DNA of 64,000 nt from Caulobacter sp. (GTDB lineage: Bacteria; Pseudomonadota; Alphaproteobacteria; Caulobacterales; Caulobacteraceae), in assembly GCA_030680355.1 (NCBI GenBank), contig JAUXVF010000022.1, positions 124,001 through 188,000 on the forward strand, read 5' to 3'. The notes beneath the pieces are model-generated. The model was not told where the DNA came from and searched no databases. It was given only the letters and a program-made list of their open reading frames with translations. Below, piece by piece: positions 1 to 64,000 of this stretch (position 1 is its first letter; the number at the start of each line of letters is the position of its first letter). A program made the translations under genes and the position numbers.

Positions 1-1079
1 CGCGCTACAAGGTCTCGCGCGAGATGTACAAGGGGATCGAGATCGCGGTCTATTATGACCCGCAGCATCCCTGGAACGTCGAGCGGATGAAGATCGGCGG
101 CAAGGCGGCCCTGGACTACTACCAGGCCAATTTCAGCCCCTATCAGTTCCGTCAGCTGCGGTTCCTGGAATTCCCGGCCTACGCCAACTTCGCCCAGGCC
201 TTCGCCAACACCATGCCCTGGTCGGAAAACCTCGGCTTCATCGCCGACTATCGCGACACCTCCAAGATCGACATGGTCACCTACATCGGGGCCCATGAGA
301 TCGGCCACCAATGGTGGGCGCACCAGGTCATCGGCGCCGACCAGCAGGGCTCGACCTCGCTGTCGGAGACCCTGGCCCAGTACTCGGCCCTGATGGTCAT
401 GAAACACATGTACGGCGAGGACCAGATCCGCAAATTCCTCAAGTACGAACTGGACCGGTACCTGCGCTCGCGCGGTAGCGAGATCGTCGAGGAACTGCCG
501 CTCTACAAGGTCGAGAACCAGGGCTATATCCACTACCGCAAGGGCTCGCTGGTCATGTACCGGCTGCAGCGGGAAATCGGTGAAGACGCGGTCAACCGCG
601 GCCTGCGCCGGCTGCTCGACCAGTATGCGTTCAAGGGCGCGCCCTATCCGACCGCCCTCGATCTCGTCGCCGCCCTGCGCGCCGAAGCGCCGGCCGACAA
701 GCAGGCGCTGATCACCGACCTGTTCGAAAAGATCACTCTCTACGACCTGAAGACCAAATCCATGGTCGTGAAAAAGCGCGCCGACGGCCGCTTCGACGTC
801 ACCCTGACCATCGAGGCCGCCAAGCTCTACGCCAACGGCAAGGGCAAGGAGACGGCCGCGCCGATGGCCGAGACGCTCGATGTGGGGCTGTTCACGGCGA
901 TGCCCGGCGAGAAGGGCTTCGACAGCAGCAAGGTGATCGCCTTCGAGGCCCGGCCGATCCGCACCGGAACCCAGACCCTGACCTTCACCGTCGACAAGGC
1001 GCCGAAGTACGGCGGGGTGGACCCCTACAACTACCTGATCGACCGCAACTCCGACGACAACGTCACCAAGGTCGGCTAA
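1..1079 (+). CDS. M1-family metallopeptidase (aminopeptidase), C-terminal part, 5' truncated by window edge
   Basis: The reading frame is open from base 3, so the gene starts before the window; the first in-frame ATG at 24 is internal. The zinc-binding HEIGH of the gluzincin family is encoded at 294-308 and is followed by WWAHQ and, about 20 residues on, the second zinc ligand region LSETLAQY. This is the M1 (aminopeptidase N-like) catalytic signature; the remaining part is the helical and beta C-terminal region. In membrane-associated bacterial M1 proteins of this type the N-terminal half carries transmembrane segments, but that part is outside the window. The substrate cannot be told. The CoA-transferase gene begins 10 bases after the stop on the same strand, so both may be co-transcribed. 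Confidence 0.85.
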   Translation, partial: RYKVSREMYKGIEIAVYYDPQHPWNVERMKIGGKAALDYYQANFSPYQFRQLRFLEFPAYANFAQAFANTMPWSENLGFIADYRDTSKIDMVTYIGAHEIGHQWWAHQVIGADQQGSTSLSETLAQYSALMVMKHMYGEDQIRKFLKYELDRYLRSRGSEIVEELPLYKVENQGYIHYRKGSLVMYRLQREIGEDAVNRGLRRLLDQYAFKGAPYPTALDLVAALRAEAPADKQALITDLFEKITLYDLKTKSMVVKKRADGRFDVTLTIEAAKLYANGKGKETAAPMAETLDVGLFTAMPGEKGFDSSKVIAFEARPIRTGTQTLTFTVDKAPKYGGVDPYNYLIDRNSDDNVTKVG

Positions 1080-1089
1080 TCGGTCGGGT

Positions 1090-2295
1090 ATGACGCAGCC
1101 AGCTCCCGGCCCCCTCGCGGGCCTGACCGTGATCGAGATGGGGACCCTGATCGCAGGGCCCTTCTGTGGCCAGATCCTCGGCGACTTCGGGGCCGAGGTG
1201 ATCAAGATCGAGGATCCCAAGGCCGGCGACCCGATGCGTCAGTGGGGCCGCAGCCTGCCCAAGGGCCATTCGCCCTGGTGGCCGGTGATCGGTCGCAACA
1301 AGAAGTCGGTGACCCTCAACCTGCGCACCCCCGAGGGCCAGGCCATCGCCCGCAGGCTGATCGGCGGCGCCGACGTGCTGGTCGAGAACTTCCGGCCCGG
1401 CGCGCTTGAGAAGTGGGGCCTGGGCTACGACAGCCTGTCGGCCGACAGTCCCGGGCTGGTCATGGCGCGGGTCTCGGGCTTCGGCCAGACGGGGCCCTAT
1501 GCCTCGCGCGCCGGCTACGCCCTGATCGGCGAGGCCATGGGCGGGCTGCGCTACATCACGGGCGAGCCCGACCGGGCTCCGGCCCGGGCCGGCATCTCGG
1601 TCGGCGACAGCCTGGCCGGTCTGCACGCGGCGCTGGGAACCATGATGGCGCTCCACGCCCGCCACCGCACCGGCAAGGGCCAGATCGTCGACGCCGCCAT
1701 CTATGAAAGCGTGCTGTCGGTGATGGAGAACCTGATCACCGAATACGGCCTGACCGGTTATGTGCGGGAACGGTCCGGCTCGGTGCTGCCGGGCATCGCG
1801 CCGTCCAACGCCTACCCGACGAAGGATGGGGCGCTGGTGGTCATCGGCGCCAACCAGAACACCCTGTTCAAGCGACTCTGCGAGGCCATGGGCCGGCCGC
1901 AGCTGGCCGACGATCCCCGCTACGCCGGCCACGCGGCCCGGGGCGAACGCCAGGCCGAACTGGACGCTCTGATCGGCGCCTGGACCGCCACCCTGGACGC
2001 GGAGGCCCTGCTGGCCCTGATGGAAGAGAAGGGCGTCGCCGCCGGCCGCGTCTACCGCGCGCCGGACATGCTGGACGATCCGCAGTTCATCGCCCGCGAG
2101 GCCATCGTCGAGACGCCGCATCCGGTGTTTGGCAGCGTGAAGATGCAGAACGCCTTTCCCAAACTCAGCGATACGCCTGGCGGCGTGCGCTGGCCCGGCC
2201 CGGCGCTGGGCGAGCACACCGACGCGGTCCTGGCCGCCCGGGCCGGCCTTTCGCCGGACACGCTTTCGGAGTTGCGCGACCGCGGCGTCATCTGA
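1090..2295 (+). CDS. CaiB/BaiF family III CoA-transferase
   Basis: The 401-residue product has the usual length of class III acyl-CoA transferases, which move CoA between carboxylic acids through an aspartyl-CoA intermediate. The N-terminus (LAGLTVIEMGTLIAGPFCGQ) and the later GQIVDAAIYES segment are typical; the aspartate in the latter (about residue 201) is the expected catalytic residue. Other family signatures seen are GADVLVENFRPGALEKWGLGY and the Rossmann-like GDFGAEVIKIED near the start. It is cytoplasmic. It starts 10 bases after the M1 peptidase gene. The substrate is not predictable from sequence: succinyl-, formyl-, carnitine- and racemase-type members look alike. Confidence 0.9.
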   Translation: MTQPAPGPLAGLTVIEMGTLIAGPFCGQILGDFGAEVIKIEDPKAGDPMRQWGRSLPKGHSPWWPVIGRNKKSVTLNLRTPEGQAIARRLIGGADVLVENFRPGALEKWGLGYDSLSADSPGLVMARVSGFGQTGPYASRAGYALIGEAMGGLRYITGEPDRAPARAGISVGDSLAGLHAALGTMMALHARHRTGKGQIVDAAIYESVLSVMENLITEYGLTGYVRERSGSVLPGIAPSNAYPTKDGALVVIGANQNTLFKRLCEAMGRPQLADDPRYAGHAARGERQAELDALIGAWTATLDAEALLALMEEKGVAAGRVYRAPDMLDDPQFIAREAIVETPHPVFGSVKMQNAFPKLSDTPGGVRWPGPALGEHTDAVLAARAGLSPDTLSELRDRGVI

Positions 2296-2375
2296 AACGG
2301 CGGGTCCTGGTCAGTCCGGGCGACCGGCGTCATCTGTGAGAATGCCTGGCGTTGCCGCCGGCGCCGGACTACAAT

Positions 2376-2401
2376 GGAACCTATCCCGTACGTTGCGCGT
2401 T
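2376..2401 (+). promoter_or_regulatory. EcfG/SigT (general stress sigma) promoter, GGAAC-N17-CGTT
   Basis: GGAAC at 2376-2380 and CGTT at 2398-2401 are separated by 17 bases, the consensus of the alphaproteobacterial general stress sigma factor. Transcription should begin near 2408, upstream of the DUF883-like gene. This position rules out the longer GTG-initiated reading frame from 2336. Confidence 0.85.
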
Positions 2402-2467
2402 AGACTGCCAAGTCCTCAACACCGAGCGACGTCCGCAACCTACATGTCCGAAGAACTGGAGCCATCT

Positions 2468-2863
2468 ATGCCTACGACCGCCACCAAAGCTGCCTCGACC
2501 AAAACGGGAACAGGCGAGGGCGCGCGGGCCAAGGCTGCTGTCAAAACCGTCGCCGCCGATGTCGCCGCCGATGTCACGGAGGCCGCCAAGGCCGCCGAAC
2601 GCAGCTTCGTCGACGCCACCGAACAGGCGCGTGAGCGCCTCGTGGCGGCCGCCCATCGCACCGAGGCCGCCGTTCGCGAAGGCCTGGAATCGCTGCGCAC
2701 CCATACCCGGGCCTATACCGAAACGGCCACTGAACAATTCGATGAAGCGCAGCGCTATGTCGTTGATCGCGTCAAGGAACGCCCCGTCACCGCGACCCTC
2801 ACGGGCCTGGGCGTCGGCGTCCTGATCGGGCTGCTGCTCGCCAGCCGCGGCGATCGTCGCTGA
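2468..2863 (+). CDS. DUF883/ElaB-YqjD-like membrane-anchored stress protein
   Basis: 131 residues. The first 100 are hydrophilic, rich in Ala, Glu and Lys and predicted helical/coiled coil (AAKAAERSFVDATEQARERL); a single hydrophobic segment (TATLTGLGVGVLIGLLLA) followed by a short basic tail (SRGDRR) ends the protein. This layout matches the DUF883 family of inner-membrane-anchored proteins (ElaB/YqjD), which are stress or stationary-phase induced in enterics. The ATG at 2468 is preferred because GGAG lies six bases before it and because the stress promoter at 2376-2401 excludes the longer frame. The next gene follows after two bases. Function here is inferred from fold and regulation only. 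Confidence 0.72.
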   Translation: MPTTATKAASTKTGTGEGARAKAAVKTVAADVAADVTEAAKAAERSFVDATEQARERLVAAAHRTEAAVREGLESLRTHTRAYTETATEQFDEAQRYVVDRVKERPVTATLTGLGVGVLIGLLLASRGDRR

Positions 2864-2865
2864 TC

Positions 2866-3258
2866 ATGGAACGTACGCTGCTGGTTCTGGCGGCGACGGC
2901 CGCCGTCGTCGTCGCTGTCGCCGTCAGCGTGATCGCTGCCGCCTACGCCCTGTTTCTGGCTGTCGCGCCCGTTCTGGGCGTGGCGCTGGCGGCTCTGACC
3001 GTCGCCGTCGCCGCCCTCCTGCTGGCCGGCGTGATCGGCGTGATCGCGGCGCGAAGGGTCCAGGCCAGCCGTCTGAAATCGGAGCAGTCCGAGGCTGACG
3101 GCTCGCTGGCCGATGTCGCGCTGCGGTTCGTCCAGAAGCGCCCGCTGCTGTCGGCCGGGGCCGCGGTCGCGGCCGGCATCTATGCCATGCGCAATCCGCA
3201 GATGGCCGCGGCCGTCATTCGGGCCTTTACTGACAGACCCTCGGGAAACCGGAACTAA
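2866..3258 (+). CDS. small membrane protein, holin-X-like, stress operon
   Basis: 130 residues with two long N-terminal hydrophobic stretches (roughly residues 4-30 and 33-62) separated by very few polar residues, a basic cytoplasmic linker (ARRVQASRLKSEQSE) and a shorter hydrophobic region at about 95-108. This resembles the phage-holin-like/DUF1469-type proteins often found behind DUF883 genes, but I cannot assign the family with certainty. It starts two bases after the DUF883-like stop codon, so it shares that gene's EcfG promoter. No catalytic motif is visible; a role in envelope stress tolerance is inferred from the operon only. Confidence 0.6.
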   Translation: MERTLLVLAATAAVVVAVAVSVIAAAYALFLAVAPVLGVALAALTVAVAALLLAGVIGVIAARRVQASRLKSEQSEADGSLADVALRFVQKRPLLSAGAAVAAGIYAMRNPQMAAAVIRAFTDRPSGNRN

Positions 3259-3301
3259 GCGGTCCGCGGAACGCTTACTTTCGGTGCAACCGGAGTAAGA
3301 G

Positions 3302-3931
3302 ATGTTCGTTCTTCCTGATCTGCCCTATCCGTCCAACGCCCTGGAGCCGGTCATTTCGGCCCGCACCATGGGCTTCCACCATGGCAAGCACCACAAGGCC
3401 TATGTGGACGCGGTGAACGCCATCCTGGCCGAGCGCGGCACGCGGCCCGCCAGCCTGGAAGACGTGGTTCGCGCGTCGGCCGGCGATGGCGGAAAACTGT
3501 TCAACAGCGCTGGCCAGGCCTGGAACCACGCCATGTTCTGGGTGGCCATGGACCCTGCCGGCGGCGCGCCCTCCGGCGATCTGGCCCAGGCGATTGATGC
3601 GGCGTTCGGCGGCCTCGACGGCTTGAAGACCGCCTTTGTCACGGCGGGCGGCGGACATTTCGGGTCCGGCTGGGTCTGGCTGGTCGCCGAGGGCGGGGCC
3701 CTCAAGGTCATCACCACCCATGACGCAGGCACCCCCCTGACGATGAAGGGCGTAACGCCCCTGATGGTCTGCGACCTCTGGGAGCACGCCTACTATCTCG
3801 ATCACCAGAATGACCGGAAAGGCTTCCTCGAAGCCTGGTTCGACAGCCTGCCCAACTGGGCGCTGGCCCAGTCGCAATGGGCGGCCGCTCGGGGCGGGGG
3901 CGCCGTTTGGCGCTATCCCGATCCCGCCTGA
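3302..3931 (+). CDS. sodB: superoxide dismutase, Fe/Mn type
   Basis: 209 residues, the normal length for Fe/Mn superoxide dismutase, which converts superoxide to oxygen and hydrogen peroxide. The metal ligand motifs are visible: TMGFHHGKHHKAYV near residue 24, AGQAWNHAMFW near residue 75, and DLWEHAYYLDHQN near residue 155. The Gln before WNH fits the iron-dependent branch, but the metal cannot be decided by eye. No signal peptide, so cytoplasmic. The ATG at 3302 has GGAG ten bases upstream. The gene is 43 bases after the membrane protein gene; I find no separate EcfG promoter in the gap, so it may be the last gene of the stress operon. Confidence 0.92.
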   Translation: MFVLPDLPYPSNALEPVISARTMGFHHGKHHKAYVDAVNAILAERGTRPASLEDVVRASAGDGGKLFNSAGQAWNHAMFWVAMDPAGGAPSGDLAQAIDAAFGGLDGLKTAFVTAGGGHFGSGWVWLVAEGGALKVITTHDAGTPLTMKGVTPLMVCDLWEHAYYLDHQNDRKGFLEAWFDSLPNWALAQSQWAAARGGGAVWRYPDPA

Positions 3932-3936
3932 CCGAG

Positions 3937-3961
3937 GGAACGACCTGGCGGTCTGAACGTT
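3937..3961 (+). promoter_or_regulatory. EcfG/SigT promoter, GGAAC-N16-CGTT
   Basis: GGAAC at 3937-3941 and CGTT at 3958-3961, 16 bases apart. It begins only six bases after the superoxide dismutase stop and points at the DUF1328 gene, 50 bases downstream. Confidence 0.85.
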
Positions 3962-4011
3962 GTTAGAGAGAGGGGCGATCTGGCCCTTACGCAAGCTTCG
4001 GAGGACCCAAT

Positions 4012-4182
4012 ATGCTCAGGTGGGCGCTCATTTTTCTCGTCGTGGCGCTGGTCGCCGCCGTCCTCGGCTTCGGCGGCCTCGCCGGAACTGCGGTTGGCAT
4101 CGCCAAGCTGCTGTTCTTCATCTTCATCGTCCTGTTCCTGGTGTCGGCCGTGATGCACCTGGTCCGAGGACGCGGCGCCTAG
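4012..4182 (+). CDS. DUF1328 small membrane protein
   Basis: 56 residues beginning [19 protein letters not shown] and consisting of two hydrophobic helices joined by a Gly-rich turn ([14 protein letters not shown]), ending with a basic tail (HLVRGRGA). This is the DUF1328 (YtjA) pattern, a tiny inner-membrane protein family of unknown function that is often stress induced. GGAGGA at 4000-4005 is six bases before the ATG. It has its own EcfG promoter (3937-3961) and a hairpin terminator (4213-4241), so it is a single-gene stress unit. Confidence 0.85.
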
Positions 4183-4212
4183 CGCGCCCGACAATCGACT
4201 AAGTTAGAGAGG

Positions 4213-4241
4213 CGGCGGCGGGGCATCCCGTCGCCGTTTTT
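4213..4241 (+). terminator. Rho-independent terminator after DUF1328 gene
   Basis: A 10-bp stem (4213-4222 with 4227-4236, one G-U pair) closes a GCAT loop and is followed by TTTTT at 4237-4241. It ends transcription of the DUF1328 gene just before the convergent phosphoesterase stop codon at 4248. Confidence 0.8.
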
Positions 4242-4247
4242 CGTGGC

Positions 4248-5042
4248 TCAGCCGGCCCGCGGGCGGCGATCCATCGACCAGGTTCGCCAGGCCTCGAAAT
4301 GGGACCCGGTCCAAGCCAGGGCGGTGACCCGAACGGTGTCGGACTCGACCTCAAGACTGTTGAACCCGATCGGCGCCCCGCGCTCCCGGATCGACAGCGT
4401 GCTGGCGCCGATGGCCCAGGTTCGCCCGTCGCCGCCCGGATAGGGCAGGGCGAAGGGAGCATGCACATGACCGGTGAGCACCAGATCGACCTTGGCGCGG
4501 GCAAAGGTCTCCGCCGCCGCCCGGCCGCCCCGGACCCGACCGCTCATCGGGGCGCCGATCATCTCGATCAGGGGATGGTGGCAGGCCACGATCCTCAGGG
4601 CGCCGGGCGCCGCGCCGGCCAGGGTTTGCGCCGCCGCGGAGGCCTGGCCGGCCGAGATCGCGCCCTTTGACCAGTTCAATCGCACCTGGACTCCGCGCGC
4701 GGTGTTGACCGAAGCGACGGCAAGGCCCGGCCGCTCGAAGGCCCCGCGAGGCAGGTCCCCGAAATACCGCTCATAGCGCCGCCAGGGCGCGAACAGTCGC
4801 TTGGCGAGATTGAAATAGGGCGTGTCATGATTGCCGGGCACGACAAGGGTTTCGCAGGCGAGCCCGTTGATCCATTGCCGGGCGGCCTCGAACTCCGGCC
4901 GGGCCCCCTCGCGGGTGACATCGCCGGTGATCAGGGTCAGGCCGGGCTGGTGTTCGGCGATCCAGGCGCCGGCGGCGTCCACGGCGGCGGCGTTCTCCCC
5001 TCCGAAATGGACGTCGGAGATATGGGCCAGGCGCAGCGTCAC
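4248..5042 (-). CDS. calcineurin-like metallophosphoesterase
   Basis: 264 residues with the binuclear metallophosphoesterase motifs in order: DVHFGG near residue 10, GDVTREG near 40, GNHDTPY near 70, HHPLIE near 155 and TGHVHAP near 190. These bind two metal ions and hydrolyse phosphomono- or diesters; the actual substrate is unknown. No signal peptide is evident, so it is probably cytoplasmic. Its ATG overlaps the stop codon of the upstream lipid kinase gene by four bases (ATGA), which indicates translational coupling. The pair is read from an EcfG promoter at 5994-6019, which suggests a role in lipid or nucleotide turnover under stress; that role is inference. Confidence 0.85.
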   Translation of the reverse strand: MTLRLAHISDVHFGGENAAAVDAAGAWIAEHQPGLTLITGDVTREGARPEFEAARQWINGLACETLVVPGNHDTPYFNLAKRLFAPWRRYERYFGDLPRGAFERPGLAVASVNTARGVQVRLNWSKGAISAGQASAAAQTLAGAAPGALRIVACHHPLIEMIGAPMSGRVRGGRAAAETFARAKVDLVLTGHVHAPFALPYPGGDGRTWAIGASTLSIRERGAPIGFNSLEVESDTVRVTALAWTGSHFEAWRTWSMDRRPRAG

Positions 5043-5950
5043 GTCGCCGTCTCCGGCTCGGCGGACTCGGCGGACTCGGCGGGGACGAGGGCGCGAAAGG
5101 CGGTGGGTCGAAAGCGGAAACTGACCGACGAGCCCAGCCGGACCGGTTCGCCGTCCAGCACCGCCGGGATCCGTCCGCCGGCGGAGACCCGGCCCTTGCG
5201 GATGCGGGCGACATCGACGGCGGGGTCGCCCCGCCAGTCGCCGAGGGCGGCCCGGAAGCCGAGCCGGAAAACATCCACGGCGCCGGCCGGATCAATCGCC
5301 GCCGCCTCGAGCCAGCCCTCATCGGCGGCCAGCTCACGCGACACCAGCGGACAGACGAGGGTCAGGGCCTCGGCCGTGTGCGGGCGTCCGCCGTCCAGGG
5401 AGTATCGGAGCGCGCCGGAAAAGGCGCGGCGGAGGGCGCGCCGACCGCGGGTCATCATGCGCCACAGATCGCCGTCCCGCGCCGCTTCCCGGGCCTCCGC
5501 CCAGAGGGCCGGAGAGCCGAGGATGGCCGCCACGTAGAAGGACCGGCCGTCGATCTCACCCCCGGAGACCCGTCTGGCCACGCCGCCGTCGAGGATGGCC
5601 GCCAGGGCGGTCTTCCAGTCGCGGTCGCCGTAGAGGGCCCGGGGCAGCATGTTCATGGTTCCGCCGGGCAGGGGCGCGACCAGCGGACCGCGCGGACCCG
5701 CCATTTCAGCGGCGGCCCGCGCAGTGCCGTCGCCGGCGACGACGATCAGGATATCGGGCTTTCCGTCCAAGGCCGCGCGCAGGCAGGCTTCGAGCCCCGC
5801 CTCGCCGGGGAAGGTGACGTCGCCGTCGACGCCATGTTCGGCCAGGATGCGCTTGACCTCCGCGACCGCGTCGGGCCCGGCGCTTCCCGATGCGGGATTG
5901 ACCACCGCCGCTACACGCCCCGGCGGCCGGGTCCTGGTCCCCCATTTCAC
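5039..5950 (-). CDS. diacylglycerol/lipid kinase family protein (DAGK catalytic domain)
   Basis: About 303 residues. The catalytic domain shows VNPASGSAG near the start (nucleotide-binding), VVAGDGTARAAAEM (the GDG ATP-binding motif) and PLPGGTMNMLPRALYG, all typical of the YegS/BmrU-type lipid kinases that phosphorylate diacylglycerol or related lipids. I chose the GTG at 5950 because GGGAG lies about ten bases upstream and because the stress promoter at 5994-6019 excludes the longer frame that runs back to 6250. Cytoplasmic and membrane-associated by family knowledge. It overlaps the downstream phosphoesterase gene by four bases. Confidence 0.82.
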   Translation of the reverse strand: MKWGTRTRPPGRVAAVVNPASGSAGPDAVAEVKRILAEHGVDGDVTFPGEAGLEACLRAALDGKPDILIVVAGDGTARAAAEMAGPRGPLVAPLPGGTMNMLPRALYGDRDWKTALAAILDGGVARRVSGGEIDGRSFYVAAILGSPALWAEAREAARDGDLWRMMTRGRRALRRAFSGALRYSLDGGRPHTAEALTLVCPLVSRELAADEGWLEAAAIDPAGAVDVFRLGFRAALGDWRGDPAVDVARIRKGRVSAGGRIPAVLDGEPVRLGSSVSFRFRPTAFRALVPAESAESAEPETAT

Positions 5951-5993
5951 GATGTGTCGTCTCCCGCGGCCGGTGCGGCCGATATGTCTGATC

Positions 5994-6019
5994 AACGGCC
6001 CGCGCCCCAGTCGGGTTCC
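5994..6019 (-). promoter_or_regulatory. EcfG/SigT promoter for the lipid kinase-phosphoesterase operon
   Basis: On the minus strand GGAAC (6019-6015) and CGTT (5997-5994) are 17 bases apart, 44 bases before the GTG start at 5950. Confidence 0.82.
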
Positions 6020-6025
6020 GACCAG

Positions 6026-6050
6026 GGAACCGCCATCGGTGCGAGGCGTT
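6026..6050 (+). promoter_or_regulatory. EcfG/SigT promoter for the glycine-zipper lipoprotein
   Basis: GGAAC at 6026-6030 and CGTT at 6047-6050, 16 bases apart, 42 bases before the ATG at 6093. A weaker minus-strand match (GGAAC 6052-6048, N16, GGTT 6031-6028) is interlocked with it. Confidence 0.85.
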
Positions 6051-6092
6051 CCGAAAGCTGGTGGAGGATCACCGGACTTCAAGGAGTGACTC

Positions 6093-6440
6093 ATGTACAA
6101 GACCCTGATTGCCGTGGCCGGCGCCGGTTTGCTCATGGCAGCCTGCACGACCACCGGAAATGTCGAACGTAACGCCGCGGGCGGCGCCGCGATCGGCGCC
6201 CTCGCCGGCGCCGTGATTGGCAACAACACCGGCAGCGGCGACGCTGGCAAGGGCGCCGCAATCGGCGCCGTCGCGGGCGGCGCGGCCGGCGCCTACAAGG
6301 GCTGCCGGGAAGACGGCGGCTGCGGCGCTGCCGACTCTGTCAACCGCAGGCAGTACTATGATCAGTCGGCTGGACGTTATTACTATTACGATTCAGCATC
6401 TGGCCGCTACTATTGGGAAGACGGTCGGCCCCGCAGCTGA
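6093..6440 (+). CDS. glycine-zipper lipoprotein, stress induced
   Basis: 115 residues. A signal sequence (MYKTLIAVAGAGLLMAAC) ends in a lipobox with Cys18, so an outer- or inner-membrane lipoprotein is expected. Two glycine-zipper repeats follow (GGAAIGALAGAVIG and GKGAAIGAVAGGAAGAYKG), then a Tyr-rich C-terminus with two similar units (SAGRYYYYD and SASGRYYWED). AAGGAG lies seven bases before the ATG. It has a dedicated EcfG promoter and a strong terminator, so it is an independent stress gene. Glycine-zipper proteins of this kind insert in or stabilise membranes; the exact role is not known. Confidence 0.85.
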   Translation: MYKTLIAVAGAGLLMAACTTTGNVERNAAGGAAIGALAGAVIGNNTGSGDAGKGAAIGAVAGGAAGAYKGCREDGGCGAADSVNRRQYYDQSAGRYYYYDSASGRYYWEDGRPRS

Positions 6441-6465
6441 TCACACCGCGATGACCTAGCCAATT

Positions 6466-6499
6466 CGGGCGGTCGACCAAGCGGTCGGCCGCCCGTTTT
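6466..6499 (+). terminator. Rho-independent terminator after the glycine-zipper gene
   Basis: A 13-bp stem (6466-6478 with 6483-6495, one mismatch/wobble) with an AAGC loop is followed by TTTT at 6496-6499. Confidence 0.85.
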
Positions 6500-6517
6500 G
6501 GTGTTTGGGGGAATGAG

Positions 6518-6961
6518 ATGAACAATCTTGAGCGTACCGCGATTGTCACCCTGGCGGCGCTGGTCCTGGCCAGTTGCGGCACGGTCTCCCGTTTCCAGCG
6601 GGTGTTCAGGCCGGCCGTCTGTGAAGACATGACCGTCTCGATCTATTTCCAGCGGGACTCAGCGGCCATCACGCCGGAGGCGCGGGCTTTGCTCGAGGGC
6701 GTCGGCGAACGGGCCAAGGGCTGCCTGCTCGGCGACGTCAATGTGGTGGGGCTGGCCGACGCCGTCGGCGCGGCCGACGTCAATCTCGCCCTGTCGATGA
6801 AGCGGGCCGAGGCGGTCAAGGCCGCGGTCGTCCGGGCCGGGTTCACCACCGTGGTCTTCCAGGTCGGCGCTTTGGGCGCGGCGGGCGCCCTTACCGACAG
6901 CGGCGCCGCCAATCCCCTGCACCGCAGGGCCGACGTGACCTTCCACATGCAGCCGCACTGA
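6518..6961 (+). CDS. OmpA-family C-terminal domain lipoprotein
   Basis: 147 residues. The N-terminus (NNLERTAIVTLAALVLASC) is a lipoprotein signal with Cys20. Residues about 35-145 form an OmpA-like peptidoglycan-binding fold: SIYFQRDSAAITPEARALLE corresponds to the usual YF..GSA.LT..A...L, and VVGLADAVGAADVNLALSMKRAEAVKAAV to the G..D..G....N..LS..RA..V segment; the terminal RRADVTF matches the RRV.I end. GGGGA precedes the ATG. It follows a terminator, has no EcfG box directly upstream, and its 3' end faces the small RNA candidate transcribed from the other strand. Confidence 0.83.
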   Translation: MNNLERTAIVTLAALVLASCGTVSRFQRVFRPAVCEDMTVSIYFQRDSAAITPEARALLEGVGERAKGCLLGDVNVVGLADAVGAADVNLALSMKRAEAVKAAVVRAGFTTVVFQVGALGAAGALTDSGAANPLHRRADVTFHMQPH

Positions 6962-6963
6962 GC

Positions 6964-7081
6964 GGCCGTGCTGGACCGGGTCAAGGGTCCGGCCTTAGGC
7001 GATAATCGGAGGAAAGGGTGCGGAGGCGGCAGGCCGGCTTTCGCCAGCCTCAAGTCGGGGGGGGCGTCGCCGCCTCCGCAA
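6964..7081 (-). ncRNA. gsrN: candidate GsrN-like general stress small RNA
   Basis: A perfect EcfG promoter on the minus strand (7112-7088) points into a 300-base stretch without a credible minus-strand gene. The predicted RNA starts near 7081. Positions 7080-7069 and 7030-7019 form a 12-bp perfect stem; inside it are a run of eight C (7064-7057) and a GAAA-loop hairpin (7049-7032). After the stem comes a pyrimidine-rich stretch (CCTTTCCTCC, about 7016-7007) able to pair with ribosome-binding sites. In Caulobacter the EcfG-dependent sRNA GsrN acts through a 5' C-rich loop, for example on katG mRNA, and as I recall sits near the stress locus. The 3' end is uncertain; a bulged hairpin at 6995-6964 is the outer limit I propose, without a clear U-tract. 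Confidence 0.65.
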
Positions 7082-7087
7082 ATTCAA

Positions 7088-7112
7088 AACGCCACTGCCT
7101 GACTTTGGTTCC
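7088..7112 (-). promoter_or_regulatory. EcfG/SigT promoter of the small RNA candidate
   Basis: Minus strand GGAAC (7112-7108) and CGTT (7091-7088) are separated by 16 bases. No open reading frame with a ribosome-binding site follows it, only the structured region 7081-6964. Confidence 0.85.
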
Positions 7113-7264
7113 CGCCTGACGAGAATTATTGTCGCCCGGCCCGTTTCTGACGCCGGCAAAGGGCTGGCGGCCATCGATGGCTGTTATTTACGCTATCGCG
7201 CAGACGCCGACCGACGAAATTTCGCCGGCCGGCGCCATCGCCCCTGTCCGGATCCCGGATGAGG

Positions 7265-8059
7265 TCAGGCGGCTTTTCTGGAACGCCCCGGGTGGAAGAA
7301 CAGGGCCTGGCCGATGGCCGCCTTCACCGTTTCCGGCTGGAAGGGTTTGGTGATCAGGAAAGTCGGCTCGGGCCGCTCGCCGGTCAGCAGGCGTTCGGGG
7401 AACGCGGTGATGAAGATAACCGGCACATCGTAGTGGCCCAGGATGTCCTTCACCGCATCGATGCCGGAAGAGCCGTCGGCCAGTTGAATGTCCGCCAGCA
7501 CCAGCCCCGGCGCCCTGCGGGCGACGGCCTGGATGGCTTCGTCGCGGGTCGTGGCGATATCGACAACGGTGTGACCCAGCTCCTTGACCAGCGCTTCGAT
7601 GTCGGCGGCGATCACGGGCTCGTCCTCGATGATCAGCACGTCGGTCGCCAGCTCCTCGTCGATTTCTCGCTGGGCCTCGGCGATCAGGCGTTCGGTATCG
7701 GCAAAATCGGTGTCGAGAATCTGCGCGGCTTCGCTGGGGGTGAATCCCTCGAGCGCGGTCAGCAGGAAGGCCTGCCGCGAGCGCGGCGCGATGCGCATCA
7801 GCCTCTGGCTCGGATCGCTGCCGACCTCGTCGGGGGTGCGGTCCTCGAGCCGGGCGCCGGAGGTGCCCCAGATGGCGTGAAACACATGATAGAGCCCGAC
7901 CCGCGGCGAGTAGCGGTTGTCGAGGGCTCGCTCGCCCTGCGCCAAGGCCTCGAGCGACAGTCGAACATAGTTGTCGCCGGCGGTCTGGCTGCCGGTTAGC
8001 GCCCGCGCATATCGGCGCATGTAGGGCAGATGCGGCCCAAGACGAGCAAGTAGACTCAT
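7265..8059 (-). CDS. phyR: PhyR, general stress response anti-anti-sigma response regulator
   Basis: 264 residues in two parts. Residues 1 to about 135 resemble an ECF sigma factor (SLLARLGPHLPYMRRYARALTG; later LTALEGFTPSEAAQIL) and mimic EcfG to bind NepR. Residues 140-264 form a receiver domain with acidic residues IIEDEP, phosphoacceptor Asp190 in LVLADIQLADG, and Lys in LITKPF. Phosphorylation exposes the sigma-like part, which then sequesters NepR and frees EcfG. The ATG at 8059 is chosen because GGGAGAG stands just before it; an upstream frame to 8095 lacks such a site. An EcfG promoter lies at 8162-8138, so the gene is under positive feedback. It is divergent from nepR-ecfG. Confidence 0.95.
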   Translation of the reverse strand: MSLLARLGPHLPYMRRYARALTGSQTAGDNYVRLSLEALAQGERALDNRYSPRVGLYHVFHAIWGTSGARLEDRTPDEVGSDPSQRLMRIAPRSRQAFLLTALEGFTPSEAAQILDTDFADTERLIAEAQREIDEELATDVLIIEDEPVIAADIEALVKELGHTVVDIATTRDEAIQAVARRAPGLVLADIQLADGSSGIDAVKDILGHYDVPVIFITAFPERLLTGERPEPTFLITKPFQPETVKAAIGQALFFHPGRSRKAA

Positions 8060-8137
8060 GATCTCTCCCGAAAAGTCGCCAACACCGGCGGGCATGCGGA
8101 TTTACGCGTGGCCGACGCGCGACTCCATTGGTCACTT

Positions 8138-8162
8138 AACGCGGCAGGCCGGCGCCGGTTCC
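8138..8162 (-). promoter_or_regulatory. EcfG/SigT promoter of phyR
   Basis: Minus strand GGAAC (8162-8158), 16 bases, CGTT (8141-8138), about 80 bases before the phyR ATG. Confidence 0.88.
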
Positions 8163-8203
8163 CACGCTATCGCATATGAGCCATCATGACGAACATCGTT
8201 ATG

Positions 8204-8228
8204 GGAACCGGCCGGGGAGCAGGGCGTT
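8204..8228 (+). promoter_or_regulatory. EcfG/SigT promoter of nepR-ecfG-phyK
   Basis: GGAAC 8204-8208, 16 bases, CGTT 8225-8228. It is divergent from the phyR promoter with 41 bases between the two -35 elements, giving autoregulation of the whole circuit. Confidence 0.88.
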
Positions 8229-8284
8229 GAACGAGCGAAGGCAAATTCGTTACAAAGGGGCCGGTGTCATGCCGCGCCGACAAA

Positions 8285-8470
8285 ATGATCGAACACAGTC
8301 AAATGGATGAACGTCGCAAGAGCAACGCCCCGCTTGATGAGGCGCGGCTGCGCCAGAGGGCGATCGGCGTAAAGCTGAGACAGATGTTCGACGAAGTCGT
8401 CAACGAGCCGGTGCCGGACGAATTCCTGGATATCCTCAGGCGTGCGGACCGCAAAACCGGGGAGGGCTGA
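8285..8470 (+). CDS. nepR: NepR anti-sigma factor
   Basis: About 61 residues. The conserved NepR core is present: AIGVKLRQMFDEVVNEPVPDEFLDIL, the two amphipathic helices that wrap EcfG in unstressed cells and PhyR~P in stressed cells. The start is uncertain. I use the ATG at 8285, which gives the usual NepR length; a GTG at 8264 (with AAAGGGG only three bases away) and an ATG at 8303 are alternatives. The stop is one base before the ecfG ATG, so the inhibitor and its sigma factor are translated together. Expression from the EcfG promoter at 8204-8228 provides negative feedback. Confidence 0.9.
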   Translation: MIEHSQMDERRKSNAPLDEARLRQRAIGVKLRQMFDEVVNEPVPDEFLDILRRADRKTGEG

Positions 8471-8471
8471 G

Positions 8472-9083
8472 ATGGTCGCTTCTTCGGACGCCTCCGAGGG
8501 CTCCCTGGCCGCCGTCGTTCGAGACGGCGCCTTTCAGCGCGAGCTGGTCACGCTTATCCCGCATCTCCGGGCCTTTGCCCGCAGCCTGACCGGGGACGCG
8601 GCCGCCGCCGACGATCTCGCCCAGGACGCCATGATCAAGGCCTGGGGCGCGCGCGCCAGTTTCCAGATGGGCACCAACATGAAGGCCTGGACCTTCATGA
8701 TCCTGCGCAACCAGTTCTATTCCGACAAACGCCGCTCCTGGCGCCAGGTCCAGCTTGACCAGGAGGCCGCCGAACGCACCCTGATCGCGATCGACGATCC
8801 TGGATCGCCGCTGGCCCTGGATGAACTTCGCCAGGCCATGGCCATGCTGCCGCCCGAGCAGCGGGAGGCCATCACCCTCGTGGGCGCGGGCGGCTTCGCC
8901 TACGAAGAAGCCGCCGATATCTGCGGCTGCGCCGTCGGCACCGTGAAGAGCCGGGTCAGCCGGGCCCGCAAGGCGCTGCAGGAAATTCTCGAAAGCGGCA
9001 GCTACGATCGCGACGGCCGAAACGCCGGTGAGGCGATGAGTTCGATTATCGCGGACGCGGAGCGGCTCAGCGCCGTCCGGTGA
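8472..9083 (+). CDS. ecfG: EcfG-type (SigT) general stress ECF sigma factor
   Basis: 203 residues with the two ECF regions: sigma-2 at about residues 30-95 (FARSLTGDAAAADDLAQDAMIKAW) and sigma-4 at about 130-180 (LPPEQREAITLVGAGGFAYEEAA...GTVKSRVSRARKAL). It recognises the GGAAC-N16/17-CGTT promoters that surround it. The ATG at 8472 has GGAGGG seven bases upstream, inside the nepR end; a longer frame from 8442 overlaps nepR more and is less likely. Its last four bases overlap the GTG start of the kinase gene. Gene order phyR / nepR-ecfG-kinase is the classical alphaproteobacterial arrangement; Caulobacter calls this factor SigT. Confidence 0.95.
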   Translation: MVASSDASEGSLAAVVRDGAFQRELVTLIPHLRAFARSLTGDAAAADDLAQDAMIKAWGARASFQMGTNMKAWTFMILRNQFYSDKRRSWRQVQLDQEAAERTLIAIDDPGSPLALDELRQAMAMLPPEQREAITLVGAGGFAYEEAADICGCAVGTVKSRVSRARKALQEILESGSYDRDGRNAGEAMSSIIADAERLSAVR

Positions 9084-10774
9084 GCCGACTCGACCGGCTG
9101 CGATGGGGTCCGGCGACCACGATCCGGGTCCGGCTGGGCGTCGCCATGGCGGCTGCCCTGTTGCCGGTTCTTCTATTGGGGGCCGGACAGTCCCTGCTGG
9201 CCTACCAGCGGGAGTCGGCCAACCGTCAGGCCGTGCTGCAATCGGCGGCCCAGCGCAGCGCGGCCACGGCCCGGGCGCGCATGGAGGCGGCGGGCGTCCT
9301 GCTTGAAACGCTCGGGCCCGGCTCCGTGGGTCTGGACTGCTCCGCCCGCCTCAGCGATATCCGCCGCCGCCTGCCCGGCTACGCTAACCTGATCCGTTTC
9401 GACAGCCTTGGCCGTATCGCCTGTTCGGCGGCCAGCGCACCGGCCGACTCAGGTCGCCGTGATCGCGACTGGTTCCGCCGGCTGGCGGCCGGAGAGCGTA
9501 TGGTCGTCACGCTGGCGCCCGGCGCGGTCTATGCCGCCGAGCCCAGCCTGTTCACGGCCGCCCGCACCGACGAGCCCGGCGGCGGGTTCAACGTCCTGGC
9601 CGCCGTCATCCCGCTCTCCAGCCTCAGCCCGACCCTGGCCGACCGGTCCCTGCCCCACGGCGCCCAGGTCGCGATCGTCGACGCCCAGGGTCGCTTCCTG
9701 TCGGTGACCGACGAAAAGGCGTTTCCGCGCTCGGTGACCCGGTGGGTTGATCAGGCCGGGTCGCAGGGGTCGTTCCTCGGTTACGGTCTCGACCGGCGCC
9801 TGGTCCGCCGGGTCTATTCGGCCGCGCCGCTGGTCGGCGAGGGGCTTTTCGTCGTTCTGTCGGCCCCGTCGGCGGGCCTGTTCGCGTCTGCCTGGCTGGA
9901 CCCCCTGTCGAGCGTTGTCTTCCCGCTGATCGCCTTCGCGGTGGCCTTGCTGGCGGCTCTCTACGCCACTGAACGCGGGGTCGGGCGATGGATTGTCTAT
10001 CTACAGCGGATCGCGGCCATCTACGCCAAGGGCCGTTTCACGGTGCGGCCGATCCAGGTCGCGACGGCGCCGCCGGAAATTCGCGAGCTGGCCGCGACCC
10101 TGGACCATATGGCCACCACGATCATGGCCCGTGACGCCGCGCTGCACGACAATCTCGATCAGAAGGACGCGTTGATGCGCGAGATCCATCATCGGGTGAA
10201 GAACAACCTTCAGATCATCAGCTCGCTCATCAACCTGCAGGAACGGGCCCTCAGCGATCCCGCCGCCAGGACGGCGATGAGTGAGACCCGCCAGCGCATC
10301 GCCGCCCTGGCCCTGATCTATCGCGCCCTCTATCAAGGCAGCGATATCCAGCACGTCGACCTCAGGTCCTTCCTAGAGGATCTGACCGGCCAGCTGCTGA
10401 CCGGGGAGGCCGGCGTCCGGACCGAGGTTCGGGCCGACGCCGTGGTGATCGATCCCGACAAGCTCGCCCCCCTGGCCCTGTTCGCGGTCGAGGCGGTCAC
10501 CAACGCCCAGAAACATGCCTTCAAGGACGGCGGCGGCGTCCTCACCGTCACCTTCACCCTTGGCGAGGACGAGGCCGAGCTGGCGATCAGCGACGATGGC
10601 GGCGGCCGGGCGAGCTCGGGCGAGCCCCCCGTGGACGGCGGCGTCGGTCGGACCCTGATGACCGCCTTCGCCCGCCAACTGCGCGGTCGTACGAGCCTGA
10701 CCCCCAATGATCACGGCGGTCTGACCGCGCGGCTGGTCTTTCCCAGCGCAAACGTTTCAGGCGCCGGAACCTGA
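9080..10774 (+). CDS. phyK: PhyK-type HisKA_2 sensor histidine kinase
   Basis: 564 residues. A transmembrane helix at about 15-35 (VAMAAALLPVLLLGAG) and another at about 280-300 (VVFPLIAFAVALLAALY) enclose a periplasmic sensor domain of about 240 residues (CHASE/Cache-like; residues such as FDSLGRIACSA). A HAMP-like linker follows, then the HisKA_2 dimerisation domain with MREIHHRVKNNLQIISSLINLQ (phosphoacceptor His371 by the GTG-9080 numbering) and a HATPase domain with VEAVTNAQKHAF (N box) and ISDDGGG. It is expected to phosphorylate PhyR. The GTG start overlaps the ecfG stop. The signal it senses is not visible. Confidence 0.9.
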   Translation: MSRLDRLRWGPATTIRVRLGVAMAAALLPVLLLGAGQSLLAYQRESANRQAVLQSAAQRSAATARARMEAAGVLLETLGPGSVGLDCSARLSDIRRRLPGYANLIRFDSLGRIACSAASAPADSGRRDRDWFRRLAAGERMVVTLAPGAVYAAEPSLFTAARTDEPGGGFNVLAAVIPLSSLSPTLADRSLPHGAQVAIVDAQGRFLSVTDEKAFPRSVTRWVDQAGSQGSFLGYGLDRRLVRRVYSAAPLVGEGLFVVLSAPSAGLFASAWLDPLSSVVFPLIAFAVALLAALYATERGVGRWIVYLQRIAAIYAKGRFTVRPIQVATAPPEIRELAATLDHMATTIMARDAALHDNLDQKDALMREIHHRVKNNLQIISSLINLQERALSDPAARTAMSETRQRIAALALIYRALYQGSDIQHVDLRSFLEDLTGQLLTGEAGVRTEVRADAVVIDPDKLAPLALFAVEAVTNAQKHAFKDGGGVLTVTFTLGEDEAELAISDDGGGRASSGEPPVDGGVGRTLMTAFARQLRGRTSLTPNDHGGLTARLVFPSANVSGAGT

Positions 10775-10791
10775 GGGCCTGCCGGCGCGTT
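10766..10791 (+). promoter_or_regulatory. EcfG/SigT promoter of the entericidin-like gene
   Basis: GGAAC 10766-10770, 17 bases, CGTT 10788-10791. The -35 element overlaps the last codons of the kinase gene; the ATG of the target gene is 50 bases downstream. Confidence 0.85.
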
Positions 10792-10841
10792 GTGTCCCCG
10801 TGGAATGACTGTCCCATATCCGGGACCCAAGGAGATTCATC

Positions 10842-10976
10842 ATGCGCAAGTTCATCGTGCTTTCGGTCGCCGTCGCCGGCCTGCTCGCCTCCGCCTGCAA
10901 CACCATTGAAGGCGCCGGCAAGGACGTGAAAGCCGCGGGCGCGGCCGTCGAGGAAACGGCCAAGGACGCCAACTAG
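10842..10976 (+). CDS. entericidin EcnA/B-family small lipoprotein
   Basis: 44 residues: signal sequence MRKFIVLSVAVAGLLASAC with lipobox Cys19, then NTIEGAGKDVKAAGAAVEETAK, the entericidin pattern (NT..G.GKD...AG..I...A). Entericidins are tiny cell-envelope lipoproteins expressed in stationary phase or stress. AAGGAG at 10829-10834 is seven bases before the ATG. It has a dedicated EcfG promoter and a terminator (11003-11040). Its placement directly behind phyK makes it the last gene of the stress island. Confidence 0.88.
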   Translation: MRKFIVLSVAVAGLLASACNTIEGAGKDVKAAGAAVEETAKDAN

Positions 10977-11002
10977 ACGTCACTCGCACGATCAGGTTTC
11001 AG

Positions 11003-11040
11003 CGGCCCTCGCCCTTCCAGGCGGGGGCCGTTTCGTTTTT
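11003..11040 (+). terminator. Rho-independent terminator after the entericidin-like gene
   Basis: An 11-bp stem (11003-11013 with 11020-11030, one wobble) and a T-rich tail (11031-11040). The tail touches the stop codon of the convergent P450 gene. Confidence 0.85.
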
Positions 11041-12329
11041 CAGGCCGGGCTGAGCTGGTAGCGGATCGGCAAGATCTTCGGCCCGCCGACGAAACTGGCC
11101 AGGCTGCGTTTCGGGTCGCCGTTGAAGGCCAGCGATTTCAGTCGCGGCAGCAGTTCCTCGAACAGGATTCGCATTTCCATCTTGGCCAGATGCTGACCCA
11201 GGCACAGATGCGCGCCGTAGCCGAAGGCCAGGTGCTTGTTGGGACTGCGATCGACGCGGAAGGCGTCGGGATCTTCAAACACCGCCTCGTCGCGGTTGCC
11301 TGACGGATAGGCCAGCCACAGCCATTCCCCCTTGGCGATTTTCTGGCCGCCGACTTCGGTGTCGGCCGTGGCCGAGCGCATGAAATGTTTGACCGGCGTC
11401 GTCCAGCGGACAGCCTCGTCGACCAGGCCGGGGATCAGGCCCGGGTTGGCCTGCAGCTTGGCCAGTTCATCCGGATTTTCGCACAGACCCCAGATGGCGC
11501 CGGCCGTCGACGACGAGGTCGTGTCATGGCCGGCCGTGGCCACGATCACGTAGTAGCTCATCGCCTCGAAGTCGTTGATCGGCTGACCGTCGATCTTGCC
11601 GTTGGCGATGACGCTGGCCAGATCGTCACGCGGGCTGGCCTTGCGGTCATCGGTGATGGCTTTGAAATACATGAAGAAGTCGGCGATCACCCCCTGGATG
11701 GCGGCCAGCGCTTCGGGCCCTTCCATGATCGGGGCCTTGGAGCGACTGAGGTCGGGGTCCTGGGCGCCGAACAGCTCCTGGGTCAGTTTCAGCATCCGCG
11801 GTTCGTCTTCGGCCGGCACGCCGAGAATCTCCATGATCACCCGCAGCGGATAGTAGAGCGCGATCTCGCTCACGAAGTCGCATTCGCCGCCGAGCGTCGC
11901 CATGTGGTCGACGTGCTGGCGGGCGATCGTGCGGATGCGGTCCTCCAGCTTGCGGATGTTCTGGGGCAGGAACCAGGACTGGGTCATGATCCGGTACTTC
12001 GGGTGATCGGGCGCATCCATCTGCACCAGGGTCCGCACCAGATGCGGGCTGCCGCCGGTCATGCCACGCACCAGCTTGTCGCCCTCGAGGGTGGTGAAGG
12101 TGGTCGCCAGGTCGCCGGAATGGAACAGGTCGTTCTGGCGGCTGATCTCGAGGATGTCGGCGTGCCGGGTGACGATCCGGAAGGGGTGGACGCCCTCGAG
12201 CTCGGCCCGTCCCAGGGGGTTGTTGGCGCGCAGCCAGCGGAAGGCCTCATGCACACTGTCATCGGCGTAGGCCGCCGGATTGATCGCCTGGAAGGCGATC
12301 TCGTCCGGAATTCGTTCGACCGTATCCAT
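11040..12329 (-). CDS. cytochrome P450
   Basis: 429 residues, a soluble bacterial class I P450. The I-helix motif AGHDTTSS, the K-helix ExxR in EAVRW and the haem loop FGYGAHLCLGQHLAKME with its cysteine ligand are all present. It needs ferredoxin and reductase partners, none of which is nearby. I prefer the ATG at 12329, with GGAG eight bases upstream, over a GTG at 12347. The substrate is unknown; residues around the I-helix do not identify a known CYP family to me. It converges on the entericidin terminator and is divergent from the PaiB-like gene, with about 100 bases between them. Confidence 0.93.
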   Translation of the reverse strand: MDTVERIPDEIAFQAINPAAYADDSVHEAFRWLRANNPLGRAELEGVHPFRIVTRHADILEISRQNDLFHSGDLATTFTTLEGDKLVRGMTGGSPHLVRTLVQMDAPDHPKYRIMTQSWFLPQNIRKLEDRIRTIARQHVDHMATLGGECDFVSEIALYYPLRVIMEILGVPAEDEPRMLKLTQELFGAQDPDLSRSKAPIMEGPEALAAIQGVIADFFMYFKAITDDRKASPRDDLASVIANGKIDGQPINDFEAMSYYVIVATAGHDTTSSSTAGAIWGLCENPDELAKLQANPGLIPGLVDEAVRWTTPVKHFMRSATADTEVGGQKIAKGEWLWLAYPSGNRDEAVFEDPDAFRVDRSPNKHLAFGYGAHLCLGQHLAKMEMRILFEELLPRLKSLAFNGDPKRSLASFVGGPKILPIRYQLSPA

Positions 12330-12430
12330 GTGCCGCTCCAGTTTCACCTTGCCTGTGGGGTTAGAATGCCGTTGTGACGTGGCGGAAGCAAAGGGACGGC
12401 GAACGTCGTTCCCCCGGCTGAGGAAACCCC

Positions 12431-13039
12431 ATGCATCCCGCCCGTCCGTTCCGGCAATATGATGAAGCCCTGCTCGCCGATCTCGTCCTGAAAAGGGGAT
12501 TTGCGATCGTGGTGGGCGTCGCCGACGGCCGGCCGCTGGTCGCCCAGGTTCCGGTGCTGCTGGACGGACGGCGACTGCGGTTTCACCTGTCGCGGAGCAA
12601 CGCCCTGACGCCGGTGTTGGCGACCGAGGGCGCCGGAGCGCTGGTCGTGGTGGCCGGGCCCGACGCCTATATCAGCCCCGACTGGTACGGGGTCGCCGAT
12701 CAGGTTCCGACCTGGAATTACCTGAGCGTGGAATTGGAGGGCCCGGTGGTTCCGCTGGACGCGGACGGCGCCACCGCCCTGCTTGACGATCTGTCGGCCC
12801 GGCACGAGGCCGGGCTGGCTCCCAAGCCGGCCTGGACCCGCCAGAAGATGTCGCCCGGCCGTTTCGAAACCCTGCGGGACGGGATCGCCGCCTTCGAGAT
12901 GACGGTCGATCGGCTGGAGGGCGTCTGGAAACTGGGTCAGAACAAGCCCGCCGAGGCCATCGCGGCGGTGGCCGAGGCCCTCGAAGCGCGGCCGGATCCC
13001 GGGTCCCGCGACATCGCCGGCCTGATGCGGCGGCTCTAG
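12431..13039 (+). CDS. PaiB-like FMN-binding negative transcriptional regulator family protein
   Basis: 202 residues. The pattern MHPARPFRQYDEALLADLV...FAIVVG...PLVAQVPVLLD...LRFHLSRSNAL and ISPDWYG...VPTWNYLSVELEG matches the PaiB/FMN_bind_2 family, a flavin-reductase-like split-barrel. The name comes from Bacillus PaiB; most members have no proven regulatory role. The ending W..KL.QNK....A...A.AL is also conserved. The gene overlaps the convergent cheR gene end by four bases. Confidence 0.85.
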   Translation: MHPARPFRQYDEALLADLVLKRGFAIVVGVADGRPLVAQVPVLLDGRRLRFHLSRSNALTPVLATEGAGALVVVAGPDAYISPDWYGVADQVPTWNYLSVELEGPVVPLDADGATALLDDLSARHEAGLAPKPAWTRQKMSPGRFETLRDGIAAFEMTVDRLEGVWKLGQNKPAEAIAAVAEALEARPDPGSRDIAGLMRRL

Positions 13040-13863
13040 GCGGCGATCCGGAACGCAGGATTGCGGGCGAACAGGCCGTCGCGGCCGCTGATCGGGCGAT
13101 AGGCGTCCGTCGTGCCGAGCGGCGACTCTCCCTCGCCCAGAACCAGGAAGCCGTCGGCGGGCAGAGCGGCGGCGAGGCCCTCCAGGACCCGGGCGCGGAT
13201 GGCGTCATCCAGCTCCGAGATGACATTGCGACAGAAGATGACGTCGAACCGGCCGACGTTCGTCAGATCGGCGGCCAGGTTGAGACGCCGCCACCGCACC
13301 CGCTGCCGGATACGCGGCGACAGCCGCCAGCTGTCCTCGACCTTCTCGAAATGATCGATCAGCATGCGGATGGGCAGGCCGCGCTGGACCTCGAACTGGT
13401 TGTAGAGGCCGCTCTGGGCCTTCTCCAGGCAGCGTTCGGAAATGTCGGAACCGTAGATCTCGACCCGCGCATGGGCCTCGATGTCCTTGCCGGCCTCGGC
13501 GATCATGGCCAGGCTGTAGGCTTCCTGACCCGTCGCGCAGCCGGCGCTCCAGACCCGGATGGGTTCGGGGCCGCGCATCCGCGACAGGGTCGGCAGGATC
13601 TCGTCGCGGAACAGGTTGAATGGCGTGCGGTCGCGGAAGAAGCAGGTTTCGTTGAGGGTCATGGCCTCGACCAGGGCCCAGATCAGCGGCTCCTCGCGGC
13701 GCGCCCGCAGGCCGGCGATCAGGCCGCTGACCGACTCATAGCCCTCGCGGCGGGCCAGCGGTCCCAGCCTGCTCTCGATCATATAGGTCTTGGCCGGGTC
13801 GATGCTGAGCCCCGCCCGGGTCTTGCACAGGGCGACGATCAGCTGGATGTCGTCGGGGGTCAT
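13036..13863 (-). CDS. cheR: CheR-type protein-glutamate O-methyltransferase
   Basis: 275 residues: an N-terminal CheR helical domain (IESRLGPLARREGYESVSGLIAGL), the NETCFFRD motif, then the SAM-binding domain with IRVWSAGCATGQEAYSLAMI and the catalytic-pocket FDVIFCRNVISEL. It should methylate glutamates of chemoreceptors. No chemoreceptor or other che gene is in the window apart from the upstream CheY-like gene, whose stop it overlaps (ATGA), so both are co-translated. In Caulobacter, as I remember, a cheY-cheR pair also stands between chpT and the sigT locus. Confidence 0.9.
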   Translation of the reverse strand: MTPDDIQLIVALCKTRAGLSIDPAKTYMIESRLGPLARREGYESVSGLIAGLRARREEPLIWALVEAMTLNETCFFRDRTPFNLFRDEILPTLSRMRGPEPIRVWSAGCATGQEAYSLAMIAEAGKDIEAHARVEIYGSDISERCLEKAQSGLYNQFEVQRGLPIRMLIDHFEKVEDSWRLSPRIRQRVRWRRLNLAADLTNVGRFDVIFCRNVISELDDAIRARVLEGLAAALPADGFLVLGEGESPLGTTDAYRPISGRDGLFARNPAFRIAA

Positions 13864-14225
13864 GCCAGACCGGCCTCGGCGAACTTCGCCTGGATGATAT
13901 CGCCGTCGAAGGGCTTCATGATGTATTCGCAGGCGCCGGCGTTGAGGGCTTCGCGGATGCGGACCGGATCGCTCTCGACGGTGCAGAACACCACCCGCGG
14001 CGCGTCGCCGCCGGGCTCGGTGCGCAGCTGGCGCAGGAAATCCAGACCGTTCATGACCGGCATGTTCCAGTCGAGCAGGATGACGTCGGGCATGGCCGCC
14101 CGACACCAGGCAAGCGCCTCCAGCCCGTCGGACGCCTCGGCGACCTCGTAGTCCAGATCTTCAAGGATCCGGCGGGCGACCTTGCGGATCACCCGGCTGT
14201 CATCAACCAGTAGGCAGGTTTTCAA
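13860..14225 (-). CDS. single-domain CheY-like response regulator
   Basis: 121 residues, a stand-alone receiver domain: VDDSR near the start, phosphoacceptor Asp in VILLDWNMPVMNG (about residue 53), conserved Thr in FCTVES and Lys in YIMKPF. There is no output domain, so it acts by binding a partner. It is followed by cheR with a four-base overlap and preceded by chpT, about 100 bases upstream on the same strand. A chemotaxis or flagellar-motor role is suggested by cheR; a role as ChpT phospho-acceptor is possible but not shown by the sequence. Confidence 0.88.
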   Translation of the reverse strand: MKTCLLVDDSRVIRKVARRILEDLDYEVAEASDGLEALAWCRAAMPDVILLDWNMPVMNGLDFLRQLRTEPGGDAPRVVFCTVESDPVRIREALNAGACEYIMKPFDGDIIQAKFAEAGLA

Positions 14226-14331
14226 GACGCCGATGCTCCTTCCCAGATCCTGTTGTCCGACGTGTCGGTTAACGGGTGGTGAGAGGACGGGGTGAACGGG
14301 CCGAAATAGATGCTCCCCTGACGGGGCGGAT

Positions 14332-15012
14332 TTACAGCGGCGCCCAGGCCGCCAGGGTCACCCGGTCCTCGCCGCATTCGGCCGCCAGCTGGCCGCCGGC
14401 GGCCTTGACGATCAGGTGAACGAAATAGGCCTGCACCCAGGCCCCGCCGACAGCGTCGCCACGCATCTCGCCCTTGAGGCCGCGCAGCACTTCCGGCTTG
14501 AGACGGGCGCGCGGACCGGCCGCGTCCAGGGTGATGGCGGCCCGGCCGTCGGCCTCGACCACCCGCGCCGTCGCCGCGCCGCCCATGGGCAGGGCGCTGG
14601 CGGCGATCTGGCAGAGGTTCATCAGGATGCGGGCGGTGGCCTTGTTGATCGCGGCCGGCTCGACCTTCCAGTCGAGCGTGGGGCGGACATGGGCGAAGAC
14701 CCCCTGGGCCAGGCCTTCCAGCGCCCGGGCGTCGAAGGCCTCGGCCGACGATGACGCGCCGAACGCGATCCGGCAGAACTGCAGCAGATCGGCCAGTTTG
14801 CGGGCGCTCTGGGCGATCAGCTCCATGGCCTCCTCGCGCATGTCCTGGGCCGTCGGATCCTCGAGCAGGTCGAGGCCCGAAACGATGGCGCTGGCCGGAC
14901 TGATGAAGTCGTGACAGAGGCGCGCGGCGATCTGGGCGGCCAGTTCGGCGGCTTCCGGCGGAAGCTCTTCGACGGGGAGGGGCGGAGTCTCTGAGGGGGC
15001 GGCCTGGGTCAT
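14332..15012 (-). CDS. chpT: ChpT histidine phosphotransferase
   Basis: 226 residues from the ATG at 15012. The DHp-like part contains LAARLCHDFISPASAIVSGLDLL with the phosphorylated His34; the C-terminal part is a degenerate HATPase fold lacking the ATP-binding G boxes, as in ChpT. ChpT passes phosphate from the hybrid kinase CckA to CtrA and CpdR and so drives the alphaproteobacterial cell cycle. A TTG at 15048 in the same frame is a less likely start. The gene is divergent from DUF3553-cysQ. Confidence 0.9.
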   Translation of the reverse strand: MTQAAPSETPPLPVEELPPEAAELAAQIAARLCHDFISPASAIVSGLDLLEDPTAQDMREEAMELIAQSARKLADLLQFCRIAFGASSSAEAFDARALEGLAQGVFAHVRPTLDWKVEPAAINKATARILMNLCQIAASALPMGGAATARVVEADGRAAITLDAAGPRARLKPEVLRGLKGEMRGDAVGGAWVQAYFVHLIVKAAGGQLAAECGEDRVTLAAWAPL

Positions 15013-15077
15013 GGCGTTTGAAATTGACCTGATTTGAGGCGTTGGCAAATGGGGTTTGGCCCCCTACCAACCCCGGC

Positions 15078-15266
15078 ATGGACCCCTTTATCGAGCCCGG
15101 CGCCCTGGTGCGCCATCCGGATCGCGACGACTGGGGTCTGGGACAGGTGCAATCGGTGACCGGACGGCGGGTCACCGTCAATTTCGACCACGCCGGAAAA
15201 CAGGCCATCGATACGTCGGTCGTGACCCTGGTTTTTGTCGCCGACGACCCGGGAGCCCGCCGATGA
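15078..15266 (+). CDS. DUF3553 domain protein
   Basis: 62 residues: MDPFIEPGALVRHPDRDDWGLGQVQS...RVTVNFDHAGKQAIDTSVVTLV. This is the complete DUF3553 domain, a small SH3-like fold also seen appended to helicases (UvrD/PcrA). Function is unknown; a nucleic-acid or protein-binding adaptor role is inferred from those fusions. The stop overlaps the cysQ ATG (ATGA), so the two are co-translated. Confidence 0.85.
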   Translation: MDPFIEPGALVRHPDRDDWGLGQVQSVTGRRVTVNFDHAGKQAIDTSVVTLVFVADDPGARR

Positions 15267-16036
15267 CTGACGCCGATATGGGACTGATCCTCGCCGACAT
15301 CGTCGAGGAGGCCGGGCGGCTGATCCTGCCGTACTGGGCGCACGGCGAGACGGTGGCCCACACCAGCAAGGCCGACCTGAGCCCGGTCACCGAGGCCGAC
15401 CAGCTCGGCGAACAGCTGATCCTGCGGCGGCTCAAGGACCATTTCCCCGACATTCCCGTCGTCGCCGAGGAACAGGCCGCCGAGTTCGGCACGCCCGACG
15501 CCATTGGCGACCGCTTCTTCCTCGTCGATCCGGTCGACGGCACCAAGGCCTTCATGCGCGGCGATCCCAGTTTCACGGTCAACATCGGCCTGGTCGCCGG
15601 CCGCCATCCGGTCGCCGGCGCCGTCAGCGCTCCGGCCAGCCAGGAGACCTGGTACACCACCGCCGGCGGCGCGATGAAACGCTCGACGCAGGGCGGGGCG
15701 GCGACGCCGGTGCATGTGCGGCCCTGGCCGAAGGGCGAGGCCGTGGCCCTGATCAGCCACACCATGAAGCCCGAGACCCTGGCCAAACTGACCGCCGAAT
15801 ACGGTTTCGACCGCAACCTGGCGATGGACAGCTCGATCAAGCTCTGCCGCATCGCCGAGGGCGTGGCCGACATCTATCCGCGCCATGGTCCGACGTCCGA
15901 GTGGGACATCTGCGCGGCCCAGGCCGTACTGCAGGCGGCCGGCGGGTCGGTGACCGGGTATCAGGGCGCGGAGTTTCTGTACGGCAAGGCCGACAAGCGG
16001 TTCCTGAATGAGTGGTTCGTGGCGCGCGGGGGGTAG
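15263..16036 (+). CDS. CysQ-like inositol monophosphatase-family phosphatase (3'(2'),5'-bisphosphate nucleotidase or histidinol-phosphatase type)
   Basis: 257 residues with the metal-binding IMPase motifs: EADQLGEQLILRRL, EEQAAEFG, DPVDGTKAFMRGDPSF and EWDICAAQAVLQAAGGSVTG. These are the features of the Li-sensitive phosphatase superfamily. The branch with DPVDGTKAFMRG and TSEWDICA covers both CysQ and the HisN-type histidinol-phosphatases of actino- and alphaproteobacteria; I cannot separate them by eye and lean to the latter or CysQ equally. Start ATG overlaps the DUF3553 stop. Confidence 0.8.
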   Translation: MTDADMGLILADIVEEAGRLILPYWAHGETVAHTSKADLSPVTEADQLGEQLILRRLKDHFPDIPVVAEEQAAEFGTPDAIGDRFFLVDPVDGTKAFMRGDPSFTVNIGLVAGRHPVAGAVSAPASQETWYTTAGGAMKRSTQGGAATPVHVRPWPKGEAVALISHTMKPETLAKLTAEYGFDRNLAMDSSIKLCRIAEGVADIYPRHGPTSEWDICAAQAVLQAAGGSVTGYQGAEFLYGKADKRFLNEWFVARGG

Positions 16037-16045
16037 CAGAGTCTT

Positions 16046-16206
16046 CCCTTCTCCCCTTGCGGGAGAAAGTGGCCTGCGGAGCAGGTCGGATGAGGGGTTT
16101 TGCCTGGCCTGTCCGGGGCGCCGCTTCCGCTTTCGACCCTGACACGTTCATCGACCCCTCATCCGTCGGCCTTCGGCCGCCACCTTCTCCCGCAAGGGGA
16201 GAAGGG
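16046..16206. repeat. large intergenic palindromic repeat
   Basis: The outer arms 16046-16073 and 16179-16206 are near-perfect inverted copies (both contain the 10-mer TTGCGGGAGA or its complement), and inner arms GGATGAGGGG (16088-16097) and CCCCTCATCC (16155-16164) are exact inverses. The element lies immediately after the phosphatase stop. Repeats of this sequence type are dispersed in Caulobacteraceae intergenic regions by my recollection; its reverse translation gives meaningless peptides that are often annotated as genes. Between 16207 and 16393 I see nothing else that I can support. Confidence 0.75.
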
Positions 16207-16393
16207 TTCGCGGCGGTGGTTTGGGCGGGGCTCATCCGGGCATTTTATCCCCGCCTGGAGGGGTGGCGCGCCCGTCGGCGTATTTTTCGGACGGGAGTCC
16301 CGGGAATGTCTCGCGATGTCCCGGGAGTATAGGTCCCGCGAGTCTTCATTGCTCTCCCGCGAGGGAGCGGACGGCTCGTTACCCACAAACGCG

Positions 16394-16751
16394 GCTCATC
16401 CTCGCGAAAGCGAGGACCCAGGCGTTTTCACAGCAGCCGCTCATAGAGGTCCAGCCAGGCCGGATTGTGCCGCTCAATGAGTTCGAGCTTTCATCGTCGC
16501 CGCCAGACCTTCATCCGACGCTCGACCGTGAAGGCCTCTTCACGCGTATCGAATGCTTTGTGCCAGACGAGCATCTTGACCCCGTAACGGCTGGTGAAGC
16601 CGGGCCGCAGGCCTTCACGATGTTCCTGGACGCGCCGTATCAGGCTGTCGGTCATGCCGATGTAAAGTGTGCCGTTGCGGCGGCTCGCCAAGATGCAGAC
16701 GTAGAAGGCCACAGCGAAAAAACCTGGGTCCTCGCTTTCGCGAGGATGAGC
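16394..16751. mobile_element. repeat-bounded GIY-YIG unit
   Basis: Identical 29-bp inverted repeats at 16394-16422 and 16723-16751 (core TCATCCTCGCGAAAGCGAGG) enclose a single minus-strand GIY-YIG nuclease pseudogene. The gene's stop is five bases from one repeat and its start eleven bases from the other. Each repeat is itself a hairpin. A related palindrome stands alone at 21541-21584. The right end abuts an unusually AT-rich stretch (16752-16792) at the dapB 3' end. The structure resembles REP elements that carry an associated nuclease or transposase; that it moves is inference. Confidence 0.6.
16428..16712 (-). pseudogene. GIY-YIG endonuclease-like gene with in-frame TGA
   Basis: From a GTG at 16712 the frame reads AFYVCILASRRNGTLYIGMTDSLIRRV..., the compact GIY-YIG (URI) domain with its conserved Arg (RRVQEHR) and Glu. 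The frame stops at TGA 16493-16491 after KVWRRR. The same frame continues without any other stop as KLELIERHNPAWLDLYERLL to TGA 16430-16428, exactly the tail expected for this family of about 95 residues, in which a Trp normally follows the Arg run. A single TGG to TGA change explains this. The truncated 73-residue product might still fold, since the lost part is a C-terminal helix, but I call it a pseudogene. Confidence 0.7.
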
Positions 16752-16777
16752 GGAATTATAAATGCAATAATAAGTTG

Positions 16778-17569
16778 CTATTTATGGTTACGCAACCCCA
16801 GCACATCCTGCATATCAAACGCCCCGGCCCCCCGGCCGGCCGCCCACCGCGCCGCCGTCACCGCCCCGCGCGCGAACAGCGAGCGGTCGCGCGCCGAGTG
16901 GCTGATCGTCAAAATCTCTTCCTCGCCGGCGAAGGTCACGCTGTGTTCGCCAATGATCCCGCCGCCGCGCATGACGGAGAAGCCAATCTCGCCTTCGGGC
17001 CGGGCGCCGGTCAGGCCGTGGCGGGCCGGCTGGATCATGTCGCTCAGGGCCACGCCGCGGCCCGCCGCCGCCGCCTCGCCGAGCATCAGGGCGGTGCCGC
17101 TGGGGGCGTCGACCTTGCGTTTGTGGTGGGCCTCGAAGATCTCGATGTCGAAATCGGCCGGGTCGAGGGCCCGGGCGGCCTGGGCGACCAGGCCGAGCAG
17201 CAGGTTGACCCCCAGCGAGAAATTGCCGCTGCGGACGATGGCGATGCGCTGGGCGGCTTCGTCGATGCGGCGGGTCTGGTCGGGGGAAAAGCCGGTCGAG
17301 CCGATGACCAGGGCGACGGCGCCGCGGCCGGCGGCCTTTTCGGCCAGGGCGGTCGAGGCTTCCGGCGTGGTGAAGTCGATGACCACGTCGGCGGCGGCCA
17401 GGGCGGCTTCGAAGGAGACCAGGCCCTCGCCGTCGACGCCGGCGCGTTCGAAGCGGGCGACAACGACCACGTCCTCGCGGCCCTCGCAGAGGGCGGCCAC
17501 CGCCCGGCCCATGCGGCCCAGGGCGCCGGCGACGGCGATTTTCACGGGGGCGGCGGCGGGCTGGGTCAT
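16778..17569 (-). CDS. dapB: 4-hydroxy-tetrahydrodipicolinate reductase
   Basis: 263 residues. N-terminal NAD(P)H-binding motif KIAVAGALGRMGRAV, central IGSTGF and RSGNFSLGVNLL, and the substrate/catalytic region EIFEAHHKRKVDAPSGTALMLGE, all diagnostic of DapB. It makes tetrahydrodipicolinate in the lysine and meso-diaminopimelate pathway, needed for peptidoglycan. The ATG at 17569 gives the standard length; a longer frame to 17653 adds a non-conserved tail. The 3' end is followed by the AT-rich stretch and repeat-bounded GIY-YIG unit, so an insertion may have landed directly behind the gene. Confidence 0.95.
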   Translation of the reverse strand: MTQPAAAPVKIAVAGALGRMGRAVAALCEGREDVVVVARFERAGVDGEGLVSFEAALAAADVVIDFTTPEASTALAEKAAGRGAVALVIGSTGFSPDQTRRIDEAAQRIAIVRSGNFSLGVNLLLGLVAQAARALDPADFDIEIFEAHHKRKVDAPSGTALMLGEAAAAGRGVALSDMIQPARHGLTGARPEGEIGFSVMRGGGIIGEHSVTFAGEEEILTISHSARDRSLFARGAVTAARWAAGRGAGAFDMQDVLGLRNHK

Positions 17570-17822
17570 GGGGGAAGGATTAGCGCGGCGACGGGCGGTT
17601 GTCAGCGCACAGTTCTCCCCGCCCCATCGAGAGGAAAGGGGACGCCGGGCCACACCTCGGGGCGAATGCGCCCGCTGCCGCCAAAATGGACGGGGCGGAC
17701 GGCTTCAGGCCCATTGTCCACAGGCCATCTGGTCGCTAGGTTGCCCGCCTCTCAGCCCACCGACGCGACCGGCCTGACGACCGGTGACGCCGCTTGAGCG
17801 TTTCAAGGACGTCCGCCCCGCC

Positions 17823-20114
17823 ATGAGCGATTCCGAAAAGAAGACCTTCACCGACGAAGAGGCCCTGGCCTTTCACCAGTTCCCGACGCCCGGAAAGGTG
17901 GCCATCATGGCGACCAAGCCGATGGCGACGCAGCGGGACCTGAGCTTGGCCTATTCGCCGGGCGTGGCCGTGCCGGTGCTGGCCATCGCCGCGAACCCGG
18001 ACCTGGCCTACGACTACACGTCCAAGGGCAATCTGGTCGGGGTCATCTCCAATGGCACGGCCATTCTGGGCCTGGGCAACCTGGGGGCCCTGGCCTCCAA
18101 GCCGGTGATGGAAGGCAAGGCGGTGCTGTTCAAGCGCTTCGCCGACGTCGACGCCATCGACATCGAGCTGAGCACCGAGGACGCCGAAGAAATCATCACC
18201 GTGGTCAAGACCATCGGCGTGACCTTCGGCGGCATCAATCTCGAGGACATCAAGAGCCCCGAGTGTTTCATCATCGAGCAGCGCTGCCAGGAGCTGCTCG
18301 ACATTCCGGTCTTCCATGACGACCAGCATGGCACGGCGATCATCTGCGCCGCCGGCCTGATCAACGCCTGTTTCATCACCGGCAAGAAGCTCGAGGACAT
18401 CAAGGTCGTGCTCAACGGCCCCGGCGCCGCGGGCATCGCCTCGATGGAGCTGATCAAGGCCATGGGCGTGCGGCCCGAGAATGTCATCGCCTGCGATTCC
18501 AAGGGCGTGCTCTACCAGGGCCGCACCGACGGCATGAACCAGTGGAAGAGCGCCCACGCGGTCAAGACCGACAAGCGCACCCTGGCCGAGGCCGTGGAGG
18601 GCGCCGATGTCCTGCTGGGTCTGTCGGCGGCCGGCGCCTTCACCAAGGAGATGATCGCCAGCATGGCGCCCAATCCGGTGATCTTCGCCATGGCCAACCC
18701 GGACCCGGAAATCACCCCCGAAGACGTCCATTCGGTGCGCGGCGACGCGATCATGGGCACGGGCCGCAGCGACTATCCCAACCAGGTCAACAACGTCCTG
18801 GGCTTCCCCTACATCTTCCGCGGCGCCCTCGACGTGCGCGCCCGCCGCGTCAATCACGAGATGAAGATCGCCTGCGCCAACGCCCTGGCCATGCTCGCGC
18901 GAGAAGACGTCCCGGATGAAGTGGCCGCCGCCTATCACGGCCGCCAGCTGAAGTTCGGTCCCGAATACATCATCCCCTCGGCCTTCGATCCCCGGCTGAT
19001 TTGGTACATTCCGCCCTTCGTCGCCCAGGCGGCGATGGACACCGGCGTGGCCCGCAAGCCGATCGAGGACATGGACGCCTATCGCGCCCAGCTGGCCCAG
19101 CGGCTCGATCCGACCGCGGCCTTCCTGCAGAAGATTTCCGGCGCGGTGATGAGCGGGACGCGCAAGCGCATCGTCTTCGCCGAGGGCGAGGAGCCCAGCG
19201 TCATCCGCGCCGCCTACGCCTTCCAGACCCAGGGTCTGGGCGAGGCCATCCTCTGCGGTCGCGAGGAGCTGGTGAAGGAGAACATGCGCATCGTCGGGCT
19301 CGAGCCGGACGAGGTCAATCTGCAGATCGTCAACGCCCGGCTGTCGGACCGCAATCCCGACTATGTCGACCATCTCTACCAGCGGCTCCAGCGCGAGGGC
19401 TATCTCAAACGCGACGTGCAGCGGCTGATCAACCAGGATCGCAACAGCTTCGCCGCCTCGATGGTGGCCATGGGCGACGCCGACGGCCTGGTCACCGGCG
19501 TGACCCGCAGCTTCGACCAGGTGCTGGAAGAGGTGCTGCATGTGATCGACCCGGCCCCCGGCGGTCGGGTGATCGGCATGTCGATCGTGCTGGCCAAGGG
19601 GCACACCCTGTTCATCGCCGACACCAATGTCACCGAGATGCCCGAGGCCGAGGAGCTGGTCGAGATCGCCTGCGAGGCGGCCCGGGCGGTGCGCAACCTG
19701 GGCTTCGTGCCGCGGGTGGCGTTCATGAGCTACTCGACCTTCGGCAACCCGATGGGGCTGCGGTCGGAGAAGGTGCGCGAGGCCGTGGCCATGCTCGACG
19801 AGATGGAGGGCGTCGACTTCGAATACGAGGGCGAGATGCCGCCGGAACTGGCCCTGGAGCCGGAGCGTCGCGGCAACTTCCCGTTCATGCGCCTGACCGG
19901 CCCGGCCAATGTGCTGATCATGCCGGCCATCCACTCGGCCTCGATCTCGACCAAGCTGGTCCAGTCGCTGGGCGGGGCCACGGTGATCGGCCCGGTGCTG
20001 ATGGGGATGAGCAAGTCGGTGCAGATCTGCCCGCTGTCGGCCTCGGTGTCGCGGATTCTCAACATGGCCATCATGGCCGCCTATGACCATCCGGTCGAAG
20101 CGGTCGAGGGGTAG
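17823..20114 (+). CDS. maeB: NADP-dependent malic enzyme with C-terminal phosphotransacetylase domain
   Basis: 763 residues. Residues 1 to about 430 are the malic enzyme (oxidative decarboxylation of malate to pyruvate): YSPGVAVPVLAIA, VFHDDQHGTAIICAAGL, VLNGPGAAGIASMELI, MANPDPEI. Residues about 445-763 resemble phosphate acetyltransferase (FAEGEEPSVIRAAY, ending PLSASVSRILNMAIMAAY), a regulatory acetyl-CoA-sensing domain in MaeB-type enzymes. The ATG at 17823 gives the usual MSDSEKKTF start; a GTG at 17784 is in frame. A long minus-strand open frame over the same region is a codon-bias shadow. The gene supplies NADPH and pyruvate during growth on acetate or C4 acids. Confidence 0.95.
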   Translation: MSDSEKKTFTDEEALAFHQFPTPGKVAIMATKPMATQRDLSLAYSPGVAVPVLAIAANPDLAYDYTSKGNLVGVISNGTAILGLGNLGALASKPVMEGKAVLFKRFADVDAIDIELSTEDAEEIITVVKTIGVTFGGINLEDIKSPECFIIEQRCQELLDIPVFHDDQHGTAIICAAGLINACFITGKKLEDIKVVLNGPGAAGIASMELIKAMGVRPENVIACDSKGVLYQGRTDGMNQWKSAHAVKTDKRTLAEAVEGADVLLGLSAAGAFTKEMIASMAPNPVIFAMANPDPEITPEDVHSVRGDAIMGTGRSDYPNQVNNVLGFPYIFRGALDVRARRVNHEMKIACANALAMLAREDVPDEVAAAYHGRQLKFGPEYIIPSAFDPRLIWYIPPFVAQAAMDTGVARKPIEDMDAYRAQLAQRLDPTAAFLQKISGAVMSGTRKRIVFAEGEEPSVIRAAYAFQTQGLGEAILCGREELVKENMRIVGLEPDEVNLQIVNARLSDRNPDYVDHLYQRLQREGYLKRDVQRLINQDRNSFAASMVAMGDADGLVTGVTRSFDQVLEEVLHVIDPAPGGRVIGMSIVLAKGHTLFIADTNVTEMPEAEELVEIACEAARAVRNLGFVPRVAFMSYSTFGNPMGLRSEKVREAVAMLDEMEGVDFEYEGEMPPELALEPERRGNFPFMRLTGPANVLIMPAIHSASISTKLVQSLGGATVIGPVLMGMSKSVQICPLSASVSRILNMAIMAAYDHPVEAVEG

Positions 20115-20217
20115 GGCCATGGCCTCATGATCAGCCGCGTGACCCGCCCGATCCAGGCCTGACGCCATCCCCGAAGGGATGGCGCGCGCCGCCATCCTTT
20201 CCGCCAGGGGATATCCC

Positions 20218-21528
20218 ATGACGCGTTCATCCGACGCCGCGATCGGCGTTGATTTCGGCACGACCAACACCGTGCTCGCCCTCGACCAGGGGGACGGCGA
20301 GGCCGCCCTCGCCGGGTTCAGCCATGACGGGGCGCCGTTCAACGCCTTCCGCTCGGCCCTGAGTTTTCACGCCCCGATCGAGGACGAACACGGCCGGGTC
20401 GTCGAGGCCGGGCCCTGGGCCATCGACGCCTATGTCGAGGAGCCGCTGGAGACGCGGTTCATCCAGTCGTTCAAGAGCTACGCCGCCAGCCCCCTGTTCA
20501 CCGACACCGAAATCCTGCGCCGGCGGTTCACCTTCGAGGACCTGCTCAGCGCCTTCCTGCTGAAGGTGAAGGAGCACGGCGGGGCCGACCTGGCCGACCT
20601 GCCCAAACGGGTCATCGTCGGCCGGCCGGTGGCCTTCGCCGGGCTGCGGCCCGACCCGGCCCTGGCGCTGAAGCGTTATGACACGGCCTTCCGGCGGCTG
20701 GGGTTCGAGGACATCCGCTATGTCCATGAGCCGGTGGCGGCGGCCTTCTTCTTCGCCAAACGGCTGGAGGGCGACGCCACGGTGCTGGTCGGCGACTTCG
20801 GCGGCGGCACCAGCGACTTCTCCCTGGTGCGGTTCACCCGCCAGGGCGGCCATGTGCGGTCGCAGGCCCTGTCCAACGCCGGGGTCGGGGTGGCCGGCGA
20901 CGCCTTCGACTACCGGATCATCGACCATCTGGTGTCGCCGAAACTGGGCAAGGGCAGCCTGTACAAGGCCTTCGACAACGTCATCCCGATGCCCAACCGC
21001 TACTACACCGCCTTCGCGCGGTGGGAGCAGCTGGCCCTGCTGCGGGCCAGCCGCGACATGAAGGACATCCGCAGCCTGGTCCGCGCCGCGGTCGAGCCGG
21101 AGAAGATCGCCCGGCTGGTCGAGCTGCTCGACGACAACCACGGCTACCGGCTCTACCAGTCGGTGTCGCGGCTCAAGGAGGACCTGTCGGCCAGCGAAGA
21201 GGCGGTGTTCTCGTTCAGGGGCGGCAGCGTGGAGATCGAGGGGCCGGTCAAACGGGCGAGCTTTGACCGCTGGATCCAGCCCGAGCTGACCGCCATCGAG
21301 GGCGCGGTTGACGCCGCCCTGACCCGGGCTGGCCTGACCGAGGCCGGGGTCGACCGGGTGTTCCTGACCGGCGGCTCGTCGTTCGTGCCGGCCGTGCGGG
21401 CGATCTTCGAGCGCCGGTTCGGGCTCGGCAAGCTGGAGAGCGGTGCGGAGCTGGTCTCGATCGCCACCGGCCTGGCGCTGCTGGGGGCGGAGCCGGACCT
21501 GGACGACTGGAGCGAGCGGGCGGGGTAG
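20218..21528 (+). CDS. Hsp70-family (YegD-like) protein
   Basis: 436 residues with the actin/Hsp70 ATPase signatures: IGVDFGTTNTVLAL near residue 8, VHEPVAAAFFF near 180, VLVGDFGGGTSDFSLV near 200 and FLTGGSSFVPAVR near 380. It ends after the nucleotide-binding domain, without a DnaK-type substrate-binding domain, which is the YegD layout; the client or partner is unknown. The ATG at 20218 has AGGGG eight bases upstream. A 9-bp hairpin (20163-20184) with CGAA loop lies between maeB and this gene. Confidence 0.88.
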   Translation: MTRSSDAAIGVDFGTTNTVLALDQGDGEAALAGFSHDGAPFNAFRSALSFHAPIEDEHGRVVEAGPWAIDAYVEEPLETRFIQSFKSYAASPLFTDTEILRRRFTFEDLLSAFLLKVKEHGGADLADLPKRVIVGRPVAFAGLRPDPALALKRYDTAFRRLGFEDIRYVHEPVAAAFFFAKRLEGDATVLVGDFGGGTSDFSLVRFTRQGGHVRSQALSNAGVGVAGDAFDYRIIDHLVSPKLGKGSLYKAFDNVIPMPNRYYTAFARWEQLALLRASRDMKDIRSLVRAAVEPEKIARLVELLDDNHGYRLYQSVSRLKEDLSASEEAVFSFRGGSVEIEGPVKRASFDRWIQPELTAIEGAVDAALTRAGLTEAGVDRVFLTGGSSFVPAVRAIFERRFGLGKLESGAELVSIATGLALLGAEPDLDDWSERAG

Positions 21529-21540
21529 CCACGCTCCCTG

Positions 21541-21584
21541 AACATTCCGCTCATCCTCGCGAAAGCGAGGATGAGCGGAATGTT
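21541..21584. repeat. perfect palindrome, 20-bp stem with GAAA loop
   Basis: Positions 21541-21560 and 21565-21584 are exact inverses around GAAA. The inner part (GCTCATCCTCGC...) is the same core as in the 29-bp repeats bounding the GIY-YIG unit at 16394-16751, so this is a solitary copy of that REP-like family. There is no T-tract, though it could still block transcription from the Hsp70-like gene. Confidence 0.8.
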
Positions 21585-21737
21585 GGGGAATGCCGGCGTT
21601 CTCACCGCGCGACCGCGTTCACGGGTCCTCGCGACAGGCGCGAAGATGACAGGGATTTGGCGTTGCACGAGGGCGCCGTTCTCGGGCACTGTTCATGCGA
21701 GTTTCACAAAACAACGCACCCGGGAGGCGCGACCGCC

Positions 21738-22262
21738 ATGACCATCTCGCTCTATGACATCACCGTCGGCCAGTATCTGCAGACCGTCGGCGCCGCCGCC
21801 GGCTTTCTTGACCGGGGTCTGAAGCACTGCACCGACGAGGGGGCCAACCCCGATGATCTGATCGGCAAGCGGCTGGCCGGCGACATGCTGCCGCTGTCGT
21901 TCCAGATCTCCTCGATCGCCCACCACTCCATCGGCGCCATCGAGGCCGTTCAGGCCGGCCTTTTCAAGGCCACCGGCGGCCCGGCCATGCAGGAGACCTA
22001 CGCCGGTCTGGTCAAGACCATCGCCGACACTGAAGCCGCGCTCAAGGCCCTGACCCCCGAGGCGGTCAACGCCCTGGCCGGCAAGGACGTGACCTTCGAA
22101 TTCGGTCCCACCAAGATGCCGTTCACGGCCGAGGGCTTCCTGCTGTCCTTCTCCCTGCCCAACTTCTATTTCCACGCCTCGACCGCCTATGACGTGCTGC
22201 GCGCCAACGGCGTGCCGCTGGGCAAGCGCTACTTCCTCGGGCAGCTGAAACTGAAGGGCTGA
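21738..22262 (+). CDS. DUF1993 family protein
   Basis: 174 residues, start ATG 21738 with GGGAGG ten bases upstream. It follows the DUF1993 pattern: SLYDITVGQYLQTVGAAAGFLDRGLKHC near the N-terminus, MLPLSFQISSIAHHSIGAIEA in the middle and FLLSFSLPNFYFHASTAYDVLRANGVPLGKRYFLG at the end. These proteins are DinB-like four-helix bundles with a possible metal site (conserved His residues); no function is known. It stands alone between the palindrome at 21541-21584 and the hairpin at 22277-22312. Confidence 0.88.
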   Translation: MTISLYDITVGQYLQTVGAAAGFLDRGLKHCTDEGANPDDLIGKRLAGDMLPLSFQISSIAHHSIGAIEAVQAGLFKATGGPAMQETYAGLVKTIADTEAALKALTPEAVNALAGKDVTFEFGPTKMPFTAEGFLLSFSLPNFYFHASTAYDVLRANGVPLGKRYFLGQLKLKG

Positions 22263-22276
22263 GCCTCCTCTCCATC

Positions 22277-22312
22277 CGCAATCCTGAGCGAAATTGTCCG
22301 CTCGGGATTGCG
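22277..22312. other. strong intergenic hairpin
   Basis: A 14-bp stem with G-U pairs (22277-22290 with 22299-22312) and an 8-base loop lies just after the DUF1993 gene. No T-run follows, so it is either a Rho-independent terminator without a tail or an mRNA-stabilising stem. Confidence 0.5.
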
Positions 22313-22435
22313 CGTTGGCGTCCTCGTCTCGCCCGCCGCCTTGCGACACACTCCGCCGCAATGGGGACGCCGACCGCGCGCTGATCAGGCCGCGGCCGGA
22401 CGACTCCGCACAACAAACAGGTCGGAGGACGTCAG

Positions 22436-25003
22436 ATGGGTTTACGTGAAAACGTGCGTGGATATTCGGTGCGGCAAGGACTGCTGACGGCGGCCCTGCT
22501 GGCCTCGTCGGCGATCGTCTCGCCGGCTTTCGCCCAGCAGGCTCCGGCCGGCCAGGCCCAGGTCGGGGAACTGGTGGTGACCGCCCAGCGTCGCGAACAG
22601 GCGCTCAACGACGTCGGCATGCCCATCCAGGCGTTCGGCGCCGAACAGCTCGAAGCCCTGCGCGTCACCAACGTTCAGGACCTGTCGTCCGTCGCGCCCA
22701 GCTTCACCGTCTCGCGGTCCTACCAGGGCGTGCCGACCTACACCCTGCGCGGCATCGGCTTTAACACCATCAACATGTCGGCCACCTCGACGGTCGGCAC
22801 CTACGTCGATGAAGTCGCCTACGCCTATCCGATGATGCTGACCGGTCCGATGTTCGACCTGGCGCGCGTTGAGGTGCTCAAGGGGCCGCAGGGCACTCTG
22901 TATGGCCGCAACACCACCGCCGGCCTGATCAATTTCGTGACCCAGAAGCCGTCCACCCTGTTCGAGGCCCGGGCCGTCGCCGAGTTCGGCAACTATGGCA
23001 CGCACAATTTCGAGGGCATGGTCAGCGGCCCGTTCGGCGACCGCGCCCAGGGCCGGCTGTCGTTCCGCACCGAGGACAGCGACAAGGGCTGGCAGGAGTC
23101 CAACACCCGCAACGAGACGCTCGGCGAAGTCCACAAATACGGCCTGCGGGCCTCGCTGGCCTTCCAGCCGACCGACCGCCTCGACATCGACCTGTCCTAC
23201 TCGCAGTGGGGCAACACCTCCGACACCCTGGCCGCCCAGGCGATCGGCTTCACCCCGGGCACCGACCCGGTCTCCGGCACATCGAGCACCCGCCTGTTCA
23301 ACGCGCCGGGTCTGGCCACCTACATCAGCGGCCATCAACCGACCAACGCCAGCCAGGCGGACTGGACCCCGGCCTCGGTCCGGATCGCCGACATCGGCGC
23401 CGGCCGCGGCATCAACAAGCCGCTGCAGGAAGACTCGACCTTCAAGGCCGGCAAGCTGTCGGTCCGCTGGGAGATCAACGACGATCTGCGCCTGGTCTCG
23501 CTGACCAGCTACAACGACATTGATCGCAATGGCGTGATGGACTGGAGCGGCGCGCCCTACAACGTCCTGATCCAGGACGCCCAGGGCGAGATCCAGTCGT
23601 TCGCCGAGGAAATCCGGCTCGAGGGCGGCAATGACCGGGTCACCTGGCTGGTCGGCGCCTACTATGGCAAGGACGAGATCGTCGACGGCAACCGCACCCT
23701 GTTCCGCGACAACGCCAACGTCCGCTTCTTCGAGTACCTGACCACGCTGCTGGTCACCGATTCGCCGATGCCTCCGGGCTTCCCGACCCCGGCGCCCGGC
23801 ACCTATTCCACCGGTCCCTACGCCGGCGGCCTTGGCGCGGGCGGGGCCTATACGGCCACCCAGGCCTCGACGGCGTTCCAGAGCTATATCGACGACGGCC
23901 AGATCAAGACGACCACCGCCAGCCTCTTCGCCAGCGCTGACTGGCAGCTGACCGACGCGCTCAGCCTGACCACCGGCATTCGCTATACGCAGGACAAACA
24001 GGACGCCACGGTCTGCTCACGCGACTCCAACGGCGTGATGCTGCCCAACGTCAACATCACCAACCGCTACCTCTATGGCATCTTCTACGGCGCCACCCTG
24101 CCGGCTGACGTCCAGGCGGGCGGCTGCGTGACCACCAACATCGACTTCAGCCAGCCCTACGGTTCCCGGACCGGCGTGCGGGGCCCCGTGGTGTCGTCGC
24201 TGGACGAGGACAACATCGCCTGGCGGCTGGCCCTGAACTGGGAGGTCAACGACGACGTTCTGCTGTTCGGTTCGGTGTCGCAGGGCGCCAAGGCCGGCGG
24301 CGCGCCGGTCAACACCGCCAGCCTGGCGATCCAGAATCTTCCGGCCAAGCAGGAGCAGCTGCTGGCCTATGAAGTGGGCGTCAAGGCCGGCCTGTTCGAG
24401 CGTCGCGTGCAGGCCAACATCTCGGCCTTCTACTACGACTACACCGACAAACAGCTGAGCACCTACAACCCCGATCCGCTCTACACGGCCCTGGCCCGGC
24501 TCCAGAACGTGCCGGACTCCTTCGCCTACGGGGTGGACGGTGAAATCACCTGGCGGGTCAGCGACAACCTGACGGCCATCGGGTCGGCGACCTTCCTGCA
24601 CACCGAGATCCAGGACTTTGTCGGCACCAACGGGGCCGGCCTGCCGGCCAACTATGACGGCAAGCCGTTCCTCTACAGCCCCGAATTCCTCGGCAGCATG
24701 ACCTTCCTCTACAAGCGCGACCTGACCGACACCCTCGGTCTGAGCGCGACCCTGAACGGGCGTTACCAGAAGGAGTCGCACGCTGATCTGGAAGGCAATC
24801 CGCTGTTCGTGATCCCCGACTACGGGGTGGTCAACGCCAGCATCGGCGTCAACAGCCTCGACGGTCGCTGGGACCTGACGGCCTGGGCGCGCAACCTGAC
24901 GGACGAGTACTATTGGACGGCGGTCGCCAGCAACGCCAACACGGTCGTGCGTTTCCCTGGCCAGACGCGCACCTTCGGCGTGGCCCTGACCATCAAATAC
25001 TGA
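22436..25003 (+). CDS. TonB-dependent outer membrane receptor
   Basis: 855 residues. The N-terminus has a cleavable signal peptide (LLTAALLASSAIVSPAFAQQ), a TonB box region (GELVVTAQRREQALNDV) and the plug domain (TNVQDLSSVAPSF, YTLRGIGFN, VEVLKGPQGTLYGRNTTAGLINF). The rest is the 22-strand barrel, ending with the aromatic-terminated strand FGVALTIKY. It imports a large or scarce nutrient using TonB energy; the ligand is not predictable, but the plug type is that of the IroN/sugar/polyphenol-like receptors abundant in Caulobacterales. GGAGGA precedes the ATG. A terminator and an AraC-type regulator gene follow. Confidence 0.95.
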   Translation: MGLRENVRGYSVRQGLLTAALLASSAIVSPAFAQQAPAGQAQVGELVVTAQRREQALNDVGMPIQAFGAEQLEALRVTNVQDLSSVAPSFTVSRSYQGVPTYTLRGIGFNTINMSATSTVGTYVDEVAYAYPMMLTGPMFDLARVEVLKGPQGTLYGRNTTAGLINFVTQKPSTLFEARAVAEFGNYGTHNFEGMVSGPFGDRAQGRLSFRTEDSDKGWQESNTRNETLGEVHKYGLRASLAFQPTDRLDIDLSYSQWGNTSDTLAAQAIGFTPGTDPVSGTSSTRLFNAPGLATYISGHQPTNASQADWTPASVRIADIGAGRGINKPLQEDSTFKAGKLSVRWEINDDLRLVSLTSYNDIDRNGVMDWSGAPYNVLIQDAQGEIQSFAEEIRLEGGNDRVTWLVGAYYGKDEIVDGNRTLFRDNANVRFFEYLTTLLVTDSPMPPGFPTPAPGTYSTGPYAGGLGAGGAYTATQASTAFQSYIDDGQIKTTTASLFASADWQLTDALSLTTGIRYTQDKQDATVCSRDSNGVMLPNVNITNRYLYGIFYGATLPADVQAGGCVTTNIDFSQPYGSRTGVRGPVVSSLDEDNIAWRLALNWEVNDDVLLFGSVSQGAKAGGAPVNTASLAIQNLPAKQEQLLAYEVGVKAGLFERRVQANISAFYYDYTDKQLSTYNPDPLYTALARLQNVPDSFAYGVDGEITWRVSDNLTAIGSATFLHTEIQDFVGTNGAGLPANYDGKPFLYSPEFLGSMTFLYKRDLTDTLGLSATLNGRYQKESHADLEGNPLFVIPDYGVVNASIGVNSLDGRWDLTAWARNLTDEYYWTAVASNANTVVRFPGQTRTFGVALTIKY

Positions 25004-25058
25004 CCACGACACTCCGCCAAAGGGCGCTTTCTCCTCCCCGAGAGCGCGGCCCGGCATT

Positions 25059-25094
25059 GGGCGCGTCCGATCCGTATCGGGCGCGCCCCTTTTT
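25059..25094 (+). terminator. Rho-independent terminator after the TonB receptor gene
   Basis: A 13-bp stem (25059-25071 with 25076-25088, one wobble) with a CCGT loop is followed by CTTTTT (25089-25094). Confidence 0.88.
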
Positions 25095-25133
25095 CGTGGC
25101 CTTTCGCAACGTCACGCGGCCTAGTCTGACCAA

Positions 25134-26204
25134 ATGGTCGAGCGGGTCGGAACATGCGAGCCGGATGCGGCGGGGACGGCCGGTGCGCGGTCGTTCGCGG
25201 CCGGGCGTTTTCGGGCGCCGCGCCGCTACCTCGATCTGCTGGTCGGCGCCGAGGCGGCCGCCGCGCTTCTGGCCCGGGCGGCGCCCGTCGGCGGCAACCA
25301 GATGCAGGGCGAATGGCTGCCCTCGATGCTGTTTCTCAATCTCTGCCTCGACCATATGCGCGGGACCGAGGACGAGGCTTTCGGCGCCGCTCCCGGGAAG
25401 GTGCCGCTCGGCACCTTCGGCCTGCTGATCGCCGCCGCCGCGCAGGGCGACACCCTGGACGAGGCGCTGCGACGGTTCGCCGCCGCGGCCCCGATGCTGC
25501 GCCCCGACCTCCGGATCCAGTTCAGCCGAACCCGTCGCGGCCTGCTCCTGTCATTTGACTACGAGGGCGAGCGGGATGCGCGCCGGGACCTGGTTCTGGA
25601 AATCTTCGGCCTGACCGTGCACTGCGGCGTCCGCTGGTTGACGGGGCGGCGGTTGAAGGCCGCGTTCGTGCAGACTCCTCCGCCCCTTCCGTCCCTCGGG
25701 CCGTCGCTGTTGCGGCCGGTGGTGTCTCCTGTCCTGCTCCGACGCCGCGGCGGCGTGACCATCGCCTATGAAACCGCCGACGCCGATGCGCCGGTTCTGC
25801 CGGTCAAATATCAGCACTGGGCGGCCCATGAGCTGGGTGAATTCACCCGGCTGCTTGACGAGGCCGCCCGGGACCAGCTCGCGCCGGCGGACGCGGCGCC
25901 CCCCGATATCGTCAGGCAGGTGCGGGCCATCCTCGGCGGCGAGGCCTGGGGCGAACGGGCCGCGGCCCGGGCCATGGGGATGAGCCCAGCGACCCTGCGC
26001 CGGAGGATGGCGGAAGCGGGCTCATCGTTCCGCGCCGTCTCCAGCGAGGCGAGACGAACCACCGCCTCGACCCTTCTGGCGACGGAAGATTCGCTGGAGG
26101 ATGTCGCGGCCAAGCTGGGCTTTTCGGACGCCCGCAGCCTGCGGCGAGCCTGTCATGGCTGGTTCGGCATGGCTCCGGCGGCGTACCGGCGTCTGGCGCG
26201 CTAG
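25134..26204 (+). CDS. AraC-family transcriptional regulator
   Basis: 356 residues. The N-terminal 200 residues match the arabinose-binding-like domain of OruR/ArgR-type AraC regulators (GEWLPSMLFLNLCLDHM...GTFGLLIAAAAQGDTLDEALRRF). The C-terminus holds the two HTH motifs: AARAMGMSPATLRRRMAEAGSSF and DVAAKLGFSDARSLRRACHGWFG, ending with the conserved P.AYR. It lies downstream of the TonB-dependent receptor on the same strand but behind a terminator, so it is transcribed separately; control of the receptor is a guess based on proximity. Confidence 0.88.
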   Translation: MVERVGTCEPDAAGTAGARSFAAGRFRAPRRYLDLLVGAEAAAALLARAAPVGGNQMQGEWLPSMLFLNLCLDHMRGTEDEAFGAAPGKVPLGTFGLLIAAAAQGDTLDEALRRFAAAAPMLRPDLRIQFSRTRRGLLLSFDYEGERDARRDLVLEIFGLTVHCGVRWLTGRRLKAAFVQTPPPLPSLGPSLLRPVVSPVLLRRRGGVTIAYETADADAPVLPVKYQHWAAHELGEFTRLLDEAARDQLAPADAAPPDIVRQVRAILGGEAWGERAAARAMGMSPATLRRRMAEAGSSFRAVSSEARRTTASTLLATEDSLEDVAAKLGFSDARSLRRACHGWFGMAPAAYRRLAR

Positions 26205-26231
26205 GCTGACCGGCCAGGGCGGCGTCGCCCT

Positions 26232-26723
26232 TCAGGACTCCATCACGCCGAGGGCCTGCACGCGGCTGACCAGCTGGCGCAGGTTGGCGATATTGGCCGC
26301 CTGCAGCGGCTGGTGCTGGGGGATGGAGAGGACGGCGGTCGGGATGATGACCCCGCCCTTGACGCGCTGGCAGACGCCCATGGCCTCGAGCCGCTTGATG
26401 CAGCGGCGCGCGGTCTCGCGGGGGATGCCGAGGGATCCGGCCACGGCCAGGGCGCTGACCGGCCGGCGCTCGCTGTCAGGGGGCAGGTCGTCGAGCCGGA
26501 CATAGCGCGCGTCCTGCCGGGCGTTCAGATGGGCTGTGTTGGCCGAGACAATCTCGGCGATGACGATGGCGGCGATCATGTCGCCGCCGAGCACTGAGGA
26601 CAGCAGCCGCAGGGATTTCAGGGCGTATTCCGTGCCCAGGCGTACGGCGAGCCGGGTCCGGTCGTCGTTTTCCGGGGGCGGAATGACAGGCGGGACCGGG
26701 TCTGTTTCGTTGGTCAAGACCAC
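26232..26723 (-). CDS. HTH-domain transcriptional regulator, unassigned family
   Basis: 163 residues. The middle (RRPVSALAVAGSLGIPRETARRCIKRLEAMGVCQRVKGGVII) is a winged-helix motif like those of GntR/MarR or Crp C-terminal domains; the N-terminal part contains a helical segment (GGDMIAAIVIAEIVSANTAHLN) that could dimerise. There is no ligand-binding domain that I recognise. It is the last gene of a minus-strand run acs, aminotransferase, HTH, but 48 bases separate it from the aminotransferase. Confidence 0.7.
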   Translation of the reverse strand: MVLTNETDPVPPVIPPPENDDRTRLAVRLGTEYALKSLRLLSSVLGGDMIAAIVIAEIVSANTAHLNARQDARYVRLDDLPPDSERRPVSALAVAGSLGIPRETARRCIKRLEAMGVCQRVKGGVIIPTAVLSIPQHQPLQAANIANLRQLVSRVQALGVMES

Positions 26724-26771
26724 ACTCGGGAACTGGTCGTCGCCACCCGTCCGGGGATGGTCATTGGCAAA

Positions 26772-27929
26772 CTAGGCTGTCGTCCGTGCGCCGACAATGG
26801 ACGTTCGGGCCGCGAACCATGGCCGCAGCCGCGTCAGGGCGTCCTCGACCTCCGGCGTCGAGACCGCGAAACTGATGCGGATGAACCGCCGCCCCTCGAC
26901 CGGGTCGAAGTCGACGCCCGAGGCGACGGCCACCCCGGTGTCGCGCAACAGGTCCATGCAGAAGGCCAGGCTGTCGCCGGTCAGATGGGCGACGCTGGCG
27001 TAGATGTAGAAGGCGCCGTCGGGCGGGGCGATGTCGGCCAGGCCCAGCGACGGCAGGGCTTCCAGCAGCAGGGCGCGGTTGCGGCGGTAGACGGCGACAT
27101 GGCCTTCGAGCTCCTGCGTCTCGTCCATGGCCGCCAGACCGGCATGCTGGCTCAGCGACGGGGCGGTCAGGAACAGGTTGCCGACCAGGGCCCGGGCGGC
27201 GGGGACCAGGTCGCGCGGGGCCAGCAGCCAGCCGAGCCGCCAGGCCACCATGCTGAAGTATTTGCTGAAGCTGTTGACGATCAGGGCGTCTGGCGCGAAC
27301 TCCAGCATCGAGCGGCAGGGGCCGACATAGCTGAGCCCGTGATAGATCTCGTCGGAGACGATGCGGATGTTGCGGGCGCGGCAGACGTCGGCGATGGCCG
27401 CCAGTTCGTCGGCGGCGATGATCGTGCCGGTCGGGTTGGCCGGGCTGGCCAGAATGACGCCGGCCGGCGCCGGGTCCAGCGCCGCCAGATGCGCCGCCGT
27501 CAGCTGAAAGCGGCTCTCCGCCCCGCAGGCGATCTCCACCGGCTCCATCCGCAGGGCCTTGAGGGTGTTGCGGTAGGCGACATAGCCGGGGCGGGCCAGG
27601 GCCACGCGGTCGCCCGGTTCGAAGGCTGACAGCAGCGCCAGCACCAGGGCCGGCGAGGCGCCGCAGGTCAGCACGATGCGGCCCTCCTCGACCTCGACCC
27701 CGTAGGTTTCGGCGTAGTGGCGGGCGATGCGGGCGCGCAGGGCCGGGCTTTCCCAGTAGCCCATGCCGTCGGCGTCGAGCACCTCGTGGGCGGTGGCGAT
27801 GGCCGCCTTCGGCGCCCCGGTCGAGGGCTGGCCGAACTCCATATGGATGATCGACCGACCCTCGCTCTTCAGCTGATGGGCCAGCCGGCTGATGGCGATG
27901 GCGTGAAAGGGCTCGATCTGCGCGGTCAT
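26772..27929 (-). CDS. PLP-dependent class I/II aminotransferase
   Basis: 385 residues with the fold-type I aspartate aminotransferase signatures: YWESPALRARIARHY, SPANPTGTIIAADEL, IVSDEIYHGLSYVG and the PLP-lysine region VNSFSKYFSMVAWRLGWLLAP, and a C-terminal Arg in GRRFIRISFAVS for the substrate carboxylate. It transfers an amino group between an amino acid and a 2-oxo acid; the specific substrate is not predictable. It starts 63 bases downstream of the acs stop on the same strand. Confidence 0.9.
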   Translation of the reverse strand: MTAQIEPFHAIAISRLAHQLKSEGRSIIHMEFGQPSTGAPKAAIATAHEVLDADGMGYWESPALRARIARHYAETYGVEVEEGRIVLTCGASPALVLALLSAFEPGDRVALARPGYVAYRNTLKALRMEPVEIACGAESRFQLTAAHLAALDPAPAGVILASPANPTGTIIAADELAAIADVCRARNIRIVSDEIYHGLSYVGPCRSMLEFAPDALIVNSFSKYFSMVAWRLGWLLAPRDLVPAARALVGNLFLTAPSLSQHAGLAAMDETQELEGHVAVYRRNRALLLEALPSLGLADIAPPDGAFYIYASVAHLTGDSLAFCMDLLRDTGVAVASGVDFDPVEGRRFIRISFAVSTPEVEDALTRLRPWFAARTSIVGARTTA

Positions 27930-27992
27930 GCAGCGGTCAAAGCGCGAAACCGGAAACGGGGCAAGGGGCCTGTCGAGCGCCCCAACTCCGCG

Positions 27993-29933
<1,941 letters not shown>

Positions 29934-30016
29934 GTCCGTCTCCCTTGTCTTCCTGTTGCACGGGAGTATGCGGAAGGCGGTCGGCGGCGCAAGGACGTCG
30001 CCGCAGGAGTTTTGTC

Positions 30017-30766
30017 ATGCTGCTCGCCAAATCCACCTGGCCCGAGATCGAGGCCTACCTCAGTCGCTCGAAAACGGTGGTGGTGCCGATCGGCTCCAAC
30101 GAACAGCACGGGCCCACGGGCCTGCTCGGCACCGACTGGATGTGCCCGGAGATCATCGCCCATGAGGCCCAGACCGGGCGCGACGACCTGCTGATCGCCC
30201 CGACCTTCAACATCGGCATGGCCCAGCACCATCTGGGCTTTCCCGGCACCATCAGCCTGCGGCCCTCAACCTTCATCGCCGCCATCGGCGACTGGTGCCG
30301 CTCGCTCGGCGGGCACGGTTTCGAGAAGATCTATTTCCTCAACGGCCACGGCGGCAACGTCCACACCATCGAGGCGGCGTTCAGCGAGCTCTACGCCGAG
30401 TCCAGTTTCGCCGGCCTGCCGCGCGGCTTCGCCTGCAAGCTCAAGAACTGGTGGGACCTGACCGGGGTCTTCGCCCTGGCCAACCGCCAGTTCCCCGTCG
30501 GCCATGGCGGTCACGCCACGCCGTCGGAGATCGCCGTCACCCAATGGGCCTATCCCGACGCCATCAAGAGCGCCAACTACGCCCCCCAGATCGCCCCGAC
30601 CGGCCCGATCCGCGAGGCCCTCGACTTCCGCGCCCGCTATCCCGACGGCCGCATGGGCTCCGACCCGGGTCTGGCGACGCCGGAAAAGGGCGGCGAGCTG
30701 GTCGCCCTGGCGGCCAAGGGACTGATCGAGGACGTGGCGGCGTTCGGGGCGGAGGCGATGCCTTGA
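30017..30766 (+). CDS. creatininase-family amidohydrolase
   Basis: 249 residues. The metal-binding signatures of the creatininase family are present: VPIGSNEQHGPTGLLGTDW near residue 30, LNGHGGNVHTIEAAF near 110 and a later Glu in HATPSEIAV. The family includes creatinine amidohydrolases and enzymes of F420, riboflavin and mycofactocin pathways; no companion gene here decides among them. The ATG at 30017 has AGGAG seven bases upstream. It is transcribed away from acs. Confidence 0.87.
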   Translation: MLLAKSTWPEIEAYLSRSKTVVVPIGSNEQHGPTGLLGTDWMCPEIIAHEAQTGRDDLLIAPTFNIGMAQHHLGFPGTISLRPSTFIAAIGDWCRSLGGHGFEKIYFLNGHGGNVHTIEAAFSELYAESSFAGLPRGFACKLKNWWDLTGVFALANRQFPVGHGGHATPSEIAVTQWAYPDAIKSANYAPQIAPTGPIREALDFRARYPDGRMGSDPGLATPEKGGELVALAAKGLIEDVAAFGAEAMP

Positions 30767-30772
30767 TCTCGT

Positions 30773-30844
30773 CTGTCATCCCCGACGCCGCATTGAAGGC
30801 TGGGTCCCGGCTCTCCGCGCTCCGCGCTGCGGCCGGGATGACAG
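30773..30844. repeat. short dispersed-type repeat with 10-bp terminal inversion
   Basis: CTGTCATCCC (30773-30782) and GGGATGACAG (30835-30844) are exact inverses bounding about 50 bases containing GGGTCCCGG. It fills the gap between the convergent creatininase-like and Rieske genes and belongs to the general TGTCATCCC-type repeat class of alphaproteobacteria. It may serve as a bidirectional terminator. Confidence 0.6.
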
Positions 30845-30850
30845 TGTGAG

Positions 30851-31210
30851 TTAGCCGGTCACGACCACGCCATCGACCACCACGACCGCCCAGGCCTCCA
30901 GCCGCTTGTCCGCGCAGGGGCCTGACGTGCAGACCCCGTCGCCGATGCGGAACAGCGCCCCGTGCCCGGAACACAGGATCAGGTCGTTCTCGCGGGTCAG
31001 ATGGCGGCCCGAGGGGCCGCCCAGCGGCCAGCCGTTGTGTGGGCAGGAATCGACATAGCCGACGAGGGCGCCGTCCTTGCGCACCACGAAGCCGGCGAAC
31101 AGCCGGTCGCCCTCGCGGAAGCGGAAATCCTTCGAGCCCGGGTCGGCGATCTCGTCGAGGCGGCAGAGGGTGACGCCCGCCGCCGGTCTGGCCGGGTTCA
31201 GTCTTTCCAC
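30851..31210 (-). CDS. Rieske [2Fe-2S] ferredoxin-like protein
   Basis: 119 residues from a GTG at 31210. The Rieske cluster ligands are clear: CPHNGWPLG (Cys-X-His) and CSGHGALF (Cys-X2-His) about 28 residues apart, with GPC after the second. It has no transmembrane helix and no oxygenase domain, so it is a small soluble Rieske protein, probably an electron carrier; no partner oxygenase is nearby. The start overlaps the end of the YCII gene by 13 bases, which suggests coupled translation. Confidence 0.83.
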   Translation of the reverse strand: MERLNPARPAAGVTLCRLDEIADPGSKDFRFREGDRLFAGFVVRKDGALVGYVDSCPHNGWPLGGPSGRHLTRENDLILCSGHGALFRIGDGVCTSGPCADKRLEAWAVVVVDGVVVTG

Positions 31211-31488
31211 GGCATGGTGACCCGCCAGGGCTCGACGCTGGAGGTCTCGTAGAGGCCGGCCTTCGAATAGGGATCGGCGGCGTGCCAGGCCCGGGCGGCC
31301 TCGAGGCTTTCGGCCTCGATGATGATCAGCGAGCCGGCCATGCCGCCGTCGGCGTCGAGGAAGGGGCCGCCGAGCTTGAGCACGCCCGGCTGGCTGCCGC
31401 CCCAGTCCAGATGCGCCTGACGGGTGGCGGCGCGGATGGCGGCGCCCTCGGGGACGCGGTCTTTCCACTGGATGATGAAGAGGGGCAT
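31198..31488 (-). CDS. YCII-family protein
   Basis: 96 residues with the YciI dimeric ferredoxin-like fold: MPLFIIQWKDRVPEGAAIRAATRQAHLDW, LGGPFLDADGGMAGSLIIIEAES and ARAWHAADPYSKAGLYETSSVEPW, including the conserved His and Asp pair. Function is unknown; some members act as small isomerases or lactonases. It is ten bases downstream of gpsA and overlaps the Rieske gene; the four genes tsaD-gpsA-YCII-Rieske form one operon. Confidence 0.87.
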   Translation of the reverse strand: MPLFIIQWKDRVPEGAAIRAATRQAHLDWGGSQPGVLKLGGPFLDADGGMAGSLIIIEAESLEAARAWHAADPYSKAGLYETSSVEPWRVTMPWKD

Positions 31489-31498
31489 GGGCGGCTCC

Positions 31499-32500
31499 TT
31501 AGAATTCGGTCTTCAGGGGGCGCGACAGCAGGCCGATGATGGCCTCGTCGACATCGACCTCGCCGGCCAGGATGGCGGCGACAGCCTCGCAGATCGGCAT
31601 CTCGACCCCGACCTGATGGGCCAGGGCGACCACCGCCGGGGCGGTGGCGACGCCTTCGGCCACGGTCAGTTTGCCGCTCAGGGCCTGGTCGAGGGTCTGG
31701 CCCTGGCCGAGGGCCACGCCGACGCTCATGTTGCGCGACTGCAGGCTGGAACAGGTCAGCACCAGGTCGCCGAGGCCGCAGAGGCCGGCGACGGTCTCGG
31801 CCTCGCCGCCCAGGGCGACGGCCATGCGCGTCATCTCGGCGAAGCCGCGGGTGATCAGGGCGGCGTGGGCGCTGCGGCCCAGACCCTTGCCCTCGACGAC
31901 GCCGCAGGCGATGGCCAGCACGTTCTTGATCGCCCCGCCGGCCTCGGCGCCGATCACGTCGGCGGCCAGATAGGGCCGGAAGGTCGGGGTGGCGATGGTT
32001 TCGGCGAGGATCTTGCCGAGGTCCTGATCGGGGCAGGCCAGGGTCACGGCCGTGGGCAGGCCGCGGGCCACCTCGCCGGCGAAACTGGGTCCCGACAGCA
32101 CCGCCGGGGCCGCCTCGGGCAGGGCCTCGACCAGCACCTGGCTCATCAGGCTCAGCGTCTTCTGTTCGACGCCCTTGGAGCACAGCACGACCGGCAGCCC
32201 CGGGCGGATATGGGGCCGAAGGGCGGTCAGGGTCGCGCGCAGATGCTGCGCCGGGGTCACCGCCAGCAGGACGTCGCAGGCGGCGAGGTCGGCCAGGTCG
32301 GTGGTGGCGCTGACGTTGGCGTGCAGCGGCACGCCGGGCAGGAACACGGTGTTTTCCCGTCGCTCGCGGATGTCGGCGACGACCTCGGTCTCGCGGGCCT
32401 GGATCAGGACCGTCATGCCGGCGCGGGCGCAGACCTCGGCCAGGGCGGTGCCCCAGGCCCCGCCGCCGATGACGCCCGCGTGTTTGAAGTCCTGAGTCAT
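31499..32500 (-). CDS. gpsA: glycerol-3-phosphate dehydrogenase [NAD(P)+]
   Basis: 333 residues. The nucleotide-binding motif [15 protein letters not shown], the LCSKGVEQ segment, [14 protein letters not shown] and the catalytic Lys in [12 protein letters not shown] define GpsA, which makes sn-glycerol 3-phosphate from dihydroxyacetone phosphate for phospholipids. The ATG at 32500 overlaps the tsaD stop (ATGA); the longer frame to 32707 is inside tsaD. The coupling with tsaD is common in alphaproteobacteria. Confidence 0.95.
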
Positions 32501-33585
32501 GCCTTGGCGCCCTTGCGGCCGGGGATGTGGGTGGGGTTGGACGCCGCCGTCGCCGCGTCGAGCGGCCAGCGCGGCCGTGCCGGCGCGTCCAGTGGATCGG
32601 TCAGGCCCAGCGCCAGCCGTTCGGCCCCGGCCAGGGCGATCATGGCGGCGTTGTCGGTGCAGTATTTCAGCGGCGGGGCGTGGAAGGAGAAACCATGCGC
32701 GCCGCAAGCCTGTTCCAGCCGCGTCCGCACGGCCCGATTGGCGGCCACGCCCCCGGCCACGACAAAGCGCAGGTCGCCGCCGTCATGGGCGTCGGCATAG
32801 GCGGCCATGGCCCGCTCGGTGCGTTCGGCCAGCTGACGGGCGATGGCGAACTGCACTGAGGCGGCCAGGTCGCGGCGGTCGACGTCGCCGGTCAGGCCGG
32901 CGGCGGCGCGGGCGGCGGCGGTCTTCAGGCCGGAGAAGGAGAAGTCGAATCCCTCGCGGCCGAGCAGGGCGCGGGGCAGGGGGAAGCGGGCGGGGTCGCC
33001 GCCCTCGGCGAGCTGTTCGAGGGCCGGGCCGCCCGGATAGCCGAGGCCCATGGACTTGGCGATCTTGTCGAAGGCCTCGCCGGCGGCGTCGTCGATGGTC
33101 GTGCCCATCCGCCGACAGGCGCCGACCCCGGCCACCTCGAGCAGCTGGCAATGGCCGCCGCTGACCAGCAGCAGCAGGAAGGGATAGGGGATGTCGTCCT
33201 CGAGCCGGGCCGACAGGGCGTGGCCTTCGAGGTGATTGACCGCGATCAGCGGCAGGCCCCGGGCCAGGGCCGCGGCCTTGCCGAAGGACAGGCCGACCAT
33301 GACGCCGCCGACCAGGCCGGGACCGGCCGTCGCGGCGACGCCCGACAATCCGTCCCAGCCGACGCCGGCCTCGGTCAGGGCCCGGGCGACAATGCCGTCG
33401 ATCGACTCGACATGGGACCGGGCGGCGATTTCAGGCACCACCCCGCCATAGGGGGCGTGCTCGGCCACCTGGGTGGCGATGATCGAGGACAGCACCTGCA
33501 CACGACCGTCATCGCCGCGTCGCACGACGGCGGCGGCGGTTTCATCGCAGCTGGTTTCGATCCCGAGGAGGGTAAGACTGGTCAT
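32497..33585 (-). CDS. tsaD: tRNA N6-threonylcarbamoyladenosine synthase subunit TsaD
   Basis: 362 residues of the ASKHA fold: [15 protein letters not shown] at the N-terminus, [14 protein letters not shown], the metal-binding [10 protein letters not shown], and [11 protein letters not shown]. TsaD with TsaB, TsaE and TsaC makes t6A at position 37 of ANN-reading tRNAs. It is divergent from hemC, with 74 bases between the starts, and overlaps gpsA by four bases. Confidence 0.96.
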
Positions 33586-33659
33586 CTACGTTGCGGCCTG
33601 GGCGACCCTCGTATAGCAGCGGGGCGTCCTTCTTTCCCGCCCGAGGTAGCCCCCCCGCC

Positions 33660-34610
33660 GTGTCGTCGCAACCGCCCATCCGGATCGGAACCCGAGGCTC
33701 CAAGCTGGCCTTGACCCAAAGCGGCATGATGCGCGCCCGCATCGCCACCGCCCTCGGCGCCGCCGACCGGGCCGAAGAGGCCGCGCCTCTGGTGGCCATC
33801 ACCACCACCGGTGATCGCATCCAGGACCGCCGCCTGCTCGAGATCGGCGGCAAGGGGCTGTTCACCAAGGAGATCGAGGAGGCCCTGCTGGAAGGCCGCA
33901 TCGACGCCGCCGTGCATTCCATGAAGGACGTGCCCGCCGAGCAGCCGGCCGGCTTGGCCATCGCCGCCATTCCCGAGCGGGAGGACCCTCGCGACGCCTT
34001 TGTCTCGACCCTCTACGGGTCGCTGGCCGAGCTGCCCCGGGGCGCGCGGCTGGGCACCGCCTCCCTGCGCCGTCAGGCCCAGGCGCTGCATCTGCGGCCC
34101 GATCTCGAAATCATCATGCTGCGGGGCAACGTCGACACCCGGCTGGCCAAGCTGGCGCGCGGCGAGGCCGACGCCATTCTGCTGGCCGCCTCGGGGCTCA
34201 ATCGACTGGGCATGGGCGATGTGCCCCGCGGCTTCCTCGACCCCGTCGCCGCCCCGCCGGCGCCCGGTCAGGGCGCCCTGGCCATCCAGACCCGGGTCGA
34301 GGATGTCGATGCGCCCTGGGCCGTGGCCCTGCGCTGCGCGGCGACCACCCTGGCCGTGGCGGCCGAACGCGGGGCCCTTGAGGCGCTGGAAGGGTCCTGC
34401 AAGACGGCCATGGGCGCCTTCGCGCGTCTCGACGGCGATCATCTCAGCCTTGTCGTCGAGGCCCTCAGCCCCGACGGCGTGCATCGCTTCCGGCGGGAGG
34501 CGGAGATCAGGCTGGGAACGGACGGTCAGGCCGGCGCCCGCGACCTGGGCCGCCGTCTCGGCGAGTCCATTCGTGTCGAAGGCGGCGACCGCCTGCGCTT
34601 GAAGGATTGA
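33660..34610 (+). CDS. hemC: porphobilinogen deaminase (hydroxymethylbilane synthase)
   Basis: 316 residues. RIGTRGSKLALTQSG near the start, HSMKDVPAEQPAGLAI, GTASLRRQAQ, LRGNVDTRLAKL and the dipyrromethane-cofactor cysteine in LEGSCKTAMGA. It polymerises four porphobilinogens to hydroxymethylbilane. I choose the GTG at 33660 because it gives the standard N-terminus; the longer frame to 33591 overlaps the tsaD promoter region. It heads a hemC-hemD-(mitofilin-like)-hemY operon. Confidence 0.94.
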   Translation: MSSQPPIRIGTRGSKLALTQSGMMRARIATALGAADRAEEAAPLVAITTTGDRIQDRRLLEIGGKGLFTKEIEEALLEGRIDAAVHSMKDVPAEQPAGLAIAAIPEREDPRDAFVSTLYGSLAELPRGARLGTASLRRQAQALHLRPDLEIIMLRGNVDTRLAKLARGEADAILLAASGLNRLGMGDVPRGFLDPVAAPPAPGQGALAIQTRVEDVDAPWAVALRCAATTLAVAAERGALEALEGSCKTAMGAFARLDGDHLSLVVEALSPDGVHRFRREAEIRLGTDGQAGARDLGRRLGESIRVEGGDRLRLKD

Positions 34611-34642
34611 TCCGCGGCCGGGCCGGTTGCAGGGTGCTGACC

Positions 34643-35395
34643 ATGTCATGCGCGCCCCTCACCGTCTGGATTACCCGCGCCGAGCCGGGCGCCGCCGTGA
34701 CAGCGGCGCGGGTGGCCGCCCTGGGCCATCGCCCCCTGGTGGAGCCGCTGCTCCGTATCGAACCGCTGACCGATGTCGAGATCGACCTGACCGATGTCGC
34801 GGCCCTGGCCTTCACCAGCGGCAACGGCGTCCGGGCCTTCGCCGAGCTCAATCCCCGACGGGACATCCGGGTCTTCGCCGTGGGGGCGGGAACGACGGCG
34901 GCGGCCAAGGCGGCCGGCTTTCGCTCGGTGTTGTCGGCCGAAGGCGACGTCAACGCCCTGGCGGGCCGCATCGCCGCCCGCCGGAGCGAATTGCGCGGCG
35001 TCGTGCTGCACCCCTGCGCCAGCGAGCCGGCCGGAGACCTGGTCGGCGCCCTGACCGAGGCGGGGGTCGCCGCCCGCGCCCAGACTCTCTACACTTCTGT
35101 GGCGTCATCGCCGTCGAAGGCCTTTCTGGACGATCTCGACCAGATCGACGCCGTTCTGCTGCACTCGCCCAAAGGGGCCCAGGCCCTGGCGCGCGCGTTG
35201 CGGGGAAAACCTGCCGACCACCTGCGTCTGCTATGTCTGTCGCCGGCTATCGCCAAGCCGCTGAGCCGCGTGAAAGTGCGGGAAGTTGTCCAGGCCCCGT
35301 TTCCCATCGAAGCGGCGCTGCTTAATCTGATAGGAAGGGGCAAACCCGCCGGGATCGCCCCCCTCGCCGCCATGGGACGTCTGAAGTGTCGATGA
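34643..35395 (+). CDS. hemD: uroporphyrinogen-III synthase
   Basis: 250 residues from the ATG at 34643. The family is weakly conserved; ITRAEPGAAVTAARVAALGHRPLVEPLL at the N-terminus, ALAFTSGNGVRAF, and the hinge and second domain with LYTSVASSPSKAF and AVLLHSPKGAQALARAL match HemD, which closes and inverts ring D of hydroxymethylbilane. It follows hemC after 32 bases and its stop overlaps the start of the next gene. Confidence 0.88.
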   Translation: MSCAPLTVWITRAEPGAAVTAARVAALGHRPLVEPLLRIEPLTDVEIDLTDVAALAFTSGNGVRAFAELNPRRDIRVFAVGAGTTAAAKAAGFRSVLSAEGDVNALAGRIAARRSELRGVVLHPCASEPAGDLVGALTEAGVAARAQTLYTSVASSPSKAFLDDLDQIDAVLLHSPKGAQALARALRGKPADHLRLLCLSPAIAKPLSRVKVREVVQAPFPIEAALLNLIGRGKPAGIAPLAAMGRLKCR

Positions 35396-36261
35396 ACGCC
35401 GCGCCCGACCCTGCCGAGATCACGCCGCCGTCCGACCCGGCGGCCTATGGACGTTCGCGTCGACTGGGCCTGGCCTTCTGGGCGGTGGTGATTCTTTGCC
35501 TACTGAGCGTCGCGGCCGGGTTCGTCGGCGCACGGTTCGCGCCCAAATGGGGATTCAAGACCGGGACGGAGACCGTTCCGGCCGCCACCGGCGGAACCGC
35601 CCTGTTCGAAACCCCGCCCGCCGACAGCCTGGCGACGACCGCCCCGCCGCCGGAGGCGATCACGCCGCCGTCGGCCGAGATTGTCGCCCTGAAGGCCCGC
35701 GTCGAGGCGCTGGAAACCGGTCAGGTCCGGACCATCAACGCCGCCGCCGCCGCGCTGGCCGCCGCGTCCCTGGCCGAGGCCACCCGAGGTTCGGGCTCCT
35801 TTGAAACCGAACTGGCCGCGCTGGAGCGGATCCTGCCGATGTCGGGCGAGGTTCGCGCCCTGCGGCCCTTCGCCGAAAATGGCGCGCCCAGCCGGGCCGC
35901 GCTCGCCGCCGAATTCGACGCCGCCGCCGCCAAGGCCGCGGTGGCCGCCCGGGCGCCGGGTGAAGGCGCCGGCTTCCTGCCCCGCCTCGCCCACGCCCTG
36001 TCGGCCATCGTCACCATCCGGCGCGTCGGGGCCGGCGGCTCCGGCGCCGACGCCCTGCTGGCGCGGGCCGGGGACGCCATGGCCGAGGGCGACCTCGAGG
36101 GCGCCCTGAAAATTCTCAACGGTCTGCCGCCGAAAGCCGGCCAGGCCATGGCCGCCTGGCGGGGTCGGGCCCTGCAGCGCATCGCCGTCGACCGCCAGGT
36201 CGCCGCGGTCCGCGCCCTGGCCCTGTCCGACCTGATGGCTGTTTCCCGGGCGCGGCCATGA
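35392..36261 (+). CDS. mitofilin-like (COG4223) membrane protein
   Basis: About 289 residues. A single transmembrane helix at about 25-45 (LAFWAVVILCLLSVAAGFVGA) is followed by a Pro/Thr-rich linker, an Ala-rich coiled-coil region (EIVALKARVEALE) and a C-terminal domain with repeated helices (DALLARAGDAMAEGDLEGALKIL, typical of the Mic60/mitofilin C-terminus). Alphaproteobacteria carry a mitofilin homologue in the hem operon, involved in inner-membrane shape and outer-membrane contact sites. The start may be the GTG at 35386 or the ATG at 35392. It overlaps hemY by four bases. Confidence 0.8.
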   Translation: MNAAPDPAEITPPSDPAAYGRSRRLGLAFWAVVILCLLSVAAGFVGARFAPKWGFKTGTETVPAATGGTALFETPPADSLATTAPPPEAITPPSAEIVALKARVEALETGQVRTINAAAAALAAASLAEATRGSGSFETELAALERILPMSGEVRALRPFAENGAPSRAALAAEFDAAAAKAAVAARAPGEGAGFLPRLAHALSAIVTIRRVGAGGSGADALLARAGDAMAEGDLEGALKILNGLPPKAGQAMAAWRGRALQRIAVDRQVAAVRALALSDLMAVSRARP

Positions 36262-37784
36262 TCCGGGTCGCCATCGTCTTCTTCCTTGTCGCGGCGCTGG
36301 CCGTGGCGGTCGTGGCGTTGGGCGGCGACGCGGGCGTGGCCGAACTGGTCTGGCGCGGCTGGCGCGTCGACATGACCGCCGCCGCGGCCGCGCTTCTGGT
36401 CCTGTTCGCCTCGCTGATGGCGACGGTGTTCTGGAGCGTGCTGAAATGGGTGATCGAGGCGCCGCGCCGGGCCGAACGGGCGCGCGCCGAGAGTCGCCGC
36501 AAACAGGGCGCCGAGGCGCTGGCTCGCGGCTTCCTGGCCGCCGCCGCCGGCGACGGCTCCGAAGCCCGCCGGCTGGCCCGCAAGGCCGCTGAACTGGCCG
36601 AGGACGCGCCGGCGCTGGTCCGGGTGCTGGCCGCCCAGGCCGCCGAGGCCGCCGGCGACCTTCCCGCCGCCCGGGCCGCCTATTCGGCCATGCTCGGCTT
36701 TCCGGACATGCGCCTGGCCGGTCTCAAGGGGCTGATGCAGACGGCGCTGGCCGAGGGCGATCGCGGCGCGGCCCTGCGCCACGCCCAGAGCGCCTATGGC
36801 CTGGCCAAGACCGCCCGCTGGGCCTGGCGGGCCCTGCTGGAATCGCGGCTCGAGGCCGGCGACTGGGCCGCGGCCCTTGACCTCGTCCAGGGCGCCCAGG
36901 AGCGCAAGATCGTTCCGCCGATCGTCGCCGACCGCACCCGCGCCGCCCTGCTGGCGGCCTCGGCGGCCAGCTCCGAACTCGCCGCCGACGCCGATATCCG
37001 CGACCAGGCCCGGGAATTCGCGCTGCGCTCGGTCAAGCTGGCGCCCGACTTCACCCCCGGCGTGGTCATGGCCGCCCGGCTGCTGGCCGCCGACGGCAAG
37101 GTGAGCCGCGCGGCGGGCCTTATCGAGACGGCCTGGAAGACCGCGCCGCACCCGGCGCTGTGGCTGACCTATCGCGACCTGCGCACCAGCGAGACGCCGC
37201 GTGAGCGGGCGCGACGGCTGGCCGGTCTGGCGGCCCTCAATCCCGAAGCCCGCGAAAGCCGAATCCTTTCGGTCGAGCAGGCGCTGATCGGCGGCGAGGC
37301 CAAGGCGGCGCGCGACGCGGCCCGGACGCTGGAGTCCGAACCGGTGTCGCAACGGCTGGCCGGCCTGATGGCCCGCACGGCCAACGCGGTCGGCGCCGTC
37401 GACGAGGCGCGCGCCTGGATCGCCCGCGGCGCGGCGGCCGAGCAGGAGCCGGACTGGTCCGATATCGATCCGCAGGGCCGGGCGTTCGCCTACCGACCCG
37501 AGGACTGGACCCGGCTGGTCTCGGTCTACGGCGAGACCGGCGGCCTGATCCACCCAAGGCTCGAGCGCCGGGAACGGTCGATCAACGACCTGCCGGCCCT
37601 GCCGGTCTCCTATGTCGAATCGACGCCGTTCGTGGCCGCGGCCGAGGACGGCTCGACGATGATGCCGATCCCCGACGACCCCGGTGTCCCCGACTTTGGC
37701 GGCGGCGGAAACGACGGTCCGGCGCCGTCAACGTCGGGACCGCGTCGACGCCGCTTGGCAAGCGCCAAACGCGCCGCTAAATAG
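36258..37784 (+). CDS. hemY: HemY-type TPR membrane protein
   Basis: 508 residues. Two N-terminal hydrophobic helices (residues about 3-22 and 38-60) and a long series of TPR-like helices (ARAAYSAMLGFPDMRLAGLKGL, RWAWRALLESRLEAGDWAAAL, DFTPGVVMAARLLAADGKVSRAA, HPALWLTYRDL) match the HemY_N family associated with haem biosynthesis. It is not the protoporphyrinogen oxidase of the same name. Its biochemical role is unknown; the operon ties it to tetrapyrrole synthesis or membrane organisation. Co-translated with the mitofilin-like gene (ATGA). Confidence 0.88.
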   Translation: MIRVAIVFFLVAALAVAVVALGGDAGVAELVWRGWRVDMTAAAAALLVLFASLMATVFWSVLKWVIEAPRRAERARAESRRKQGAEALARGFLAAAAGDGSEARRLARKAAELAEDAPALVRVLAAQAAEAAGDLPAARAAYSAMLGFPDMRLAGLKGLMQTALAEGDRGAALRHAQSAYGLAKTARWAWRALLESRLEAGDWAAALDLVQGAQERKIVPPIVADRTRAALLAASAASSELAADADIRDQAREFALRSVKLAPDFTPGVVMAARLLAADGKVSRAAGLIETAWKTAPHPALWLTYRDLRTSETPRERARRLAGLAALNPEARESRILSVEQALIGGEAKAARDAARTLESEPVSQRLAGLMARTANAVGAVDEARAWIARGAAAEQEPDWSDIDPQGRAFAYRPEDWTRLVSVYGETGGLIHPRLERRERSINDLPALPVSYVESTPFVAAAEDGSTMMPIPDDPGVPDFGGGGNDGPAPSTSGPRRRRLASAKRAAK

Positions 37785-37813
37785 GCGCTCCTTTCGGGGC
37801 TTGCTTCGAGAAG

Positions 37814-37889
37814 GCCGCTTTAGCTCAGCTGGTAGAGCACATCATTCGTAATGATGGGGTCAGGTGTTCGAGTCACCTAAGCGGCACCA
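37814..37889 (+). tRNA. tRNA-Thr(CGT)
   Basis: 76 bases including an encoded CCA. Acceptor stem 37814-37820 with 37879-37885, D arm GCTC/GAGC, anticodon stem CATCA/TGATG with loop TTCGTAA giving anticodon CGT (37847-37849), and T arm with TTCGAGT. It reads ACG threonine codons. Confidence 0.97.
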
Positions 37890-37985
37890 CTCTTTCCCAA
37901 AATCCAGACACCAGACTCCGTTCCTGCCGGGACCTGACGGCCCTGACCGGGTTACCCTGTGTCCAAGGGACAGGAGGATGGCGAC

Positions 37986-38441
37986 GTGACGGAACCTTTC
38001 TTCGGCGGACTTGCGGCCCGGTCGGGCGCATTGTTTCTGGCGACCGTGGCGGGGCTCGCTGGCTGCTCGCGGTCGGGTTTCGATGATCGACCCCTGCCGC
38101 CGCCGACGCCTGAAACGGTTCGCGACCGCTTCGACCAGGCCCGGTCCGGCCAGGCGGTCGACGTGACCGTCGGGGTTCCTTTCGCCATCGAGCTCAGTTC
38201 CAACTTCGAGTGGCGCGAGGCCGAGCGTCCGGCCTTCATAGCGCGCCCTGACATCGTCTGGGGACCGACGATTCGGGCCCAGATCGATGGGGCGACCGGC
38301 GGCGCCAACTGGCAGGTGCATCTCTATGTGGCCAGCGCGCCCGGCGAGGGCGTCATCCGCCTCGTCGAGCGGCGACCGTGGGAGCCGGGCGAGGCCCTAA
38401 GCCGCTACACGGTGACGGTGCGGGCGACCGCCGCCCGCTGA
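37986..38441 (+). CDS. putative chagasin-like (I42 inhibitor family) lipoprotein
   Basis: 151 residues from a GTG at 37986, with AGGAGG eight bases upstream. The signal ends in the lipobox LAGC (Cys about residue 26). The mature part has the layout of chagasin cysteine-protease inhibitors: VDVTVGVPFAIELSSNFEW (start of the fold), a central loop DIVWGPTIRAQIDGATGG, the WQVHLYVASAPGEGVIRLVERRPWEPGEALSRYTVTV strand pair with the RPWE loop. The NPTTGY loop is replaced by SNFEW, so inhibition is not certain. The gene lies just behind tRNA-Thr and converges with the HEAT-repeat gene, sharing no bases. Confidence 0.5.
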   Translation: MTEPFFGGLAARSGALFLATVAGLAGCSRSGFDDRPLPPPTPETVRDRFDQARSGQAVDVTVGVPFAIELSSNFEWREAERPAFIARPDIVWGPTIRAQIDGATGGANWQVHLYVASAPGEGVIRLVERRPWEPGEALSRYTVTVRATAAR

Positions 38442-38813
38442 TCAAACCTCCGCGAAGATCCAGCCGAGAAACACCCTCAGCTCGTCGGCCGCGGTTCTGG
38501 CGTGACCGGCCACATCGCTGTCGGGGTCCCGCAGGCCCGCCTCGATCACGGGCCGCACGCGGCCCGGGTTGAGGTCGTCGCAGGTTCGCGCCAGATGGCC
38601 CAAGCCGAGCAGGGCGTTGGCCCGCACCCGGGGCAGGGGATGGTCGGCCAGACCCAGACAGATCTCGGCCGCCCAGTCGCAGTCGGGCGGATCCATGGCG
38701 ACAAGGATCAGCGCGCGGGCGATGGCGTCGGCGTCCTGGCCGGCGAGCACGGCCTCGATGTCGGCCACGGTCCAGTCGTCTGATAGCCCGTGCATGGCCG
38801 CCCCGTCTGACAT
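38442..38813 (-). CDS. HEAT-repeat protein
   Basis: 123 residues with two or three HEAT-like helical pairs (AAEICLGLADHPLPRVRANALLGLGHLAR, VRPVIEAGLRDPDSDVAGHARTAADELRVFLG). Such all-helical scaffolds bind proteins; short forms of this type occur near polymorphic or immunity genes as well as phycobilin-like lyases, but nothing in the neighbourhood supports either. Function unknown. The stop lies adjacent to the convergent lipoprotein gene. Confidence 0.7.
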   Translation of the reverse strand: MSDGAAMHGLSDDWTVADIEAVLAGQDADAIARALILVAMDPPDCDWAAEICLGLADHPLPRVRANALLGLGHLARTCDDLNPGRVRPVIEAGLRDPDSDVAGHARTAADELRVFLGWIFAEV

Positions 38814-38823
38814 CAGGGGCGGA

Positions 38824-39609
38824 CTACAGGGGCGCGGCGGGCGACCGGGCCGGTCGCCGCCTGTGGCTGACCACGATCAGCGCCGCCAGGACCACGCCGA
38901 TGGTCAGGGAGGCGACGACCGTGCCCAGGGCCAGGCCGCCCTTCTCGTGGGTCTTGGTCAGCAGATCGCCGACTGTCGCGCCGAGCGGCCGGGTCAGAAC
39001 GAAGGCCAGCCAGAACAGCAGGACGCGGGAGGCGTTCGAGCGGAAGTAGGCGATCGCCACCACGGCCAGCAGACCGGCGATGAGCAGGGCGCCGCCCTGG
39101 TAGCCGAGGCCTGAACTGTCGGCCAGGAAGTCGCCCAGCGCCGTGCCCAGGGTGTTCGAGAACAGGATCGTCACCCAGTAGAAGGCCTCCGCCTTCGGGT
39201 CGCTGATATGGTCCGATGAGATCGATCCCAGGGTCAGTCGCCAGGCCGCCAGTGTGGCGATCAGAAGGCTGATCAGCAGCGCCGAGCCGGCCAGGTAGCC
39301 CAGGCCGGCGGTGCGGTCGAGATAGTCCGACAGGGTGGTCCCGGCCAGGGTCGTGGCCAGGATGACGCCCCAGTAGACGAAGGGATGGAAGCGCCGCATC
39401 CGGATCTGGGTGATCACCGCGACCACGAAGACGACCATGAAGATGCCCGTGCTGAGCGCGTAGCCCAGGTTCAGGGTCATCGACAACAGATCGCCGCCCG
39501 TCTCGCCCAGGGTGGTGGCGAGGATCTTGATCACCCAGAAGGACAGGGTGACGGCCGGCACCTTGCTGGCGAGATCGGCGAGACGGTCGGGGGCGTGTGA
39601 GGCGGTCAT
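38824..39609 (-). CDS. multi-pass membrane protein, COG4705 type
   Basis: 261 residues with about eight hydrophobic helices and an evident internal duplication: FWVIKILATTLGETGGDLLS (near residue 24) and YWVTILFSNTLGTALGDFLADSSGLGY (near 143), with further related TTLAGTTLSDYLDRTAGLGYLAGS and RPLGATVGDLLTK units. The repeated (T/G)..G...(S/G)D(Y/F)L pattern is the COG4705 signature, a family without assigned function. It ends with a cytoplasmic basic tail. It is ten bases upstream of the HEAT-repeat gene on the same strand, so the two may be co-transcribed. Confidence 0.8.
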   Translation of the reverse strand: MTASHAPDRLADLASKVPAVTLSFWVIKILATTLGETGGDLLSMTLNLGYALSTGIFMVVFVVAVITQIRMRRFHPFVYWGVILATTLAGTTLSDYLDRTAGLGYLAGSALLISLLIATLAAWRLTLGSISSDHISDPKAEAFYWVTILFSNTLGTALGDFLADSSGLGYQGGALLIAGLLAVVAIAYFRSNASRVLLFWLAFVLTRPLGATVGDLLTKTHEKGGLALGTVVASLTIGVVLAALIVVSHRRRPARSPAAPL

Positions 39610-39757
39610 AAGCGTCGCTAGCCCCGAAAAGCGGCCAAAAGGAAGCGTCTCGACGGCGCCGGCCGGGGGCTACGTAGAATCCCTTACGCAGAGGACCTGA
39701 ATATCGTTACCGGCGAGGTCGCCATACCCTTGTTTCACGCTTCAAGGGAACAACGCC

Positions 39758-40429
39758 ATGATCGCCTTCGCTGCTTCCGCCTCCGGTTCCGCCGCCCGCC
39801 ATCGGCCGACTTCGGCCCAGGCTGACGCCGCGGTGGACGCCATCGAACGGCTGGGCCTGCGGATCGCCTACACCAAGGACGAAGAGATCTACGGCCAGGA
39901 GGAAACGGTCGACCGCGTCTATCGCGTGGCCAGCGGCGCGGTCCGCACCACCCGCCTGCTCAGCGACGGCCGCCGCCAGATCGGCGAGTTCTACTTCCCC
40001 GGCGACATTTTCGGGCTTGAGCCCGGCCCCGACCACCGCTTCTCGGCCGAGGCCCTGTGCGACAGCGAGATCGTCATGGTCAAACGCACCGCCCTGCGCG
40101 GCGAGCGGGAGGCCGCCGCCGACCTGGAGCGGATGATCTGGATCGCCACCCTCCGCGAACTGGAGCGGGCCCAGGAGCATGTGCTGCTGCTCGGCCGCAA
40201 GACCGCCTGTGAGCGGGTGGCCAGCTTTCTGCTCGACATCGTCGGCCGCACCGGTGGTCGCGGCGACCTGCCCATGGGGCGTCAGGACATGGCCGACTAC
40301 CTCGGCCTGACCATCGAGACCGTGTCGCGGATGCTGACCCAGCTGCAGTCCAACTCGGTCGTCGAGTTCGACGCCCTGCGCCGCTTCAAGATCAGCAATC
40401 CCCAGGCGATCGCCCGCCTCGCCGCCTGA
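39758..40429 (+). CDS. FixK-type Crp/FNR transcriptional regulator
   Basis: 223 residues: cyclic-nucleotide-binding-like beta roll (VDRVYRVASGAVRTTRLLSDGRRQIGEFYFPGDIFGLEPG), dimer helix (ERAQEHVLLLGRKTACERVASFLLDI) and HTH (MGRQDMADYLGLTIETVSRMLTQLQ). There is no N-terminal cysteine cluster, so it is FixK-like rather than an oxygen-sensing FNR. The recognition helix ETVSRML is that of FNR/FixK, which bind TTGAT-N4-ATCAA; such boxes lie at 40437-40450, 43036-43049 and 50867-50880. FixK is usually controlled by FixLJ, which is not in the window. Confidence 0.88.
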   Translation: MIAFAASASGSAARHRPTSAQADAAVDAIERLGLRIAYTKDEEIYGQEETVDRVYRVASGAVRTTRLLSDGRRQIGEFYFPGDIFGLEPGPDHRFSAEALCDSEIVMVKRTALRGEREAAADLERMIWIATLRELERAQEHVLLLGRKTACERVASFLLDIVGRTGGRGDLPMGRQDMADYLGLTIETVSRMLTQLQSNSVVEFDALRRFKISNPQAIARLAA

Positions 40430-40436
40430 GTCACCA

Positions 40437-40450
40437 TTGATCCAGGTCAA
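40437..40450. promoter_or_regulatory. FNR/FixK box upstream of a small membrane protein gene
   Basis: TTGATCCAGGTCAA, seven bases after the FixK-type gene stop. Its centre is about 63 bases before the ATG of the 41-residue protein gene at 40506, the right distance for class II activation with a start site near 40485. Confidence 0.8.
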
Positions 40451-40505
40451 TGATTCTGGAGGTCGCGATATCGCCTAGTGCCTCGGACAACACGAGGAGA
40501 CAGCG

Positions 40506-40631
40506 ATGATCGAGACCCTGGAGGCCCTGCCTGTCGCGCACCAGATTTTTCTGATCGCGGTGATCGGCGCCTTTACAGCCTTCGGCGCGGTCCTGGGCGG
40601 CGTCTCGACCTACGTAAACCTCAAGCGCTGA
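40506..40631 (+). CDS. 41-residue single-span membrane protein under an FNR/FixK box
   Basis: 41 residues beginning MIETLEALPVAHQIF, then one hydrophobic helix (LIAVIGAFTAFGAVLGG) and a short tail (VSTYVNLKR). GAGGAG stands eight bases before the ATG. It has an FNR/FixK box 56 bases upstream and a terminator at 40639-40667, so it is a complete small transcription unit. I do not recognise a family. Size and location recall small accessory subunits of respiratory complexes, such as CcoQ- or CydX-like proteins, but that is a guess. Confidence 0.72.
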   Translation: MIETLEALPVAHQIFLIAVIGAFTAFGAVLGGVSTYVNLKR

Positions 40632-40638
40632 ACCCACG

Positions 40639-40667
40639 GCGCCGGACAGTCCCGTCCGGCGCTTTCG
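40639..40667 (+). terminator. Rho-independent terminator after the 41-residue protein gene
   Basis: Perfect 9-bp stem GCGCCGGAC/GTCCGGCGC (40639-40647 with 40654-40662), then TTTCG. Confidence 0.78.
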
Positions 40668-40679
40668 CATGACAAAAAA

Positions 40680-40695
40680 ATGACGCCTGCGTCAT
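40680..40695. promoter_or_regulatory. 16-bp perfect palindrome, possible operator
   Basis: ATGACGCCTGCGTCAT has two 7-base half sites around CT. It follows an A-tract (40674-40680) and lies 30 bases before the ATG of the diiron protein gene, where a repressor would block transcription. I do not know a regulator with this site. Confidence 0.5.
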
Positions 40696-40725
40696 CTTTG
40701 GCGCGGTCGCAGCGGGAGATGTGAA

Positions 40726-41835
40726 ATGCTCAATGTGACGCTGGTGGACTCGCCACCGCAGACGGTCCGCGAGTTCGACGACGACCTGACCCACAAACTG
40801 ACCGAGGCCGACGTCGAGGTCATTCGCGAGATCTTCCGCACCCCGCTGACCGGGTCCTACAACTGGGACTACAGCGACGCCAACGCCAGAATCCGCAAGC
40901 TCTACGAGCTGGGCAAACGGTTCAACTGGGACGCCCAGATGGACGTCGACTGGACCGTGCCGTTCTCGCATGACGAAATGCCCAACGACCCCGCGCTCAA
41001 CGCCTTCGCCGGCCATCCGAAATACGAGGCCCTGACCGAGCAGCAGAAACTCGACTTCGCCTGGCGCGGGCACGCCCAGACCCTGTCGCAGTTCCTGCAC
41101 GGCGAGCAGGGGGCGATGCTGGTGGCCAGCCAGCTGGTCAGCTGCGCCCCGACCTATGACGCCAAGCTCTACGCCTCGTCCCAGACCTTCGATGAGGCGC
41201 GGCATGTGGAGGTGTTCCACAAATACCTGACCGAGCGCTGCAAGATCATCTACCCGATCAATCCCAACCTGAAACTGCTGCTCGACAAGGTGCTGACCGA
41301 CGAGCGGTGGGACCTCAAGTTCATCGGCATGCAGGTCCTCATCGAGGGGCTGGCCCTGGCCGCCTTCCAGGCCATGAGCCAGAGCAGCCGCGATCCGCTG
41401 CTGCGCCAGATCCTGCAGCTGGTCATGCGCGACGAGGGGCGGCACGTGGCCTTCGGGGTCAACTATCTCGAAGACTGGGTGCGGGCGCTGCCGGAGGATC
41501 AGATCGAAGAGCGGGCGCAGTTCGCCTACGAGGCCTGTGTGATCATGCGCGAGCGGCTGTTCAACACCGAGGTCGCCCAGGAGTTCGGCTTCACCCGCGA
41601 CGAGGCGCGCGAGATCAATCACAACGCCCAGAGCGGCCGGGCTTTCAGGGACTTCCTCTTTGAGCGGATGATTCCCAACCTCAAGCGGATCGGCCTGCTG
41701 ACCGACAGCGTGCGGCCGAAATTCGAAGCCCTGGGAGTCCTGAAGTTCGAGGACGCCGTCCATGACGGGCTGATCGACTGGGCGACGTTGGAAAAGCCGC
41801 TGCCCGTGACGCCCCGACAGATCGCCGCCGAATAG
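40726..41835 (+). CDS. ferritin-like diiron protein, probable oxidase/oxygenase of unknown function
   Basis: 369 residues, all-helical. The diiron ligand pattern E...ExxH...E...ExxH is visible: GEQGAMLVASQL near residue 127, TFDEARHVEVFHKYL near 155, MQVLIEGLALAAFQ near 205 and MRDEGRHVAFGVNYLEDW near 235. This resembles ribonucleotide reductase R2, R2-like oxidases and AurF-type N-oxygenases; no radical tyrosine can be assigned by eye, so ribonucleotide reduction is not claimed. GGGAG lies eight bases before the ATG. It is flanked by two terminators and sits between two Crp/FNR regulators, which suggests oxygen-linked control. Confidence 0.75.
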   Translation: MLNVTLVDSPPQTVREFDDDLTHKLTEADVEVIREIFRTPLTGSYNWDYSDANARIRKLYELGKRFNWDAQMDVDWTVPFSHDEMPNDPALNAFAGHPKYEALTEQQKLDFAWRGHAQTLSQFLHGEQGAMLVASQLVSCAPTYDAKLYASSQTFDEARHVEVFHKYLTERCKIIYPINPNLKLLLDKVLTDERWDLKFIGMQVLIEGLALAAFQAMSQSSRDPLLRQILQLVMRDEGRHVAFGVNYLEDWVRALPEDQIEERAQFAYEACVIMRERLFNTEVAQEFGFTRDEAREINHNAQSGRAFRDFLFERMIPNLKRIGLLTDSVRPKFEALGVLKFEDAVHDGLIDWATLEKPLPVTPRQIAAE

Positions 41836-41859
41836 GCGGCCTACCTTCTCCTCGACTTG

Positions 41860-41891
41860 ATCCCCCGGCATTCGGTCCGGGGGATTCTTTT
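41860..41891 (+). terminator. Rho-independent terminator after the diiron protein gene
   Basis: Perfect 9-bp stem ATCCCCCGG/CCGGGGGAT (41860-41868 with 41877-41885), loop of eight, then TCTTTT. Confidence 0.9.
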
Positions 41892-41926
41892 GTCCGGAGA
41901 CCGCCCGGCGGCCATGGCCGAAAGTT

Positions 41927-42730
41927 CTAGCCGTCGCCGGCCTCGGCGCCGCCCATGTCGAGGCCGGCCAGACGGGCCAGCTCCCGCGGGTTTTCTATGC
42001 GCAGGCTGTGAAGGGTCAGTAGCCGGATCACGCCGCGGGTCTTCAGTCGGGTGGTGACCCGGCTCACCGTCTCCGTCGTCAGGCCCAGATAGTCGGCGAT
42101 CTCGGCGCGGGTCATGGGCAGATGGACGATCTTGCCATCGCCGCCGGCCCGCCGGCCGCGCGCCGCGAGATCGGCGAGGAAGGTGGCCAGCCGCTCGACC
42201 GCCGTCTTGCGGCCCAGCAGCAGGATCTGGTTGTGGGCGGCGGCCAGCTCGTCGGAGGTGCGCTCAAGCAACGCGGCCTCGAGGTCCGGCAATTCGGCGA
42301 GAAGCTTTCGGTAGCTCTTGCGGGAAAACCGGCAGGCGGTTCCCGCCGAAATGGCCTCGGCGGAAAAGGGGTACCGGTCGCCGGTCGCCAGGCCGAGGAA
42401 ATCGCCGGGGAACAGGAAGCCGACGATCTGGCGCCGTCCGTCGGACATCAGCTTGTAGACCCGCACCGCGCCGGCGGTGATGTTGAACAGATGGACGGCC
42501 GGGTCGCCCTCCCGCACCAGGATGTCCCGGGCGGAGAAGGTTTCATGCTCGGCGAGCTGGTCAAGCCGCCGCAGACCTTCATCGCCCAGCACGCCGCAGA
42601 CGCTCAGCTGCCGCGCGGCGCAGTCATGGCAGGGACCGACGCGGCCCTCGTGCTGACAGTCCGCCGGTTCCGGGGCTTCACGTCTGCCGTTGCCCGCGAA
42701 CCGACTGTCGAGGCGGGACAAAGCCACCAA
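41927..42730 (-). CDS. fnrL: FNR-type oxygen-sensing Crp-family regulator
   Basis: 267 residues. The N-terminus holds Cys25, Cys34, Cys37 and Cys45 (DCQHEGRVGPCHDC...SVC) and the core has Cys133 (SAGTACRF): enough to form the O2-labile [4Fe-4S] cluster of FNR/FnrL proteins. Then follow the beta roll (VHLFNITAGAVRVYKLMSDGRRQIVGFLFPGDFLGLATG) and the HTH (MTRAEIADYLGLTTETVSRVTTRLK). Under low oxygen the dimer binds TTGAT-N4-ATCAA. The start is TTG 42730 or GTG 42727; it directly follows the stop of the small membrane protein gene at 42731, so both form an operon beginning near the box at 43036-43049. Confidence 0.87.
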   Translation of the reverse strand: MVALSRLDSRFAGNGRREAPEPADCQHEGRVGPCHDCAARQLSVCGVLGDEGLRRLDQLAEHETFSARDILVREGDPAVHLFNITAGAVRVYKLMSDGRRQIVGFLFPGDFLGLATGDRYPFSAEAISAGTACRFSRKSYRKLLAELPDLEAALLERTSDELAAAHNQILLLGRKTAVERLATFLADLAARGRRAGGDGKIVHLPMTRAEIADYLGLTTETVSRVTTRLKTRGVIRLLTLHSLRIENPRELARLAGLDMGGAEAGDG

Positions 42731-42982
42731 TCAACGCCGCCGGGTCTGGCGAAGGACAAGGCTCGCGACGCCGGCCAGGGCGACAGCGGTCAGGGCCGCC
42801 GCCGGCCAGCACAGGGCGCAATGGCCGAACAGGCTTCCATCCTCGCCGCAGATCTGTCCGTAGGCGGTCAGCCGCGGCCATTCCCGCACCAGTACCGCCA
42901 GCCACAGCGCCAGGGCGCCGGCGGCGGCATGCAGGGTGATGGTCTCCAGAGGCAGGGCTCTGTTCAGGGCGCGGGCGGGCAT
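42731..42982 (-). CDS. small membrane protein, possibly DUF2946-like, upstream of fnrL
   Basis: 83 residues with two hydrophobic helices (AAGALALWLAVLV and CWPAAALTAVALAGVASLVL) joined by a loop with three cysteines (QICGEDGSLFGHCALCWP). The CxxC-like pair in the loop hints at metal or redox function; I cannot name the family with confidence. It reads into the FNR gene without a gap. The FNR/FixK box at 43036-43049 is 54 bases upstream of its ATG. Confidence 0.6.
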   Translation of the reverse strand: MPARALNRALPLETITLHAAAGALALWLAVLVREWPRLTAYGQICGEDGSLFGHCALCWPAAALTAVALAGVASLVLRQTRRR

Positions 42983-43035
42983 AGTCTACTCCTGACGGTC
43001 TTCAGGTCCTTTTCGGCCCACTGTCGCCCGGGGCC

Positions 43036-43049
43036 TTGATGCAAATCAA
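43036..43049. promoter_or_regulatory. FNR/FixK box shared by ccoN and the fnrL operon
   Basis: TTGATGCAAATCAA, a perfect TTGAT-N4-ATCAA. Its centre is 60 bases from the minus-strand ATG at 42982 and 65 bases from the ccoN ATG at 43108, so it can drive both directions. Confidence 0.88.
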
Positions 43050-43107
43050 CGCGGCCTTCACGATCCCCGCCTAGCTCAACCAGAGTTTAGCTGCGGGGCG
43101 CCCGAAT

Positions 43108-44754
43108 ATGAGTCAGGTTTCAACAACGGTGGACAGAGGTTCGCCGGGTGGTTCGGTTCTGCTGGTCCTCACGGTGCTGGGCGGCCTGCTCTTCGCCGTG
43201 GCCGCCGCCGCCACACATGACCCCCTGTTCCGCTTCCAGGCCTATATCTTCGTGGCGGCCGCGGTGCTGGGCGGCTTTGCGCTGACGGCCGCGATCAGTT
43301 CCGGTCAGCTGCGCGACGAGCCTGACAAATACATGGACGGCGTTGTTCGCGCCGGCGTCATCGCCACCATGTTCTGGGCCGCCGTCGGGATGCTGGTGGG
43401 GGTGTTCATCGCCACCCAGCTGTCCTGGCCCAACCTGTTCTATTTCCCGGAGGCCGGCTGGCTGAATTTTGGCCGCCTGCGGCCGCTGCACACTTCCGGC
43501 GTGATCTTCGCCTTCGGCGGCAACGCCCTGATCTGCACGTCCTTCTACGTCGTCCAGCGCACCTGCCGGGCGCGGCTGTTCGGCGGTGTGATGCCGTGGT
43601 TTGTGTTCTGGGGCTATCAGCTGTTCATCGTTCTGGCCGCCACCGGCTACCTGGCCGGCATCACCCAGTCGCGGGAATACGCCGAGCCGGAATGGTACGT
43701 GGACCTGTGGCTGACCATCGTCTGGGTCGCCTATCTGCTGGTCTTCCTGGGCACGCTGTGGAAGCGCCGCGAGCCGCATATCTATGTCGCCAACTGGTTC
43801 TACCTGGCCTTCATCGTCACGGTGGCCATGCTGCATATCGTCAACAACCTGGCCGTCCCGGTCGGGCTGCTGAACCATCACAGCTATTCGCTGTTCGCCG
43901 GCGTCCAGGACGCCCTGACCCAGTGGTGGTACGGCCACAACGCCGTCGGCTTCTTCCTGACCGCCGGCTTCCTGGGGATGATGTACTATTTCGTGCCCAA
44001 GCGGGTCGAACGGCCGGTCTACAGCTATCGCCTTTCGATCGTGCACTTCTGGTCGCTGATCTTCATCTACATCTGGGCTGGTCCCCACCACCTGCACTAC
44101 ACGGCCCTGCCGCAGTGGGCCCAGACCCTGGGCATGACCTTCTCGATCATGCTGTGGATGCCCAGCTGGGGCGGCATGATCAACGGCCTGATGACCCTGT
44201 CGGGGGCCTGGGACAAGCTGCGCACCGACCCGGTCGTGCGGATGATGGTCGTGGCCATCGCCTTCTACGGCATGTCCACCTTCGAGGGCCCGGTGATGGC
44301 CATCCGGGCCGTCAACGCCCTGAGCCACTACACCGACTGGACCATCGGCCACGTCCACTCCGGTGCGCTCGGCTGGGTCGGCTTTATCAGCTTCGGGGCC
44401 ATCTACTGCCTGGTGCCCTGGCTGTGGAAGAAGGAGGCGCTGTTCTCCAACCGGCTGGTGGAATGGCACTTCTGGATCTCGACCACCGGCATCCTGCTCT
44501 ACATCTGCGCGATGTGGGTCTCGGGCATCATGGAAGGCCTGATGTGGCGCGAATACACGCCGCAGGGCTTCCTGGCCTGGAGCTTCATCGAGACGGTTTC
44601 GGCCAAGCACGTCGAGAACGTCATCCGGATGGTTGGCGGTCTGATGTACCTCTCCGGCGTCCTCGTCATGATCTACAACCTGTGGCGCACGGTCAGGCTG
44701 CCGTCCGCCGAGCCCAGCGTCGCGTTGTCAGCGCCGCTTCCGGCAGCCGCTTGA
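43108..44754 (+). CDS. ccoN: cbb3-type cytochrome c oxidase subunit I
   Basis: 548 residues with at least twelve hydrophobic helices. Conserved CcoN features are [15 protein letters not shown] (low-spin haem ligand His), [23 protein letters not shown] (CuB ligand His), [20 protein letters not shown] (two CuB histidines) and [20 protein letters not shown] (haem ligands). It is the catalytic subunit of the high-affinity oxidase that reduces oxygen to water and pumps protons. The gene begins 59 bases after the FNR/FixK box and is first in ccoNOQP-GHIS. Confidence 0.97.
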
Positions 44755-44764
44755 GGACCGCGCC

Positions 44765-45508
44765 ATGAGCATCTGGAAACACCACGGAAAATTCGAGCGT
44801 CACTCGCTGGCCCTGGTCATCGGCATCCTGCTGGTGGTCTCGGTCGGCGGGCTGGTCGAAATCGCGCCGCTGTTCTGGCTGGAAAGCACGATCGAGAAGG
44901 TGAAGGGCGTGCGGCCCTACACCCCGCTCGAACAGACCGGCCGCGACATCTATGTCCGCGAGGGCTGCTACGTCTGCCATTCGCAGATGATCCGTCCCCT
45001 GAGGGATGAGGTCGAGCGTTATGGCCCCTACAGCCTGGCGGCCGAGAGCATGTACGACCACCCCTTCCAATGGGGCTCCAAGCGCACCGGTCCCGACCTT
45101 GCCCGGGTCGGCGGCAAATATTCCGACAGCTGGCACCGCGACCACCTGATCGACCCCCGGTCGGTGGTTCCGGAATCGGTGATGCCGCCCTACGCCTTCA
45201 TGGCCGACAAGGACCTGTCGCTGCGCGACGTCCAGGATCGCATGCGCGCCCTGACCGCCGTCGGCGTGCCCTACACCCAGGACCAGATCGACTCGGCCAG
45301 GGCCGACATGGAGGCCCAGGCCGATCCGTTCTCGGCCGACGGGCCGGCCTTGCGCAAACGCTATGGCGAAAAGGTCGTCAGCCGCGATTTTGACGGCGAT
45401 CCCGAGCGGCTGACCGAGCTGGACGCCCTGATCGCCTATCTGCAGATGCTCGGCACCCTGGTCGACTTCAGCACCTATCAGGCGGCCGCGCCCGCCAACG
45501 AACGCTAG
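44765..45508 (+). CDS. ccoO: cbb3-type cytochrome c oxidase subunit II (mono-haem)
   Basis: 247 residues: one N-terminal transmembrane helix ([24 protein letters not shown]) and a periplasmic c-type cytochrome with the CXXCH site CYVCH ([16 protein letters not shown]) and a Met ligand region [12 protein letters not shown]. It passes electrons from CcoP to CcoN. It starts ten bases after ccoN. Confidence 0.97.
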
Positions 45509-45520
45509 GGGGGCGGACTG

Positions 45521-45676
45521 ATGACCTACGAAACCGTCGCCCGCATCGCCCAGCAGGGAGGGCTGATCTATTTCGGCCTGATCTTCCTGGTCGGCATCGC
45601 CTACGCACTCTGGCCGAAGAACCGCGAGGCGTTCGACCGCGCCGCCCGCCTGCCCCTCGAGGAGGACGACCTATGA
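45521..45676 (+). CDS. ccoQ: CcoQ-type small subunit of cbb3 oxidase
   Basis: 51 residues with one transmembrane helix (LIYFGLIFLVGIAYALW) and an acidic tail (FDRAARLPLEEDDL), the CcoQ/FixQ layout. CcoQ stabilises the oxidase complex. It lies between ccoO and ccoP; its stop overlaps the ccoP ATG by four bases. Confidence 0.92.
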   Translation: MTYETVARIAQQGGLIYFGLIFLVGIAYALWPKNREAFDRAARLPLEEDDL

Positions 45677-46542
45677 CGGGCGAGAACCGTGAAACCGACG
45701 CCGTCACCGGCGTTGAGACCACCGGCCACGAGTGGGACGGTATCCGTGAGCTGGACAATCCCCTGCCGCGCTGGTGGCTGTGGGTGTTCTGGGCCTGCGT
45801 GCTGTTCTCGATCGGCTACTGGGTGGCCATGCCGGCCTGGCCGGGCGTCAGCGGCTACACCAAGGGCCTGCTGGGACAGTCCGATCGCCGCGAAGTCGCC
45901 GCCTCGCTGGTCGACTTGCGCGCCCTGCGCGGCGCCGAGTCCGGCCGGCTGACCTCGGCCAGCCTCGAGCAGATCGAACAGGACCCGGAGCTGCAGACCT
46001 ACGCCCTGGCCCTGGGTCAGTCGGTGTTCGGCGACAACTGCGCCACCTGCCACGGCGCGGGCGGGGCCGGCGCCAAGGGCTACGCCAATCTGCGCGACGA
46101 CGTCTGGCTCTGGGGCGGCTCGCTCGAGGACATCCGCCACACGATCGAATTCGGCATCCGCAGCGAGGATCCGCAGACCCGGATGTCGGCCATGCCAGCC
46201 TTCGGTCGCGACGGCCTCTTGCAGCCGGCCCAGGTCGCCGACCTGACTGAGTATGTCGTGGGCCTGTCGGGCCGTCCGGCCAGCAAGGCGGCCGTGGCCC
46301 GCGCCGCGCCGGTGTTCGCCGAACAGTGCGTCAGCTGCCATGGCCCCGCCGGCAAGGGCGACCAGGCGGTCGGGGCGCCCGACCTGACCGACGGCGACTG
46401 GCTGTACGGCAGCGACCGGGCCTCGATCTCGGCACAGATTCACAATGGACGCGGCGGCGTCATGCCGGCCTGGGGGCGTCGTTTCGATCCCCAGACCATC
46501 AAGGCGCTTGCGGTCTACATCCACGCCAATTCCGGTCAGTAG
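45673..46542 (+). CDS. ccoP: cbb3-type cytochrome c oxidase subunit III (di-haem)
   Basis: 289 residues. An N-terminal domain with the WDGIRELDNPLPRWWLWVFW signature and one helix precede two cytochrome c domains with haem sites CATCH (about residue 120) and CVSCH (about residue 218) and Met ligand segments AMPAFGRDG and GVMPAWGRR. CcoP receives electrons from soluble or membrane cytochrome c and passes them to CcoO. Confidence 0.97.
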   Translation: MTGENRETDAVTGVETTGHEWDGIRELDNPLPRWWLWVFWACVLFSIGYWVAMPAWPGVSGYTKGLLGQSDRREVAASLVDLRALRGAESGRLTSASLEQIEQDPELQTYALALGQSVFGDNCATCHGAGGAGAKGYANLRDDVWLWGGSLEDIRHTIEFGIRSEDPQTRMSAMPAFGRDGLLQPAQVADLTEYVVGLSGRPASKAAVARAAPVFAEQCVSCHGPAGKGDQAVGAPDLTDGDWLYGSDRASISAQIHNGRGGVMPAWGRRFDPQTIKALAVYIHANSGQ

Positions 46543-46544
46543 TC

Positions 46545-48053
46545 ATGACCGTCGTGATTGATCGGACCACGCCCCCCAGCGCGGCCAATGGCCCGGGTCC
46601 GGTCAGTGCTGCCGCCCTGGCTCGCCGCAAGGCGAGTCAGGGGGGTGGTGGTCTCTACAAGGCCCGCGTCCCCATCTATCCCAAGCTGGTCCATGGCCGC
46701 TGGCGGACGATCAAATGGGCGCTGCTGGTCGCCATGCTGGCGGTCTACTACGTCGTGCCCTGGATCCGCTGGGACCGTCCCGGCGGCCTGCCCGACCAGG
46801 CCGTGCTCGTCGATTTCACCGGCCGGCGGTTCTATTTCTTCTTCATCCAGCTCTGGCCGCAGGAGGTCTATTTCATCACCGGGCTGCTGGTGATGGGGGC
46901 CCTGGCCCTGTTCCTGATCACGGCCCTGTTCGGGCGGCTGTGGTGCGGCTACGCCTGCCCGCAGACGGTCTGGACCGATCTGTTCATCGCCGTCGAGCGT
47001 CTGTTCGAAGGCGACCGCAACGCCCGCATGAAGCTCGACGCGGCGCCGCTGTCGTTCAACAAGATCTGGCGCAAGACCGGCAAACACATGGTCTGGCTGG
47101 GCATCGCCTTCGGCACCGGGGGGGCGTGGATCTTCTATTTCCATGACGCCCCGACCCTGATCCGGACCTTCTGGACCGGCACGGCGCCCCTGACCGCCTA
47201 TATCTCCTGCTCGATCCTGACGGCGACGACCTATGTCTTCGCCGGCACCATGCGCGAGCAGGTCTGCACCTATATGTGCCCCTGGCCGCGCATCCAGGGC
47301 GCGATGCTCGACGAGCACTCCCTGCAGGTCACCTATCTGCGTGATCGCGGCGAGCCGCGCGGGCCGCACAAGAAGAGCGAGACCTGGGAGGGACGCGGCG
47401 ACTGCATCGACTGCAACCAGTGCGTCGTGGTCTGCCCGACAGGCATCGATATCCGGGACGGCTCGCAGCTGGAATGCATCAACTGCGGCCTCTGCGTCGA
47501 CGCTTGCGACGAGGTGATGGTCAAGATCGGCCGGCCGACCGGGCTGATCGCCTATGACACCGACTCCGCCGTCGTCGACCGCGAGTGCGGCCGCAAGCCC
47601 GAGTATCCGGTCGTGCGGGCGCGAACAGTGTTCTACGGCGTCGCCCTGGCCGCGCTCAGCGCTCTGATGATCTGGGGGCTGACCCACCGCAGCGCCGTCG
47701 ACCTGCATGTCCTGCGCGACCGTAATCCGACCTTTATCCGGCTGCACGACGGGTCGATCCGCAACGCCTACACCCTGAAGATCACCAACCGCAGCTTCGA
47801 GACCCAGGAGTTCGAGATCGCCTTCGACGGTCTCGACGACGTTATGCTCAAGGCGCCGGGCGGCGCGGCCTCGGCCAGCGCCCTGAAGGTGGCCGTCGCC
47901 CCCGACGAGGTTCGGGCCGTGCGGGTCTTCGTCACCGCCAGGGCGGCCGCCCTGACCGCGTCCAACCTGCCGGTGGCCTTCACCGTCCGCTCCCCCGCCG
48001 GCGAGGTCGCCGCCGGCACCAACTTCCTGTCCGGAGACGCGAACGCCCGATGA
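46545..48053 (+). CDS. ccoG: CcoG (FixG/RdxA) cytochrome c oxidase accessory protein
   Basis: 502 residues from the ATG at 46545; a longer in-frame extension to 46326 lies inside ccoP and is not used. Several transmembrane helices, the conserved CGYACPQTVWTDLF and CTYMCPWPRIQGAM motifs, and two ferredoxin-type [4Fe-4S] sites (CIDCNQCVVVCP and CINCGLCVDACDE). The C-terminal periplasmic part is an Ig-like FixG domain. CcoG reduces copper during assembly of the CuB centre. It follows ccoP by two bases and overlaps ccoH. Confidence 0.95.
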   Translation: MTVVIDRTTPPSAANGPGPVSAAALARRKASQGGGGLYKARVPIYPKLVHGRWRTIKWALLVAMLAVYYVVPWIRWDRPGGLPDQAVLVDFTGRRFYFFFIQLWPQEVYFITGLLVMGALALFLITALFGRLWCGYACPQTVWTDLFIAVERLFEGDRNARMKLDAAPLSFNKIWRKTGKHMVWLGIAFGTGGAWIFYFHDAPTLIRTFWTGTAPLTAYISCSILTATTYVFAGTMREQVCTYMCPWPRIQGAMLDEHSLQVTYLRDRGEPRGPHKKSETWEGRGDCIDCNQCVVVCPTGIDIRDGSQLECINCGLCVDACDEVMVKIGRPTGLIAYDTDSAVVDRECGRKPEYPVVRARTVFYGVALAALSALMIWGLTHRSAVDLHVLRDRNPTFIRLHDGSIRNAYTLKITNRSFETQEFEIAFDGLDDVMLKAPGGAASASALKVAVAPDEVRAVRVFVTARAAALTASNLPVAFTVRSPAGEVAAGTNFLSGDANAR

Positions 48054-48538
48054 CCCAGAGCGCCGAAAAGCCCGCCTTCACCATCAAGGGCCGCCATGTG
48101 CTGATCGCCCTGGTGCTGTTCTTCGGCCTGATCGCCGCCGTCGACGGCTATTTCATCAGCCTGGCCGTCAAGACCTTCTCCGGCCAGGTGGCCAAGAACC
48201 CCTATGAGGCGGGGCTGGTCTACAACCGCACCCTGGCCCAGCGGGAGCGGGAAGCGGCCCTGGGCTGGACCGCCACGGTGGAGCGGCTGGACGGCGACGT
48301 CATCGCCGTGCGGGTCTCCGACCGCGCCGGGGCGCCGTTGGACGGGCTGTCGGTCACCGCGACCCTCGAGCGACCGGCCACCAGCAAGGGTCAACGCACG
48401 CTGAGTTTCGCGGGCGCCGGTCCAGGCCTCTACCGCGCCAACGCCGCCCCCCTGGACGGCGCCTGGGACGTTCACGCGACGATCCGCGGCCCGGGCGACG
48501 CGCTGTTCGAGGCCGACCGGCGACTGGTGTCGCCGTGA
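48050..48538 (+). CDS. ccoH: CcoH (FixH) cbb3 oxidase assembly protein
   Basis: 162 residues: one N-terminal transmembrane helix (VLIALVLFFGLIAAVDGYFISLA) and a periplasmic beta-rich domain with the FixH signature KNPYEAGLVYNRTLAQREREAALGW. FixH helps to assemble or stabilise cbb3 oxidase. Its ends overlap ccoG and ccoI by four bases each. Confidence 0.93.
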   Translation: MTQSAEKPAFTIKGRHVLIALVLFFGLIAAVDGYFISLAVKTFSGQVAKNPYEAGLVYNRTLAQREREAALGWTATVERLDGDVIAVRVSDRAGAPLDGLSVTATLERPATSKGQRTLSFAGAGPGLYRANAAPLDGAWDVHATIRGPGDALFEADRRLVSP

Positions 48539-50709
48539 GTCTGGCCCTCGCCCCGCGCGATCTATCCGCCTTCGTCACGCATGACGGATCGGACGAAGGG
48601 CGGGTGGAGCTGCTGGTCACCGGGGCCCGCTGCGCCGGCTGCATGGGCAAGATCGAACGGGCCGCGGCCGCCGCGCCCGGCGTCTCCGCCGCCCGGTTCA
48701 ACCTGACCACCGGCAAGCTCAGCGTCCGCTTCTCCGGTCGCGATGGCGACCCTGGCGTCATCGTCAGCGCCCTCGAGAAGCTGGGCTACCCCGCCATACC
48801 CTTCGACCCGGGCGCGGCGGCGGCCAGCCATGAGCGCGAAGGCCGGACCCTGGCCCTGGCCCTCGGCGTCGCCGCTTTCGGGGCCGGGAACACCATGATG
48901 TTCTCGGTGCCGATCTGGGCCGGCTTCTTCGATCAGGAGCTGACGCCGGCGGCGCGGGAGCTGATGTACTGGTTCACGGCGGCCATCGCGACGCCCTGCG
49001 CCCTCTACGCCGGCATGCCCTTCTTCCGGTCGGCCTGGGCCTCGCTGCGGCGGGGACAGGCCAACATGGACGTGCCGATCTCCATCGGCGTCCTGCTGAC
49101 CCTGGCGGTCAGCTTCTCCGAAGTCATCCAGGGCGGCCCGCACGCCTATTTCGACGCCGCCGTCACCCTGGTCTTCCTGCTGCTGATCGGCCGATATCTC
49201 GATCACAAGCTGCGCGCCCGGGCTCGCAGCGCGGCCCGCGACCTGTTGGCGCTCCAGGTCCCGGTCGCCGTCCGCCTGGACATCGCCGGCGGCGAGCGCG
49301 CCGTGCCGGTCGCCGATATCGAGGTCGGCGACGCCCTCGTCGTCGCGCCGGGCGATCGCATTCCCGTCGACGCCACCGTCGAGTCCGGCCTGTCCGAGCT
49401 CGACAACGCCCTGATCACCGGCGAGACGGCCGCCGCCGAGGCCCGGCCCGGCGTCGTCGTCCACGCCGGGGCGCTCAACCTGTCCGGCCGACTGGTGCTG
49501 CGCGCCCGCGCCCGCTCGGAGGATTCGGCCGTCGCCGCCATCGCCCGGTTGATGGAGGCCGGGGCCCAGAGCCGCTCGGCCTATGTCCAGCTCGCCGACA
49601 AGGCGGCGGCCCTCTATGTGCCGGTGGTCCACAGCCTGGCCCTGCTGACCTTTGTCGGCGGCTGGGCCCTGGGGCTGGGGCCGCGCGAGGCCCTGCTGCG
49701 CGCCGCGGCGGTGCTGATCGTCACCTGCCCCTGCGCCCTGGGACTGGCCGTGCCGGCGGTACAGGTCGTGGCCTCCGGCCGGTTGTTCCGCAAGGGCGTG
49801 CTGGTCAAGACCGGCGCGGCGCTCGAGCGTCTGGCCGAGGTCGACCATGTGGTGTTCGACAAGACCGGCGTGCTGACCGAGGGGCGGCCGCGGCTGGTCA
49901 ACGCTTCGCCGGCCATGGCGGCCATGGCCGCGCCGCTGGCCCGCGCCTCGCGCCATCCCCTGGCCCGCGCCCTCGTGGCGGCGGCCGGCGACGGCCCCGT
50001 GGCGGGCGATGTCGTCGAGGCCGCCGGCCTGGGCGTCGAGGGCCTCATCGACGGACGCCGGGCCCGGCTGGGCCGCGCCGTCTATCTGGGTGTCGAGTCG
50101 CCGCAGGCCGGCGACACCGAGCTGTGGTTCGGCTTCGACGGCGACACCCGGATCCGGTTTGTGTTCGAAGATCAGCTGCGCCCTGACGCTGCCCAGGCGG
50201 TGGCCGCCCTCCAGGGTCTGGGTCTGTCTGTGGAAATCCTGTCGGGCGACGTGGACGGGCCGGTCCGCCGCGCCGCCGCCGCGGTGGGGGTCGACCACTA
50301 CCGGGCCGGCCTGACCCCGTTCGAGAAGGTGGCCGTGCTGGATGATCTGAAGGCGTCGGGACGCCGGGTGCTGATGGTCGGCGACGGGCTCAATGACGCC
50401 GCCGCCCTGGCCCGCGCCCACGCCTCGATGGCGCCGGGCTCGGCCGTCGACGCCAGCCAGAACGCCGCCGACCTGGTGTTCTCGAGCGGCGACCTGGCGG
50501 TCATTCCCTTCAGCGTCCGCATCGCCCGCGCCGCCCGCAAACGGGCGCTGGAGAATTTCGCCTTCTCCGCCCTCTACAATGTGGTCGCCGCGCCGGCGGC
50601 CATCTTCGGTCTGATCAATCCGCTGATCGCGGCCATCGCCATGTCGGGCTCGTCGCTGGTGGTGACGCTGAACGCCCTGCGCATGAATCTGACGGCGCCG
50701 CGCTCATGA
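48535..50709 (+). CDS. ccoI: CcoI (FixI) copper-transporting P-type ATPase
   Basis: 724 residues. A heavy-metal-associated domain with TGARCAGCMGKIERA lies at about residues 23-85, then eight membrane helices with the metal-channel motif TCPCALGLAVPA, the actuator ITGETAAAEA, the phosphorylation motif DKTGVLTEG (Asp442) and the hinge MVGDGLNDAAAL. It is the copper exporter to the periplasm needed to metallate cbb3. Unusual: the otherwise nearly invariant DKTGTLT has Val in place of the second Thr (codon 49870-49872). Overlaps ccoH and ccoS. Confidence 0.95.
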   Translation: MSLALAPRDLSAFVTHDGSDEGRVELLVTGARCAGCMGKIERAAAAAPGVSAARFNLTTGKLSVRFSGRDGDPGVIVSALEKLGYPAIPFDPGAAAASHEREGRTLALALGVAAFGAGNTMMFSVPIWAGFFDQELTPAARELMYWFTAAIATPCALYAGMPFFRSAWASLRRGQANMDVPISIGVLLTLAVSFSEVIQGGPHAYFDAAVTLVFLLLIGRYLDHKLRARARSAARDLLALQVPVAVRLDIAGGERAVPVADIEVGDALVVAPGDRIPVDATVESGLSELDNALITGETAAAEARPGVVVHAGALNLSGRLVLRARARSEDSAVAAIARLMEAGAQSRSAYVQLADKAAALYVPVVHSLALLTFVGGWALGLGPREALLRAAAVLIVTCPCALGLAVPAVQVVASGRLFRKGVLVKTGAALERLAEVDHVVFDKTGVLTEGRPRLVNASPAMAAMAAPLARASRHPLARALVAAAGDGPVAGDVVEAAGLGVEGLIDGRRARLGRAVYLGVESPQAGDTELWFGFDGDTRIRFVFEDQLRPDAAQAVAALQGLGLSVEILSGDVDGPVRRAAAAVGVDHYRAGLTPFEKVAVLDDLKASGRRVLMVGDGLNDAAALARAHASMAPGSAVDASQNAADLVFSSGDLAVIPFSVRIARAARKRALENFAFSALYNVVAAPAAIFGLINPLIAAIAMSGSSLVVTLNALRMNLTAPRS

Positions 50710-50870
50710 CCATCGTCCTGTTCCTGGCCCCGTTCTCCCTGTTGCTGGCCCTGGGCGGGCTGGGCGCCTTCTGGTGGACGATCCGGTCGGGTCAATATGA
50801 CGACCCGCGGGGCGACGCCGAACGTATCCTCGAAGACCATCTGGCCGAGGGCCCCAACGACGAGGCTTGA
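50706..50870 (+). CDS. ccoS: CcoS (FixS) cbb3 oxidase maturation protein
   Basis: 54 residues: one transmembrane helix (LFLAPFSLLLALGGLGAFWW) followed by the conserved SGQYDDPRGDAERIL segment, diagnostic of FixS. Required for insertion of cofactors in CcoN. It overlaps ccoI by four bases and its stop codon lies inside the FNR/FixK box 50867-50880. Confidence 0.95.
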   Translation: MTIVLFLAPFSLLLALGGLGAFWWTIRSGQYDDPRGDAERILEDHLAEGPNDEA

Positions 50871-50880
50871 TCCAGATCAG
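50867..50880. promoter_or_regulatory. FNR/FixK-like box before hemN
   Basis: TTGATCCAGATCAG, one mismatch from TTGAT-N4-ATCAA, overlapping the ccoS stop and about 60 bases before the hemN start. Confidence 0.72.
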
Positions 50881-50935
50881 CGCCATGGCGCGCGGCGTGG
50901 GTGATCTGGGAGGATCACCGACCGGATGCCTCGCG

Positions 50936-52321
50936 ATGACCGTCCTGACCGCCTCGCCCGCCAACCCTGACACCGTCCGTCGCGACTTGCTGGACCGCTA
51001 TGACGGCCGGGCGCCGCGCTACACCAGCTATCCGACGGCGCTGGAGTTTTCCGACGCGGTGGGGCCGGGCGCGGTCACCGACTGGCTGTCGGCCCTGTCG
51101 CCGGCGGAGCGGATCTCGGTCTATGTCCACATCCCGTTCTGCAAACGGCTGTGCTGGTATTGTGGCTGCAACACCCGGGCGGTGCGCAACACGCGGCTGA
51201 TCAGCGACTATGTCGCCGGGCTGGCCGACGAGATGGCCCTGGTCGAGGCCACGCTGCCGCACAAGCCCGCCGTGGGCGCTATCCATCTGGGCGGCGGCAC
51301 GCCCAACATGCTGTCGCGCGACGACCTGGGCGGTCTGTTCCGCGCCCTGCGCCATGTCTTCCGCGTCTCGCCGGGCGCGGAGGTCGCCGCCGAGCTCGAC
51401 CCGTCGGTGCTGACCCGCGACTGGGTGCGGGCGGCCGCCTTCCACGGCCTCAGCCGCGCCAGCCTTGGCGTCCAGGACCTGTCGCCGCATGTTCAGGCGG
51501 CGGTCAACCGGATCGAGTCGTTCGAGGTGGTGGAAAATGCCGTGGGCTGGCTGCGCGAGGCGGGCCTGGCCTCGGTCAACCTCGACCTGATGTACGGGCT
51601 GCCGCGGCAGCGGACACAGGACGTGCTGGCCACCCTCGACCAGCTTCTGACCCTGCGGCCGGAACGGTTCGCCCTGTTTGGCTACGCTCACGTGCCCTGG
51701 GCCAGACCCAACCAGAGACTGATCGCCGACGCCGACCTGCCCGGCCCCGTCGAGCGTCTGGAACAGAGCGACGCGGCGGCGGAACGGCTGGTCGCCGACG
51801 GCTATGTGCGGATCGGCCTGGACCACTACGCCCTGCCGCAGGACCCGCTGGCGGTCGCGCTGCGCGACGGCAGTTTGCGCCGGAACTTCCAGGGCTATAC
51901 GGCCGACCCGCACCAGACCCTGATCGGGTTCGGCGCCTCGGCCATCGGCCGCCTGCCGCAGGGCTTCTACCAGAACGACGCCACCGAGTTGGGCTGGCGG
52001 CGGCGGGTCCGGGCCGGTGAATTGCCGGTGGTGCGGGGCGTCGCCCTGACCGACGAAGACCGCTTTCGCGGCGAGATCATCGAGACCCTGATGTGCCACG
52101 GCGAGGCGGACCTGACCGCGATCTGCGGCCGCCATGACCGGTCGCCCGCCGAGCTTGAGCCTGAGCGCCGACGGCTGACCGCCTTCGCCGCCGATGGTCT
52201 GGTTCGTGTTTCGGATAACGGGTTGCGGGTCACGCCCCTGGGCGAGCCCTGGGTGCGGTCGGTGGCCCAGGTCTTCGACCGTCGCAGCGGCGAGGGTTCA
52301 CGTTTCTCGCGGGTGGTTTAG
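50936..52321 (+). CDS. hemN: oxygen-independent coproporphyrinogen III oxidase (radical SAM)
   Basis: 461 residues from the ATG at 50936. The radical SAM motif is CKRLCWYCGC (CxxxCxxC), preceded by YVHIPF and followed by HLGGGTPNMLS; RYTSYPTALEFS is the typical HemN N-terminus, and the HemN C-terminal domain ends the protein. It makes protoporphyrinogen IX without oxygen and so supplies haem under the same conditions as cbb3. The start is uncertain: GGGAGGA (50908-50914) is 21 bases from this ATG. An FNR/FixK box stands upstream and rules out the longer start at 50867. Confidence 0.94.
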   Translation: MTVLTASPANPDTVRRDLLDRYDGRAPRYTSYPTALEFSDAVGPGAVTDWLSALSPAERISVYVHIPFCKRLCWYCGCNTRAVRNTRLISDYVAGLADEMALVEATLPHKPAVGAIHLGGGTPNMLSRDDLGGLFRALRHVFRVSPGAEVAAELDPSVLTRDWVRAAAFHGLSRASLGVQDLSPHVQAAVNRIESFEVVENAVGWLREAGLASVNLDLMYGLPRQRTQDVLATLDQLLTLRPERFALFGYAHVPWARPNQRLIADADLPGPVERLEQSDAAAERLVADGYVRIGLDHYALPQDPLAVALRDGSLRRNFQGYTADPHQTLIGFGASAIGRLPQGFYQNDATELGWRRRVRAGELPVVRGVALTDEDRFRGEIIETLMCHGEADLTAICGRHDRSPAELEPERRRLTAFAADGLVRVSDNGLRVTPLGEPWVRSVAQVFDRRSGEGSRFSRVV

Positions 52322-52328
52322 CCCCGCG

Positions 52329-52985
52329 TCAGTGCGTTCCGGCGAAGACCACCCCGACCATCACGGCGGCGTACTGGACCGCCGCGGCGGCGACCACATG
52401 GCCGTGCCAGACGGCCCGGCGGAACTTGAACCGCTTCATCAGATAGAAGATCACGCCGGTCGAATAGAGCAGGCCGCCGATGCCCAGCAGCAGCAGGGCG
52501 ACCCAGGACACGCCGTCGATCATCGGCTTGATGGCGATCAGGACGGCCCAGCCCAGGGCGAGATAGAGGGCGACCCAGAAGCCCTTGCCCAGGCCCGGCA
52601 GGAACAGTTTCCCGGCCACGCCCAGCAGGGCCAGGGTCCAGACGCCGACGGTCATGCCGATCGCCCAGCCGCCGGTCAGGCTCTGGGTGGTGAAGGGCGT
52701 GTAGCTGCCGGCGATCATCAGGAAGATGCCGGCGTGGTCGAACCGCCGCAGCAGCGGCCGCCAGGGCGCCTTGCCGAAATTGTAGGCCAGGGAACAGCCC
52801 AGCATCACCGCCATGCCGACGGCGTAGACGGCCACCGAGGCGATCTCGCCGCCGCCGCCCCGGCCTACCGACAGACCCAGCAGGATGCCGCCGCCGAACA
52901 GGGCGAAGGCCAGCCCGACAATGTGGACGACAAGGTCGGCGCATTTGGCGCCGGCGGTGGGGTAGTGGGTCGGAGTCTGGGTCAT
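52329..52985 (-). CDS. hemolysin III-family (PAQR) membrane protein
   Basis: 218 residues from the ATG at 52985 (a longer frame to 53039 adds a polar tail). Seven hydrophobic helices with the conserved YNFGKAPWRPLLRRFDHAGIFLMIAGSYTPF (His, Asp and Ser of the PAQR metal site) and a C-terminal VWHGHVVAAAAVQY with the two metal histidines. These are proposed hydrolases of the CREST/PAQR superfamily; despite the name, haemolysis is not established for most members. It converges with hemN. Confidence 0.88.
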   Translation of the reverse strand: MTQTPTHYPTAGAKCADLVVHIVGLAFALFGGGILLGLSVGRGGGGEIASVAVYAVGMAVMLGCSLAYNFGKAPWRPLLRRFDHAGIFLMIAGSYTPFTTQSLTGGWAIGMTVGVWTLALLGVAGKLFLPGLGKGFWVALYLALGWAVLIAIKPMIDGVSWVALLLLGIGGLLYSTGVIFYLMKRFKFRRAVWHGHVVAAAAVQYAAVMVGVVFAGTH

Positions 52986-52989
52986 GAAG

Positions 52990-54027
52990 TCAGAGGGTAA
53001 CGCCTGATTGTGACGGCCGAAAGCGCAGGCGGGCCACAAGTCCCGTCAATCGGTAGTCGGGGGTGAAATCGCCGGCCAGGTCAGCCTTGAGCAGGCTTTC
53101 GATCAGCCGGCTGCCGAAACCGGTCCGGGCGGGGGCGGCGACGGGCGGGCCGCCGGTTTCCACCCAGTCGAGGACAACCCGGGGGCCCGGCTCCACCGTC
53201 CAGCCGATCTCCAGCGCGCCGTCGGCGGCGTAGGCGCCGTACTTGGCTGCGTTGGTGGCCAGTTCGTGGACGATCAGGGCCAGGTTCACCGCCGCCGAGG
53301 CGTCCAGGCGGATCGGTTCGCCCGACAGGGTCAGCCTGCGTCCACCCATGCCGCCATAGGGCCTCAGCTCGGTCTCCAGCACCTCGCGCAGGTCGGCGAA
53401 CGCCCAGCCCCGCCCGGTCAGCAGATCGTGGGTCTTGGCCAGGGCGACAATGCGGGCGCTGAAGGTTTCGTTGAAGGCCTCCAGCGACGCGGCCGACCGG
53501 CCGGTCATGCTGGCGATCGAAAGCACCGTGGCCAGGATGTTCTTCACCCGGTGGCTCATCTCGTTGACCATCAGCCGTTGCCGGGCCTCGCTGGCCTCCA
53601 GCAGGGCCTGGGCCGCGCGCTGATCGGTGACGTCGGTGTTGACCCCGACCATGCCGACGAACCGGCCGTTCTCGAACCGCGGCTGGGCCACGGTCTCGAG
53701 GATGCGGACCTCGCCGTCGGCCCGGCGATAACGGCCCTCGCAGCGGAAAGGCGCCTGCCGCGCCATGCCCTCGCCGAAGGGGCCGTAGACCTGGTCGGCG
53801 TCCTCGGGCAGCAGGGTCGAGCCCCAGGTGAAGGTCCCCACCGCGTCGTCGGCGACACCCCAGAAGGCGCGCTGGGCCCGGTTCAGATAGACGCAGCGTC
53901 CGTCCGCGTCGCCCCTCCAGATAAGCGCCGGCGCATCCTCGGCGACTGATGCAAAGCTGTCGTTCGGCAAGACCGCCCCCCGCCCGTTACTCAAACGCAG
54001 CAGGGCAGACCCTTTGGCGACGGTCAA
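52990..54027 (-). CDS. soluble PAS-HWE sensor histidine kinase
   Basis: 345 residues without membrane helices. A PAS domain (APALIWRGDADGRCVYLNRAQRAFWG...AVGTFTWGSTLLPEDADQVY, then YRRADGEVRILETVAQPRFE and GMVGVNTDVTDQR) is followed by an HWE kinase core: EMSHRVKNILATVLSIASMTG (His), VHELATNAAKYGAYAADG and WVETGGPPVA, then GFGSRLIESLL. HWE and HisKA_2 kinases typically phosphorylate PhyR or other family-specific receivers. The start (TTG at 54027) is not certain because no clear ATG with a site is found. The stop is four bases from the start of the hemolysin III gene. Confidence 0.86.
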   Translation of the reverse strand: MTVAKGSALLRLSNGRGAVLPNDSFASVAEDAPALIWRGDADGRCVYLNRAQRAFWGVADDAVGTFTWGSTLLPEDADQVYGPFGEGMARQAPFRCEGRYRRADGEVRILETVAQPRFENGRFVGMVGVNTDVTDQRAAQALLEASEARQRLMVNEMSHRVKNILATVLSIASMTGRSAASLEAFNETFSARIVALAKTHDLLTGRGWAFADLREVLETELRPYGGMGGRRLTLSGEPIRLDASAAVNLALIVHELATNAAKYGAYAADGALEIGWTVEPGPRVVLDWVETGGPPVAAPARTGFGSRLIESLLKADLAGDFTPDYRLTGLVARLRFRPSQSGVTL

Positions 54028-54042
54028 GCGTCCACCGGGCGG

Positions 54043-55398
54043 TCACGGCAGCCGGTCGACCAGGCCCCACCAGAGCCGCGCGCCGCCCTGGACCACGGCG
54101 TCGACCATGGGCGGCGGCGGACCGTGGGTCTCGCTGCCGGCCGGGGCCGTGGCGCGGGTGTCGGTCGGATGCCAGCCCCACACCGAGACCAGGGCCACGA
54201 AGCCGGCGACGTAGGCGATCGGCACATACCAGCCGTTGCGCAGCCAGGCGGTGACCGAGCGCATCTGCGGATAGAGGCTCGACAGCGCCACCCCGGCCGA
54301 GGAGCCGAACCACATCATCGAGCCGCCGAAGCCGACGGCGAAGGCCAGCACCCCCCAGTCATAGCCACCCTGTTTGAGAGCCATGGCGGTCAGGGGGATG
54401 TTGTCGAACACCGCCGACAGGAAGCCCAGCCCCATGGCCGTCTGCCAGGCGGCGGCGGGCAGACGCTCGACCGGCATCAACGAGGCCGTGGCGACCAGCG
54501 AGACCAGGAACACCGCGCCCTTGGCCGCTCCGGGCAGCACCCGCCACTGCGGCGCGCGGATCAGGGCGGTGAGCAGCACCGCTGTCATCAGACCCATGCC
54601 CAGCCAGGGGGCGACGTCCTGGTATTCCGGATACCAGGCGTTGCCGGTGAAGTTGACCGCCAGCAGGGTGATCAGGATCAGCGCCACGATGACGGTCCGG
54701 GCCGCGTCGACCTTGGGGGCGTCGGGGGCGACCTTGGCCTGGATCGGGGCGTGACGCTGCTGCTGCCAGGCGCCCAGCAGGCCGAACACGGCGAAAGCCA
54801 CGATCGAGGCGATGAAGGCGTGCAGCACGGCCACGGGCGAGACGCCGCTGATCCACATCATGGTGGTGGTGGTGTCGCCGATGACGCTGCCGGCGCCGCC
54901 GGCGTTGGAGGCGGCGACGATACTGGCCAGGAAGCCGACGCTGACACGGTCATGATAGACATGGCGGGCGACGACGCCGCCGATGATGGCGGCGGCGATG
55001 TTGTCGAGGAAGATCGACAGCACGAACACCATGCCCAGCAGCACCAGCCCGCCCTTCCAGTCGTCGGGCAGCAGGGCCGGCATGGCGTCGGGAATGTTGC
55101 TGCGCTCGAACTGGTTGGCCAGCAGGGCGAAACCGAGCAGCAGCAGCAGCAGATTGCTCAGCAGCACCCACTCATGCTGGGCGTGGGCCATCAGGCCGGC
55201 GAGGCCCGGGCCTTGCGTGAAGCCGGTGAAGACCAGTTTGTAGATCACCGTCGCGGTCAGGCCGGTCAGGGCCACCGCCAGGGTCCGGTGGTGGAACAGG
55301 GCCACCCCCAGCAGGGTGGCGCCGAATATGAAGAACTCCACGGGCGTAGCGGCAAGCGCTCCCGGCAGGGCCATCAGGCCCTTCAGCAGAAAATCCAT
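54043..55398 (-). CDS. NhaD-like sodium:proton antiporter / ion transporter superfamily protein
   Basis: 451 residues with about eleven hydrophobic helices. The motif SVIGDTTTTMMWISGVSP near residue 170 is the NhaD-type GDxTTTM(L/M)WIxG signature; SIFLDNIAAAIIGG and FDNIPLTAMALKQGGYDWG are the paired D-N-I membrane hairpins that bind ion. NhaD proteins exchange sodium for protons; the wider IT superfamily includes citrate and arsenite carriers. The start ATG is at 55398. Confidence 0.85.
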   Translation of the reverse strand: MDFLLKGLMALPGALAATPVEFFIFGATLLGVALFHHRTLAVALTGLTATVIYKLVFTGFTQGPGLAGLMAHAQHEWVLLSNLLLLLLGFALLANQFERSNIPDAMPALLPDDWKGGLVLLGMVFVLSIFLDNIAAAIIGGVVARHVYHDRVSVGFLASIVAASNAGGAGSVIGDTTTTMMWISGVSPVAVLHAFIASIVAFAVFGLLGAWQQQRHAPIQAKVAPDAPKVDAARTVIVALILITLLAVNFTGNAWYPEYQDVAPWLGMGLMTAVLLTALIRAPQWRVLPGAAKGAVFLVSLVATASLMPVERLPAAAWQTAMGLGFLSAVFDNIPLTAMALKQGGYDWGVLAFAVGFGGSMMWFGSSAGVALSSLYPQMRSVTAWLRNGWYVPIAYVAGFVALVSVWGWHPTDTRATAPAGSETHGPPPPMVDAVVQGGARLWWGLVDRLP

Positions 55399-55474
55399 GG
55401 ATAAGCTCCCCAGCCCCGACCGCCTGTGCGACGGCTCGCCCCGGGACCCACTTTGCTAAGGTTGTCGTACGGAA

Positions 55475-55771
55475 TCAAGACGATCCGTCGCCGTCGGGAC
55501 GGGCTCCGACGACAGCGGCCAGATCGGCCTCCGTCAGCCCGTCCAGCTCGACCTGTTTGAGCCGCCCGGTCTGGCCTGCGGCGATGCGGACGGCGGATTT
55601 GGGCAGGCCCAGGGCCTTGGCCAGCAGCACGGTCAGGGCGGCGTTGGCCTCGCCCTCCACCGGCGGGGCCGAGACGCGAACCTTGAGGAAGACGCGGCCG
55701 TCCGCGCCGCTGCCCCAGCCGTCGATGGCGTTCCGCCCGCCGCGCGGGGTCAGGCGGACCGCCAGCCGCAT
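55475..55771 (-). CDS. DUF167 (YggU) family protein
   Basis: 98 residues from the ATG at 55771: LAVRLTPRGGRNAIDGWG, VFLKVRVSAPPVEGEANAALTVLLAKALG and VRIAAGQTGRLKQVELDG match DUF167/YggU. The family's molecular function is not known. It is placed two bases behind the YggT gene in the common yggT-yggU pair. Confidence 0.93.
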   Translation of the reverse strand: MRLAVRLTPRGGRNAIDGWGSGADGRVFLKVRVSAPPVEGEANAALTVLLAKALGLPKSAVRIAAGQTGRLKQVELDGLTEADLAAVVGARPDGDGSS

Positions 55772-55773
55772 GG

Positions 55774-56085
55774 CTAGCCGAGACTGGCCAGGCTGTTGAA
55801 CAGCGGCTCCAGCAGATAGTTGCGCGCGCCCTGGATGATCAGGAACAGCACGATGAAGCTCAGGTCGACCCCGCCCAGCGGCGGGATGAAACGCCGGATC
55901 GGCCGCAGCAGCGGCTCGGTGATCCGCTCCAGCCCGTAATAGATCTGCCGCACGACGTTGTTGCGCAGATTGACCACGTCGAAAGCCACCAGCCAGGACA
56001 GGATCGCCGAGATGATCAGGGCCAGGATCAGCAGGCCGAGAAGACCGTCGACGATGGAATAAAGAAAGTTGGCGAGAGGGGCCAT
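55774..56085 (-). CDS. YggT-family membrane protein
   Basis: 103 residues with two hydrophobic helices (YSIVDGLLGLLILALIISAILSWL and LSFIVLFLIIQGARNYL) and the conserved GLERITEPLLRPIRRFIPPLGGVDLS between them, the YggT signature. YggT proteins affect osmotic stress and cell division in some bacteria. It is first in a yggT-yggU pair. Confidence 0.95.
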   Translation of the reverse strand: MAPLANFLYSIVDGLLGLLILALIISAILSWLVAFDVVNLRNNVVRQIYYGLERITEPLLRPIRRFIPPLGGVDLSFIVLFLIIQGARNYLLEPLFNSLASLG

Positions 56086-56230
56086 GGATCAGGGTTCCGG
56101 GTGAGGGGGCAGGCCCGGTTCTATCCGTGCTGCCACGGCGCAGCAAGGCGCGGCGGCCCTCACCTCGCCTGGCCGTCTTGACAGCCAGGGAGACGGAGCC
56201 GTATGTGCGCCGCTTCCCTCTTCCTGGGAG

Positions 56231-56306
56231 GGGGCCGTAGCTCAGATGGTAGAGCGCCTCGTTCGCAATGAGGAGGTCAGGGGTTCGATTCCCCTCGGCT
56301 CCACCA
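56231..56306 (+). tRNA. tRNA-Ala(CGC)
   Basis: 76 bases with an encoded CCA. Acceptor stem GGGGCCG/CGGCTCC, D arm GCTC/GAGC, anticodon stem CCTCG/TGAGG with loop TTCGCAA (anticodon CGC, 56264-56266), T arm with TTCGATT. It reads GCG alanine codons. Confidence 0.97.
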
Positions 56307-56319
56307 GGGGGTGGTGCGT

Positions 56320-56409
56320 CTAGGACGCCGCCTGCAGAAGCTTCAGCAAAATCAGCGCCGCGATCGCCGTCATCGGTACGGCCAGCGTCCAGTACAGCAA
56401 GCTTTTCAC
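56320..56409 (-). CDS. candidate 29-residue membrane peptide
   Basis: On the minus strand AAAGGGG stands six bases before a GTG (56409-56407) that opens a frame of 29 residues, KSLLYWTLAVPMTAIAALIL then LKLLQAAS, ending at TAG 56322-56320. It is one amphipathic-hydrophobic helix with a basic N-terminus. I do not recognise it. It lies between tRNA-Ala and nhaA, where I see no other feature. Translation is uncertain; the ribosome-binding site and hydrophobic content are the only support. Confidence 0.4.
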   Translation of the reverse strand: MKSLLYWTLAVPMTAIAALILLKLLQAAS

Positions 56410-56477
56410 GATCAACCCCTTTGGTGCGTCTCCAGTGAGAGAACGCCCGCCGGCTCGCGTTGTTCCGCCGGCCGTGG

Positions 56478-57650
56478 TCAGGCCCTGGCCGGCGGGGCGA
56501 GGCGCAGCACCAGCCAGCCGGCGACGCCCGACAGCACCGAACCGACAATGACCCCCAGCTTGGCGGCGTCTTCGAGCGCCGGGTCGCTGTAGGCCAGCAG
56601 GCCGATGAACAGGCTCATGGTGAAGCCGATGCCGCAGAGCAGGGACAGGCCGTAGAACTGCCGCCAGCTGGCCCCCTCGGGCAGCGCCGCCCAGCCCAGC
56701 CGGATGGCCAGCCAGCCGAAGCCGAACACCCCGACCTGTTTGCCGATCAGCAGGCCGGCGGCGATGCCCAGCGGCACCGGCGCCAGGACCGTGGCCAGGC
56801 TGGCGCCGGCCAGGGACACTCCGGCGTTGGCGAAGCCGAACACCGGCACCACCAGGAAGGCCGCCCAGGGCGTCAGGCCGTGTTCCAGCCGAATGAGCGG
56901 CGAGGCGTCATCCCCTTCGCCTTCCCGCCCCCGGCCCAGCGGCACGGTCAGGGCCAGCAGGACTCCGGCGATGGTCGCGTGAACCCCTGACCTGAGCACG
57001 AAGACCCACAGGACCGCCCCGAGGAGCAGGTAGGGGAACAGGCGGGTGACCTTGAACCGGTTGAGCGCGACCAGGGCCGCCAGGGTCGCGCCGGCCATGG
57101 CCATGGCCGGAAGGTCCAGGTCGCTGGTGTGGAACAGGGCGATGATCACCACCGCCCCCAGGTCATCGATGATCGCCAGGGCGGTCAGCAGGATCTTCAG
57201 CGAGGTCGGGACCCGTGAGCCCAGCAGCAGCATGACCCCCAGGGCGAAGGCGATGTCGGTCGCCGCCGGAATGGCCCAGCCCTCGGCCGCCACGGGGTCG
57301 CGAAAGGTGAAGATCAGGAAGACCAGGGCCGGGACGATCATCCCGCCCACGGCGGCGAACCCCGGCAGCACCCGCAGGGGCCAGCTGTTCAGTTCGCCAA
57401 CGACCAGCTCGCGCTTGATCTCCAGACCGACCAGCAGAAAGAACACCGCCATCAGTCCGTCGTTGATCCAGTGCAGCAGGTCGAGGCCGCCGAGCGGCGC
57501 ATGCAGGGCGGCGAAATAGGCCGGGGCCGCCGGCGAATTGGCGACAATGAGGGCCAGGGCCGCCACCGCCATCAAGACCAGCCCGCCGGAGGCCTCGCTT
57601 TGCAGAAAATGCTTGAGGGCGGTCAGGGGCTTGCGGATGACTTTGCGCAT
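56478..57650 (-). CDS. nhaA: NhaA sodium:proton antiporter
   Basis: 390 residues from the ATG at 57650; a longer frame to 57728 adds a non-conserved tail. Signature segments: [61 protein letters not shown], and the ion-binding [17 protein letters not shown] (two adjacent aspartates). NhaA exchanges two protons for one sodium and protects from salt and alkali. With the NhaD-like gene nearby, two sodium antiporters lie within 4 kb. Confidence 0.96.
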
Positions 57651-57778
57651 GGTCTCTCGGGCGGCGGGATTGGAGGTTGAGCGCAAGATAGCGCGGCGGG
57701 ACGCGTTTGGGGGGCAAATCGAATGCAACCCTCAATGCCGCTCCCCATCTCTCCCCCTCCGGGGAGGGCATGTTTGGG

Positions 57779-60625
57779 TTAGTGCGCCTCGTCCCAGTTG
57801 GCCGCGGCCCTGGCGTCGACGACCAGCGGCACGCTGATCTCAACGGCCGGCAGGGCGGCGGTCTCCATCACGACCTTTGCCACCCGCATGGTCTCGTCGG
57901 CCTCTTCGGTCCTGGCCTCGAAGATCAGTTCGTCATGCACCTGCAGCAGCATCCGGGCCGACAGGCCGGCGTCCTTGAGCGCCGCCGGCATGCGGGCCAT
58001 GGCGCGGCGGATGATGTCGGCGGCGGCGCCCTGCAGCGGGGCGTTGATGGCGGCGCGTTCGGCGAACTGTTTCATGCCCGCCGCCTTGCCCCGGATGTCG
58101 GGGATGTTGATCTTTCGCCCGAAGATGGTGCTGACATAGGCGTTCTCGCGCACCTCGGCCCGCATGCGGTCCATATAGTCGCGGATGCCCGGGAAGCGTT
58201 CGAAATAGGTCTTGATGTAGGCGCCGGCCTGGCCCTGGTCGATGCCCAGCTGGTTGGCCAGGCCGAAGGCGCTGATGCCGTAGATGATGCCGAAATTGAT
58301 CGCCTTGGCCCGGCGGCGGACCTCGGCCGGCATGTCTTCGATCGGGGTGTCGAACATCTCCGAGGCGGTCATGGCATGGATGTCGAGCCCGTCGCGGAAG
58401 GCGCGCTTGAGCTGGGCGATGTCGCCGACATGGGCCAGCAGCCGCAGCTCGATCTGGCTGTAGTCGGCGCTGATCAGCACATGGCCCGGCTCGGCGATGA
58501 AGGCCTTGCGGATTTTGCGGCCTTCCTCGGTGCGGACGGGGATGTTCTGCAGGTTGGGGTCGGTCGAGGACAGCCGGCCGGTGGTGGTCGAGGCCATGGC
58601 GTAGCTGGTGTGAACCCGGCCGGTCTTCTCGTTGATCGCGGCGACCAGGTTGTCGGTATAGGTGCCCTTGAGCTTGGACAGCTGGCGCCAGTCGAGCAGG
58701 GTGCGCGGCAGGGCGGCGCCCTTGGCGGCCAGGCCCTCGAGCACGTCGACGTCGGTGGCCCACTGGCCGGTGGCGGTCTTCTTGCCGCCCTCCAGGGCCA
58801 TCTCGCCAAACAGGATGTCGCCGATCTGGCGGGGGCTGCCCAGATTGAAGGGCCGGCCGGCCAGGGTATGGGCCGTGGCCTCCAGATCGGCCATCCGCAT
58901 CGAGAACTCATGCGACAGCCGGCGCAGGAAGTCGGGATCGACCTTGATCCCGGCGTTCTCCATCGCCGCCAGCACCGGCGGCAGCGGCCGCTCGGTGGTC
59001 TCATAGACGGTCAGCAGCCCCTCGCGGGCCAGCCGCGGGCGCAGGGTTTGCCACAGACGCAGGGTGACGTCGGCGTCCTCGGCGGCGTAGGGGGTGGCCT
59101 GGTCCAGCGCCACATGGCGGAAGCTGATCTGGCTCTTGCCGCTGCCGGCCACCTGTTTGAACGGGATCGGCTTGTGGCCCAGCCACAGCTCCGACAGTTC
59201 GTCCATGCCATGGCCGTGCAGCCCGGCCTCGAGGACATAGCTGATCAGCATGGTGTCATCGATGGGGGCGACGTCGACGCCGTACCGCGACAGGACGGCG
59301 ATGTCGTATTTGGCGTTCTGGGCCACCTTGAGCACGGCGGGGTCTTCAAGCAGCGGCTTGAGCCTGGCCATAACCAGCTCCAGCGGAAGCTGGCGCAGGT
59401 CGGCCGGGGCGTCGAGCAGCAGGCCGTCCTTCTCGGTATGGCCGACCGGGATGTAGCAGGCCTCGCCCGGGGCCACGGCCAGGGAGACGCCGCAGAGACC
59501 GGCGCTGGCCGAGCCGAGCGCGTCGGTCTCGGTGTCGAAGGCGATGACCCCGGCGGCGAAACCGCGCGCGATCCAGTCGTCGAGGACATCCTCGTCGCGG
59601 ACGCAGACATAGCCGTTCACATCGATGGGGGCGGCCTGGGCGGCGGCCTCGGCGGCGGAGGCCGAGCGCACCGGGTCGGCGGCGGCAGCCCCGCCCGAAC
59701 CGGCGTCGCCGACCCGCCGGGCCAGGCCGCGGAACTCCATCAGCTCGAGGAAGGCGGCCAGGGTTTCCTTGTCCGGCTCGCGGACCACCAGGTCCTCGAT
59801 CGGTTCGGGCAGGGGCGTGTCGCGGTCGAGCTGGACCAGCTGGCGCGACAGGCGGATCTGGTCGGCGAACTCGATCAGGGTCTCGCGGCGCTTGGGCTGT
59901 TTGATCTCGCCGGCCCGGGCGAGCAGCGATTCGAGGTCGCCGAACTCGTTGATCAGCAGGGCGGCGGTCTTGATGCCGATGCCGGGGGCGCCGGGCACGT
60001 TGTCGACGCTGTCGCCGCACAGGGCCTGGACCTCGACCACCTTGTCGGGGCCGACGCCGAACTTCTCGAACACCTGATCGGGACCGATCAGCAGGTTCTT
60101 CATGGTGTCGAGCATCTGCACCCGGTCGCCGACCAGCTGCATCAGGTCCTTGTCCGACGAGATGATGACCACCTCGCCGCCGGCGGCGCTGATCTTGTCG
60201 GCATAGGCGGCGATGATGTCGTCGGCCTCGTAGCCGGGCAGCTGGATCGAGGGCACGCCGAAGGCCCGCGTCGCCTCGCGGACCAGCGGGAACTGCGGAA
60301 TCAGGTCCTCGGGGGCCGGCGGGCGGTGGGCCTTGTAGAGCGGGTAGAGATCATTGCGGAAGGTCTTCTCCGAATGGTCGAAGACCACCGCCAGGTGGGT
60401 CGGGGCGTCCTCCTTCATGTCCCGCAACAGCTTGAACAGCATGTTGCAGAAGCCCTGCACGGCCCCGACCGGCAGGCCGTCCGACTTGCGGGTCAGCGGC
60501 GGCAGGGCGTGATAGGCGCGGAAGATGTAGCCCGAGCCGTCGACCAGATAGAGCCGCACGGGCGGCCCGTCCTGCGTCAGGGGGCGGTCGGCGGCGGGCA
60601 GGGCGGGGGCGTCGGCGTCGGTCAT
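57779..60625 (-). CDS. polA: DNA polymerase I
   Basis: 948 residues in three domains: 5'-3' exonuclease (LYLVDGSGYIFRAYHALPPLT, GYEADDIIAAYADK, CGDSVDNVPGAPGIGIKTA), 3'-5' proofreading exonuclease (IAFDTETDALG, AQNAKYDIAVLSRYG) and polymerase (DYSQIELRLLAHVG, RRRAKAINFGIIYGISAFGLA, LLQVHDELIFEA). All catalytic carboxylates appear to be present. It fills gaps in repair and removes RNA primers. Start at ATG 60625. Confidence 0.97.
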   Translation of the reverse strand: MTDADAPALPAADRPLTQDGPPVRLYLVDGSGYIFRAYHALPPLTRKSDGLPVGAVQGFCNMLFKLLRDMKEDAPTHLAVVFDHSEKTFRNDLYPLYKAHRPPAPEDLIPQFPLVREATRAFGVPSIQLPGYEADDIIAAYADKISAAGGEVVIISSDKDLMQLVGDRVQMLDTMKNLLIGPDQVFEKFGVGPDKVVEVQALCGDSVDNVPGAPGIGIKTAALLINEFGDLESLLARAGEIKQPKRRETLIEFADQIRLSRQLVQLDRDTPLPEPIEDLVVREPDKETLAAFLELMEFRGLARRVGDAGSGGAAAADPVRSASAAEAAAQAAPIDVNGYVCVRDEDVLDDWIARGFAAGVIAFDTETDALGSASAGLCGVSLAVAPGEACYIPVGHTEKDGLLLDAPADLRQLPLELVMARLKPLLEDPAVLKVAQNAKYDIAVLSRYGVDVAPIDDTMLISYVLEAGLHGHGMDELSELWLGHKPIPFKQVAGSGKSQISFRHVALDQATPYAAEDADVTLRLWQTLRPRLAREGLLTVYETTERPLPPVLAAMENAGIKVDPDFLRRLSHEFSMRMADLEATAHTLAGRPFNLGSPRQIGDILFGEMALEGGKKTATGQWATDVDVLEGLAAKGAALPRTLLDWRQLSKLKGTYTDNLVAAINEKTGRVHTSYAMASTTTGRLSSTDPNLQNIPVRTEEGRKIRKAFIAEPGHVLISADYSQIELRLLAHVGDIAQLKRAFRDGLDIHAMTASEMFDTPIEDMPAEVRRRAKAINFGIIYGISAFGLANQLGIDQGQAGAYIKTYFERFPGIRDYMDRMRAEVRENAYVSTIFGRKINIPDIRGKAAGMKQFAERAAINAPLQGAAADIIRRAMARMPAALKDAGLSARMLLQVHDELIFEARTEEADETMRVAKVVMETAALPAVEISVPLVVDARAAANWDEAH

Positions 60626-60678
60626 GGCGGGAAGATAGTGGTGTCAGGGCCGGCGGTCATCCGGGGATTGGCGCGCGG

Positions 60679-62079
60679 CTACGTCGCCAGCCGCGCCAGC
60701 ACCTCGGCGGCGAAGGTCGACAGGGTGTCGTCGCGGGCGCCCATGATCACGATCCGGTCGCCGGGCCGGGCCAGCTCGACCAGCCGGTCGCCGCAGGCGG
60801 GACGGTCGCCCAGGGCCTGGGCCGCGCGGCCGCCGGCGCGGACGTCGGCGGCGATGTCATCGCTGGTCACCTCGCGCACCGTGGTGCCGCCGAAATAGAC
60901 CGGCTCGGGCATCAGCAGGATGTCGTCGGCGGCCAGACCCTCGACAAAGCCGCGCACGAACTCGGCGCGCATCAACCGCAGGGGCCCAAAGCCGTGCGGC
61001 TGGAACATGATCAGCAGCCGGCCGGGGAAGGCGTGCAGGGTCTCCAGGGTGGCGGCGATCTTGTCGGGGTTGTGGGCGAAGTCGTCGATGACGGTGATCC
61101 CGCCGCGGCTGCCCACCACCTCGAACCGCCGCTTGACCCCGCTGAAGGTCTCCAGCGTCGCGGCGGCGTCAGCGACATCCAGACCAAGAGCCCTGGCCGC
61201 GCCGAGGGCCGCCAGGGCGTTGGCGACATTGTGCCGGCCGGGCACGCCCAACTGGACGGGGATGTCGAGGCCGTCGGGACCGGTCAGGCGGAAGGCCACG
61301 GCCGTCGGCTGTGGCGCGATCTCGCTGGCCTGCAGGTCAGCCCCCACGTCGTCCAGGCTCCAGCTGACCAGTCGGTCGGGTCGAACCCCGGCGGCCAGCA
61401 GGGCGGTCTCCTCGTTGTCGAGGTTGAGCACCACCTTGCCGGCCCGGGCCACGAAGCCGGCGAACAGGGTGCGCAGCTCGTCCATGGTCTTGTGGTCTTC
61501 GGAGATGTTGTTCACCACCGCCACGGCGGCGTCGTAGCGGGCGATCGAGCCGTCGCTCTCGTCGACCTCGCTGACGAACAGATTGCTCTTGCCGACCAGG
61601 GCGCTGGCGAAGGGGGCGTCATCCGTGACGAAGTTCTTCATCACCGCGCCGTTCATCACGGTCGGATCGAGGCCGGCCTGGTCGAGGATCCAGGCGATCA
61701 TCGCCGTGGTCGTCGACTTGCCGCTGGTGCCGGCCACCCCGACCGAGCGCGGCGCGGCGTTGAACAGCTGGGACAGCAGCTCGGCGCGGCCGAGTCGCTT
61801 GGCGCCGACCTGTTTGGCCGCGACCACGTCGGGCACCGTATCCTCGACCGCGGCGGTGGCGACGACAATCTGTTCGGCCCGGGTGACGCCGCTTCCGTCC
61901 TGCGGCCACAGGGCGATCCCGCGGTCGCGCAGGAATTCGAACTTGGGCGCGGTGCGGCCCTGGTCGAGGGCGCGATCGGAGCCTTCCACCGTCGCCCCGG
62001 TCGCCTGGACGATCAGGGCCAGGGGCAGCATGCCGCTGCCGCCGATACCGCAGAAGAAATAGGGTCTGTCCTGATTCAT
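60679..62079 (-). CDS. MurC/Mpl-like Mur ligase
   Basis: 466 residues in three Mur-ligase domains: [21 protein letters not shown] (UDP-binding), the ATP loop [58 protein letters not shown], and the C-terminal [19 protein letters not shown] and [14 protein letters not shown]. It adds L-Ala (MurC) or the tripeptide (Mpl) to UDP-MurNAc. The ATP loop is GTSGKST instead of the GTHGKTT usual in both. It is outside a division-cell wall cluster and divergent from an LD-carboxypeptidase gene, whose tripeptide product is the Mpl substrate; I favour Mpl on that context, at moderate certainty. Confidence 0.75.
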
Positions 62080-62138
62080 CCCCGGGAAATATACGGTTGG
62101 GGTCAGGGTGACAAACCGCCCGGCGGGTCGGAGCGAAG

Positions 62139-62975
62139 ATGGGCAGGCAGGTCAGGATCGGGGTCGTGGCGCCGTCCGGCCGCGTGGACCCCGCCGTGCC
62201 GGCCGAGGTCCAGGCCCTGGCCGCCCGACTCTATCCGGCCGGCGAGGTCGAGATCGTCTTCGATCCCCAGTGTTTCCTGTCCCATGGCCATTTCGCCGGC
62301 GATGACGCCGCCCGGGTCGAGGGTTTCCTGCGCATCGCCAATGACCCCGGCTATGACGCCGTCTGGTTCGGCCGCGGCGGCTACGGCGCCTGCCGCCCGG
62401 CCGAGGCCATTCTGGCCGGCCTGACCGACGCGGCCCGGAGCAAGACCTATCTCGGCTACAGCGACGCCGGTTTCCTGCTGGCCGGTCTCTACGCCCGCGG
62501 TATCGGCCGCGCCGTCCACGGTCCCGTGCCGCATGAGATCCGCCGGGCCGGCGGCGCGGCGGCCGTGACCCGGGCCCTGGCCTTCCTGGTCGACAGCGAC
62601 CCCGCCACGCTGGAACCGGCCTGCAAGCCGGGTGTGAAGACGGCGGCCTTCAACATCACCGTGCTCAGCCAGCTCCTCGGCACGGCTCTGGAGCCGGACC
62701 TGACCGATCACGTCCTGATGCTCGAGGAGGTCGCCGAGTACATGTACCGGATCGACCGGTCGCTGTTTCACATCACCAGCAACCCGGGCGTTCGGCGAAT
62801 CGCCGGCCTGCGGCTGGGCCGGTGCAGCGACATCCCGCCCAACGATCCCGACTTCGGCCTGGGCGAGGAAGAGGTCGCTCGCCACTGGTGCGGGCGGGCC
62901 GGTATCCCGTATCTGGGCCGGGCCGACATCGGCCACGACGCCGACAACAAGGTCGTGCCCTTCGGCCCTATGTGA
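62139..62975 (+). CDS. ldcA: LD-carboxypeptidase (S66 family)
   Basis: 278 residues. [15 protein letters not shown] at the start, [18 protein letters not shown], the nucleophile region [13 protein letters not shown] (Ser), [17 protein letters not shown] (Glu) and the C-terminal GRADIGHD (His) make the S66 Ser-Glu-His triad. LdcA removes the terminal D-Ala from recycled tetrapeptides in the cytoplasm. It is divergent from the Mur ligase gene, with 59 bases between the start codons, and overlaps the convergent PEP mutase-family gene by eight bases. Confidence 0.92.
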
Positions 62976-63768
62976 ACAGCGTGTTGTAGTCGAAGGCGTC
63001 TCCGCCGGCGGCGTAGAGGGCGTCGGACTCTCCGGTCGCCAGATAGTGGCTGACCGTCTCCTTCAGCGCCGCGAGGGCCGCCCGCGCCGGTCCGGTCGCC
63101 GAGGAGAGGCGACGCGCGCCGAGGGCCTGCAGCGCGGAGGCGTCAGGCAGGCCCGGCTTTGCCATCACATTCAGGGGCAGGCCGGCCTCGTCGGCCAGGG
63201 CGCGGATATCGCCGTCGGCTGCGACGCCGGGCGCGAACAGGCCGTCGGCGCCGGCGTCGCGGTAGAGGGCCGCGCGGCGCAGGGCCTCGGCCAGGGCCGC
63301 CTCGTCCGCGACCAGTTTTTTCAGCCAGACGTCGGTGCGGGCGTTGATGAACAGGGCCACCCCGGCCCGGTCGGCGGCCTTGCGCCCGGCTTCGATCTTG
63401 CGGGCCAGCCGCTCGGGCGGGTCGCGGTTGTCCTCGATATTGATGCCCACCGCCCCGGCGTCGATGATCCGGGTGATGGTCTCGCCGACCGCGGCGGGGT
63501 CGTCGGCGTAGCCGCCCTCGCAGTCGCAGGACAGCGGGATGGACACCGCCCGGGCGATGTCGCGCACCGTGGCGACCAGCAGCTCGACCGGCAGGTGATG
63601 ACCGTCGGCATAGCCGTGGCTCCAGCAGACCGCGGCGCTGGACGTGGCCACGGCCTTCGCCCCCAGGGTCTCAATGACGCGGCAACTGCCGGCGTCCCAG
63701 CCGTTGGCCAGGATCAGAAGCTCTGGGCCTGCATGCAGGCGGCGGAAGGCTGTCGCGTGATCGGTCAT
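62968..63768 (-). CDS. isocitrate lyase/PEP mutase-family protein
   Basis: 266 residues of a TIM barrel: LILANGWDAGSCRVIETLGAKAVATSSAAVCWSHGYADG, IPLSCDCEGGYADDPAAVGETITRIIDAGAVGINIEDNRD, and FINARTDVWL. The metal ligands DCE/GGY and the ED pair of the PEP mutase superfamily are present; the KKCGH lyase motif of isocitrate lyase is missing. Substrate unknown; members include oxaloacetate decarboxylases, 2,3-dimethylmalate lyases and phosphonopyruvate hydrolases. Confidence 0.88.
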   Translation of the reverse strand: MTDHATAFRRLHAGPELLILANGWDAGSCRVIETLGAKAVATSSAAVCWSHGYADGHHLPVELLVATVRDIARAVSIPLSCDCEGGYADDPAAVGETITRIIDAGAVGINIEDNRDPPERLARKIEAGRKAADRAGVALFINARTDVWLKKLVADEAALAEALRRAALYRDAGADGLFAPGVAADGDIRALADEAGLPLNVMAKPGLPDASALQALGARRLSSATGPARAALAALKETVSHYLATGESDALYAAGGDAFDYNTLFT

Positions 63769-63828
63769 GCCGGGAATCTAGCCGGAGACCGGCGTTCCGT
63801 CAGCCCCGCGGGCGGCGGAATCGGGACA

Positions 63829-64000
63829 TCAATGGCCGGCGGAGCCTTCATAGACGCCCGGCGCCAGGCGCTCGTCCTCGTCGCCAACGGCGGTGGCGGC
63901 GACAAAGCGGCGGTCGCAGTAGGGGCAGTCGACCCAGCCGGCGCCGCCCATCTCCAGCCAGACGCGCGGATGGCCAAGCGCGCCGCCCTCGCCTTCGCAG
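63829..64000 (-). CDS. CHCC-type zinc-finger protein, 5' part beyond the window
   Basis: The minus-strand frame from the window edge to TGA 63831-63829 reads [29 protein letters not shown] and ends VYEGSAGH. The Cys...His...CPYC pattern (C, H, C, C) is the zf-CHCC domain related to mitochondrial complex I subunit NDUFS6. Alphaproteobacteria carry a homologue associated with NADH dehydrogenase assembly. The start codon is outside the window or within its first bases; only about 56 residues are visible. Confidence 0.8.

Follow-up and report, generated by a model that had tools for sequence, protein, structure and literature searches.

The GSR locus of the Caulobacter species studied here raises the question of what is transcribed from an EcfG-type promoter that lies between phyR and a gene for an OmpA-like lipoprotein. 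The original prediction had assigned a homologue of the small RNA GsrN to this site. The window, i.e. the whole stretch of 64,000 nucleotides that was analyzed, contains the following features around it; PhyR, NepR, EcfG, the sensor kinase and the lipoproteins encoded there have Pfam support.

6518–6961 (+): gene of an OmpA-like lipoprotein, convergent to gsrN (PF00691)
6974–7079 (−): gsrN, about 106 nt by homology (RF01529 match at 6974–7077)
7088–7112 (−): EcfG (SigT)-type promoter of gsrN, exact match to GGAAC-N16-CGTT
7265–8095 (−): phyR, upstream of gsrN on the same strand (PhyR_sigma2, PhyR_sigma-like, Response_reg)
8285–8470 (+): nepR (PF18557 NepR)
8472–9083 (+): ecfG (sigT), sigma factor gene (Sigma70_r2, r4_2)
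9080–10774 (+): sensor histidine kinase gene of the HisKA_2/HWE type (PF07568, PF07536)

A covariance-model search had been proposed as a check of the GsrN assignment, and the whole window was scanned with the Rfam models. The family RF01529 (“CC3552”) matched positions 6974–7077 on the minus strand with 79.1 bits (gathering score 50, E = 6e-11). This match covers the model entirely (1–106), but the last third of the window RNA fits it poorly. The locus is the sole RF01529 match at E ≤ 0.001 in its genome (G000). Two further matches between 6800 and 7300, to Atu_Ti1 (19.3 bits) and Bp2_287 (12.5 bits), scored far below the cut-offs of the respective families and were rejected.

GsrN is the small RNA ccna_R0081 of Caulobacter crescentus, credited to Landt 2008 by Tien et al. 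(2018, eLife, PMC5869019). According to that paper, the RNA contains an intrinsic terminator within nucleotides 59–106, is cut in the vicinity of C53 (ends T54 and T64), and base-pairs with katG mRNA at its 5′ end, the site there being GUCGGGG. The corresponding locus of C. vibrioides DSM 9893 (L035, genome G268) reproduces C53, T54, T64 and the 106-nt model end when nucleotide 1 is set to the G two bases before position 1 of the RF01529 model, and the katG leader of this strain carries GTCGGGG at position −39 relative to the start codon adopted. Because both the numbering and the katG site agree with published GsrN, RF01529 can be equated with GsrN, and the identity put forward for the window RNA is supported by a match above the cut-off of this family. 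A literature search under the name CC3552 found nothing, and a search for RF01529 or CCNA_R0081 found only Tien et al. (PMC5869019); judged by titles, no other paper centred on GsrN was found.

RF01529 matches were present in 72 of the 75 genomes of the genus and in 279 of 390 genomes of the family. In the order and the class, 44/249 and 3/385 genomes, respectively, had a match, all 44 and all 3 of them within Caulobacteraceae; these counts at all four ranks were made with stricter filters, by which weak matches are lost. The distribution agrees with the restriction of GsrN to Caulobacteraceae stated by Tien et al. (PMC5869019). For comparative analysis, we used 118 loci comprising all genus matches but G252 with its 38.4 bits (71 of 72), the 27 best-scoring loci of the Brevundimonas-group (g6), and 20 loci from other genera, the latter two sets being picks rather than random draws. 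Apparent second copies in the g6 genomes G064, G068, G107 and G174 scored 35–36.9 bits, which is below the cut-off; two of the four (L223 and L224) are near-identical and lack the C-run and the inner hairpin, and they were treated as chance matches. A contig scan with the exact pattern returned 23 stretches, of which 12 came from Caulobacter, Brevundimonas or an alphaproteobacterial bin (L023). The remaining 11, from other groups, were put down to chance, the pattern having 19 fixed letters.

The promoter claimed at 7112–7088 on the minus strand is exact with respect to GGAAC-N16-CGTT, letters that we adopted from the original prediction and take to be the EcfG (SigT) consensus. Six exact sites were counted in the 64-kb window, whereas 100 shuffles gave 0.35 on average (maximum 2). 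In the whole genome, there were 17 such sites versus 11 for a reversed control pattern, so that the motif alone is weak evidence genome-wide; however, five of the 17 genomic sites fall within 4.3 kb of the window (3937–8228), which represents a dense general-stress island. They precede genes for a DUF1328 small membrane protein (3937, +) and a glycine-zipper lipoprotein (6026, +), gsrN (7088, −), phyR (8138, −) and nepR-ecfG (8204, +). The sixth exact site of the window is located at 56442–56466 (−), amid overlapping open reading frames near 56 kb. In relatives, GGAAC was found at most 60 nt upstream of gsrN in all 118 loci, the window included. The promoter is exact in 75 of them, among these the window; in another 36 the spacer is 16 or 17 nt long and followed by xGTT, and the remaining 7 retain just GGAAC.

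Downstream of its promoter, the RNA can be divided as follows.

7079 (−): predicted transcription start, nucleotide 1, 8 nt after CGTT
7019–7080 (−): 5′ module with closing stem P1 (7080–7069/7030–7019), C-rich loop and inner hairpin, from fold and covariation
7051–7068 (−): exposed loop GACG-C8-GACTTG, predicted to recognize targets; pattern kept in relatives
7031–7050 (−): inner hairpin with GAAA loop, from the fold; tetraloop sequence not conserved
6991–7018 (−): linker containing CCTTTCCTCC; T64, the published end, falls on 7015 by numbering transfer
6973–6990 (−): 3′ hairpin GGACC/GGTCC at the usual place of the terminator, no T tract, from terminator scans

The start had been expected near 7081, but position 7079 fits better with the C. 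vibrioides numbering; we infer this nucleotide from the C. vibrioides copy, in which the spacing between CGTT and nucleotide 1 is 8 nt as in the window. By the same transfer, the published cleavage at C53/T54 would fall within the 3′ arm of P1, at 7025/7024.

The perfect 12-bp stem, the run of eight C and the GAAA hairpin had all been placed correctly, the C-run occupying 7064–7057 within the 18-nt loop. The 63-nt 5′ module folds with −40.9 kcal/mol (z = −4.64), and none of 200 shuffles was as good. The 118 genomes gave 103 distinct modules, in which 98.9% of the cells are paired (2038 of 2060), compared to a maximum of 1968 in 500 column shuffles, and both-sided changes occurred in 11 of the 20 pairs; this test used the window's own fold as the structure, and its shuffles ignore relatedness. 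The loop is near-invariant, with the pattern GACGC(6-10)GACTTGAG in 114/118 loci, whereas the GAAA tetraloop varies in sequence among the 103 modules. Conservation of the C-run and the stem in related genomes, the lack of which would have counted against the original prediction, was thus found, together with that of the promoter, across the 118 loci.

The pattern of variation also bears on the idea that the EcfG transcript carries a short protein-coding gene, since a frame starting from TTG at 7053 is open over 136 amino acids in the window (6643–7053, −). However, the sequence varies in the manner of a paired RNA, and the frame extends across the OmpA-like gene in antisense orientation. Its length is not kept either: over the 114 loci with the TTG the median is 61.5 amino acids, and in 37 of them the frame spans at most 40. 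The first 106 nt of the window RNA contain no ATG or GTG, and one of these codons is found within the first 60 nt of the RNA in 35/118 loci. We consider a coding function next to excluded.

The 3′ part of the RNA differs from the 5′ module. Taken alone (6950–7012), it has an unremarkable fold (z = −1.63, 14 of 200 shuffles as good), and the linker and the 3′ hairpin of the window are divergent. The linker does contain CCTTTCCTCC, which had been proposed to pair with Shine-Dalgarno sequences, but CCTCC occurs there in only two of the 118 loci including the window; since the stretch is not conserved, such pairing is unsupported as a feature of the family. No terminator-like site was detected on either strand of 6700–7300, which by itself is unremarkable because shuffles average 0.5. 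By our own criterion, 113/118 loci have a terminator-like site at most 130 nt from the module, and the window is among the five without one. The four others also lie above the RF01529 cut-off, so a terminator is usual, not defining.

One could read these data as a decayed gsrN, in which the promoter and the 5′ module remain while the 3′ end and terminator are lost and no defined RNA is made. The missing terminator with its T tract, the divergent linker and 3′ hairpin, and the draft status of the genome (90.87% complete) point in this direction. On the other hand, the promoter has stayed intact, as have the P1 stem and the loop, and a C. crescentus allele without nucleotides 59–106, and thus without the terminator, still yielded the 5′ isoform and restored peroxide survival, next to a run-on transcript of about 200 nt (PMC5869019). 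The terminator is therefore dispensable for the peroxide function described there, and decay appears very unlikely to us. The missing terminator may rather be a detail of this lineage, and read-through towards the OmpA-like gene is possible. An overlap of the 3′ end with this gene, as originally suspected, is not expected from the 106-nt length, which places the end at 6974 and leaves the open reading frame, ending at 6961, untouched; it would take read-through to reach it.

Most loci have phyR next to gsrN. Of the 113 loci with at least 1200 nt of flanking sequence, 102 carry it upstream in the same orientation (63/70 in the genus, 24/24 in g6, 15/19 in other genera). The OmpA-like gene is conserved beside gsrN in Caulobacter and in part of the other genera (79/90), but not in the g6 loci that were read: where the flank is 600 nt or longer, it converges within 250 nt in 65/70, 0/27 and 14/20 loci of the genus, g6 and other genera, respectively. 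A diacylglycerol-kinase query matched in 84/118 loci. Downstream of gsrN in C. vibrioides DSM 9893, the genes for the glycine-zipper lipoprotein, the DAG-kinase and the phosphoesterase are kept; no OmpA-like gene, phyR, nepR or ecfG was found in the stretches around gsrN of this strain.

That the RNA acts not in trans but as a cis-antisense regulator of the facing lipoprotein gene would fit this convergent neighbour in the genus and the lack of a terminator in the window. Nevertheless, g6 loci carry gsrN without the neighbour, searches near gsrN of C. vibrioides DSM 9893 (G268) and of G245 yielded no OmpA-like gene, and most of the 118 loci have the terminator-like site close to the module. 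Furthermore, GsrN of C. crescentus acts in trans (PMC5869019). We regard a purely cis-acting role as highly improbable.

The katG gene is present in the genome of the window, but neither GTCGGGG nor GACGGGG was found in positions −110 to 0 of its leader. Across the genus, 50 leaders out of 61 katG rows were examined, and 17 of the 50 contained one of the two sites at most 110 nt upstream of katG, where shuffles predict 2.2. The position is −39 to −47 for 14 of these 17 sites. Start codons were assigned by a simple Shine-Dalgarno rule, and some may be wrong (G260 and G238 are doubtful). The motif G(T/A)CGGGG is limited to a subset of Caulobacter katG leaders, e.g. L091 and L092, and 15 of the 17 leaders bearing it have in common a box that we take to be OxyR-like. 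In the window, pairing of the loop with the katG leader from −140 to +15 was no better than with shuffles (42 of 100 as good). Extension of the search back to the OxyR-like box revealed GGGGCGTCGC at −199, which is complementary to ten GsrN bases, two of them stem bases. This 10-nt match, found after the fact, was reached by 3/300 shuffles, and by 34/300 when the eight loop bases only were considered. In nine relatives, the best match in the katG leader differs from GGGGCGTCGC, and G265 shares the part GCGTCGC at −49. In the organism of the window, katG is probably not a target through the site known from C. crescentus.

The canonical loop is kept in 15 of 17 genus genomes that have gsrN, with its module among those read, and lack a katG match (10/11 at a completeness of at least 98%), where a missing katG may be an assembly gap, above all below 98%. 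As the loop persists in these genomes, its role in targeting katG is probably not what keeps it invariant. With the known site in 17/50 katG leaders in addition, the conserved job of GsrN probably lies in targets other than katG, and both observations, the intact loop in Caulobacter without a katG match and the known site in only part of the katG leaders, provide a testable point. Co-occurrence in the family (216 genomes with gsrN and katG, 63 with gsrN only, 51 with katG only, 60 with neither; Fisher p = 4e-9, partial katG matches counted) was not taken as evidence for a functional link because the genomes are related. A genome-wide search for the target pattern CAAGTCGGGG gave 10 sites, gsrN itself included, versus 21 for the reversed control; given this lack of enrichment, no target list was drawn.

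With family membership, promoter sequence, structure, loop conservation and synteny established, the locus is almost certainly best explained as gsrN of a Caulobacter species, transcribed by EcfG and acting through a sealed 5′ module whose loop would pair with mRNAs. Upon stress, PhyR frees EcfG from NepR. EcfG would then transcribe gsrN from GGAAC-N16-CGTT, the resulting RNA of about 106 nt would fold such that the sealed 5′ module presents the loop GACG-C8-GACUUG, and pairing of the loop with G-rich mRNA stretches would alter their translation or stability. An extended version of this model, which we consider unlikely, is that the lineage lost the GsrN terminator, resulting in stress-dependent antisense read-through into the OmpA-like gene. 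One EcfG promoter would in that case supply both a trans-acting 5′ module and a cis-antisense RNA, and the katG link would be absent or moved within the leader (GGGGCGUCGC).

In comparison with GsrN of C. crescentus as described by Tien et al. (PMC5869019), the window RNA has in common the EcfG/SigT promoter, the stem-sealed 5′ module, the C-rich loop, the inner hairpin, the linker and the length of about 106 nt. It differs in its run of eight C instead of six, in having no visible terminator, and in the katG leader without GUCGGGG, terminator and site both being present in C. crescentus. Moreover, gsrN adjoins GSR genes in the window, whereas it lies away from the GSR locus in C. crescentus (PMC5869019). 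This position is familiar from other members of the family: homologues adjoining the GSR locus in Caulobacter, Brevundimonas and Phenylobacterium were already in print in 2018 (PMC5869019, section 14 and legend of Fig. 9), and we found no difference between them, as far as they are described there, and the window in gene, place and structure. Judged from its sequence, the window RNA is an ordinary orthologue of a small RNA that is already known, and it adds one more example to those in which GsrN, as is usual in Caulobacteraceae, belongs to the stress locus.
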